The translations under genes were made by a program, and so were the position numbers. Below the pieces are notes generated by a model. The model was not told where the DNA came from. It made no database searches and worked only from the letters and a program-made list of their open reading frames with translations. From Gemmatimonas sp. (GTDB lineage Bacteria; Gemmatimonadota; Gemmatimonadetes; Gemmatimonadales; Gemmatimonadaceae), in contig JAJKIV010000176.1 in assembly GCA_021154285.1 (NCBI GenBank), forward strand, positions 1 through 38,984: a stretch of 38,984 nt of DNA, given 5' to 3'. Of the stretch, positions 1 through 38,984 are shown one piece after another. Numbering within the stretch: the stretch's first letter is position 1; each line of letters opens with the position of its first letter.

Positions 1-74
1 ACGACGATTCCCGACGCGACGATCAGAAGGATCGCCGCGCCGGACGCGAGCAGGACGGTTTGGTATTCCTCCAC
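1..74 (-). CDS. N-terminal start of a membrane protein, cut by the window edge
   Basis: Reading leftwards from a GTG at 74, the frame stays open to the edge and encodes MEEYQTVLLASGAAILLIVA and a few more residues. This is a short polar start followed by one strongly hydrophobic segment, as in a membrane-anchored protein. It runs in the same direction as the kinase cluster to its right and lies about 200 bases beyond the TPR gene, so it could be the last member of that cluster. The frame is also open upstream to about 125, and no clear ribosome binding site decides the start. Function cannot be told from 24 residues. Confidence 0.3.
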   Translation of the reverse strand, partial: MEEYQTVLLASGAAILLIVASGIV

Positions 75-281
75 CCGAATGCGGATAGTGGGAGACGACG
101 CGAAAGCCTGCTGCCCGGCCCTAAGTCAGCTCGCGAGCCTGCCGTGCGGAGACGTCACTCCTATCACACGTGTAGGCCCTGCGCATGGCAACGAATCAGC
201 GCCTCGAACCTGAAAGCTAGGGACGTCGAACCGGTGCGCCAGGTGTTTTGCACACCAAGGGACGTCCATCGCGACGGACGG

Positions 282-1439
282 TCAGGTTCCGGGCTGTGGC
301 AGGGCGATCCGACCCGTCCAACGTATCCCGAGCCCGCGACGCGTCGGGACCACGTCCGGTGAAAACAGCTCCAGCGATCCAACGCGAGCGGCTGGTCGCA
401 CCTCCGTTGTGACGACGGGGGCATGAGATCGGCGTGCATAACGAGCAGCCTCGAAGGCCGCCCCGATTGTGAGCGTTGCGAACGGCGCGATTCCGGCGGC
501 GTAGTACGGGTGCTTCGTCACCGTGATCGTATCCTTGTAGCTCTCTTCGGGAAATCCGGGCGGAAACGGGAACTCCCGCACCACATCTTCCTGCGTCGAG
601 TGAAGCGCGAGCGCCAGCGACGTTCCAGCAATCGCGGCGACGCCCACGCCAATCCACGGCCGCGACGTGTACACCTGCCCGAGTCCCGGCACGAGAAACC
701 CCGTGAGCAGTGCCGTGCCCGCGCTCCAGGTGGGCTTGCGCAACGCATCGATCTGCGCGCGCACCTGCGCCTGGTCCTCTGCGGTAGGACGAATCGCCAG
801 ATACTGCTCCAGATTGCGTACGGCGTCGTCGCGTTGGTCGAGGGCTGCGAACGCGAGGCCGCGATCGTAGTAGGCTTCGGCCGCGCGCGGGAGCGTCTGG
901 ATCACGCGACCAAACGCGTCGGCGGCCTCGCGCCATCGACGCTGGTCCAGATGATCCACCCCCGCCTTGAACGCCGCCGCGGACGGGTCGGCGGCTGGAT
1001 TCGATCCCGCGGGCGTCGTGAGAGCCGTGATCCGCGCCCGCACGTCCGCGGCGTCGCCACTCTGCGGCGCCAGCGCGAGGAACCGACAATACTCACCGAT
1101 CGCGTTAGGCCGCTCGCCGAGATCCTCATACGCGCGGCCGAGCTGGTATGCGATGCGCTCGTCGCCGGGCGAAAGTTTGGCAGCGTCGACGAACGCGTCG
1201 CGTGCCTGTTTGCTGTCGCCGACGATCGCCGCCTCGTGCCCGAGCGCCATGAGCCGTCGCACGTCCGGCGAGTCGTTGCGCGATGCCGTAAGTCCGGGAG
1301 CCGGGACAGGGCACGGCAGCGTGCTCGCAGCGGACAGCGTTCGCTTCACTGGCAGCTGCTGTGCGTCGCCGCGTGTGCCAACGATCGCGAACAGGGCGAT
1401 TACTGCGGGCCAAGCGGAAGGACGACCGAACCGCGTCAT
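282..1439 (-). CDS. Secreted or membrane TPR protein with C-terminal hydrophobic segments
   Basis: About 385 residues. The N-terminus has a signal peptide or anchor (PAVIALFAIVGTRGDAQ, residues 11-27). Residues about 60-130 and 155-235 read as tetratricopeptide repeats (KQARDAFVDAAKLSPGDERI; WREAADAFGRVIQTLPRAAE). The last third holds two hydrophobic stretches, one beginning ALLTGFLVPGLGQVYTSRPW, a GLGQ-type pattern seen in small DUF5683-like membrane domains. TPRs bind proteins, so a scaffold at the cell envelope is likely; no enzymatic motif is visible. It follows the kinase gene directly: a TTG at 1463 overlaps the kinase stop, while the first ATG is at 1439. I chose the ATG, but translational coupling from the TTG is possible. 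Confidence 0.75.
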   Translation of the reverse strand: MTRFGRPSAWPAVIALFAIVGTRGDAQQLPVKRTLSAASTLPCPVPAPGLTASRNDSPDVRRLMALGHEAAIVGDSKQARDAFVDAAKLSPGDERIAYQLGRAYEDLGERPNAIGEYCRFLALAPQSGDAADVRARITALTTPAGSNPAADPSAAAFKAGVDHLDQRRWREAADAFGRVIQTLPRAAEAYYDRGLAFAALDQRDDAVRNLEQYLAIRPTAEDQAQVRAQIDALRKPTWSAGTALLTGFLVPGLGQVYTSRPWIGVGVAAIAGTSLALALHSTQEDVVREFPFPPGFPEESYKDTITVTKHPYYAAGIAPFATLTIGAAFEAARYARRSHAPVVTTEVRPAARVGSLELFSPDVVPTRRGLGIRWTGRIALPQPGT

Positions 1440-1459
1440 TCGTCTGTGTTGCCTATGAG

Positions 1460-4192
1460 TCAACGGGGCGGAGCGGCAACGCGGGCCGGGCGCGACCTGT
1501 GGTTTCTGGAGCCGTCACCCAACTGTCCCTCGACGTTGTAGCCCCAACAATAGGTTTCGCCAGCGGCGGTAGCGGCGCAGGTGTGGGAACCCGTCGCCTG
1601 GACGGTCGCGACGGCCGGTATCCCCACGACGTAGACCGGCACGACCCGATCGATCGTCGTCCCGTCGCCTAACTGTCCAAAGGTGTTTCTCCCCCAGCAA
1701 AAGACCTGCCCGGACGTCGTCTTCGCGCAACTGTGTACCGCGCCGGCGGTCACGGTCGTGAAGGTGCCACCGACGTACACGCGGGTTGGCTGCGTTCTAT
1801 CGCCCTGGCCGGTGGCGAGCTGACCGTAGTTGTTGCGCCCCCAGCAATAGAGCTCTCCGCCAGTCGACACGGCACACGTGTGCTGGTTACCTGCCGCGAC
1901 CGAGATGAACCGCGTGCCTTCGCCCACGCGCCTGGGCGTACGCCGATCGTCGCGTGTACCGTCGCCGATCTGGCCGCCGCTGTTCGAGCCCCAGCAATAC
2001 AGGTCGCCCCCGAGGGTGATCGCACATGTGTGATTCCAGCCGACCGCCAGCGCGCCGAAGCGAAGGTCGCCGACGACTGCCGTCGCCCGTGGACTCGTTA
2101 GGCCGGCACCGGTGCCCAGCTGCCCGAGGGTATTAGACCCCCAACAGAAGATTTGTCCGCTCCGCGCGAGGGCGCAGGAGTGGCTGAATCCGGCGCGCAC
2201 GGACTTGAACGGCTCCGGCGCGGCGACGCGGACCGGAGTGTCACGCTCCAGCGTCGTGGCGTCGCCGAGCTGGCCACGGTCGTTGTTGCCCCAGCAATAC
2301 GCGTCGCCGTCTCGTGAGACGGCGCATGTGTGCGACGCGCCGGCGCTGAGCTGCGAAAAGCTCAGGTCTCCTGCGACCAACGTGGGGTCGGTGTGGTCGT
2401 CCCGCGTCCCATCACCGAGCTGCCCCTGATCGTTCGCGCCCCAGCAGTAGGCCGAGCCGTTGGTCTCGAGCGCACAGGAGTGTCGTCCGCCAGCGGCGAC
2501 GGTCGCGTGTTCGGCTGGGAACGCGACTGAAGCGGCCGAGGCGGTTGGCGCTGTTTTCGGTCCGCTGTCGCCCGCGCTCGGTGGGAGCGCCCCAGGCTTC
2601 GCAGCGACCGATGCAGGCACCGCGAGGACGGCAGGCGACGGCAACTGGGCCTTATCGGGCGCGGCGCGACTCACCTCACCTGAGCTGGCGGCCGAACGCT
2701 GGGGCAACCGCTCGGCGGACTTGGGAGGTACGGCAGCGCTCTCGCGAGACGCGGTGGCCTTGGATGGCTGCATCGCGCTGTCCAGCGACTGCACCGAATC
2801 CGTCCCGGCGACGTTGGATGTGGTGTCTCGGCTTGCGAGGGCCGGCGGCACTGCCGCGTTAGGCGCCGATGTGTCCTGAACCGTCGAGGCGGCTGACGTG
2901 TCCGGCACTGCCGGCTGGCGGGCCACCGGCACTTCGACTCCGCCGTTGTCGGCAAATGTGGTTGGCACGGCGGCATCGCTCGGCGGGTTCGCCCGACCGC
3001 GCATGATCCGGAGCCCTCCAACAATGGCTGCCGCAACGAGTGCGGCGACGACGAACAGGCCCAGTACGGACCGGCGCGGCCGCTCTTCCGGTGCGGCCGC
3101 GATAGCCTCGTCAAACACCGACGACGAGAGCGGGGCCGGCATGTCTTCCGGATCCGCTGGCTTTCGCACGACGCGGGGCGGCGGCGGAGCAACCGGCGAA
3201 ACGGCCGGAGTCGACCCATCACGACGAAACCGCATCGTCTCCAGTGCTGCGGAGAGGATCGAATCGCCGCGCTCGCGGGCCGCGCTGTACACCAGCGTAC
3301 GCCGTCGCTTGCGCCTTTCCGAATGCCAGCGCGCCCAACCGCCCTCAGGGACGATCGTCGATGCCTGTTCGAGCATCTCGCCCGCGTTGGACCAGCGATC
3401 CGCAGCGTTCTTCCGTGTCGCGCCTTCCACGAGGTAGATGAGGCGATCGGGTGTGTCGCTCCGCAACTCGTCGATCGGCGGAAGTTCTTCGTGCTTTTGT
3501 TTGTAGATGACGCTGTACAGGCCTTCCCAATCCCACGGGCGCTGCCCCGTGAGCATTTCCCATCCGACCAGTCCGAGGCTGTACAAGTCGCTACGCCCGT
3601 CGAGATCCGTCCCGTCGATCTGCTCCGGGGACATGTACGACGGAGTCCCGATTGCCGTCCCGGTCGCGGTCAGTTGAGAATCCGGCTCCAGCGACCTCGC
3701 GACGCCGAAGTCGGATAACATGGCCTGGCCCGTCGTTTCGTCGATGAAGATGTTCTCGGGCTTGACGTCGCGATGGACAAACCCGCGCTCGTGGGCGTGC
3801 GAGAGCGCGGAGGCGATGTCTCGAAGCACGCGGTCCGTGCGCTCGAAGGTGCATGGGCCGCGATCGTTGAGGATCTCGCGAAGCGTGCGCCCAGGCACCA
3901 GCTGCATAACGAGCGCGAGGCTACCGTCACGGATTCGCCGGACCGCATACAGCGTGACGATGTTCGGGTGCTGCAGCTGCGCGACCGTCCGCGCTTCACG
4001 CGCGAGACGAGCTACGGTCTCGTCATCATCGGCGTACTTCGGGCGGATGACCTTGATCGCGACCTCGCGCCCGAGCTCACGGTCGCGCGCGCGATACACG
4101 ACCGCGGTGGCACCGCGGCCAAGCTCGCCGAGTATCTCGTAGTCGGTCTCGAGATCGGTTGTCGCGACGTTCGCTCCGGTATCGCCAAGCAT
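1460..4192 (-). CDS. Transmembrane Ser/Thr protein kinase with seven RCC1 propeller repeats
   Basis: 910 residues. Residues 18-280 are a complete Hanks-type kinase: glycine loop GRGATAVVY (25-33), lysine K47 (AIKVIRP), catalytic HRDVKPEN (140-147), DFG (161-163) and SPE (188-190); it is an RD kinase and should be active. After a charged linker comes one membrane segment (about 375-395, LGLFVVAALVAAAIVGGL), then a low-complexity Pro/Ala/Ser/Thr stretch (400-555). Residues about 560-910 hold seven RCC1-type repeats, each with an HxCA...CWGxNxxGQLG core, enough for one seven-bladed propeller. By the usual PknB topology the propeller lies outside the membrane, as a sensor or binding head. The FHA gene lies 69 bases upstream and the TPR gene overlaps its end. 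The substrate is unknown. Confidence 0.92.
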   Translation of the reverse strand: MLGDTGANVATTDLETDYEILGELGRGATAVVYRARDRELGREVAIKVIRPKYADDDETVARLAREARTVAQLQHPNIVTLYAVRRIRDGSLALVMQLVPGRTLREILNDRGPCTFERTDRVLRDIASALSHAHERGFVHRDVKPENIFIDETTGQAMLSDFGVARSLEPDSQLTATGTAIGTPSYMSPEQIDGTDLDGRSDLYSLGLVGWEMLTGQRPWDWEGLYSVIYKQKHEELPPIDELRSDTPDRLIYLVEGATRKNAADRWSNAGEMLEQASTIVPEGGWARWHSERRKRRRTLVYSAARERGDSILSAALETMRFRRDGSTPAVSPVAPPPPRVVRKPADPEDMPAPLSSSVFDEAIAAAPEERPRRSVLGLFVVAALVAAAIVGGLRIMRGRANPPSDAAVPTTFADNGGVEVPVARQPAVPDTSAASTVQDTSAPNAAVPPALASRDTTSNVAGTDSVQSLDSAMQPSKATASRESAAVPPKSAERLPQRSAASSGEVSRAAPDKAQLPSPAVLAVPASVAAKPGALPPSAGDSGPKTAPTASAASVAFPAEHATVAAGGRHSCALETNGSAYCWGANDQGQLGDGTRDDHTDPTLVAGDLSFSQLSAGASHTCAVSRDGDAYCWGNNDRGQLGDATTLERDTPVRVAAPEPFKSVRAGFSHSCALARSGQIFCWGSNTLGQLGTGAGLTSPRATAVVGDLRFGALAVGWNHTCAITLGGDLYCWGSNSGGQIGDGTRDDRRTPRRVGEGTRFISVAAGNQHTCAVSTGGELYCWGRNNYGQLATGQGDRTQPTRVYVGGTFTTVTAGAVHSCAKTTSGQVFCWGRNTFGQLGDGTTIDRVVPVYVVGIPAVATVQATGSHTCAATAAGETYCWGYNVEGQLGDGSRNHRSRPARVAAPPR

Positions 4193-4261
4193 CAGCCAGC
4201 TCGAAATCTCAACACCATTGGAACCCCATCCAATCCATGTGCAACGGCGCCATGCAGAAGA

Positions 4262-5074
4262 CTAGCGTTCGCGAAATACGAAGGCGACCTCACCCATCTC
4301 GATGCGGTCGCCTTCCGATAGCATGGCTGACGCCGAGGCGCCGCCGTTCGCATCGAGCGATCGACCGTTGATAACGACAGGGTTGGTCGACGAGAGATTT
4401 TCCAGGCGCCACCGCGCTTGCGCGGAGCTCCCGTCGCGCAAACCGGTGCCTGGTTGATCGAGCACCATGCGTGCGTGGGATCTGCTCACGGTTGGCTCAC
4501 GAAGTTGAACGTGACGATAGGGTGGACCGTCGGCGCGGCCAAACGTTATGCAGGTGCCGTCCGGGCCGCCGGTGCGAACGAATCGAATCTCCTGGCCGGC
4601 ATCCCGCCCTGCGGCGATTTCCAGGCGACCGGGAAGGAACTGCAGCGTGCCGTCCGCCGGGCGCCAGAAGCGGATCGACGCACCCTCGACTGCTTCGCCC
4701 ATCTCGTCATCGATCGAGAGGGGTTCCTCGCCGCGTTGCGGTCGCGCCACCGTAGATACGGCTCCGTCGCGTGTGCGGACGGTCGCGCCAGCGGGCGCGA
4801 ATCGGCCGTCGCGATCGACGGCGCCTGATCTCAGTGGCGTTTCAGGAAGCTCGAACGGCGTCGTCGGAATACCCATGCGAGCCGCCGCGGTGCTTGGCCG
4901 CGGTAGTCCGGGGATCTGCGAGGCCGGAATCGTGAAGAGCGGAATCTCCTCGCGGTTCCGCAGCGCCGCGACTCGTCGTCTGCGCGCGACTACCCACCTG
5001 ACAAGTATGGCTATCGTAAGCAGCGCCAGGATGACGATTGTGATCACGACGCTGCCTCCAAATCGGTCCACCAT
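4262..5074 (-). CDS. Membrane-anchored FHA-domain protein
   Basis: 270 residues. Residues 8-29 (SVVITIVILALLTIAILVRW) form a single N-terminal membrane segment followed by a basic stop (ARRRRV), placing the rest in the cytoplasm. A variable linker runs to about 135. Residues about 160-268 are a forkhead-associated domain with the diagnostic GR (179-180), SRSHA (197-201) and the N-rich strand ending NGRSL (236-240). FHA domains bind phosphothreonine peptides. The kinase gene starts 69 bases downstream on the same strand, so this is most likely a phospho-reader or substrate of that kinase. The start ATG at 5074 gives the natural anchor; an upstream extension is not needed. Confidence 0.88.
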   Translation of the reverse strand: MVDRFGGSVVITIVILALLTIAILVRWVVARRRRVAALRNREEIPLFTIPASQIPGLPRPSTAAARMGIPTTPFELPETPLRSGAVDRDGRFAPAGATVRTRDGAVSTVARPQRGEEPLSIDDEMGEAVEGASIRFWRPADGTLQFLPGRLEIAAGRDAGQEIRFVRTGGPDGTCITFGRADGPPYRHVQLREPTVSRSHARMVLDQPGTGLRDGSSAQARWRLENLSSTNPVVINGRSLDANGGASASAMLSEGDRIEMGEVAFVFRER

Positions 5075-5267
5075 GAAATACCGTGCTCTCGAGACGTGTA
5101 TGACCTAACCGCAAAATCTGTCGCGAGCGCGCCTAAATCGGGGGCCGACGTACGCTCTGCGGTCCGCGGAGTGATGATCGGTCGCGGGCGCCAACTGGAT
5201 TACCACCAGGCGGGCAATTTCTGTTCCCTGTATGGTTGGGCTCAGTTGACTACCAACGTCCCATCGG

Positions 5268-5296
5268 TTGACTTAACTCCCACGCACGGATAGCTT
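5268..5296 (+). promoter_or_regulatory. Sigma-70-like promoter of the tRNA-Ile gene
   Basis: TTGACT at 5268-5273, a 17-base spacer and TAGCTT at 5291-5296 make a good -35/-10 pair. A start about seven bases on would lie just before the tRNA at 5312. The TTGACTTAAC word at the -35 is repeated exactly in the promoter proposed for the SusC gene at 32178. Confidence 0.5.
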
Positions 5297-5311
5297 TCGG
5301 CCCTCTTCAGG

Positions 5312-5385
<74 letters not shown>

Positions 5386-5419
5386 CTGTCCACAAGACGA
5401 ACCTAGTCCGATCGACTCG

Positions 5420-5452
5420 TGGCGCCACGTGAGCGAAGCTTGCGTGGCGCTA
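5420..5452 (+). terminator. Strong 33-base hairpin behind tRNA-Ile
   Basis: Bases 5420-5434 pair with 5438-5452 around a GAA loop: 15 pairs in a row, three of them G-U if transcribed on the plus strand. It begins 35 bases after the tRNA end. No run of T follows, so it is not a classical intrinsic terminator; it may stop or protect the tRNA transcript's 3' end. Stem seen in the sequence; function inferred. Confidence 0.45.
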
Positions 5453-5949
5453 CGTGCATCCTGCTGACGCAGTACACGGACCGCCCGGGCGAAAACCGGC
5501 CGCGTTCACCCGGCTCGTCAGCTCGACGAGTCCAGCGGCCCGTGATAGCGCTCGACGAACGGCGGGCAGCCGTTCGACCGCACTCGCCAATGTATGGCTG
5601 TGTCGGCTTAATCAGCCAGTCCCGCATTGTCCCCGTGGCTGCTGCTGGGTAGGGCATGTCGTCCGTTTTGGGATGTAGCCATCCCGGACCGATTGGCCGC
5701 GGTAGAAAAATTGGTACGGGCACCTCGTGGATGGCGCATGACGGGTGGCCGGTCGCGGCGCTGATATGCTCTCGACTCCAAGCGCGCGACGTTCAGCACG
5801 TTCAACGAGAACCGCCAGATGGGCGAGCTCGAGCGGTTCCTTACGCCTCTGAATGCGTTGGCGTTCAAGCTCGTTGTGCGGCGTGAGCTTGGTCACGAGT
5901 CCAACGCCGGAGATGAGCGCTGAGGTCCTGGCGTTCGACTGCGGAGGCT
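5453..5949. other. Gene-poor stretch between tRNA-Ile and the matrixin gene
   Basis: About 500 bases without a convincing intact gene. The open frames here have mixed codon use, overlap one another on both strands and resemble no family I know. The only stretch with coding character is the short fragment at 5765-5923, described separately. No repeat of the tRNA 3' end was found that would mark an integrated element. Confidence 0.5.
5765..5923 (+). pseudogene. Possible remnant of a coding sequence
   Basis: One plus-strand frame reads 52 codons to a TGA at 5921, with TFSTFNENRQMGELERFLTP in the middle and AFKLVVRRELGHE near the end. The first half has almost only G or C in third positions, like real genes here, while the second half is mixed. 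A TGA lies directly before it in frame, and no start with a ribosome binding site is seen. It may be the tail of a decayed gene. I do not recognise the family, and chance is a real alternative. Confidence 0.25.
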
Positions 5950-6564
5950 TTAGTCCGCGGCGCGTCCGGACCGCGAGTCGTACAGCTCGCGCAGTGCGTT
6001 GCGATCGCCGGCTGAGATGTCGGTGACCCACACCTGCGGGTACATGATGGAATCCCGGTGGCTCACATGCTCGAGTCCAAGCAGGTGTCCGATCTCATGG
6101 AGGGCGGCGCCGCGCTGCATCTCGGCTGTCAGGACCCGGCCGCGGCTATCGTGAAGCGCCAAGGTGATGCGCGCGGTCGTGATCTCGAACCCAACGTCCT
6201 CGCGCCAGGTCTTGCCGATGCAGTTCCCGGGAAGCCCGTCGACCCACTCCACGACGACGTCGGCATCCGACGCCGATGCCACGCGGGTGAAGCGAACTGG
6301 TACGCCCTCGGTCGACCAGTGCCGGAAACCTGACCATACCGCGTCAACCAGGTCGGGTTGCCATCCGGAAACGGAGCGACCGGGCTGGATGTAAACCCGC
6401 ACCGGCCGCGTAACGCGGCGATCCCACCGCGCGCGCGCGGGCCGGGCGACGGTCGTCATGTCAGCGGCAGCGGCGACCGGAACTATCGCGCGCGGCGTGG
6501 CGCTGGCGCCGATGAGGGTGACGCCAAGATACAGTGGAACCAGCAGCGAAACCGGGCGGGTCAT
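5950..6564 (-). CDS. Secreted matrixin-like (M10A) zinc metalloprotease
   Basis: 204 residues. The N-terminus (PVSLLVPLYLGVTLIGASAT) is a signal peptide, so the product acts in the periplasm or outside. Residues 156-166 give HEIGHLLGLEH, the HExxHxxGxxH zinc site of metzincins with catalytic E157 and zinc ligands H156, H160 and H166; SIMYP (172-176) supplies the Met-turn (M174). The catalytic domain spans about residues 55-196, typical of bacterial matrixins, and there is no obvious cysteine-switch pro-segment. The gene starts three bases after the stop of the frameshifted membrane-protein gene, which points to coupled translation. The substrate is unknown. Confidence 0.88.
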   Translation of the reverse strand: MTRPVSLLVPLYLGVTLIGASATPRAIVPVAAAADMTTVARPARARWDRRVTRPVRVYIQPGRSVSGWQPDLVDAVWSGFRHWSTEGVPVRFTRVASASDADVVVEWVDGLPGNCIGKTWREDVGFEITTARITLALHDSRGRVLTAEMQRGAALHEIGHLLGLEHVSHRDSIMYPQVWVTDISAGDRNALRELYDSRSGRAAD

Positions 6565-6567
6565 AGC

Positions 6568-6980
6568 CTACGACAGCGATTCAGAGACGTGGGTGAGACG
6601 ACGCGTCTCGCGTGGAGTGACCGGGAACGGTCGAGGCCGCGGGACTTGGACGTTAGGCATTGTGGAGCGCGCAGTGCTCGAGGTCTCGTACGACACGGTC
6701 ATCACGTAGGTGTCAACGAGGGCATGCGCGGTGTTCGCGATGGCTGCCGAGGCTCCTGCCGAGCTTTCACCTGGGCTGCTCGCTTGGGGCGACGGCCGGG
6801 AAGAAGGCCAACAAGCGCATCGAGCGACGCGGCGACCGCCGCCCATGTGAGCAACAACACACCGCGCACGAGCGGCAACCGCGACTTGGGTAGCGCCGGG
6901 TACGGATGGGCGCCGGTAAAGCGGCGTCGGCGCCCAGTCACTGAGGGCGGTGTGGTCGCCCGGTTTCTTGGCTCGCTCAT
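6568..6980 (-). pseudogene. Small membrane protein, apparently frameshifted
   Basis: A frame starts at ATG 6980 behind a usable AGGA and encodes MSEPRNRATTPP..., then a membrane segment (LVRGVLLLTWAAVAASLDAL). After about residue 70 (near 6770) this frame loses coding character and ends at 6702. In the neighbouring frame, good coding character continues as SAAIANTAHALVDTYVMTV... with mostly G/C third positions, to a TAG at 6568, three bases before the matrixin ATG. That spacing suggests the second frame is the true end of one gene of about 135 codons with a single indel. It could be a sequencing error, a recent mutation or, less likely, programmed slippage. Function unknown. Confidence 0.45.
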
Positions 6981-7085
6981 TGATCCTGCTGGAGACAACG
7001 GGCGGCCCGCAGTTCGGTCGGTTCTTCAGGCGGGCCACCCGGTGGACGACCCGAGGGGAGGGAAGGGCACGCCTGGCCCCACGGT

Positions 7086-8102
7086 TCAGTCGTACGCGGC
7101 GGCGGCCAGCATGGCGCTCATCTCTCGCGCGTTCGTCGTGCCATAGTTGGCATAGCAGTTATTGAAGACGATGTGCGTCTCGTCGGCCCTCTCGGCCACG
7201 TCCAGCACGCGAGGCACCCAGCTCGCCAGCTCGTCTCTGTCGTACAGGTATCGATACTTGTCGGCGACGCTCACGCCACGCCTGTTCCACATGTCGTCGC
7301 GTCGGCCGTGAAAGCGCACGATTGCGAGGCTCGGTGCGGTGACGGCGGCGACAGGGGGAACACTGTTAGGCAATCCTTGTGGCTCGTCGACGATTACGTA
7401 CGGCAATGCGTGATCGGAGAGAAACTCGAGCGTGCGGTTGCGGCTGCGCGACTCGAACCACCCGCGGTTCCGAAACTCGATGGTGCACGGGATGCCAGCG
7501 AGTCGATCCCGCGCTTCGAGCAGCGCGTTGCGGGCCGCCGTCCCGGGCATGAACCACTGCGGGTACTGGAGCAATACCGACCCCAGCCTGCCGGTGTCGA
7601 CCAAAGGCTGGATGGCGTCGCGAAAGAGTGTCCACACTTCGTCGTAGATCTCGGGAGGCAGGTCACGCGGGTACACGCGCCGCTGCGTCGCGATCGACGC
7701 GGGCAGTGCTTCGCGCAGCGTGCGCGGAAGGCGCGCTACCTCGGTTGGGTGGCCGGTCATCAGCGCATAGGCCTTGATGTCGAAACGGAAACCGTCCGGC
7801 GTGCGAGCCACCCACAACTCCGAGTTTCGGCGGACCGGCAGCCCGTAGTACGACGAGTCGATCTCGACGAGCGGGAACCGACTCGCGTAGTACCGAAGGC
7901 GGTCCTCGGGTGTATCGACCCCGTCCGGGTAGAAGAGCCCAGCGGGCAACAGGGTCTTGTCGGTCCACCCGGCGGTTCCGATGCGGATGCGATGGCCGTT
8001 GGGAAGGGAGATGGACTCAGTGGGGGCGTCGACTATCGCCGCGGCTCGTTCGGTTGCCGATTGTGCGCCCGGATCGTGGTGAGCGGATCCCGAGGGGCTC
8101 AC
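7086..8102 (-). CDS. DUF72 (YecE-like) TIM-barrel protein
   Basis: 338 residues, with the conserved blocks of DUF72 in order: IRIGTAGWTD (about 40-49), FPLVEIDSSYYGLP (about 75-88), FRFDIKAYALMTGHP, VLLQYPQWF, CTIEFRNRGWF, LAIVRFHGRRD and FNNCYANYGTTNA near the end. The family folds as a TIM barrel related to sugar-phosphate or endonuclease-IV barrels, but its biochemical role is not settled, so no reaction is given. There is no signal peptide, so it is cytoplasmic. The start is GTG at 8102, preceded by a G-rich stretch that could bind the ribosome. It lies 105 bases upstream of the small membrane-protein gene on the same strand. Confidence 0.88.
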   Translation of the reverse strand: MSPSGSAHHDPGAQSATERAAAIVDAPTESISLPNGHRIRIGTAGWTDKTLLPAGLFYPDGVDTPEDRLRYYASRFPLVEIDSSYYGLPVRRNSELWVARTPDGFRFDIKAYALMTGHPTEVARLPRTLREALPASIATQRRVYPRDLPPEIYDEVWTLFRDAIQPLVDTGRLGSVLLQYPQWFMPGTAARNALLEARDRLAGIPCTIEFRNRGWFESRSRNRTLEFLSDHALPYVIVDEPQGLPNSVPPVAAVTAPSLAIVRFHGRRDDMWNRRGVSVADKYRYLYDRDELASWVPRVLDVAERADETHIVFNNCYANYGTTNAREMSAMLAAAAYD

Positions 8103-8189
8103 GCCGACCCCCGCCGGAATTCGATGAAACCGCCGCGGTGGGCGGTGCCGTAGGGTGACGCATCCACCATCCTGACACGAGGTAAGCCG

Positions 8190-8606
8190 ATGTGGACGTT
8201 GATCAAGAGCCTGCTGCTCAAATGGGCACTCCTCAAGTGGTTGCTCAAGAGCCTCGGCTCGCTCGGGATTCTGGTCCCAATCGCGTTCGTATTGAAGATG
8301 GTGGGTCTGCCGGTGCTCATGGTGCTCGCGGTGCTGGCGCTGCCAGTCCTTCTCATGCTCGCGCTCTTTGGCATGCCGTTCATTCTGGTGTTCCTGATCG
8401 GCGGGGCGCTACTGGCGATCCTCTCGGCGGTCCTGTCGTTCGGGCTCATGGCGCTCAAGATCGTTCTGCCCATCGTGCTCGTGGTATGGCTCCTCAAGTG
8501 GCTGCTGGGTTGGAACGGGTCGAAGCCTGATGCCGGTCCGCCGCCGCCTCCTCCCCCACCACCGCCGCCACCGCCGCCCGCGACGGGGCCGATCAGCGAT
8601 CTGTAG
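8190..8606 (+). CDS. Very hydrophobic small membrane protein with a 14-proline run
   Basis: 138 residues. Residues 1-105 are almost wholly hydrophobic, with three or four potential membrane helices broken by lysines (KSLLLKWALLKWLLKSLGS at the start; VLPIVLVVWLLKWLLGW before the tail). The tail holds 14 prolines in a row (8538-8579) and ends ATGPISDL. The start ATG has a good GAGG ribosome site about eight bases upstream. No known family is recognised. A run of 14 prolines normally stalls ribosomes unless elongation factor P acts, so the yield should depend on EF-P. The gene stands alone, transcribed away from the DUF72 gene. Confidence 0.7.
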   Translation: MWTLIKSLLLKWALLKWLLKSLGSLGILVPIAFVLKMVGLPVLMVLAVLALPVLLMLALFGMPFILVFLIGGALLAILSAVLSFGLMALKIVLPIVLVVWLLKWLLGWNGSKPDAGPPPPPPPPPPPPPPATGPISDL

Positions 8607-8730
8607 GGAATCGGGATATAGAGGGAACCGGCAACGGGAACTGGGAACCGAGACTCCGCGAGGAGTCTCGGTTCCCAGTTCCCCGTTCCCGTTCTGACCC
8701 GTCTCCCGTCTCCCGCTTCCCGGCCGTCAG
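8607..8730. repeat. Intergenic GGGAAC/GTTCCC repeat with a 21-bp hairpin
   Basis: Bases 8637-8657 pair perfectly with 8662-8682 around a GCGA tetraloop (GNRA type). The flanks are built of the same words (GAGGGAACCG, CAACGGGAAC on the left; CCCGTTCCCG, CGTCTCCCGTCTCCC on the right). Similar elements lie at 18761-18966 and 29635-29686, so this is a dispersed family. It sits between two plus-strand genes and probably ends the upstream transcript; no T-run follows. Confidence 0.75.
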
Positions 8731-8745
8731 CGGCATTCTTCGCGA

Positions 8746-10914
8746 ATGTCGAGCTTCACTGAGCGCGCGGTTGGACGAAGCGTCGCGCGGAAGGACGGGA
8801 TGGGGAAGGCAACGGGGAAAGCGCTATACGCCGACGACCTCACGTTCCCCGGCATGCTGTACGGACGCACGGTCCGGTCGACGATCCCACGCGGCCGCGT
8901 GCGCGCGATCAGGCGGAACTTCGACGCTGATGGCTTCACGGTCGTTGACTGCCGCGACATTCCCGGCAAGAACGTCATCGCGCTGATCGAGAACGACCAG
9001 CCGTGCCTCGTGGAGCACGAGGTCAGGCACGTCGCGGAGCCAATTCTCCTGCTCGCGCACGCGGATCGTGAGCGGCTGCTCGCGGCCGACGTAGACATCG
9101 ACTACGAGCTCGGCACCCCGGTGCTCGATTCGGCAACGTCCGGCGTCGTGTTCAAGCACATCCGAATTCAGAAAGGCGACGTGGACGCTCGGCTGGCGGC
9201 GGCCGAGCGCGTGATCGAGGGCACCTACCGGACGGGCGCGCAAGAGCACGTGTACATCGAGCCTAACGGCGTGGTTGCCGTTCCGGAGGACGGCGGTCTC
9301 GCGGTGTACGGCTCCATTCAGTGTCCGTTCTACGTGCACAGGGCGCTCGTCACCTTGTTAGGCGACGCCGTCAACCACGTCCGCGTCGTGCAGACCGAGA
9401 CCGGCGGCGGGTTCGGCGGGAAGGAGGAATTTCCGTCGGTCATTGCGGCGCACGCCGCGCTGCTCGCGCTCAAGTCCGGGCGGCCAGTCAAGATCATCTA
9501 TGACCGGGCCGAGGACATGGTTGCGACGACCAAGCGTCATCCATCGATCGTGCGGCATCGCACCGGCGTGACGCGCGACGGCCGTCTCGTCGCCATGGAC
9601 GTCGACGTGCTCATGGATGGCGGCGCGTACGTCACCCTGAGTCCTGTCGTGCTGTCCCGCGGGGCAATCCATGCTGCCGGTCCCTACCGGTGCGATCACA
9701 TCCGGATTGCCGGGCGCGCCGTCATGACGAACACGTCGCCTAACGGCGCGTTCCGCGGCTTCGGGGCACCGCAGACGCAGTTCGCGATGGAGGTCCACAT
9801 GGACCGCATTGCCGAGGCGTTAGGTCTCGACCCGGTTCATCTTCGCGAGATCAACGCGCTGCGGCCCGGCGACACGACCGCGACCGGCCAGGTGCTCGGA
9901 AGCGACTGCAGCGCGCTCGAGACATTGCAACGGGCCGTAGAGGTGTCGGGCTACGCCGAGAAGCGCGCCGCGACCGATACCGGCCGGCGCGGCGTCGGAA
10001 TCTCGCTCTTCTATCACGGCTCGGGATTCACGGGCAGCGGCGAGCTTCGCCTCGCGTCGCGCGCGGCGATCGAGCTGACGGAGCGCGGCGTCCAGGTGCT
10101 CACCTCGAGCACGGAGATCGGCCAGGGGACTCGCACGATGCACGCGCAGATCGTCGCCGACGCGCTCGGCGTCCCGTACGAGTCGGTCGAGGTTGCGCAG
10201 CCGGACACATCGCGCGTGCCGGACAGCGGACCGACCGTCGCGTCGCGCACGTGCATGGTGGTGGGCGGGATCCTGCAGCGCGCGGCGACCGAGATGCGGC
10301 AGCGCATCGGGGATTCCTCGCCGGCGGAATACTTTCGCGAGCACGGCTCGCTCCGCGTCGAAGCCGAGTACGAGCAGCCCGAGTGGATCCAGTGGGATGA
10401 CGAGACATACCGCGGCGATGCGTACGCGACGTACGGGTGGGGGTGCAACGTTGCCGAGGTGGAGCTCGACCCGGTAACGCTCGAGGTGCGGCCAGGGAGG
10501 CTCACCGCCGTCGTCGACGTCGGAAAGGCAATTCATCCGGCGCTGGCGGTCGGGCAGATCGAGGGCGGATCCGCGCAGGCCATCGGGTACGCGCTGCTCG
10601 AACACGTGGTCATGCGCGATGGCGCGATGGCCAACGGTCAACTGACCAACTACGTGATCCCGACAACGCTCGACACACCGCCGATCGATGTCGTGCTGGT
10701 AGAAAACCCATACCCGGGCGGTCCGTTCGGTGCCAAAGGCCTCGGCGAGCTCCCGATGGACGGCCCCGCCCCCGCGATCGTCAACGCGATCAGAAGCCTC
10801 GGGATCGATGTGCGTGAGATTCCCGCGCTACCGGAAATCCTCCTTCGGGCATCCGCCCGCGCCCCGGGATTCGCCATCGCCGGGCAGCGCAAACCGACCA
10901 CGGCAGGGCGTTAG
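8746..10914 (+). CDS. Molybdopterin-binding subunit of a xanthine dehydrogenase-type hydroxylase
   Basis: 722 residues, close to the usual size for separate Mo subunits. It begins with the family's GRSVARKDGMGKATGKALYADD block. The Mo-site signatures are complete: GGGFGGKE with E227, AFRGFGAPQ with R337, STEIGQGT, and FGAKGLGE with the catalytic base E668. E227 and R337 match bovine xanthine dehydrogenase Glu802 and Arg880, which aldehyde oxidases replace, so a purine-type substrate is favoured; related hydroxylases cannot be excluded. The 2Fe-2S gene starts two bases after the stop and the FAD gene overlaps that one, so all three should be co-translated. The TAG stop lies inside a GTTAGGC word. 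No Mo-cofactor chaperone (XdhC/CoxI type) is present. Confidence 0.92.
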   Translation: MSSFTERAVGRSVARKDGMGKATGKALYADDLTFPGMLYGRTVRSTIPRGRVRAIRRNFDADGFTVVDCRDIPGKNVIALIENDQPCLVEHEVRHVAEPILLLAHADRERLLAADVDIDYELGTPVLDSATSGVVFKHIRIQKGDVDARLAAAERVIEGTYRTGAQEHVYIEPNGVVAVPEDGGLAVYGSIQCPFYVHRALVTLLGDAVNHVRVVQTETGGGFGGKEEFPSVIAAHAALLALKSGRPVKIIYDRAEDMVATTKRHPSIVRHRTGVTRDGRLVAMDVDVLMDGGAYVTLSPVVLSRGAIHAAGPYRCDHIRIAGRAVMTNTSPNGAFRGFGAPQTQFAMEVHMDRIAEALGLDPVHLREINALRPGDTTATGQVLGSDCSALETLQRAVEVSGYAEKRAATDTGRRGVGISLFYHGSGFTGSGELRLASRAAIELTERGVQVLTSSTEIGQGTRTMHAQIVADALGVPYESVEVAQPDTSRVPDSGPTVASRTCMVVGGILQRAATEMRQRIGDSSPAEYFREHGSLRVEAEYEQPEWIQWDDETYRGDAYATYGWGCNVAEVELDPVTLEVRPGRLTAVVDVGKAIHPALAVGQIEGGSAQAIGYALLEHVVMRDGAMANGQLTNYVIPTTLDTPPIDVVLVENPYPGGPFGAKGLGELPMDGPAPAIVNAIRSLGIDVREIPALPEILLRASARAPGFAIAGQRKPTTAGR

Positions 10915-10916
10915 GC

Positions 10917-11381
10917 ATGCAGTTCACGCTCAATGGCCGAGAGGTCGATGTCGCGGCGCATCCGATGCGACGGTTGCTCGACGTGCTTCGGGAAGACTGC
11001 GAGCTCACGGGGACCAAGGAAGGGTGTGGGGAGGGCGAGTGCGGGGCGTGCACGGTCCTCATCGATGGGCAGGCGGTCGTGTCGTGCCTCGTTCCGTTTG
11101 CACAGGTCGACGGCCGCGACGTCCGTACAATCGAAGGGGCGGACGCGCAGGCGTTACAGCGCGCGTTCATGGACCACGTCGGCGCTCAGTGCGGTATCTG
11201 CACACCCGGGATGATCATGGCCGCGATGTCGCTCGGCCCGGACCCGACGCGAAAGCAGATGCAGGAAGCGCTCGCCGGGAACCTGTGCCGGTGTACCGGC
11301 TACGAGGCGATCTATCGCGCCATCGGCGAGGCGAAACGGGCGAACCGGCGGACGCCGTTAGGCGTGGAGTCGATCGGGTGA
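10917..11381 (+). CDS. 2Fe-2S subunit of the xanthine dehydrogenase-type hydroxylase
   Basis: 154 residues, the usual length for the small subunit. The N-terminal plant-ferredoxin-like cluster is bound by C37, C42, C45 and C57 (EGCGEGECGACTV...VSC). The C-terminal helical cluster domain has QCGICTPG (C92, C95) and NLCRCTGY (C124, C126). It passes electrons from the molybdenum centre to FAD. Start ATG two bases after the preceding stop; its own TGA overlaps the GTG of the next gene by four bases (GTGA), a sign of coupled translation and equal subunit output. Confidence 0.95.
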   Translation: MQFTLNGREVDVAAHPMRRLLDVLREDCELTGTKEGCGEGECGACTVLIDGQAVVSCLVPFAQVDGRDVRTIEGADAQALQRAFMDHVGAQCGICTPGMIMAAMSLGPDPTRKQMQEALAGNLCRCTGYEAIYRAIGEAKRANRRTPLGVESIG

Positions 11382-12220
11382 GATCGGTCGTCTCGACGCT
11401 CGAGCTGCGCCGGCCACGCTCGATTCGCGAAGCGCTGACCATGCTGCGCGATGACGGACCGTTCGTGCCGCTAGCCGGTGCGACCGACCTCTACGTCGCG
11501 CTGAACTTCGGTACACTCACGGCCACTCGTTTTCTCGACCTGTGGCCGCTCGAGCCGTTGCGACGCGTCGAGATGCGCGGTGATGTGCTGTCGCTGGGCG
11601 CGCTCGTTACCTACACGAGCCTAACGCGGTCCCGCCTCGTCACGCAGCGCCTCCCGATGCTCGTGGACGCGGCTCGCCTGGTGGGCGGGGTCCAGATTCA
11701 GAACCGCGGGACGATTGGCGGAAACATCGCGAATGGTTCACCGGCGGGTGATACGCTTCCCGTGTTCGCCGCGGCGGACGCGGTTGTCGTCGCGCGGAGT
11801 GCCAGCACCGAACGCCGGATCCCGTTCGTGGAGCTCTACTCGGGCTATCGGACGACCGTGCTTCGACCGGACGAGCTCATCGTCGCGGTCGAAGTGCCAG
11901 CGCTCCACGGCGGCCAGTGGTTCCGGAAGGTAGGAACGCGAGCCGCGCAGGCGATCTCGAAGATCGTCATCGCCGCGATCGACGGCGATGCTCCGCGCGT
12001 CGCGTTAGGCTCGGTGGGGCCGGTGGTCGTGCGCGCCCGAAGGGCCGAGCAGGCGCTCGCCGCAGGGCAGGGGATCGACGCCGCGGTCGCGGCGCTCCAG
12101 ACAGAGATCTCGCCGATCGACGACGTCCGGTCCACGGCCGAGTATCGCCGAGTCGTGGCTGGCAACCTGCTGCGCGAGTTCTGGACCCGTGCGACGGGCC
12201 GGCCGCGCCCGGACGCCTAA
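11378..12220 (+). CDS. FAD-binding subunit of the xanthine dehydrogenase-type hydroxylase
   Basis: 280 residues from the overlapping GTG at 11378; a longer open frame upstream exists but would run through the 2Fe-2S gene. FAD contacts are PLAGATDLYV (31-40) and TIGGNIANGSPAGD (112-125), the two signatures of the CoxM/XdhB FAD-binding domain; the C-terminal CO-dehydrogenase flavoprotein domain follows from about 175. It hands electrons to NAD+ or another acceptor. Gene order Mo - 2Fe-2S - FAD differs from both E. coli xdhABC (Mo-FAD-FeS) and cox operons (FAD-FeS-Mo). The stop TAA overlaps the stop of the convergent GGDEF-EAL gene within one GCCTAAC word. Confidence 0.92.
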   Translation: MRSVVSTLELRRPRSIREALTMLRDDGPFVPLAGATDLYVALNFGTLTATRFLDLWPLEPLRRVEMRGDVLSLGALVTYTSLTRSRLVTQRLPMLVDAARLVGGVQIQNRGTIGGNIANGSPAGDTLPVFAAADAVVVARSASTERRIPFVELYSGYRTTVLRPDELIVAVEVPALHGGQWFRKVGTRAAQAISKIVIAAIDGDAPRVALGSVGPVVVRARRAEQALAAGQGIDAAVAALQTEISPIDDVRSTAEYRRVVAGNLLREFWTRATGRPRPDA

Positions 12221-13827
12221 CGGGTACTGGAGCGAAGTAGCGCCCCCACGCCCGCCGGCGACAGCGGCTTCGAGAACAGCAATCCCTGCCCGAACTCGCA
12301 CTTGAGCCGCAGAAGCTCGGCGACCTGTTCTTCGGCCTCGATCCCTTCGGCGACCGTGCGCAGACGCATCGACTTGCCGAGTGCCAGCACGACGTGCGCG
12401 ACGCTCACGCCGGCGCCCGTACGACCGACGCGGTCGATGAACGCCTTGTCGATTTTCAGAATGTCGACCGGGATTCGTGGCAACTGGTGCAGCGCCGCGT
12501 GACGCGCGCCAAAATCGTCGATCGCGATCCGAACACCGAGTGATTTGAGTGACTGAAGGCGTGCGAGCGCGGTTCCGGCGTCGTCGAGCAGTACGGCGTC
12601 GGAGACCTCCAGTACGAGCCGACGCGGATCGAGCCCGGAGTTCTCGAGGGCGTTCGCAACGTCCGCGACGAGCGCCGGTTGCCGCAACTGGGCGCGAGAA
12701 ACGTTCACCGTCAGCGTCAGCGCACGCGCACTCACAACCTGGTTCTGCCATCGCTTCACCTGCCCACACGCCTGCTCGAGCACCCAGCGGCCCAGGGCCG
12801 GCGAGAGCCCGAGCTCATCGGCCACGGGCAGGAACGTCGAGGGTGGAATCTCGCCCCGCGTCGCATGACGCCACCGCAGCAGCGCCTCGACCCCGGCGAT
12901 CCGGCGACTATGCAGGATGACGATCGGCTGATACTCGAGGTCGAACGCGCGGGTCTCGACGGCTGCACGCAACTCGGACTCGAGTTCCACGCGGTCGATC
13001 AACGACGTACGAATGCGGTCGGAGAATACCTCGCACGCCCCACGTCCGCGGCGCTTCGCTGCCGCCAGCGCGGCGTCGACGTTGCGCATGAGCGTGTCGG
13101 CGTCGTCTTCGGGAGTCGCTCTGGCGATCCCTGTGCACGCGCTGATCGTGAGCTCGCGCTCGTCAATCGTGATCGGTCGCCCGATGGCCTCGCTGACCCG
13201 CTCACTGACCTGAACGAAGTTGCTCTCGTCGGCCATGTCCTCGAGCAGCAGGCCGAACTCGTCGGCGCCAAGCCGAGAGGCGGTGTCGCCGCCGCGCAAC
13301 GTCGAGTTCAACCTGGCGGCAACCGCGGCCAACACACGATCGCCGGCCTCGAAGCCGAACGCGTCGTTGATGGCTCGGAACCCGTCGATGTCGAGCAGCA
13401 TCACCGCGACCGGGCGTTCGTGACGATGCGCACGCGCCAGCGCGTGAGCGAGCCGGTCTCGAAGCAGCAGGTGCGTGGGAAGTCCGGTGAGCGGATCGCG
13501 CAGGTCTGGGGTACCGGCCTGTGGAGCGTCGCTCGCCGCGCTGTCTTCGTGATCCGGGTTCTCGTCCGAGGTCGTGGACGCGTCGACTACGGTCGGCAGC
13601 TGAGGCGTTTCGGGCGACCTGGCGGCCTCGGGGATGGCGCGCTCGCGGCCGGCGAGCGCGAACACGATCGCCGCACACGTGATCGCGTAGAGCCCGACAC
13701 CCAGCGCGAGGATGCCCGACGCCGCGCCGACCAGGTACAACGTGGCAGCGAGTGCGACGCCGACGACACCGAGGACGAACGAAGCAACACGTGATAGACG
13801 GACCAGTAAATCGGTGACGAGAGCCAC
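12217..13827 (-). CDS. Membrane GGDEF-EAL protein, probable c-di-GMP phosphodiesterase
   Basis: 536 residues. Two membrane helices (about 12-32 and 36-58) anchor a cytoplasmic GGDEF domain (about 108-270) and EAL domain (about 280-530). The diguanylate cyclase signature is altered to GADEF (187-191), so cyclase activity is doubtful and the domain may serve as a regulatory GTP site. The EAL domain keeps its metal and catalytic residues: E314-A-L, N375, E407, D437-D438, K458 and E494. The loop after DDFG reads ARHA instead of the usual TGYSS, which may affect dimer control. The net role is therefore probably c-di-GMP breakdown. There is no sensor domain beyond the two helices. Start GTG. Confidence 0.9.
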   Translation of the reverse strand: MALVTDLLVRLSRVASFVLGVVGVALAATLYLVGAASGILALGVGLYAITCAAIVFALAGRERAIPEAARSPETPQLPTVVDASTTSDENPDHEDSAASDAPQAGTPDLRDPLTGLPTHLLLRDRLAHALARAHRHERPVAVMLLDIDGFRAINDAFGFEAGDRVLAAVAARLNSTLRGGDTASRLGADEFGLLLEDMADESNFVQVSERVSEAIGRPITIDERELTISACTGIARATPEDDADTLMRNVDAALAAAKRRGRGACEVFSDRIRTSLIDRVELESELRAAVETRAFDLEYQPIVILHSRRIAGVEALLRWRHATRGEIPPSTFLPVADELGLSPALGRWVLEQACGQVKRWQNQVVSARALTLTVNVSRAQLRQPALVADVANALENSGLDPRRLVLEVSDAVLLDDAGTALARLQSLKSLGVRIAIDDFGARHAALHQLPRIPVDILKIDKAFIDRVGRTGAGVSVAHVVLALGKSMRLRTVAEGIEAEEQVAELLRLKCEFGQGLLFSKPLSPAGVGALLRSSTR

Positions 13828-13929
13828 GAAGTTCGATTGCGAAGGGCGAAGGGAAGCTCGCGGAGGTTACGCGAATGGTAGACGCGTTCGCCCCCTGCCG
13901 CGCCACGTTCGACGACGCACATTTACGCT

Positions 13930-14919
13930 ATGAGTTTTCCCCACCTCGAGTTCGGATCGCCGTGGGTCCTGGCGCTGCTGTTGTTGCTGCCAGCGTGGTG
14001 GGCCTGGCGTCGGCGTCGCCGGCCGCCGGCCATCGTGTTCTCGCGGGTCGGCGTGCTGGCGAACGGACCTCGTGCCGGCCGCGCCATCGCACGCGCACTG
14101 GTCGTCGCGCGGAACCTCGTTCTCGTTGGGCTGATCATCGCACTCGCGAGGCCACGATCGGCCGGCCGTGCGGAGCAGTCTACGACCGAAGGCATCAACA
14201 TCATCATTGCCTTCGACATCTCGAGCTCGATGCTGGCCGAAGACTTCCAGCCGCAGAACCGCTTGGAGGTGGCGCGCGACAAGGTGAAGCAGTTCATCGC
14301 GATGCGAAACAGTGATCGCATCGGTGTCGTCGCGTTTTCCGGTGAGGCACTGACACAGGTTCCGCTGACGACCGACTACCCCGTCGTGATGGCGGCGGTA
14401 GACAACCTTCAGCCGGGTCAACTCGAGGACGGGACTGCGATTGGCACCGCGATCGCCACTGCTGCGAACCGGTTGCGCGACGCACCCGGGAATTCGCGGG
14501 TCGTCGTCCTGCTCACGGATGGGGTGAACAACCGCGGATCGATCGACCCACGAACGGCGGCGCAGGCCGCGGCGGCGTTCGGCGTGAAGATCTACACGAT
14601 TGGCGTGGGGACCGAGGGTATGGCGCCCGTTCCGGTCGGCCGTGGTGTCTTCGGTCTGCGCTACGAGAACCGGCCGGTCGAGATCGATGATGCACTGCTC
14701 ACGGACGTCGCGAAGCGAACGGGCGGACGTTATTTCCGCGCGCGCGATGCGGCCGCGCTGCAGCGGATCACCGAGGAGATCGATCGGCTCGAGCGCACAC
14801 CGGTGCGGACGCGAGTGTACACGCGCTACTCGGAGCTGTACCGCTGGCCGCTCGGGATCGCGTTGCTGGCGCTCGCCCTCGAGCTTTCGCTGGCTGCCTG
14901 GCGGGGGCCACTTCCGTGA
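13930..14919 (+). CDS. batA: BatA-like VWA-domain membrane protein
   Basis: 329 residues in the BatA layout: two N-terminal membrane helices (about 13-26 and 56-74), a von Willebrand A domain (about 88-285) and a C-terminal membrane helix (about 308-325). The metal-ion-dependent adhesion site is intact: DISSS (D96, S98, S100), T169 and D197. BatA proteins usually work with a MoxR ATPase, a DUF58 protein and BatB in envelope stress or protein-complex assembly; none of these flank the gene, which stands between a divergent GGDEF-EAL gene and a convergent transporter gene. No clear ribosome site precedes the ATG. Confidence 0.82.
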   Translation: MSFPHLEFGSPWVLALLLLLPAWWAWRRRRRPPAIVFSRVGVLANGPRAGRAIARALVVARNLVLVGLIIALARPRSAGRAEQSTTEGINIIIAFDISSSMLAEDFQPQNRLEVARDKVKQFIAMRNSDRIGVVAFSGEALTQVPLTTDYPVVMAAVDNLQPGQLEDGTAIGTAIATAANRLRDAPGNSRVVVLLTDGVNNRGSIDPRTAAQAAAAFGVKIYTIGVGTEGMAPVPVGRGVFGLRYENRPVEIDDALLTDVAKRTGGRYFRARDAAALQRITEEIDRLERTPVRTRVYTRYSELYRWPLGIALLALALELSLAAWRGPLP

Positions 14920-14937
14920 CCTGCCAGCCCTGCAACG

Positions 14938-15978
14938 TTACAGGAGCTTCTTCCAGCGCAGCAGCGCCACGAGCCCCACGCCAAGCACAAGCTGGAGCAC
15001 CAGCATGACCCAGAATCCGTGGGGATAATGGGACAAGGGGATCTCGACGAAGTTCATTCCCCACATTCCGCTGATCACTACGAACGGCACGCTGAGCGTT
15101 GCGACCACGGACAGCCCCTTCGTGATGGATCCGAGCCGATTCGACACCTGGGTGAGGTAGCTGTCGAGCGTGCTGCTCAGCAGCTCGCGAAAGGTGTCCA
15201 GCGAGTCGTTGATGCGCAGCACGTGGTCGTAGACATCCCGGAAGTACAACTGAGACTCGGCCGGCAGCAGCGGTGTTGGCCGGTTGGTGAGCACGTTGAA
15301 GATCTCACGCTGCGGAGCGAGATAGCGGCGGAGAGACAGCACGGTGCGCTTGAGCGCGAATATGTCCCGCAGCGCGCTCTCGTCGAATCGCTCGAACACA
15401 CGCGACTCGAGTCCGTCCACGAATTCGTCCACACGATCAAGGATCGGGAAAAACGCGTCGACCGCGGTGTCGCAGATGGTGTGTGCGAGCCGGGCAGGTC
15501 CGCGTTCGAACAGATCGGGGCTTCGTCGAATCAGGTCCGTGACGGTCTCGATCGTCTGTGACGGTCCCGCGTGGACGGTGACCACGTAGTTCGCGCCGAG
15601 ATAGATGTACAGGTTCTCGGTATCGAGATCGTAGGGATCGGCCGTCGTGTCGCAGAACCGGACCGCGCGCAGGACTATGAAGAGGTATCCGTCGTACGCC
15701 TCGATCTTGACGCGGCTGTTCGGGTTGAGCGTGTCCTCTATAGTCAGCGGGTGGAAGTGCAGCAGCTTCTCGAGGATCGCGTGCTGATGGCGACTCGTGC
15801 TGTCGATGTCGATCCAGAGCTTCGTCTCGCTGTTGGCGAGGGCGTCACGGATCTCGCGTGGCGGAATGTCGAACGAGAGTCGTCCGCTGGCGTCACGGAG
15901 GACGCTCGCCGGCACGTGCCGATCCGTGGCGGGGGGCTCTGAGGTCGTTAGGCTCGGGGCGCTCGCAGGTGTGGACAC
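14938..15978 (-). CDS. corA: CorA-family magnesium/cobalt transporter
   Basis: 346 residues from a GTG at 15978; the frame is open to another GTG at 16086 that would add 36 residues without family similarity. The large N-terminal cytoplasmic domain contains LWIDIDS and FHPLTIEDTL blocks and the long helix region (VDEFVDGLESRVFE...). Two C-terminal helices follow (TKGLSVVATLSVPFVVISGM and GFWVMLVLQLVLGVGLVALL), separated by the GMN signature in GMWGMNF, which forms the pore mouth in CorA pentamers. It ends in a basic tail. Mg2+ is the usual substrate; Co2+ or Ni2+ are possible. It converges on the BatA gene with 18 bases between the stops. Confidence 0.9.
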   Translation of the reverse strand: MSTPASAPSLTTSEPPATDRHVPASVLRDASGRLSFDIPPREIRDALANSETKLWIDIDSTSRHQHAILEKLLHFHPLTIEDTLNPNSRVKIEAYDGYLFIVLRAVRFCDTTADPYDLDTENLYIYLGANYVVTVHAGPSQTIETVTDLIRRSPDLFERGPARLAHTICDTAVDAFFPILDRVDEFVDGLESRVFERFDESALRDIFALKRTVLSLRRYLAPQREIFNVLTNRPTPLLPAESQLYFRDVYDHVLRINDSLDTFRELLSSTLDSYLTQVSNRLGSITKGLSVVATLSVPFVVISGMWGMNFVEIPLSHYPHGFWVMLVLQLVLGVGLVALLRWKKLL

Positions 15979-16241
15979 GATGATGGCGAGACAGTCGAAG
16001 CGGTCGGAGGTTCGAGCGTGGCGAGCCGGCCCGGACCAGAGCCCCGGCCGACCGGTTATGCCTAAGGTACTGTTCCGGCCGGCCACCGGGAGGCGTGCGA
16101 CCGCTGTCAGAGCCGTGTCAGGCTACTTGTCAGGCGACGGCCGGCGCCGAGACATAGGGGCGGCCGTGGCGTACCGGTAGCGTCTTTCGGCCGGCGGTTC
16201 CTGTCCGTTCCTGTTCGCCGCCCGCGGTGCTATCCTGCGAT

Positions 16242-18032
16242 ATGCCCAGCTTGCCGACACGTCACGTTGCTGCGCCGCGAATCACGCTGCTGGTCGGACT
16301 GCTCTCGCTGACCGTGGTGCTCGCCGCGTCGCTGGCGTATGAGGCGCACGACGCGGCCCGGTCGCACCGTGTCACGGCGGAACGTGCGCTGCGAGACTAT
16401 GCGTCCGTGGCGGCGTGGGAGTACGTAGCGAACGTGCAGGAGCGGCTGGGCACCGCGGCCAGCGAGATTCTGTCGCCGGTTACGAGCGTGCGCGCGAGCT
16501 CACCTTACGAGCTGCTCGCCGCGCCGGACCTGCTCACATCGCCGTCGCGCGACGTGCTCGTGTGCCGCCCGGCCGACGGCGACTCCGCGCGCGTGGTGTT
16601 CCGGGTGGACCTTCGCGACGGGTCGGTCGCGCTTGGCGCGACGACGGCCGACACTCAGTTCGTCACATGGCTTCGCGATACCGTGGTGACGCACACGCGC
16701 CTTCGCTACCGCCCGGAGACCCGGTATGCCGCGCTCGCCGACCCGGTGCATGCGCCCGGTCGGGTCGTGTTCTACGCGATACGCTACGCGCAGCACGGTG
16801 CGCCGCTCGCGGCGTACGGCTTCACGACGTGTCCTCGCGCCATCGCCGACGGGGTGCTGCGTGACGTGATGAGCACGCACGCGCTCTTGCCCGGGTCTGT
16901 CACCGGCGGCATTGCCAACGACTCGCTGCTTGCCGTCACCGTGAGCGACGCCAGTGGACGCGAATGGTTCCGGTCTGCACGACCGACGGTCGTTGGCGCT
17001 GCCCCATCACCGTACGCGAGCGAAGTCGCACTGGACGGCGCGGGCGTGCCGCTCATCGTTCGCGCTGGTTTGCGGGCGAGTGCTCCCGAGATTCTGCTGG
17101 TCGGCGGGCCACCGGCGTCGCGACTGCCCATCTTGTTAGGCTTGCTGGCCCTCACCGCCGCGCTGGCGTCCGTGGCGCTGATGCAGCTGCGGCGCGAGCA
17201 CGAGCTGGCGCGTCTGCGGGCGGACTTCACGTCGAGCGTGTCGCACGAGCTCCGGACGCCACTCGCGCAGATTCTGCTGTTCGGCGAGACGCTGGCGCTC
17301 GGGCGCGTGCGCTCCGACGCCGATCGTCGCCTCGCGGTGGAAACCATCGTGCACGAGGCGCGGCGCCTCATGCGCATGGTCGACAACGTGCTGCATTTCG
17401 CGCGAACGACCGAGGGACGGGTGCAGTTGGAGATTGCACCGACCGAGCTGGGGCCCCTCGTGGAATCGATCGCGACCACGTTCGCGCCGCTCGCGGAGGA
17501 GCGCGGGTCTCACGTGGTGACTGACGTTCGCGATTCGCTGGTCGCGAACGTCGACAGCGGCGCGGTGCGACAGATCGTGCTGAACCTGCTCGACAACGCG
17601 CTCAAATTTGGCCCGGCGGGGCAAACCGTGACGCTCATCGTCGATCGCGTGGACGCGCGCGCGCGGTTAGCCGTCGAAGACCAGGGCCCCGGAATCCCTG
17701 TGGTGGATCGCAGCCGGATCTGGAGTCCCTATGTGCGACTTCGGCGCGAGAAGAGCGTCGCGCACGAAGGAAGTGGAATCGGGTTGGCTGTCGTTCGCGA
17801 GCTGACGGCTCTGCATCGCGGCGAGGCGTACGTGGAGGATGCCGCGGGTGGTGGTGCCCGAGTCGTGGTCGAGCTGCCGATCGGGGCGTCGATCCGCGAG
17901 CCCGCCGACGTCTCGGTGCCACGGCGTCCGCGGTCGCACGACCGTTCGGCAGAAGGCGCGGAACGTCGTCGGTGGACATCTCCCGCGCGGTGGCGACCGA
18001 GGGGCGACTCGAATTCGGCCAACCGCTCGTGA
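16242..18032 (+). CDS. Membrane sensor histidine kinase
   Basis: 596 residues from ATG 16242 (an in-frame GTG lies at 16227). A first helix (about 14-34, ITLLVGLLSLTVVLAASLAY) and a second (about 290-308) flank a periplasmic sensor region of about 250 residues that I cannot assign to a family. Then comes the HisKA domain with the phospho-accepting H335 (SVSHELRTPL), and a HATPase_c domain with the N box NLLDNALKF (N448, N452), DQGPGIP (D480) and GSGIGLA (from 511). A basic, disordered tail of about 45 residues ends the protein. The response regulator starts directly after the stop, making a two-component pair; the signal is unknown. Confidence 0.92.
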   Translation: MPSLPTRHVAAPRITLLVGLLSLTVVLAASLAYEAHDAARSHRVTAERALRDYASVAAWEYVANVQERLGTAASEILSPVTSVRASSPYELLAAPDLLTSPSRDVLVCRPADGDSARVVFRVDLRDGSVALGATTADTQFVTWLRDTVVTHTRLRYRPETRYAALADPVHAPGRVVFYAIRYAQHGAPLAAYGFTTCPRAIADGVLRDVMSTHALLPGSVTGGIANDSLLAVTVSDASGREWFRSARPTVVGAAPSPYASEVALDGAGVPLIVRAGLRASAPEILLVGGPPASRLPILLGLLALTAALASVALMQLRREHELARLRADFTSSVSHELRTPLAQILLFGETLALGRVRSDADRRLAVETIVHEARRLMRMVDNVLHFARTTEGRVQLEIAPTELGPLVESIATTFAPLAEERGSHVVTDVRDSLVANVDSGAVRQIVLNLLDNALKFGPAGQTVTLIVDRVDARARLAVEDQGPGIPVVDRSRIWSPYVRLRREKSVAHEGSGIGLAVVRELTALHRGEAYVEDAAGGGARVVVELPIGASIREPADVSVPRRPRSHDRSAEGAERRRWTSPARWRPRGDSNSANRS

Positions 18033-18034
18033 GC

Positions 18035-18739
18035 ATGCCCACGGTTCTGCTCATCGAGGACAACGAGAAGCTTGCGCGGGGGTTGCAGAGCAACCTCGAG
18101 TTCGAGGGCTACACCGTCCTCGGTGCGAACGATGGGGCCTCGGGGCTCGCGCTCGCGCGACAGAAGCGACCGGACATCATCGTGCTCGATCTGATGTTGC
18201 CGGACACGGATGGGTATCGCGTGTTGCGTACCCTGCGCGACGACGGTGATACGACGCCCGTGCTGGTGCTCACGGCGCTCGGCGAGGAAGCGGACAAGGT
18301 GCGCGGGTTCCGCTTCGGGGCCGACGACTACGTGACGAAGCCATTCGGGCTGATGGAGCTTCTCGCGCGGATCGACGCGCTGCTGCGTCGCGCGACGCGG
18401 CCTAACGGGGAGGCGCCGCGCGTGACGCCGTCCGAGTCTCCGTCGGGATTCGGCGACGTACGCGTCGATGCGTCGCGGCACATGGTAACGCGGCGAGGCA
18501 CGCCGGTGCCGCTCCGTCCGAAGGAGTATGACTTGCTGGTCGCGCTGCTCAGGCGCAACGGCCAGGTGGCGACACGGATCGAGCTCCTCAAAGAGGTGTG
18601 GGGCTATGACGACTCCGTGATGAGTCGCACAGTGGATACGCACATCGCCGAGCTGCGTCGGAAGCTCGAGAGCGACCCGGCGAATCCGCGGCATATACTC
18701 ACCGTGCTCAAGACCGGCTACCGGCTCAGTCGGGAATAG
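18035..18739 (+). CDS. OmpR/PhoB-family response regulator
   Basis: 234 residues from ATG 18035. A GTG at 18029 overlaps the kinase stop (GTGA) and would add two residues. The receiver domain (1-118) has the acidic pair E8-D9, phospho-acceptor D52 (IVLDLMLP), T80 and K102 (TKPF). Residues about 135-232 form the winged-helix DNA-binding domain, with LRPKEYDLLVALLRR, the recognition-helix region SRTVDTHIAELRRKLE and the closing TGYRLSRE. It is the partner of the upstream histidine kinase; its target genes are not evident from the window. Confidence 0.95.
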   Translation: MPTVLLIEDNEKLARGLQSNLEFEGYTVLGANDGASGLALARQKRPDIIVLDLMLPDTDGYRVLRTLRDDGDTTPVLVLTALGEEADKVRGFRFGADDYVTKPFGLMELLARIDALLRRATRPNGEAPRVTPSESPSGFGDVRVDASRHMVTRRGTPVPLRPKEYDLLVALLRRNGQVATRIELLKEVWGYDDSVMSRTVDTHIAELRRKLESDPANPRHILTVLKTGYRLSRE

Positions 18740-18760
18740 CCGCGCGCCCGAGGCGCGCGA

Positions 18761-18966
18761 GCGGGAACAGGGAACTGGGAACCGGGAACGGAACCGCCGT
18801 GACGGGCGACATTTCGCCTGCCTAACAATCCGGCGACGACCGACGGACCGTTCTCTTACGCCGTCCGGACGCACGTTGGCGGAATTCAATCCCACCTTGG
18901 GGGGGAGTTTTCGGTTCCCGGTTCCCTGTCCCCAGCGGTATCCCGGTACCCCGTTCCCGGTTCCCC
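18761..18966. repeat. Intergenic GGGAAC/GTTCCC repeat arms flanking 110 bases
   Basis: The left arm (about 18763-18795) is GGGAACAGGGAACTGGGAAC and related words; the right arm (about 18910-18966) carries the complement, GGTTCCCGGTTCCCTGTCCC, then CCCGTTCCCGGTTCCCC right up to the permease ATG. The arms pair over about 23 bases with few mismatches. Same family as 8607-8730. A GCCTAAC word lies between them at 18820. The permease gene lacks a visible ribosome site because this repeat fills its leader. Confidence 0.7.
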
Positions 18967-20430
18967 ATGTCGCTGCTCACCAGGAAGTCAGTGGCGGAGT
19001 TGCGTCTCGAGGCCGACAAAGGCACGCTGCGCCGGTCGCTCGGGAAGCTCAATCTCACCGCGTTAGGCGTCGGGTCGATCATAGGCACGGGTATCTTCGT
19101 GCTCACCGGCACCGCGGCGTCGCAGAACGCCGGTCCGGCGCTCGTCATCTCGATGGTCATCGCCGGCATTGCGTGCGCCTTCGCGGGACTCTGCTACGCT
19201 GAGCTCGCGGCGATGATTCCGGTGGCGGGCAGCGCGTACACGTACGCATACGCGACCGTCGGTGAGGTGTTCGCGTGGATCATCGGCTGGGACCTCATCC
19301 TCGAGTATGCGCTGAGCATGTCGACGATCGCCGTCGGCTGGTCTGGCTACTTCGTGAGCCTGATGCGCGACCTCGGCTGGACCGTTCCTGCGGCGCTCAC
19401 GGCGTCGCCCGGTGTCCCGGTTGCATTGGCACAGGGCGGTGTGATCGCTGGGGTGTTCAACGTGCCCGCGGCGGTAATCGTCCTGCTCGTCACCGCGCTG
19501 CTCGTGATTGGCATCAGGGAGTCCGCGAACACCAACACGCTGCTCGTCGTCATCAAGAGTGTCGTGCTGGTCATCTTCGTCGCCGTGGGCATCGCATACG
19601 TGCGCCGCGACAACCTTACGCCATTCATCCCGCCGAACACCGGAGAGTTCGGCCACTTCGGATGGAGTGGCGTGCTCCGCGGATCGGCGGTGATGTTCTT
19701 CGCGTACATCGGATTCGACGCCGTGTCGACCGCCGCGCAGGAGGCGAAGAATCCGCAACGCGACCTGCCATTCGGGATCCTCGTGTCGCTCGCGCTCTGT
19801 ACGGTCCTCTACATCGCCGTTGCCATCGTGCTCATCGGCATCGTTCCCTATACGAAGCTCAACGTCGCGGACCCGATCGCGGTCGGGATCGAGGCGACGG
19901 GCCTAACGTGGTTCAGCCCCATCGTCAAAGTCAGTGCGTTGTTCGGTCTCTTCAGCACGATGCTCGTCCAGCTTCTTGGGCAGACGCGTATCTTCTTTTC
20001 GATGAGCCGTGATGGATTGTTGCCGCCGCTGTTCGGCCGCGTCCACCCGCGCTTTCGCACTCCGCACCTCAGCACGATACTCACTGGCTGCGTCGTCTCC
20101 GTCGCCGCCGGTCTCTTGCCACTGACCACTCTCAGCCAGCTCGTGAGCATGGGCACGCTGCTCGCGTTCACCCTCGCGTGCATCGGCATAGTCATCTTGC
20201 GCCGGACATCGCCGTCACTCGAGCGTCCGTTCAGAACGCCCGGAATGCCATGGGTGCCGGTGCTAGGCGCACTAGCCTGTGTCGTTCAGATGGTTGGGTT
20301 GCCATGGGCAACTTGGGCGCGCCTCATCATCTGGCTCGTGCTGGGCATGGTGGTGTACGTGGCCTACGGCCGGCATCACGCGGTTTCCGCGCGGGAACGT
20401 CACATCCCGCAGCACGCAGCGGCCGATTGA
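18967..20430 (+). CDS. APC-family amino-acid permease (cationic amino-acid transporter type)
   Basis: 487 residues, mostly membrane helices (12 to 14 by hydrophobicity). Near the N-terminus is the family's helix-1 motif GVGSIIGTGIFVLTG (about 34-48), the unwound substrate site of APC transporters; helix 2 and loop blocks AELAAMIPVAGSAYTYAY and FAYIGFDAVSTAAQEAKNPQ match the cationic/branched YfnA-CAT subgroup. It should import amino acids with protons or by exchange at the inner membrane; the exact substrate cannot be read. The start is the ATG directly behind the repeat, with no good ribosome site, and the next in-frame start would delete conserved sequence. Confidence 0.9.
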   Translation: MSLLTRKSVAELRLEADKGTLRRSLGKLNLTALGVGSIIGTGIFVLTGTAASQNAGPALVISMVIAGIACAFAGLCYAELAAMIPVAGSAYTYAYATVGEVFAWIIGWDLILEYALSMSTIAVGWSGYFVSLMRDLGWTVPAALTASPGVPVALAQGGVIAGVFNVPAAVIVLLVTALLVIGIRESANTNTLLVVIKSVVLVIFVAVGIAYVRRDNLTPFIPPNTGEFGHFGWSGVLRGSAVMFFAYIGFDAVSTAAQEAKNPQRDLPFGILVSLALCTVLYIAVAIVLIGIVPYTKLNVADPIAVGIEATGLTWFSPIVKVSALFGLFSTMLVQLLGQTRIFFSMSRDGLLPPLFGRVHPRFRTPHLSTILTGCVVSVAAGLLPLTTLSQLVSMGTLLAFTLACIGIVILRRTSPSLERPFRTPGMPWVPVLGALACVVQMVGLPWATWARLIIWLVLGMVVYVAYGRHHAVSARERHIPQHAAAD

Positions 20431-20509
20431 CCGCCTCGTTATGACACAGGTCGCGTCAGGCACGCTCCGATACCCGTGACCTGATTTACGTATCAACCGT
20501 CGTGAAAGG

Positions 20510-21286
20510 ATGATCGCCGCCATAGGGCGTACCTTTCGCGAGGGAGTCGAAGAAGTGGGACGCGCTGGCGGATTCGTCGCCGAGAGCGCCGGCGCGTCGC
20601 GCGATCTGCGCACGTGGCTGCCGCGTGTGACCATGCACGCGCGGATGCTCGGCGTCGATTCGCTGCCGATCGCACTGTTCATTGCGCTGTTCACGGGGAT
20701 CGTACTCGCGTTGCTCGCGAGCTACTCGATCACCGGTGCCGTGCCGCTCTACTTCGTCGGTACACTGGTCGAGAAGACGGTCACGATGGAGCTCGCCCCG
20801 GTCCTCACAGGGCTGGCGCTCGCTGGTCGCGTGGGAGCGAACATCGCGGCCGAGCTCGGGACGATGCGCGTGACGGAGCAGATCGATGCGCTCGAGACAC
20901 TCTCGTACGACCCGTATGCGTACCTCGTCGTTCCGCGAGTGATCGCCGGGACGGTGATGTTCCCGATCGTCGTGGGGCTCGCGATGGTCGTCGGTGTTAC
21001 CGCGGGGTGGGTCGCGTCGGTCCTGCTGCTCGACCTGTCGTCGCCGGACTTCGTGAAAGGCCTCCGCCTCTTCTTCACCGCCTTCGATATTCGGTACGGC
21101 CTCGTGAAATCCGCCAGCTTCGGCGCGGCCGTGACGTTGCTCGGATGCATGACGGGGATGCGCGCGGAGGGTGGCGCAGAGGGCGTCGGTCAGGCTGCGA
21201 CTCGCGCGGTCGTCTACTCGGCGATCACGATTCTCGTCCTCGACGCGTTCTGGGCGACCGTGTGGCTGCTCGGGAAGTCGCGATGA
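20510..21286 (+). CDS. mlaE: MlaE-type ABC permease for lipid transport
   Basis: 258 residues with five or six hydrophobic helices. Typical MlaE blocks are present: ALFIALFTGIVLALLA, ELAPVLTGLALAGRVGANIAAELGTM (the coupling-helix region that contacts the ATPase), ALETLSYDPYAYLVVPRVIA and the C-terminal GVGQAATRAVVYSAITILVLD. MlaE is the inner-membrane permease of MCE systems, which move phospholipids between membranes and keep the outer membrane asymmetric. Its TGA overlaps the ATG of the MCE gene by four bases (ATGA). No ATPase gene (mlaF) lies in the cluster. Confidence 0.92.
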   Translation: MIAAIGRTFREGVEEVGRAGGFVAESAGASRDLRTWLPRVTMHARMLGVDSLPIALFIALFTGIVLALLASYSITGAVPLYFVGTLVEKTVTMELAPVLTGLALAGRVGANIAAELGTMRVTEQIDALETLSYDPYAYLVVPRVIAGTVMFPIVVGLAMVVGVTAGWVASVLLLDLSSPDFVKGLRLFFTAFDIRYGLVKSASFGAAVTLLGCMTGMRAEGGAEGVGQAATRAVVYSAITILVLDAFWATVWLLGKSR

Positions 21287-22290
21287 AGCGCACGAACGAT
21301 TTCGTCGTCGGCCTGACGATCGTGTTAGGCACGCTCACCATCATCGGCACGACGCTGTGGGTAAAGCAGACGGACCTTCGGAATAAGCATGACCGGATCA
21401 CGGCCCGTTTCCGCGACGTCGGGAGCGTGCGTGTCGGTGCCGCCGTCGTGCTGCGCGGTGTGGAAGCAGGCCGCGTGCAGCGCATCGAGCTCGGACGCGA
21501 CGGATGGGTCGAGGTGACGATGGCGCTCGACCAGAACGTTCCGTTGCCCACGAACCCGGTCGTCCTGCTGAACGAGTCCAGCCTGTTCGGCGAATGGCAG
21601 GCAACGATCACCGATGAATCGGCGATGCCGCGCGACGAAGCGGTCTCGCGCCAGATCGCCGACGCGCGAAAAGATGCGGGCGAGCTGCTTCCGGGTGCAA
21701 CGCTGCCCGACATCGCGCAGCTGACCGCGGTCGCGGGCCGCATCGCCGGAGACGTCGCGTCGGTGGCGAGTCGGGTCGAGGTCGCGTTCGACGATCAGGC
21801 CGCGCGCGAGCTTCGCGGCTCGATCAAGAACTTCGCGACGCTCTCCGCTGCGCTCGCCCAGACCGTCCGCGTGCAGTCGGGGAACCTCGATAAACTCTCG
21901 GCCGACATGCGCCTTGGCATGAACCGCCTCGCCGGTTCGGCGGAAACCGTGCAGCGCGTCGCCGAGCGCATCGATTCGTCGACGGCAACCGGTGAAGTCC
22001 GACGCATTGTGAGTGACGTGGCGATCGCGGCGGCACAACTCAAGGAAGCGAGCGAGGAAGTTCGCACGATGTCGAAGCAGCTCGGAAGGTCGCAGGGAAG
22101 GCTGGAGTCCCTGTTGTCGAGCACCGGTTCCGTGATGGACAAGATCAACGCTGGACAGGGGTCGGTCGGGCTGATGGTCAACGACCCGCGCCTCTACCGG
22201 AACAGCGACTCGCTGGTGACGGAGCTCCGGAGCCTCGTGCAGGACTTCAAGGCGAATCCGAAGAAGTACGTCAACGTTCGGGTGTTCTAG
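21283..22290 (+). CDS. mlaD: MlaD-like MCE-domain lipid-binding protein
   Basis: 335 residues from the ATG overlapping the mlaE stop; a much longer frame upstream would run through mlaE and is not used. One N-terminal membrane helix (about 7-26, FVVGLTIVLGTLTIIGTTLW) anchors a periplasmic MCE domain (about 36-115, with VGSVRVGAAVVLRGVEAGRV and LNESSLFGE). Residues 140-300 are long amphipathic helices, likely coiled coil, as in single-MCE proteins that build a hexamer or tube. The end has GSVGLMVNDPRLYRNSDSL, a block common in bacterial MCE proteins. It should carry lipids to or from MlaE. A tandem repeat starts three bases after the stop. Confidence 0.9.
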   Translation: MKRTNDFVVGLTIVLGTLTIIGTTLWVKQTDLRNKHDRITARFRDVGSVRVGAAVVLRGVEAGRVQRIELGRDGWVEVTMALDQNVPLPTNPVVLLNESSLFGEWQATITDESAMPRDEAVSRQIADARKDAGELLPGATLPDIAQLTAVAGRIAGDVASVASRVEVAFDDQAARELRGSIKNFATLSAALAQTVRVQSGNLDKLSADMRLGMNRLAGSAETVQRVAERIDSSTATGEVRRIVSDVAIAAAQLKEASEEVRTMSKQLGRSQGRLESLLSSTGSVMDKINAGQGSVGLMVNDPRLYRNSDSLVTELRSLVQDFKANPKKYVNVRVF

Positions 22291-22293
22291 GCC

Positions 22294-22336
22294 GGGACAT
22301 CGGGACTCGGGACATCGGGACTCGGCATCGGGACTC
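22294..22336. repeat. Short tandem repeat, 15-base unit
   Basis: GGGACATCGGGACTC occurs twice head to tail (22294-22308, 22309-22323), then a 13-base version lacking GA (22324-22336). It starts three bases after the mlaD stop. Its GGGA-rich style resembles the other intergenic repeats here. Confidence 0.85.
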
Positions 22337-22718
22337 GGCGGGAATGCTCGTGATGCGAACAGCAATGCTCCGCGTATTTCGCCAGATGCGTAGCCCGACT
22401 GCCTCGAGTGCCTGACGAGCGCGGTCCCGTTCGAATCGCGCCGCCCAGTGATCGACCCGACACATACGGTGTGGCAGACCTCACGAATCGGCTCGCTTAT
22501 CTCGTGCATTCAGTCGTGAGACCACGTTGGTCCCGACGGTGCCTAACGGACGGGTAGCCGCGTCCTACATACGGCGCTCGGCGCGACGTTTTCCGCACGG
22601 TCGAGCCGAGTCTCGCATCGTTCCAGTCTTCCATGCCCACCTCGCGCTACGATCGATCGACGAAGCGCCGCGCACCTCGTGCGCGGCGCGCGCTTGGCGT
22701 CGGTGAGGTTCTGCGCCG
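22337..22718. other. Gene-free stretch with a leader hairpin before the HD-GYP/GGDEF gene
   Basis: About 380 bases without a convincing gene; the open frames on the minus strand mostly continue from antisense of the next gene. A GCCTAAC word lies at 22541. At 22665-22689, GCGCCGCGCA pairs perfectly with TGCGCGGCGC around a CCTCG loop, 29 bases before the GTG start of the large signalling gene; with a GTGAGG ribosome-site candidate after it, this hairpin may tune translation. A minus-strand frame ending at 22271 (CRVDHWAARFERDRARQALE) has some coding look but mixed codon use. Confidence 0.4.
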
Positions 22719-25700
22719 GTGAGGCCCGCTCGCCCCCTCGGCGCCGGACGACCCGACACTCCGCCGCTGCGCCTTGTCGGCACGGCGGACGCGTCCGCTC
22801 ATGAGCTCCTCGAGCAGGCCCGGACAGCCGAAGAGCGCGGGCGGAGTGATCTCGCGCGAGAGCTGTACGACCGGGCGTTGCAGCGAGTGCGGACCCCGGA
22901 TGACGCGCCGATTGCGCACGCGGCGCTGCTCGCATCGGCTCGCCTCGCGACCGCCGCGGGTGAGACGACGATTGCCCTCGATATCCTCGAAGCCGCTCTC
23001 GCGTCGGCGACGGCGCGAGGGTCGGACGCCGACTGCGCGAGCGCGTCGGTGCTTCGGTCGCGCGTGCTGTGGGCGAGCGGTGACATCGGTAGCGCCGAAG
23101 GCGAAGCGACGCGGGCGCGTGATTGGGCCCTGCGCGCCGGAGAGTATCGCGAGGCCGCGCAGTCTCTCCGCACTCTTGGCGCGCTTGCGGTGGCGCGCGG
23201 ATCCCTGAACGACGGGATCGCGTTGTACGAATCCTGTGTGAGCGAGCTTCGCTCGTTAGGCCACGCGCTCGACCTTGCCACGACGCTGATTTCTCTGGCA
23301 GAGCTCTACGACGATGCACGCCGGTGGGACAAATCGGACACGGCATTCGACGAGGCCACGTCAGTCGCGAGCGCGCTCGGCGAGCCCGCGTTTGTGCTCG
23401 ACGCCGAGCTTCGTCAGGCGGAATTGCTCGCTCGACGGGGCGACGTGGACCGAGCGCAGGATCGGTGTGACCGCGCACTCGACACGGCGCGGCGCATTCG
23501 CGACCCGCGTGCGACCGCCGCTGCGGCACGAGTCGCCGCGATGATTGCTCGCGAGCGGGGAGATCTCGCCAACGCGGAGGAGCGACTCACCGCCGCCGAG
23601 GCTGCGCTTCGCGACCGCGATGACCCCATCCTCGCGGCGGAGATCGCCGCCGAACGCGCCGAGCTGTATCACCGCCAGGACCGACATCGCGAGACGATCA
23701 TCGCGCTCAATCGCGCGTATCGTGCGCTGTCGCAGCTCAAGGGTGCGGGTGGCGTCGCGGACGTCGCTCGCCGCGCGCGGCGTCTCGAGGCGCAGTTCAT
23801 CGACGTCGTGCGCCGGTGGGGCCAGTCGATCGAAGCAAAGGATCTCAATACGCACGGTCACTGCGAGCGCGTCGCCGACCTTGCCTGCGCTATCGCCGCG
23901 CACATGGGGATCGCCGGCCCAACGGTCTTCTGGTACCGGGTCGGAGCGCTGCTGCACGACATTGGGAAGCTCGTCATCCCCGCGGACGTGCTGAACAAAC
24001 CGGACCGGCTGACGGAAGACGAGTGGACGCTCGTTAGGCGGCACCCGAGCGCCGGTGCCGAGATGCTTGCCGCCGTCGACTTTCCGTGGGACGTCCGCCC
24101 GATCGTCGAGAGTCACCACGAATGCTGGGACGGGTCGGGGTACCCGCACGGGCTGGCAGGCGAACGGATTCCGCTGGCCGCTCGCATCGTGTGCGTCGCC
24201 GACGTATACGACGTGCTCACGTCCGACCGAAGCTTCAAGCGCGCGCTCTCGCACGACGAAGCGCTCGAGGTGATGCGCCGGGACGTCGGGCGTCAGTTCG
24301 ATTCAGCCGTCTTCCGCGCGTTCGAGGAAGTCGTCGACGACTGGAATCGGCCACAGGTGCCGGTCACGCCCGAAGAAGCGGCGGATGCGGCACGTCCGAG
24401 CGAAGCGCCCGCCGCGCGCGCACCGCGACCCGAGGATGTGCTGACTGGAATGCTGCCTCGGTCCGCATTCCTCGCTGCCGTGGCGAAGGCGATTGCGGAA
24501 CGGCCCGGTGCGGCGTCGCCGGTCTCACTCGTGCTCGTCGACGTCGACGATCTGGCGCGCGTCAACGAGGCATACGGGCAGCTGCAGGGCGACGACGTAC
24601 TCTGGGCCGTCGCGCGCGTACTGCAGCACGGGCTCCGTGGCGGCGACGTGGTGGGCCGGTACGGCGGCGACGAATTCGCAATCCTGCTGCCCGGCGCACC
24701 GCTCGACCGGGCACGCGAGGTCGCACGACGGCTTCAGGAGGCGGTCGCGCGATTGCGATCCCCAATTCGCAACGACCCGGATACGCCGATTGCCGTCACG
24801 GTTTCGGCGGGAATTGCGTCGGCGCCGCTCCATGCCGACAGCGCGGAGGCCTTGATCGCGACCGCGGACCGCGCGCTGTTCGCGGCGCGCCGGTCGGGGA
24901 CCGCGGGTATCGCCTCCGCCGACGACGGCGAGACGCGACCCACCAGCCCCAAGATGGACTTCGATCGATTCGTCGGCCGTGTCGACGAGTTGCGGAAGCT
25001 CGTGGGGTGGTTGGACGCGGCCTGCCGCGGTGATGGCCGGGTGGTCACCGTCGTCGGCGAAGCCGGGGTGGGGAAGTCGACGCTCGTGCGACAACTCGAG
25101 CCGGAGATCCGCGTACGCGCGGGACTCCTCGCGGTGGGACAGAATTCCCAATCGTCGGTCAAGGCGCCATTCGCGCCGTGGGCGCAGGTCATCACGGCCA
25201 TTCAGCGTCAGGGCGTCGTGCCCGACACGGGCTGGCATGAGCTGGGCCGGATCGCTCCGGCGTTAGGCGGGACGACCATGAGCGTCGAGGGTGGCGCCAG
25301 CCCCTACGCGCTGCTCGAGCAGCTGGCCGCGTACCTGCGCGCGGCGGCGACCGTGCGCCCATTGGCGATCGTGCTCGAGGACATGCAGTGGGCCGATCAT
25401 GCGTCGTGGGGCGCCCTCGAGTTCGTCGTCGCGCAGCTGAGCGGCGTGCGCATCCTGATCTGCGCCACGATCCGCGCCGAGGAAGCTCGTGAGGTCGCGG
25501 AGCAGCGAAAGCGCCTCGCTCGGTCGCCCGGATTTGCGCAGGTGAGCCTCAGACGGATGACGCGGGACGAGCTCAAACGCTGGCTCGAGACCGTCTTTCA
25601 CCAGGGCGATATCGGCAACGAGCTCCCGACATTCCTGCACCGGTACACGGAAGGCAACCCGCTGCTGGTTTCACAGGTGCTCCGCGCGCTGGTGGACGAC

Positions 25701-27476
25701 GGCGGCGTCTGGTACGCCGGCACACGTTGGGAATGGCGGTCGCTCGACCAGTTGCGCCTCCCGCCGGCGTGCGCGCAGCTCGTTGGTCGTCGCATCGACC
25801 GGCTATCGCCCCGTGCTTCATCCATCATCGCGTACGCGGCACTCCTCGGAGGTCCGTTCGACAGCGATCTGCTGGTCGCAGCGGGTGCCGGCGATCCGCG
25901 CGAGGTCAATGGCGCCCTGGACGAAGGCGTGACCGCCGCGGTCCTCGTGCCGGTGGAGCGGCATGACGGGCGCGAATTCCACTTCGCGCATTCGGCGCTC
26001 GCCGACGCGGCGGGTGCAACCATCCCCGACCGAGCGCGTGCGGACATGCATCATCGCATCGCGCGCGCGCTCGAGCTGCGCACGCCGACCGCAGTCGCCG
26101 ACATTGCGCGGCACTACCATGCGGCAGGCGACGACTACGAAGCGTTCAGGTACGCGATGATTGCCGCGAGCCGTGCGGCGAGCGTGCACGCGCACGACGA
26201 AGCCGCCGCCTGCCTCGCAGTCGCGCAGCGTCACGCGCCGTCCGCGGATGACCTCGCGGCGGCGCGCGTGGAGCACGCGCGTGTCGCGGAATCGGCGAGT
26301 CGCTTCCAGCAGGCGGAGGAGCTGTGCGATCTGGCGCTCGACCACCTCGCTACGCAGTCGGTTAGAGTGAAGACCCTGTCCGTGCGTCGCATCCGGGAGC
26401 GAGTCCGCGCGCGTCGTGGCCAACCGGTGCGCCGCACGCTCGACGCCTGCCTAGCGCTTCTGAGTGAGGCGGAGTCCGAGCACGCTGATGACGAAGCCGT
26501 CGCGCTGCACGTGATGGTAGCGGAGGCACACAGCGCGATTGGCGACCTGGGCGCCGCCGAACGGTCAGCGCGACGAGCCGTTAGGCTGTCGGCGGCACGC
26601 GGGGACCGGCGCGGACACGCCCAGGCATTGCTTCGGCTGGGCGCGTCGCTGCCGGCGAATCGGCTCGAGGAAACGCTCGACCGTTATCGCGAGGCGCTCG
26701 CGCTCTTCCTCCGCCTTGGCGACCGGCAGGGCCAGACCCGGTGCTGGCTCGCCACCGGCGAGGCACACGCGGGCGTCGGACGCCTGAGCGCAGCGCGTGA
26801 GGCCCTGGAGCAGGCACTCGACACCGCGCGGCAGGCGCACGCACCCGACCTGGCCGCCATTGCGACCTTCGACTTGGGCACGCTGGACTACAAGGCCGGA
26901 TCGTTAGGCGTCGCCCGCGAGCGGCTCGACGACGCGCTGCGGTTGTTCACCACGGTCCGCGACGAGGGGAAACGCGTGGCCGTGCTGATTGTCGCGGGCC
27001 ATGTGGCGCGCGAAGGCGATCGAATCGCCGACGCCGTGTCGGCATTCGAGACGGCGGCCGCGAGGGCGACGGAGCTCGATGACGAACCCGCGGAGGTCGC
27101 CGCACGCGCGAGTGCCGGGCTGGCGGCGCTCGATCAGGGCGATTCCGGCACCGCCGAGACCTACCTGCGACGCGTCGACGAATTGGTTGCGATCGGTGGG
27201 CTTCCGCCGTGGTTCGCGGGTCGCGAGCTCGCCGATATGCTCGCCGTGCGCGTCGCCGCGGGCGTTGGCCATACGGGGCTTGCCACCGAACGATTCGAGC
27301 AGGCGTTCGCTTTGGCCGAACCTAACGATGCGTTCGCGGCCGCGCGGCTGGTTGCCGAGTGTGCGCCGATGCTCGCTGCCACGGGCGTGCGAACGGTCGA
27401 GGCGACGATCGAACGCGTGCGCTACGCGGCGATCGCGTCAGGCTTCGATCGGCTCGTGCGCAAGTTGAGCGCGTAG
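22719..27476 (+). CDS. TPR / HD-GYP / GGDEF / STAND-ATPase / TPR signalling protein
   Basis: 1585 residues, no signal peptide or membrane helix, so soluble. Order: TPR-like helices (about 25-370); HD-GYP phosphodiesterase with LLHDIGK (H413, D414), ESHHECWDGSGYP (GYP 474-476); GGDEF cyclase with YGGDEF intact (648-653); an AAA/STAND ATPase after FVGRVDEL with P-loop GEAGVGKST (780-788) and Walker B VLEDMQWAD (885-893); then TPR-like helices (about 1130-1570). HD-GYP domains break c-di-GMP down, GGDEF domains make it. The ATPase-TPR half resembles that of class III adenylate-cyclase/AAA_16 and LuxR-MalT-type regulators, where ATP-driven assembly on ligand binding switches output. It probably couples protein or ligand binding to c-di-GMP level. 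Start GTG 22719 with GTGAGG upstream; the N-terminal 15 residues are uncertain. Confidence 0.9.
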   Translation: MRPARPLGAGRPDTPPLRLVGTADASAHELLEQARTAEERGRSDLARELYDRALQRVRTPDDAPIAHAALLASARLATAAGETTIALDILEAALASATARGSDADCASASVLRSRVLWASGDIGSAEGEATRARDWALRAGEYREAAQSLRTLGALAVARGSLNDGIALYESCVSELRSLGHALDLATTLISLAELYDDARRWDKSDTAFDEATSVASALGEPAFVLDAELRQAELLARRGDVDRAQDRCDRALDTARRIRDPRATAAAARVAAMIARERGDLANAEERLTAAEAALRDRDDPILAAEIAAERAELYHRQDRHRETIIALNRAYRALSQLKGAGGVADVARRARRLEAQFIDVVRRWGQSIEAKDLNTHGHCERVADLACAIAAHMGIAGPTVFWYRVGALLHDIGKLVIPADVLNKPDRLTEDEWTLVRRHPSAGAEMLAAVDFPWDVRPIVESHHECWDGSGYPHGLAGERIPLAARIVCVADVYDVLTSDRSFKRALSHDEALEVMRRDVGRQFDSAVFRAFEEVVDDWNRPQVPVTPEEAADAARPSEAPAARAPRPEDVLTGMLPRSAFLAAVAKAIAERPGAASPVSLVLVDVDDLARVNEAYGQLQGDDVLWAVARVLQHGLRGGDVVGRYGGDEFAILLPGAPLDRAREVARRLQEAVARLRSPIRNDPDTPIAVTVSAGIASAPLHADSAEALIATADRALFAARRSGTAGIASADDGETRPTSPKMDFDRFVGRVDELRKLVGWLDAACRGDGRVVTVVGEAGVGKSTLVRQLEPEIRVRAGLLAVGQNSQSSVKAPFAPWAQVITAIQRQGVVPDTGWHELGRIAPALGGTTMSVEGGASPYALLEQLAAYLRAAATVRPLAIVLEDMQWADHASWGALEFVVAQLSGVRILICATIRAEEAREVAEQRKRLARSPGFAQVSLRRMTRDELKRWLETVFHQGDIGNELPTFLHRYTEGNPLLVSQVLRALVDDGGVWYAGTRWEWRSLDQLRLPPACAQLVGRRIDRLSPRASSIIAYAALLGGPFDSDLLVAAGAGDPREVNGALDEGVTAAVLVPVERHDGREFHFAHSALADAAGATIPDRARADMHHRIARALELRTPTAVADIARHYHAAGDDYEAFRYAMIAASRAASVHAHDEAAACLAVAQRHAPSADDLAAARVEHARVAESASRFQQAEELCDLALDHLATQSVRVKTLSVRRIRERVRARRGQPVRRTLDACLALLSEAESEHADDEAVALHVMVAEAHSAIGDLGAAERSARRAVRLSAARGDRRGHAQALLRLGASLPANRLEETLDRYREALALFLRLGDRQGQTRCWLATGEAHAGVGRLSAAREALEQALDTARQAHAPDLAAIATFDLGTLDYKAGSLGVARERLDDALRLFTTVRDEGKRVAVLIVAGHVAREGDRIADAVSAFETAAARATELDDEPAEVAARASAGLAALDQGDSGTAETYLRRVDELVAIGGLPPWFAGRELADMLAVRVAAGVGHTGLATERFEQAFALAEPNDAFAAARLVAECAPMLAATGVRTVEATIERVRYAAIASGFDRLVRKLSA

Positions 27477-27490
27477 CCACGCTCGCATTG

Positions 27491-28177
27491 CTACACGCGC
27501 CGGGCGAAGTGCAGGGCAACCCCTCCGAGCAACTTTCGCCGCACCGACTCGACGCGGAGCCCGCTGCGCTCGAGCGTCGCAGCGAACTGCTGCCATGACA
27601 CGAAGTGGTCGATCGACGGCGCGATGTAGCCGTACACCACGGGCTCGCGGTGCCATAGCCAGCCGACCCAGTTACCGGCGGCCTTGAGATACGCGAGAAA
27701 AAGCGGCCGCCAGAGCGCGGACTCCGGTCGATAGAAATCGAGCGTCGCGAGAACGCCGCCGGGCCTGAGCACGCGCGCGATCTCTCGAACAGCTATCTCG
27801 TACTGCGGCACGTTTCGTAGCCCGTACCCTGCGGTGACCACGTCGACGGAGGCCGTGTCCGCGTCGATCGACGACATGTCACCGACCTGGAAGCGAACGT
27901 TCCCGTGTGGCGCCTCGCGCGTCGCGCGCTCGCGCGCGAGCTCGATCATCTTCGGCGACGCGTCGACCCCTCGCACGGAACCGCGCACCGCTCGCCCGGC
28001 CGCGGCAAAGGCGAGATCTCCCGTTCCGCAGGCCAGATCGAGCACACGCGACTCGGGCCTCAAGGCCGAGCGGATCCAGTCGATCAGCTCTGCCTTCCAT
28101 CGACGGTCCATGCCGAACGAGAACACGCGCGTGAATCGATCGTAGCGCGGGGCGATCGTGTCGAACATCGGCGTCAC
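27491..28177 (-). CDS. ubiE: UbiE/MenG methyltransferase for quinone synthesis
   Basis: 228 residues, the usual length. The UbiE/MenG N-terminus MFDTIAPRYDRFTRVFSFGMDRRW is followed by the SAM-binding motif VLDLACGTGDLAF (about 45-57), VDASPKMIELAR, and the family block TAGYGLRNVPQYEIAVREIARVLRPGG. It C-methylates demethylmenaquinone, or the ubiquinone precursor in organisms that make it; the quinone used here is not shown by the window. The start is GTG 28177 or ATG 28168, and neither has a clear ribosome site. It converges on the large signalling gene, 14 bases between the ends, and diverges from the mannose-1-phosphate guanylyltransferase gene. Confidence 0.93.
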   Translation of the reverse strand: MTPMFDTIAPRYDRFTRVFSFGMDRRWKAELIDWIRSALRPESRVLDLACGTGDLAFAAAGRAVRGSVRGVDASPKMIELARERATREAPHGNVRFQVGDMSSIDADTASVDVVTAGYGLRNVPQYEIAVREIARVLRPGGVLATLDFYRPESALWRPLFLAYLKAAGNWVGWLWHREPVVYGYIAPSIDHFVSWQQFAATLERSGLRVESVRRKLLGGVALHFARRV

Positions 28178-28526
28178 GAATCGCTGCTTGAGAGCGGGAT
28201 TCGCGAGGTGTGCCTCGAGGTCCAGTTCCCCAAGTGCCGCCGGTGGCCGGTGGTCGTCGTGGCGGTCGTTCCGAATGGTGCGCCTCCGCGCCTTATTTCG
28301 AGCGCGAGGCAGACGCCGACGGCTCTACGCTGTAGTTTACACGCCCCGCCACCGTTTCGGTTCACGGTCGACTTGGGCCCTCGAGCGGGAAGACCTGAGC
28401 GTTCAACGCGAGGAGCGCGGAGTGTCGTACCTCGGTTCACGGGACTCCCTCGACAATCTGATCATCCCGGTCGTTCCGGCTGCGGACCTGGGCGATGTCG
28501 CGACGCTGCCGTCGGAGGAGCCGCAG
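28178..28526. other. Divergent intergenic region, no gene seen
   Basis: About 350 bases between the divergent ubiE and guanylyltransferase starts. The guanylyltransferase frame is open through it, but its codons lack family similarity, and a strong ribosome site (GGAGGAG, 28514-28520) places the true start at 28527. It presumably holds both promoters; I cannot point to a convincing -35/-10 pair. Confidence 0.5.
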
Positions 28527-29633
28527 ATGGTCGCCGAGCGCGAGGCCGACACGGCGATGTGGGCGATTGTGCTCGCGGGCGGCATCGGGTCGCGCTTCTG
28601 GCCGTTGAGCACGCCCGATAGACCGAAGCAACTGCTGAAGCTCATCGGTGAGCGACCGCTCATCGCGGAAACCATCGCACGGCTCTCGCCGCTGATTCCG
28701 CCGCAGCGCGTTCTCGTGTTGACGAGCCGGGACATCGCGCCCGCTATCCACGCCGCGATTCCTGAAATTCCGAAGGAGAACATGCTCGTCGAACCGAGGC
28801 CGTTGGGGACGGCGGCGGCGCTCGCATGGGGGGCGCAGGAGATCATTCGCCGCGCGGGACCCGAAGCGGTGTTCTGCTGCCTTCACGCGGATCTCGCCGT
28901 TGCGTTCCCGGAGTTCTTCCGCCAGACGTTGATCCGCGCCGCGCGCGTGGCCGTGCGCGAGAAGGCGCTCGTGAGCGTTGGCGTGAAAGCGACGCGACCG
29001 GAAACGGGGTTCGGCTACATCAGGCCGGGCACGCCGCTGCAGGCCGGCGGACTGCCTGACGACGGCGCGCCATGTCACGTGAAGTCGTTCATCGAGAAGC
29101 CAGGTCCGGTGCTGGCAGAAATGCTGGTGAGTGACGGTGCCTACTGGAACGCAGGCATCTTCGTCTGGCGGGCAAAGGATGTTGTCGACGCACTGACAGA
29201 GTACACGTCGGAGCTCGCTCATGGACTCCAGGCACTCGGCGAGCAGGACTTCGTACGATTCGCCGGGATGATCCAGTCGGTGTCCATCGAGCGAGGGTTA
29301 CTCGAGCGATACTCGAAGCTGATTCTCGTCCCGGGCGAGTTCGGATGGGACGACGTGGGCACGTGGGCGTCGCTGCGACGCGCTCGCGAGCTCGATGACG
29401 ACGGCAACGGCGCGTACGGTGAGGTCCATTTCGTGGACTGCACCGGCAACGTCGTACACGCCGAGGGTGTGCCTGTGGTGCTGTATGGCGTGTCGGGGAT
29501 GCTCGTCGTCACGCTCGCCGGCTTGACGTTCGTGACTACGCTCGATCGCGCGAACGAGCTGCGCCCCTTGCTCGAGGCGTTACCCGAAGATCTGCGCAGC
29601 GTGCAGCTGCGCGGGAACTGGGCGGGGGACTGA
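28527..29633 (+). CDS. manC: Mannose-1-phosphate guanylyltransferase
   Basis: 368 residues from ATG 28527, six bases behind GGAGGAG. It makes GDP-mannose from GTP and mannose-1-phosphate, for exopolysaccharide, lipopolysaccharide or glycosylation. The nucleotidyltransferase signature is clear: IVLAGGIGSRFWPLSTPDRP and KQLL (about 14-37), then the EPRPLGTAAAL block, HADLAV, ETGFGYIRPG, VKSFIEKPG, YWNAGIFVW and GEFGWDDVGTW. It lacks the C-terminal cupin isomerase domain of bifunctional ManC/AlgA, so it is the single-domain type. No other sugar-nucleotide genes are adjacent. Confidence 0.93.
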   Translation: MVAEREADTAMWAIVLAGGIGSRFWPLSTPDRPKQLLKLIGERPLIAETIARLSPLIPPQRVLVLTSRDIAPAIHAAIPEIPKENMLVEPRPLGTAAALAWGAQEIIRRAGPEAVFCCLHADLAVAFPEFFRQTLIRAARVAVREKALVSVGVKATRPETGFGYIRPGTPLQAGGLPDDGAPCHVKSFIEKPGPVLAEMLVSDGAYWNAGIFVWRAKDVVDALTEYTSELAHGLQALGEQDFVRFAGMIQSVSIERGLLERYSKLILVPGEFGWDDVGTWASLRRARELDDDGNGAYGEVHFVDCTGNVVHAEGVPVVLYGVSGMLVVTLAGLTFVTTLDRANELRPLLEALPEDLRSVQLRGNWAGD

Positions 29634-29634
29634 C

Positions 29635-29686
29635 AGGGAGACGGGAATAGAGGGAACCGTTCCCGTTCTACGTCTCCCGTCTCCCT
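29635..29686. repeat. Intergenic repeat hairpin between convergent genes
   Basis: AGGGAGACGGGA (29635-29646) pairs with TCCCGTCTCCCT (29675-29686), and an inner GGGAA/TTCCC pair (29652-29656, 29660-29664) gives a nested stem. The words are those of the repeat at 8607-8730. It fills the whole gap between the guanylyltransferase stop and the peptidase stop and probably ends both transcripts. Confidence 0.75.
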
Positions 29687-31969
29687 TTATTCCCCGCCCA
29701 CCACCTTCTTCGCCCCGTCAGCCTTCAAGTACTTGTCGTACCACGCGAGCATGCGGCGATGAAAATCCGTGAAGTCCTCCACCGTCGTACCCGGCGTGCC
29801 GTGGCCGCTGTTCATGTAGTTGACCCACTCCACGGTTTTCCCCAGACGGCGCAGGGCGTAGAACATTTCCCGCGTGTTGCTCGCCGGCACGTTCGAGTCC
29901 TCGTTGCCCGTCATGAGCAGGAGCGGCGTCGTTATGCGGTCCGCGAACATGATGGCTGAGTGCGCGACGTACTTCTGCGGCTGCTGCCAGAGTGTCGCGC
30001 CAAGCCGATCCTGACTCTTCTCCGCCGCGTGGACGTTTCGGACGCCGAGGCGCGGGCTGTCGGTGTAGAAGCTGATGATGTCCACCTTGCCCGAGATGTT
30101 GATCGCCGCCTTGAACCGATTCGTCTGGGTGATGAGCAAATTGGTGGCGTACCCGCCATAGCTCGTCCCATGAACGCCGAGCTTCGATGAGTCGGCAACA
30201 CCCATCTCGATCAGCTTGTTGGCCGCGGCCGTGACGCCCTTGACCCACGCTTCGCCTGGGTAGCCGATGTCGAAGTCGACGGACGGCTTCACCACGACGT
30301 AGCCCGCGCCGGTGAGCACGTCGGTCGTCGCGTCGAAGGTGTCGTCGAAGAAGTCCTCATAGACATTGAACACCGTCGGGTAGCGCTGGCCTTTGGTGTA
30401 GCCGACGGGATAGTAGATCACGCCGAACTTCCGATGGCCGTCCGCGTCCAGGTAGGACAGGAGCTCGGTGTTTCCGACCTGGCGATCCTTGAGCCACGGG
30501 TTGCCATCCGTTAGGCGCCGCAGGCCCGTGAGTGATGCGTCGCTCACGTAGATGTCCGACGGGCGGTTGCCATCCGACACCGACAGCACGGCCACCGAGC
30601 CGTCCTTCGAGAGCCGGAAGTTCGAGTAGAGTCGCGTGTCCTTCACGAGATCCTCGAGCCGTTTCGACGTGCGGTCGAAGCGCGAGATCCCACGCTCCCA
30701 CGCGGTGCGTGAGGACGAGGTCAGATAGACGTAGCGGCTGTCGCGGCTCCAGCCGATCGCGGTCAATCGCGGGCCTTCGGTGGAGGAGTCCGGCGCGATC
30801 TCGAGCATCAGCTCCTTCGTGCCGGAGGCGACGTCGGCGACCCAGAGCCCCTGACGGTTCGAGACGAGCAGGAGGCTGCCATCGGCGTTGAAGCGGAGCG
30901 GACTGAATCGCTCGCGCGCGCGACGCTCCTTGGCGGCCGCGGAGGTGTCGGACGCGCTGGAATCTTTCTGCCCGGCCGGCGGACCCGCGATTTGCCGGCC
31001 GCCGCTGTCGTTTGGCGCCCCAATGAAGACGCGCCCTTCCTTTCCGTACGCGAAGCGGCGGCCGTCCTTGGTCCAGACGACGGTCGTGCTCTTGAGTGAA
31101 GGTAGGATCGTGCGCGGGGCAGAGGTGCCCTGGCCGCGAGCCACGAGCCGGTTTTCCGTCCCGAAGATGACGTCGTAGTCGGTCTTGGTCGTGACGTCCT
31201 CGCTGTACACTACGCCCGAGTCGCGCGCGACGAGCGTGTACGACGCGACCATGGCTTCGGGGATCAGCTCGCGCGTCTTGCGGGTGGCGAGATCGTACGC
31301 CACAACGGAGCGACGGCTTGCCGACCGGCGGAGATCGTCCCACGCCAGGAAGGGGTCGTTGCTGGACTGAACGAAGACCGGGCCTTTCGTGTAGCGATCG
31401 AACTGCTCGTGGACGGAGCGCTTCCAGGCGTCGGAATGGAGCGCGAACACGATGGACGCACCGTCGTTCGTCCAGCGCACGTCGCTGTTTTCCGCCACGT
31501 ACGAACCCGCGGGAGCCTGAACGCTCGTCAGGCGACCAGTGCTTCGCTCCCAGATCACGGGCTCGAACGCGTCGTTATGCACGACGAGCATCGCGAGCCG
31601 CGACCCATCGGGCGACCAGGCGAGGCTCTTCACGTTTCGCTTGTCCGGGAAGATCGCCCGGGACTTTCCGGTCGCCGTCTCGATGACCAACACGGTTCCG
31701 GACGACGGTCGGATGTAGCTCGGGTCCCCGTCGCGACGATAGTCGACGCCGAAGTTGTCGCGCCGGAGAGTCGACACGGTTGCGAGCCAGCGTCCGTCGT
31801 CGCTCAGGTCCGTCTGGACGAAGCTCACGACGTTCAAGGCGTCGTCGATCGAGAAGGCGGGCCTTGTGCTCGAGCCCTGGGCATCGAGCGCAGTGTGCGC
31901 AGAGAGCGAGGCGGCGACGACGGCGAGCATCGCCGTCAGCCGGAACGACGCTGGACGCGAGCGGTGCAT
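29687..31969 (-). CDS. Secreted S9 (prolyl oligopeptidase family) peptidase
   Basis: 760 residues. A signal peptide (about 1-31, LTAMLAVVAASLSAHTALDA) sends it across the inner membrane. Residues about 35-480 form the beta-propeller gate, with WSPDGSRLAML-type repeats. Residues about 500-755 form the alpha/beta hydrolase: GTSYGG with nucleophile S603, D691 in TGNEDSNVP and H723 in NSGHGTPG, a complete triad. The family cuts short peptides, as dipeptidyl or acylaminoacyl peptidases. It diverges from the SusC-SusD genes, with about 300 bases between, so the two units may share a regulatory region and act on the same peptides. Confidence 0.92.
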   Translation of the reverse strand: MHRSRPASFRLTAMLAVVAASLSAHTALDAQGSSTRPAFSIDDALNVVSFVQTDLSDDGRWLATVSTLRRDNFGVDYRRDGDPSYIRPSSGTVLVIETATGKSRAIFPDKRNVKSLAWSPDGSRLAMLVVHNDAFEPVIWERSTGRLTSVQAPAGSYVAENSDVRWTNDGASIVFALHSDAWKRSVHEQFDRYTKGPVFVQSSNDPFLAWDDLRRSASRRSVVAYDLATRKTRELIPEAMVASYTLVARDSGVVYSEDVTTKTDYDVIFGTENRLVARGQGTSAPRTILPSLKSTTVVWTKDGRRFAYGKEGRVFIGAPNDSGGRQIAGPPAGQKDSSASDTSAAAKERRARERFSPLRFNADGSLLLVSNRQGLWVADVASGTKELMLEIAPDSSTEGPRLTAIGWSRDSRYVYLTSSSRTAWERGISRFDRTSKRLEDLVKDTRLYSNFRLSKDGSVAVLSVSDGNRPSDIYVSDASLTGLRRLTDGNPWLKDRQVGNTELLSYLDADGHRKFGVIYYPVGYTKGQRYPTVFNVYEDFFDDTFDATTDVLTGAGYVVVKPSVDFDIGYPGEAWVKGVTAAANKLIEMGVADSSKLGVHGTSYGGYATNLLITQTNRFKAAINISGKVDIISFYTDSPRLGVRNVHAAEKSQDRLGATLWQQPQKYVAHSAIMFADRITTPLLLMTGNEDSNVPASNTREMFYALRRLGKTVEWVNYMNSGHGTPGTTVEDFTDFHRRMLAWYDKYLKADGAKKVVGGE

Positions 31970-32177
31970 GGAGCTCCGAGGTTCGGGAGGCAGCGAGAGA
32001 CCGCGCCTAGCCTACCGCTCGAACGCCCGTCGTCAAGCGTGCGTAGAGGTGTCGTCCGGTCCCCGCGTCCTGCCATCGTCCAGACGCGGTCTGTCCCCGA
32101 GTCAGGCGTCGAGCCAGGTGGTCTAGGACCATATGGCGCAATTTCTTATCGCTTCGTCCCAAAATCTCTGGCCAACC

Positions 32178-32206
32178 TTGACTTAACGGTGACAGGCCGT
32201 TTGAAT
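32178..32206 (+). promoter_or_regulatory. Sigma-70-like promoter of the SusC-SusD operon
   Basis: TTGACT (32178-32183), a 17-base spacer and TTGAAT (32201-32206) lie about 60 bases before the GTG start. The word TTGACTTAAC at the -35 is identical to that at the tRNA-Ile promoter. The receptor gene itself has a strong AGAGGAGG ribosome site (32254-32261). Confidence 0.45.
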
Positions 32207-32265
32207 GCGGGCCAAGGTGGGTTTTTTCGTCCACGAGTAGCACTCAACCCGCAAGAGGAGGACAC

Positions 32266-35200
32266 GTGCGCAGAGTCTTGTCTGTCGTACCCCTCGTCGC
32301 CGCGCTTCTGGCTCCGGGGATCGTCCGAGCCCAGGCAACGCGCGAGATCACCGGAAAGGTCGTGCAATCCGGCACGAACGCTCCGCTGGCCGACGCGACC
32401 GTCGGCCTGTTTGGGCAGCCGGCCGGTGTTCGCACGAACGAGCGAGGTGAGTACCGCATCCGCGTCCCGCAGGAGGAAGTCACCCTCCTGGTCCGGGCAA
32501 TCGGCTTCAAGAGAGGTCAGGCGAAGGTGCCGGCGAGCCAGGCGACCGCTGACTTCTCGCTCGAGAAGGACGTCCTGCAGCTCGAGGGCGTGACCGTCAC
32601 GGGCACGGCCACAACGATCGAGAAGAAGAACGCCGCGACCTCCGTGTCCACCGTGAGTGGGGACGAGCTGACACGCGCTCCGGCGGTGTCGGTCGAGAAC
32701 GCGCTCCAGGGTAAAGTGGTGGGCGCCAGCATCAACATGAACAACGGCGCGCCGGGTGGTGGTGCGCAGGTTCAGATCCGCGGCGCGAGCTCGCTGATCG
32801 GCAACACACAGCCGCTGTTCGTCGTCGACGGCGTGGTCATATCGAACTCGGTGCGCAGCACGCGCCAGTCGGTCGCGACCGGCTCGCTCAACTCTGGCGA
32901 AGAGAACGGAACGAACCGCCTCGCGGACATCAACCCGAACGACATCGAGTCGATCGAGGTGCTCAAGAGCACCGCGGCGGCCGCGATGTACGGGTCGCAG
33001 GCCACGAACGGCGTCGTGCTCATCACGACCAAGAAGGGCAAGGCCGGCGCGCCCAAGTTCAACATCACGCAGCGTGTGGGCACGTACGAGTCGATGCGTC
33101 TCCATGACTCGCGTCAGTTCGAGACGCTCAACGAGGTGACGGCCGTCGATGCAATCGGAAGCAACCCCGACGCCGTAGCGGCGGCGCAGGCGGTCTGCAC
33201 GCCGAACTGCCCACACTACGACTACCAGAAGGAGTTGTTCGGCCGGACCGACCCGTCGTACGAGACGGTTGCGAGCCTCACCGGTGGCGCCGCGAACACG
33301 CGTTATTTCGTGTCGGGCTTCAACCGGTTCGAGGCAGGGACCGCGATGAACACGGACGCGAAGCGTCAGTCGCTCCGCGCGAACGTCGACCAGAACATCG
33401 GCAGCAAGATCACGGTCGGCCTCAATGCCAACATGCTGCGCTCGTTCTCGCAGCGCGGCGTCTCGAACAACGATAACACGTTCTCCAGCCCGATCTACGC
33501 GTTCGCCTACAGCCCGGGCATCCTCAATTTCCGGAAGAAGGACGCGAACGGGAACTACATGTTCAACCCGTTCCCTCCGGGCGGCATTCAGGCGGCGTCG
33601 AACCCGTTCCAGACCTACGACCTGATGCGGACCGATGAGGATGTCTACCGCATCATCGGCGGCGGCCACGCGAACTGGTCAGCCTGGACCGGTGACAAGG
33701 GCGCGCTGCAGATCACAGCGTCCGGCGGTGTCGATCGCTTCTCGAACGAGAACTACGTTTTCGCGCCGGTGGCGCTTCAGTTCCAGCAGCCGGGCTCGAA
33801 CCAGGGTGGATCGTTCCCTGGCGTTGTCATCCAGGGCAACGGCACGGAGCTCAACACGAGCTTTCAATCCGCAGCCGTATTCGACTGGACCTTCGGCACT
33901 TTCCTCCGCACCACGACCCAGGCCGGCATGCAGTACACGACCCGTGACCTGAACGACTACAACATTCAGGGACAGGGTCTTACGCCGGGACAGTACAACG
34001 CATCCGGCGCTGCAAAAACGACGATCCCGCCCCAGGTCCGCTCGGCCGTTCGCAACCAGTCGTATTTCGGTCAGGTCGAGGGCTTCATGCTTGGCGAGAA
34101 GCTGTACGTGTCCGGCGCCCTTCGCGGCGAGCGTTCGAGCGTGAACGGTGACATCAACAAGTACTACACCTACCCGCGCGCGGCTGCGTCGTACCGCTTC
34201 ATATCTCCGCTCCCGGGCGTCAACGAGATCAAGCTGCGTGGCGCGTACGGCCTCTCGGGTAACCAGCCCAACTACGGTGATCGCTTCGAGACCGTCACGA
34301 GTGGGTCGCTGCTCGATGGTCTTCCGTCGTTCGTTCAGGCGGACACGGTCGGCAACTCGAAGATCAAGCCGGAGACGCAGGCCGAGACGGAGTTCGGCAC
34401 GGACATCACGGCGTGGAACGAGCGTGTTCGCTTCGAGGCGACATACTTCAAGCGCAACATCACCGACCTCCTTGTGAGGCCGGTCCTGGCGCCGTCGAGC
34501 GGCGTGACGCAGACGATCGTCAACAGCGGCGAGATGCAGTCGCAGGGCACCGAGATCGGCCTGACGGTCGTGCCGGTCCAAACGCGCAACTTTACGTGGA
34601 CGTCGCGCGCCACGCACACGCAGAACTACGCCGAGATCAAGAGCCTTGGCGAGAACATCAATCCGTTCACGATCAACTCGTCGGGCGGCTTTGGTAACGC
34701 GTACGGCCGGTTGCGCTTCGCGGCAGGCAACCGCGTCAGCACGATCTGGGGCGCGAAGGACGGCGTCGGGAACATCCCGCTGGGCGACGCGAATCCGAAG
34801 TACATCATGCAGTTCGGCAACGACTTCGCGTACAAGGCGTTCGCGCTCAACGTGCTCGTGGACTACCGCCACGGCGGCACGGTCTCGAACATGACGCTGA
34901 ACCTGTACGACGAAGGCGAGAACACGTGGGACTACGAGGACAAGTCGCCCGATGCCAACGTTCCGCTGGGTAAGTATCGGTACGATTCGTGGGGCGGCGG
35001 CGCGAACACGGCTGCCTACCTCATGGACGGGTCGTACACCAAGATCCGCGAGATCAGCCTGTCGTGGGACGTCCCGCGCAGCACAGTCTCGAGGATCAAG
35101 GGCGTCGACAACGCACGCATCAGCCTCTCGGGCCGCAACCTCTGGATCATCTCGGGCTACAACGGCTTCGATCCCGAAGTGAACAACGGGGGCAACGTGG

Positions 35201-35274
35201 TGGCGCGGTTCGTCGATCTCGCGCCGTTCCCACCAAGCCGCTCGGTCTTCTTCAGCATCGACCTCGGCTTCTAA
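32266..35274 (+). CDS. SusC/RagA-type TonB-linked outer-membrane receptor
   Basis: 1002 residues. A signal peptide (1 to about 24, VLSVVPLVAALLAPGIVRAQA) is followed by a carboxypeptidase-regulatory-like domain (about 27-100, ITGKVVQSGTNAPLADATVG), a plug domain (about 115-240, with GAQVQIRGASSLIGNTQPLF and VLKSTAAAAMYGSQATNGVV) and a beta-barrel to the end, closing with aromatic FFSIDLGF as outer-membrane barrels do. SusC proteins import oligomers, glycans or peptides, through the outer membrane using TonB energy, with SusD as the lid. The GTG start is fixed by the AGAGGAGG just before it. The SusD gene follows after 61 bases. No glycosidase is near; the divergent neighbour is a peptidase. 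Confidence 0.95.
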   Translation: MRRVLSVVPLVAALLAPGIVRAQATREITGKVVQSGTNAPLADATVGLFGQPAGVRTNERGEYRIRVPQEEVTLLVRAIGFKRGQAKVPASQATADFSLEKDVLQLEGVTVTGTATTIEKKNAATSVSTVSGDELTRAPAVSVENALQGKVVGASINMNNGAPGGGAQVQIRGASSLIGNTQPLFVVDGVVISNSVRSTRQSVATGSLNSGEENGTNRLADINPNDIESIEVLKSTAAAAMYGSQATNGVVLITTKKGKAGAPKFNITQRVGTYESMRLHDSRQFETLNEVTAVDAIGSNPDAVAAAQAVCTPNCPHYDYQKELFGRTDPSYETVASLTGGAANTRYFVSGFNRFEAGTAMNTDAKRQSLRANVDQNIGSKITVGLNANMLRSFSQRGVSNNDNTFSSPIYAFAYSPGILNFRKKDANGNYMFNPFPPGGIQAASNPFQTYDLMRTDEDVYRIIGGGHANWSAWTGDKGALQITASGGVDRFSNENYVFAPVALQFQQPGSNQGGSFPGVVIQGNGTELNTSFQSAAVFDWTFGTFLRTTTQAGMQYTTRDLNDYNIQGQGLTPGQYNASGAAKTTIPPQVRSAVRNQSYFGQVEGFMLGEKLYVSGALRGERSSVNGDINKYYTYPRAAASYRFISPLPGVNEIKLRGAYGLSGNQPNYGDRFETVTSGSLLDGLPSFVQADTVGNSKIKPETQAETEFGTDITAWNERVRFEATYFKRNITDLLVRPVLAPSSGVTQTIVNSGEMQSQGTEIGLTVVPVQTRNFTWTSRATHTQNYAEIKSLGENINPFTINSSGGFGNAYGRLRFAAGNRVSTIWGAKDGVGNIPLGDANPKYIMQFGNDFAYKAFALNVLVDYRHGGTVSNMTLNLYDEGENTWDYEDKSPDANVPLGKYRYDSWGGGANTAAYLMDGSYTKIREISLSWDVPRSTVSRIKGVDNARISLSGRNLWIISGYNGFDPEVNNGGNVVARFVDLAPFPPSRSVFFSIDLGF

Positions 35275-35304
35275 CCGTCCCGATACTCCATCCAGACTGC
35301 CTAA

Positions 35305-35323
35305 CGGGCGCCGCAGGCGCCCG
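35305..35323 (+). promoter_or_regulatory. Hairpin between the SusC and SusD genes
   Basis: CGGGCGCC pairs with GGCGCCCG around GCA, directly before the SusD ribosome site (AGGAG, 35324-35328). The stem begins in the last base of a GCCTAAC word. It has no T-run, so it is more likely a processing, stability or translation-control stem than a terminator. Confidence 0.45.
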
Positions 35324-35335
35324 AGGAGATAGAGA

Positions 35336-36781
35336 ATGAAGTACGACTTCAGGGGAATGGTGCTCCTCGGAGCACTGATCGGGACGGCGGCGTGTAGCGC
35401 CGACCGGCTCTCGGTCCCTAACTACAATAAGCCCGAGATCTCGGGTGTTTCGAAGGATCCTCAGTCGATCCAGCTGCTCGCGACCGGGATCATCCAGCGT
35501 GAGCGGACATTGCAGCCCGGCACGACGCAGGACTTCGGCTTCTTTGGCCGCGAATCCTATATCTACTTTCCTACGGACGGGCGTAACGTCACCGGCTTCC
35601 TGGTCGGAGTGCCGGGATTCGGCGGCAAGACGCTCGATCCGGGTGGATTCGCCGCGACGGCCACGAACTGGGGTAGCCGATTTGCCAACATGAGGAACGT
35701 CAAAAACCTCCTCAGTGCCGTCGACAAATCCGCGCTGTTGAGCGATGAGGAGAAGAAGGCGGCGCACGGGTACGCCGAGACCTTCCTCGGGCTCGACATG
35801 ATGTATGTCCTGTACTCTCGCGACACACTCGGGGCTGTTACGGAAGTCAACGATGACCCGAAGGTCGTTGCGCCGCTCGTGAGCAAGGATTCCGCGTACA
35901 AGTGGGCGACCGCCATGCTCGAGCAGGGCAAGACTGACCTGCTGGCCGCTGGAGACGCGTCGTTCCCTTTCACGCTGAGCAAGGGATTCGCCGGGTTCGA
36001 CACGCCGACGACGTTCCTCAAGTTCAACCGGGCGATCCAGGCCCGTGTGCTCGTCAACCGCGCGTCGCAGGGGTGCGGTAACAGCTGCTATACCGACGCG
36101 CTCGCGGCAATCGACGAGTCGTTCGCGACACCGATCGGCGGCGCCGGCTCCCTGGCTGATCTGAACATCGGTGTGTACAACAACTACAGCACGGCAACGG
36201 GCGACGTGCAAAACACGAACTCGTTCGCCAACAACAAGAGCCTGTTCGCGCACGCGAGCAACGTGACCGACGCGCAGACGCAGGTCGGTGGCGCGAAGGA
36301 TGATCGCCTAACGAGAAAGGTCGTCAGCCTGGCCTCGTTGGGATTGTCGCCGGTGTCGCCGCCACAGGGCATCGGTATCCCGGCGGAGTACACGTTCTCG
36401 ATCTATCCGGCGAACAACTCCGATGTGCCGATCATCCGCAACGAGGAGCTGATCCTGCTCCGTGCCGAGGCGAACCTCTTCCTCGGCAACTTCGTCGCAG
36501 CCGCGACGGACATCAACAACGTCCGTGTGGTGTCGGGCAAGCTCCCGACGACGACGATCGTTTCTGTGGCCGATGGCCTTCCGAAGTTGCTGTACGAGCG
36601 GCGCTACTCGCTGCTGCTCGAGGGGCAGCGCTGGAATGACTACCGTCGGTTCGGCATCCTGGACCAGCTCCCGCTCGACATCACCGAGGGAACGTACACG
36701 CACTTCGTGGCGAAGGTACAGCCGGTGCCGCTCGCTGAGTGTGACGCGCGTGCCACGTCGAAGCCGCAGGGCTGTCCGTAA
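35336..36781 (+). CDS. SusD/RagB-type outer-membrane lipoprotein
   Basis: 481 residues. The signal ends in the lipobox GTAAC with C20, so it is a lipoprotein, on the outer face of the outer membrane in this family. The SusD helical fold is seen in the N-terminal TPR-like part (about 95-260; NMRNVKNLLSAV, AAHGYAETFLGLDMMYVLY) and in the C-terminal signature NEELILLRAEANLFLGN and LLYERRYSLLLEGQRWNDYR (about 365-440). It forms the substrate-binding lid on the SusC barrel encoded upstream. The start ATG lies seven bases after AGGAG. An intrinsic terminator follows. Confidence 0.93.
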   Translation: MKYDFRGMVLLGALIGTAACSADRLSVPNYNKPEISGVSKDPQSIQLLATGIIQRERTLQPGTTQDFGFFGRESYIYFPTDGRNVTGFLVGVPGFGGKTLDPGGFAATATNWGSRFANMRNVKNLLSAVDKSALLSDEEKKAAHGYAETFLGLDMMYVLYSRDTLGAVTEVNDDPKVVAPLVSKDSAYKWATAMLEQGKTDLLAAGDASFPFTLSKGFAGFDTPTTFLKFNRAIQARVLVNRASQGCGNSCYTDALAAIDESFATPIGGAGSLADLNIGVYNNYSTATGDVQNTNSFANNKSLFAHASNVTDAQTQVGGAKDDRLTRKVVSLASLGLSPVSPPQGIGIPAEYTFSIYPANNSDVPIIRNEELILLRAEANLFLGNFVAAATDINNVRVVSGKLPTTTIVSVADGLPKLLYERRYSLLLEGQRWNDYRRFGILDQLPLDITEGTYTHFVAKVQPVPLAECDARATSKPQGCP

Positions 36782-36810
36782 GGCTCAACCTCGGATAGGC
36801 ACAGTGAAGA

Positions 36811-36840
36811 ACGGCCAGCCCTATGGGCTGGCCGTTTCTT
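36811..36840 (+). terminator. Intrinsic terminator of the SusC-SusD operon
   Basis: ACGGCCAGCCC (36811-36821) pairs perfectly with GGGCTGGCCGT (36825-36835) around TAT, followed by TTTCTT. Thirty bases after the SusD stop. It is the clearest classical terminator in the window. Confidence 0.93.
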
Positions 36841-36938
36841 CATCGATTGGAGGCCCAGCGTCGCCGTCGCTTTCGATACAACGACGCGCCACTTATCGGT
36901 CGTGCGGCCCGTAGGGAGTGTATTCTTCCTTCTCCACT

Positions 36939-37676
36939 ATGCCTTCGAAACTAGGGTCCTACTGGGCCCTGAGCCGTGCCCCGCGGTATAGCGTCACGTT
37001 CGCGCTACCGCTGCTTCTGCTGTACGAGGCGCTCGCCGCCAGTCTGTCGCGCTTTGCGGGGGAACAGATGCGGAACGGGGCGGACGTCATGCTCCGCTCG
37101 CTTTTCGTCGCTGTCGCGGGGCGCCGCGGGCCCGTCATCTTCGTCACGTGCGTGATCGCGGTGAGCATCTTTTTCATCGCTCGCGATCTGAAACGCGCCG
37201 GCCGGCTCGAGCCGCGGGTGTTCGTGTGGATGACCGCGGAGGCTGTAGCCCTCGCGCTCGTGTTCGGACTCGTCATCGGTACAGTGACGGCCAAGCTGCT
37301 ATCACCATTCACCACGTTGGCGATCCTTGGCGGGCAGCCGAAAATGGGTGTCGGGGCTCGTCTGATGCTCTCACTGGGCGCGGGCTTATACGAGGAGCTC
37401 TTGTTCCGAGTACTGCTCGTGTCCGGCCTGCTGCTGTTGGCGCGGCGCGTGTTCCGCTTCGGTCCCACGCTGGCGAACACGTTCGCGGTCGGACTCGGCG
37501 CCCTGATCTTCTCGGCCTTCCACTACATCGGCCCGTATGGCGATCCGCTGCGGCTGGATTCGTTCGTGTTCCGGACGATCGCCGGCGTTGCGTTCAGTGC
37601 GCTGTATGTCTTCCGCGGATTTGGCATCACGGCGTGGACGCACGCGCTGTATGACGTGATTGTCCTGGTGCTATAG
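36939..37676 (+). CDS. CPBP-family intramembrane glutamic protease
   Basis: 245 residues from ATG 36939; a GTG at 36918 would add seven, and neither has a well-spaced ribosome site. About seven hydrophobic helices. The Abi/CPBP (Rce1-like) motifs are complete: YEELLFR with E152, E153 and R157; FSAFHYIGP with H195; and WTHALYD with H235 and D239. These residues form the membrane-embedded active site of type II CAAX-processing-like proteases. Bacterial members often mature or protect against small peptides, but the substrate is unknown here. The gene has its own unit after the SusD terminator. Confidence 0.88.
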   Translation: MPSKLGSYWALSRAPRYSVTFALPLLLLYEALAASLSRFAGEQMRNGADVMLRSLFVAVAGRRGPVIFVTCVIAVSIFFIARDLKRAGRLEPRVFVWMTAEAVALALVFGLVIGTVTAKLLSPFTTLAILGGQPKMGVGARLMLSLGAGLYEELLFRVLLVSGLLLLARRVFRFGPTLANTFAVGLGALIFSAFHYIGPYGDPLRLDSFVFRTIAGVAFSALYVFRGFGITAWTHALYDVIVLVL

Positions 37677-37768
37677 CCCTCTATCGGGACGACGGCGATT
37701 CCTCGACTCGCTGGCGCTCGCTCGGAATGACCCGCGCTTTTTCGTCCTGCCGCCTGCCGCCAGGCGCC

Positions 37769-38984
37769 TCATTTCACGTCAACCGTCCGATCCGCCGTCG
37801 CAATCGTTAGGCTCCCTGTCTCGAGTGTCAGCTCTACCCGGTAACGGCCTTCCGGCAGCGTGCTGAAGTCGACCGCCAGCGCTCGAGCGTGCGCGGCTCC
37901 CGGGCGTGCCGAGGGCTCATCCCATTGCATTCGCACCGGCGCCCGGCGTTCGACGACGCCGAGTTTCTCCGCGGCTCGACGATACCACGGCGTTCGCTCA
38001 CGCGTTACCGTGAGTCGATACGCGAGCGTCTCGCCGTCCGGGCTGACGCCGTACATCTCCCAGTACACGCCGACCGGCTTGCTGCGGTCCACCCTGAGCG
38101 ATCCGCGCGCACGGGCTGTCGCCTCGTCGAGCGAGGTCGGCAGCTTTGATGCGTCGTCAAAGAGCAGAAGATCCGAGATCGTCACGCGGCCGCTCGACGA
38201 CGGGGGGCGAAATACGGCGCGGGCTCGCGCCACGCGACGTTCGGCGGAATCTCGTGTCTCCACGCTGATGATCGCCGGCCGCCATTCGGCCGTTGCCACG
38301 AGCACGCCGCGCCGGTGCGCCGCAGAGTCCGTGCTGACGATCGCCGAGTCGGGGCTCGCCGCCGGAGCAACCGCGAGCCCGGCGTCGATCGTATCGTGCG
38401 AGAACCCCGTTTGCGCCGTCGCATCGTACGCCGCCACCACGACCGCCGAATCCCCCCGACGGAAAAACGCGATCTGGTGATCGAGCTCGCCCACCGATCG
38501 CGCATAACGCGGCGCGTATCTGCTCTGCGCCAACCGGTCGTGCAGCTCCCAGTCCGAGAGGCTCGCGGAGTCGGGCACCGCGAGCACTGCGGCATCGGGG
38601 ACGAAGTCAAACGCTGGCGTCGGCTCGTGTCCGATGACGTGCACGTCGAACGGGTTGGCCATGCCTGGCGGTGACCGGGTCCAACCGGTCTCCCACCCGT
38701 AGCGCAGGAGCAGCTCTTCCGAGTCTTCCCCAAACACCATGTCGTGAGGATAGCCCGACATTCGGATCAGGCGAACCATCGTTAGGCGCGCAAAGTGCTC
38801 GGTGCGAAAGTCGTTCGCCGGCACGAGGTACAGCGGCCGTGAGAGTGCCCAGAACCGCGCCTCGAACTCGCCTCGCTGAGCGCAGGGAAGACGCTCATAG
38901 CGCTTGCGCGCGCCGCCCTCCAGCAGCAGCGAGATGTCCGTCCAGTGACATCGTTCGCCTTCCGGCATGGCGGCGAGTGCGGCG
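37769..38984 (-). CDS. GWxTD-like domain protein, 5' end cut by the window
   Basis: At least 400 residues; the frame is open past the ATG at 38968 to the edge, and that ATG is probably internal because the first residues already look like mid-domain (HWTDISLLLEGGARKRYERL). The block LYLVPANDFRTEHFARLTMVRL followed by RYGWETGW resembles GWxTD-domain proteins, in which an ExxRFWxxRDP...NEFRxEHYxR pattern precedes GWxTDRG. The following 250 residues are beta-rich repeats without known motifs (VTISDLLLFDDASKLPTSLD; PEGRYRVELTLETGSLTIAT), as in secreted Gemmatimonadota or Acidobacteriota proteins. No enzymatic role is visible. The family call is moderate. Confidence 0.55.
   Translation of the reverse strand, partial: AALAAMPEGERCHWTDISLLLEGGARKRYERLPCAQRGEFEARFWALSRPLYLVPANDFRTEHFARLTMVRLIRMSGYPHDMVFGEDSEELLLRYGWETGWTRSPPGMANPFDVHVIGHEPTPAFDFVPDAAVLAVPDSASLSDWELHDRLAQSRYAPRYARSVGELDHQIAFFRRGDSAVVVAAYDATAQTGFSHDTIDAGLAVAPAASPDSAIVSTDSAAHRRGVLVATAEWRPAIISVETRDSAERRVARARAVFRPPSSSGRVTISDLLLFDDASKLPTSLDEATARARGSLRVDRSKPVGVYWEMYGVSPDGETLAYRLTVTRERTPWYRRAAEKLGVVERRAPVRMQWDEPSARPGAAHARALAVDFSTLPEGRYRVELTLETGSLTIATADRTVDVK

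Follow-up and report, generated by a model that had tools for sequence, protein, structure and literature searches.

A STAND ATPase joined to HD-GYP and GGDEF domains in a protein family of Gemmatimonadaceae

Introduction

STAND ATPases are the class of switches found in the cell-death sensors of animals and plants and in bacterial regulators such as MalT, and c-di-GMP is the main lifestyle messenger of bacteria. One gene of the DNA stretch analysed here (the window: 38,984 nucleotides, a contig of a 5.69-Mb Gemmatimonas sp. genome that is 78% complete) seems to bring the two together, and raises the question of what an ATP-driven switch might do on a chain that carries the enzymes for both making and degrading the messenger. 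The initial annotation proposed a possible new class, in which the parts TPR, HD-GYP, GGDEF, STAND and TPR follow one another in a single soluble protein and ATP-driven assembly shifts the balance between c-di-GMP synthesis and breakdown. We examined the gene, its predicted structure, its relatives and the fate of its active centres across the family.

Results

The gene and its parts

The gene runs from a GTG start in one frame with zero internal stops and encodes 1585 residues. Its GC content at the three codon positions (0.77/0.53/0.80, in local DNA of 66% GC) is even from end to end, as expected of a genuine coding sequence; which codon serves as the start is uncertain, since residues 1-23 are disordered in the AlphaFold model. 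In the protein, Pfam finds TPR_12 repeats in the N-terminal third (best stretch 228-298), HD_5 at 374-531 (3e-33), GGDEF at 573-728 (2e-35), AAA_16 at 750-908 (8e-23) and TPR_MalT at 1343-1565 (2e-17). The features, with their evidence in brackets, are as follows.

22719-27476, + strand: whole gene, 1585 residues, TPR/HD-GYP/GGDEF/STAND/TPR (open reading frame, Pfam, codon-position GC, full-length relatives)
22797-23744, + strand: N-terminal TPR array, made up entirely of helix pairs, from about residue 27 to 342 (Pfam TPR_12; AlphaFold pLDDT mostly 88-97)
23754-24353, + strand: long helix 347-374 leading into the HD-GYP domain, region 346-545 (Pfam; alignment to PmGH 4mcw and V-cGAP3 5z7c; Foldseek 9rbz, 4r8z, 4mcw)
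23955-23969, + strand: HD motif HDIGK, residues 413-417 (sequence; H413, D414 and K417 invariant in 30 aligned full-length proteins)
24114-24146, + strand: GYP signature HHECWDGSGYP, residues 466-476 (sequence)
24435-24902, + strand: GGDEF (diguanylate cyclase) domain, residues 573-728 (Pfam; Foldseek 3ign, TM 0.90 on target)
24636-24647, + strand: I-site RGGD, residues 640-643, five residues ahead of the GGDEF motif (sequence)
24663-24677, + strand: active-site motif GGDEF, residues 649-653 (sequence; AGDEF in most relatives)
24942-26228, + strand: STAND NTPase module, NTPase core with helical and winged-helix-like part, residues 742-1170 (AAA_16; model pLDDT 90; Foldseek 6mfv, 3sfz Apaf-1, 4m9s CED-4, 8bob MalT)
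25056-25079, + strand: P-loop (Walker A) GEAGVGKS, residues 780-787 (G780, G783, G785 and K786 invariant in 30 full-length proteins)
25368-25382, + strand: Walker B IVLED, residues 884-888, followed by MQWAD (sequence)
26229-27473, + strand: C-terminal TPR superhelix, residues 1171-1585 (TPR_MalT/TPR_12; model pLDDT mostly >90)

AlphaFold was run on family alignments as two models spanning the chain, residues 1-1175 (pLDDT 87, pTM 0.49) and 740-1585 (pLDDT 90, pTM 0.83); the pTM of the former means that its folds are predicted and the relative placing of its domains is not. The pLDDT falls below 50 in residues 1-23, 545-569, 738-742 and 852-859. The model joins the HD-GYP domain to the N-terminal TPR array via the long helix 347-374. 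A linker of roughly 25 disordered residues (545-569) lies between HD-GYP and GGDEF, and GGDEF is placed immediately N-terminal of the NTPase, with a short flexible linker (738-742) between the two. Against the PDB, Foldseek matched the first model to HD-GYP domains (9rbz, 4r8z, 4mcw), GGDEF domains (3ign) and TPR superhelices, and the second to the STAND-TPR protein 6mfv as the top hit (E 2e-16), with Apaf-1, CED-4 and MalT lower. The modelled order, in which helical and winged-helix parts stand between the NTPase and the superstructure-forming repeats, is that of a STAND-type fold. Structure prediction thus returned the expected folds, and the domain content and order first read from the letters, as well as the STAND identity, were borne out by Pfam, AlphaFold, Foldseek and direct motif reading.

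Distribution of the family

A 605-residue GGDEF-STAND block served as the query for a phylum search, and was found in 23 genomes out of an even phylum sample of 200 that included the window genome (E<=1e-40), all 23 belonging to the window's family. Within Gemmatimonadaceae, 56 of 179 genomes, in 18 of 35 genera, carry the block (E<=1e-60), often in two to four copies. We read about 56 five-part proteins with the order TPR-HD-GYP-GGDEF-STAND-TPR; identical parts in identical order in so many relatives put the arrangement far beyond chance, and a frame or assembly artefact is ruled out. One genome (G022) holds a single full-length copy and another (G016) two, and tandem pairs of full-length genes occur at four loci (L145, L147, L150 and L154). 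A relative of 2099 residues (L158:848-7147) has an N-terminal TPR array that is several hundred residues longer, and the window's own genome contains a truncated paralogue at a contig edge (L108, G000:C204:1-1902), in which the P-loop is present and the GGDEF domain decayed.

The GGDEF-STAND block had no match in 200 Pseudomonadota genomes at E<=1e-29, in a search run without a positive control. Among 146 genomes of Cyanobacteriota three matched, over the STAND part only (26-29% identity); two of these three proteins were read by Pfam and have a Ser/Thr kinase output. The plasmid search gave zero records spanning most of the query. Other STAND modules in the window's taxonomic order also have a kinase output, and inside the family LuxR HTH outputs occur as well, in agreement with the initial view that STAND-TPR modules usually serve outputs of another kind. 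As all GGDEF-STAND matches lie in Gemmatimonadaceae and the STAND relatives read elsewhere have kinase outputs, the c-di-GMP output on STAND seems to have arisen in this family, with other phyla sampled in part.

Gene neighbourhood and unfused forms

The window gene is surrounded by genes for a permease, an MlaD-like protein, UbiE (downstream and convergent), a nucleotidyl transferase, an S9 peptidase and SusC/D; the last is a SusC/SusD-like pair at 32266-36778, made up of a TonB-dependent receptor (plug, carboxypeptidase-regulatory domain) and a SusD/RagB protein. A tRNA-Ile (GAT) lies at 5312-5386 of the window. A fixed operon partner was ruled out, there being no neighbour common to all copies. 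The neighbours that do recur are limited to some branches of the tree; they are a sigma-54-type activator, a dipeptide ABC transporter and a weak ZU5-like ORF. The transporter operon, of the dipeptide type, adjoins the gene at L087, where it is convergent, and at L090, L091, L093, L099 and L104; most of these six loci belong to one genus. The activator, which has no receiver domain, lies some 120 bases or less downstream of a co-oriented full-length gene at two loci (L082:10188-11207 and L098:11848-12876), and related sigma-54-type activators lie near L085 and L101.

A split form, with a TPR-HD-GYP gene adjoining a GGDEF-STAND gene, was found at none of the loci read. Stand-alone TPR-HD-GYP genes occur in tandem at two loci (L039:3509-8663 and L040:3959-7558), and at the former a distinct GGDEF gene whose motif is good comes after them, an arrangement that amounts to the same activities in unfused form.

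The active centres

Residue conservation was assessed in 30 aligned full-length proteins (49% mean column identity), and HD-GYP residues were numbered by alignment to PmGH, with residue roles taken from PMC4159591. Residues D183, H189, H221, D222, K225, H250, H276, H277 and D305 of PmGH correspond to D375, H381, H413, D414, K417, H442, H466, H467 and D495 of the window protein, all of them invariant in the 30 proteins, and the signature at 466-476 agrees with the pattern HHExxDGxGYP. Nearly all of the 55 relatives have the complete catalytic set; in one full-length protein, encoded by the second gene of the L154 tandem (6763-11559), the HD site is damaged. PmGH E185, the bridging ligand of the E/D-T-G motif, is replaced by N377 in the window protein and by Tyr in most relatives, so that we do not file the domain in the trinuclear subgroup; the Y/F subgroup is predicted to have a binuclear rather than a trinuclear metal site, and c-di-GMP hydrolysis by the E185A variant of PmGH is reduced but not lost (Bellini et al., PMC4159591).

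The cyclase centre gives a more mixed picture. The initial annotation called the GGDEF motif intact, and this holds for the letters GGDEF at 649-653, which are accompanied by D608, N616 and D625 (D327, N335 and D344 in PleD). It does not hold for the catalytic set as a whole, since the equivalents of PleD K332, K442 and R446, which contact the GTP phosphates or stabilise the transition state (PMC7288161, PMC12943098), are replaced by A613, R724 and T728, and the motif alone is thus no proof of an active cyclase in the window copy. The other members of its subclade (L021, L077, L081, L097, L103 and L157) lack K332 as well. Among 55 relatives the motif reads AGDEF in 44, GSDEF in 4, GGDEF in 3, one of them the window copy, and otherwise in 4; AGDEF is an active site in VCA0965 of V. 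cholerae, and SGDEF is active in ECA3270 (PMC3974145). K332 is retained in 46 of 55 relatives and K442 in 52, and the I-site RxxD in 32 and in the window protein. The equivalents of D327, N335, D344, D370 and E371 do not vary across the full-length set, and D608, N616, D625, R647, D651 and E652 are invariant in the 30 proteins.

In the STAND module, the P-loop at 780-787 (invariant at G780, G783, G785 and K786) is followed by a Walker B of the hhhh[D/E]D type at 884-888 and a sensor-1 arginine, R919. Invariant or nearly invariant residues at a mean column identity of 49% indicate that the HD-GYP, cyclase and P-loop centres are all under selection.

Joint decay of the cyclase and the ATPase

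Relatives that have lost some of the parts serve as natural experiments on how these depend on one another. Sites could be read in 89 STAND-bearing relatives: the P-loop lysine and the cyclase core occur together in 63 of them and are both missing in 23, so that the core is wrecked in every one of the 23 proteins without the lysine; a core without the lysine is never seen, and a lysine without the core is seen in three (L037, L108 at a contig edge, and L045, which counts here solely for having its first residues removed by a contig end). The Fisher P of 2e-18 for this association is inflated by kinship and is not to be taken at face value: the proteins without the lysine are kin, in one clade, and its loss comes to about three changes on the 89-protein tree, one of them (L015) a contig-end artefact. 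GGDEF-STAND-TPR proteins that lack HD-GYP and keep the lysine have mostly kept a good cyclase core (L033, L095, L137, L140, L142, L176, and L045 up to the contig end); the 23 proteins without the lysine are of this HD-GYP-less type too.

The converse case is offered by L031, L032, L034 and L035, four TPR-HD-GYP proteins devoid of STAND, in which HD-GYP is intact and a GGDEF remnant is decayed, in L031 only in part (GGDDF, K332 lost); a STAND remnant was looked for downstream of the four genes and none was found. In the HD-GYP tree the four make up one modestly supported clade (88/80 and 83/48) that lies among the full-length proteins, and this nesting, together with the intact HD-GYP, suggests that STAND was lost and only the cyclase then decayed. 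Our reading is that the cyclase would need a working STAND ATPase and the phosphodiesterase would not, although the independent events are few. The same few events point to gating of c-di-GMP synthesis by a STAND switch and to HD-GYP as a brake in its own right, and lend support to the coupling of ATPase and synthesis proposed at the outset; that ATP-driven assembly might shift the balance of the two activities is plausible.

Discussion

From these results, a mechanism may be proposed in which the family is an ATP-gated cyclase with a tethered HD-GYP phosphodiesterase as its brake, a reading to which we give slightly less than an even chance and which is favoured by the tethering of GGDEF to the NTPase and of HD-GYP to the N-terminal TPR array. 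In MalT and Apaf-1, the STAND cycle starts from a resting ADP-bound monomer and passes through ligand binding on the repeat arm and ATP exchange to self-assembly; a diguanylate cyclase is active only as a dimer. By analogy, the protein would be a soluble, self-contained enzyme controlling c-di-GMP. Its C-terminal TPR superhelix, and probably the N-terminal array too, would bind a cue that releases the STAND NTPase and lets ADP be exchanged for ATP, and the ATP-bound protein would associate with itself through the NTPase core, as MalT and Apaf-1 do. With GGDEF held right before the NTPase by a short linker, assembly would concentrate the GGDEF domains and unite them, so that c-di-GMP would be made only in the assembled ATP-bound state. 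HD-GYP on the N-terminal TPR array would hydrolyse c-di-GMP and either set the off state or limit the pulse. Cue binding, oligomerisation, ATP gating and this division of labour are what we infer here. A more novel version, an NLR-like switch in one chain, in which STAND assembly licenses the cyclase and the tethered HD-GYP resets it so that c-di-GMP comes in pulses upon a TPR-bound cue, is offered tentatively, as somewhat less probable.

A less likely alternative for the family as a whole is a STAND-regulated phosphodiesterase, with HD-GYP as the sole catalytic output and GGDEF as a regulatory domain sensing GTP or c-di-GMP, a role that several degenerate GGDEF proteins do play. In its favour, 52 of 55 relatives depart from the canonical GGDEF motif, HD-GYP keeps its catalytic residues in nearly all of them, even where GGDEF decays, and the window protein has lost the K332, K442 and R446 equivalents and retained the I-site. 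The invariant core aspartates, asparagine and glutamate, the frequent retention of K332 and K442, and the activity known for AGDEF and SGDEF cyclases (PMC3974145) speak against it, and at least five GGDEF-STAND-TPR proteins that lack HD-GYP and have a good core (L033, L095, L137, L142 and L176) would be hard to explain if GGDEF merely tuned HD-GYP. The window copy itself is another matter: the weakening cyclase substitutions of its subclade suggest that it may be mainly a STAND-regulated phosphodiesterase, and for this copy a phosphodiesterase with a sensing GGDEF is about as likely as an ATP-gated cyclase.

It is improbable that HD-GYP acts on 3'3'-cGAMP or another nucleotide instead of c-di-GMP. 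The best PDB sequence match of the domain is indeed a cGAMP phosphodiesterase, V-cGAP3 (5z7c), yet HD-GYP sequence similarity by itself cannot separate substrates; the guanine-contacting R314 and K317 of PmGH are present as R504 (invariant) and K507 (nearly invariant), and the fused cyclase keeps its guanine-binding D625 (D344) and would hence use GTP. Still less credible, and in our judgement very improbable, is an Avs/NLR-type sensor for phage defence or cell death with a cyclic dinucleotide as its alarm. A STAND-TPR sensor with an enzyme for a nucleotide signal does resemble the layout of defence STANDs, but neither an effector gene nor a defence island lies among the neighbours of the window gene, the family is limited, among the genomes sampled, to one bacterial family with paralogues inside it, whereas defence genes are widely transferred, and a fused HD-GYP would destroy the signal.

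If the ATP-gated cyclase with its brake is the right reading, the family would tie ATP-driven assembly directly to the level of c-di-GMP, with the enzymes for synthesis and breakdown on a single soluble chain; an NLR-like switch, if true, would give STAND ATPases a novel kind of output and add a new gating of c-di-GMP turnover. The term new class goes too far; the family is better described as a known class of switch with a new output that is restricted to one lineage. Each domain, STAND-TPR modules with other outputs, and proteins with both GGDEF and HD-GYP are already known; for their combination, searches of open-access literature on STAND/AAA_16 with GGDEF/HD-GYP and on c-di-GMP in Gemmatimonas or Gemmatimonadetes gave no description, which is no proof of absence.

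MalT, AfsR and PH0952 (6mfv) share with the window protein the AAA_16/STAND core, the P-loop, the Walker B and the TPR superhelix; MalT and AfsR, however, have a DNA-binding output, where the window protein has HD-GYP and GGDEF and an extra TPR array in front. The nearest STAND modules found outside the family (26-31% identity) belong to Ser/Thr kinase-AAA_16-TPR proteins of Cyanobacteriota (L116, L117) and of the window's taxonomic order (L177, L178), which differ in their kinase output and in having no c-di-GMP domain. Proteins with GGDEF and HD-GYP (e.g. L023) likewise hold both opposed activities in one chain, but L023 has GGDEF before HD-GYP, and the window protein has the reverse order and adds a TPR-armed STAND ATPase as the presumed controlling element. 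VCA0965 shares AGDEF with most relatives, though not with the window copy, and is a membrane protein without STAND or HD-GYP (PMC3974145). In vWA-MoxR conflict systems, GGDEF rarely replaces the cNMP cyclase (PMC7159879); there, as here, GGDEF is an NTPase-coupled alternative generator of a nucleotide signal, but the ATPase is MoxR, the systems are multi-gene and HD-GYP goes unmentioned in that paper, in contrast to the single STAND-based chain of the window.
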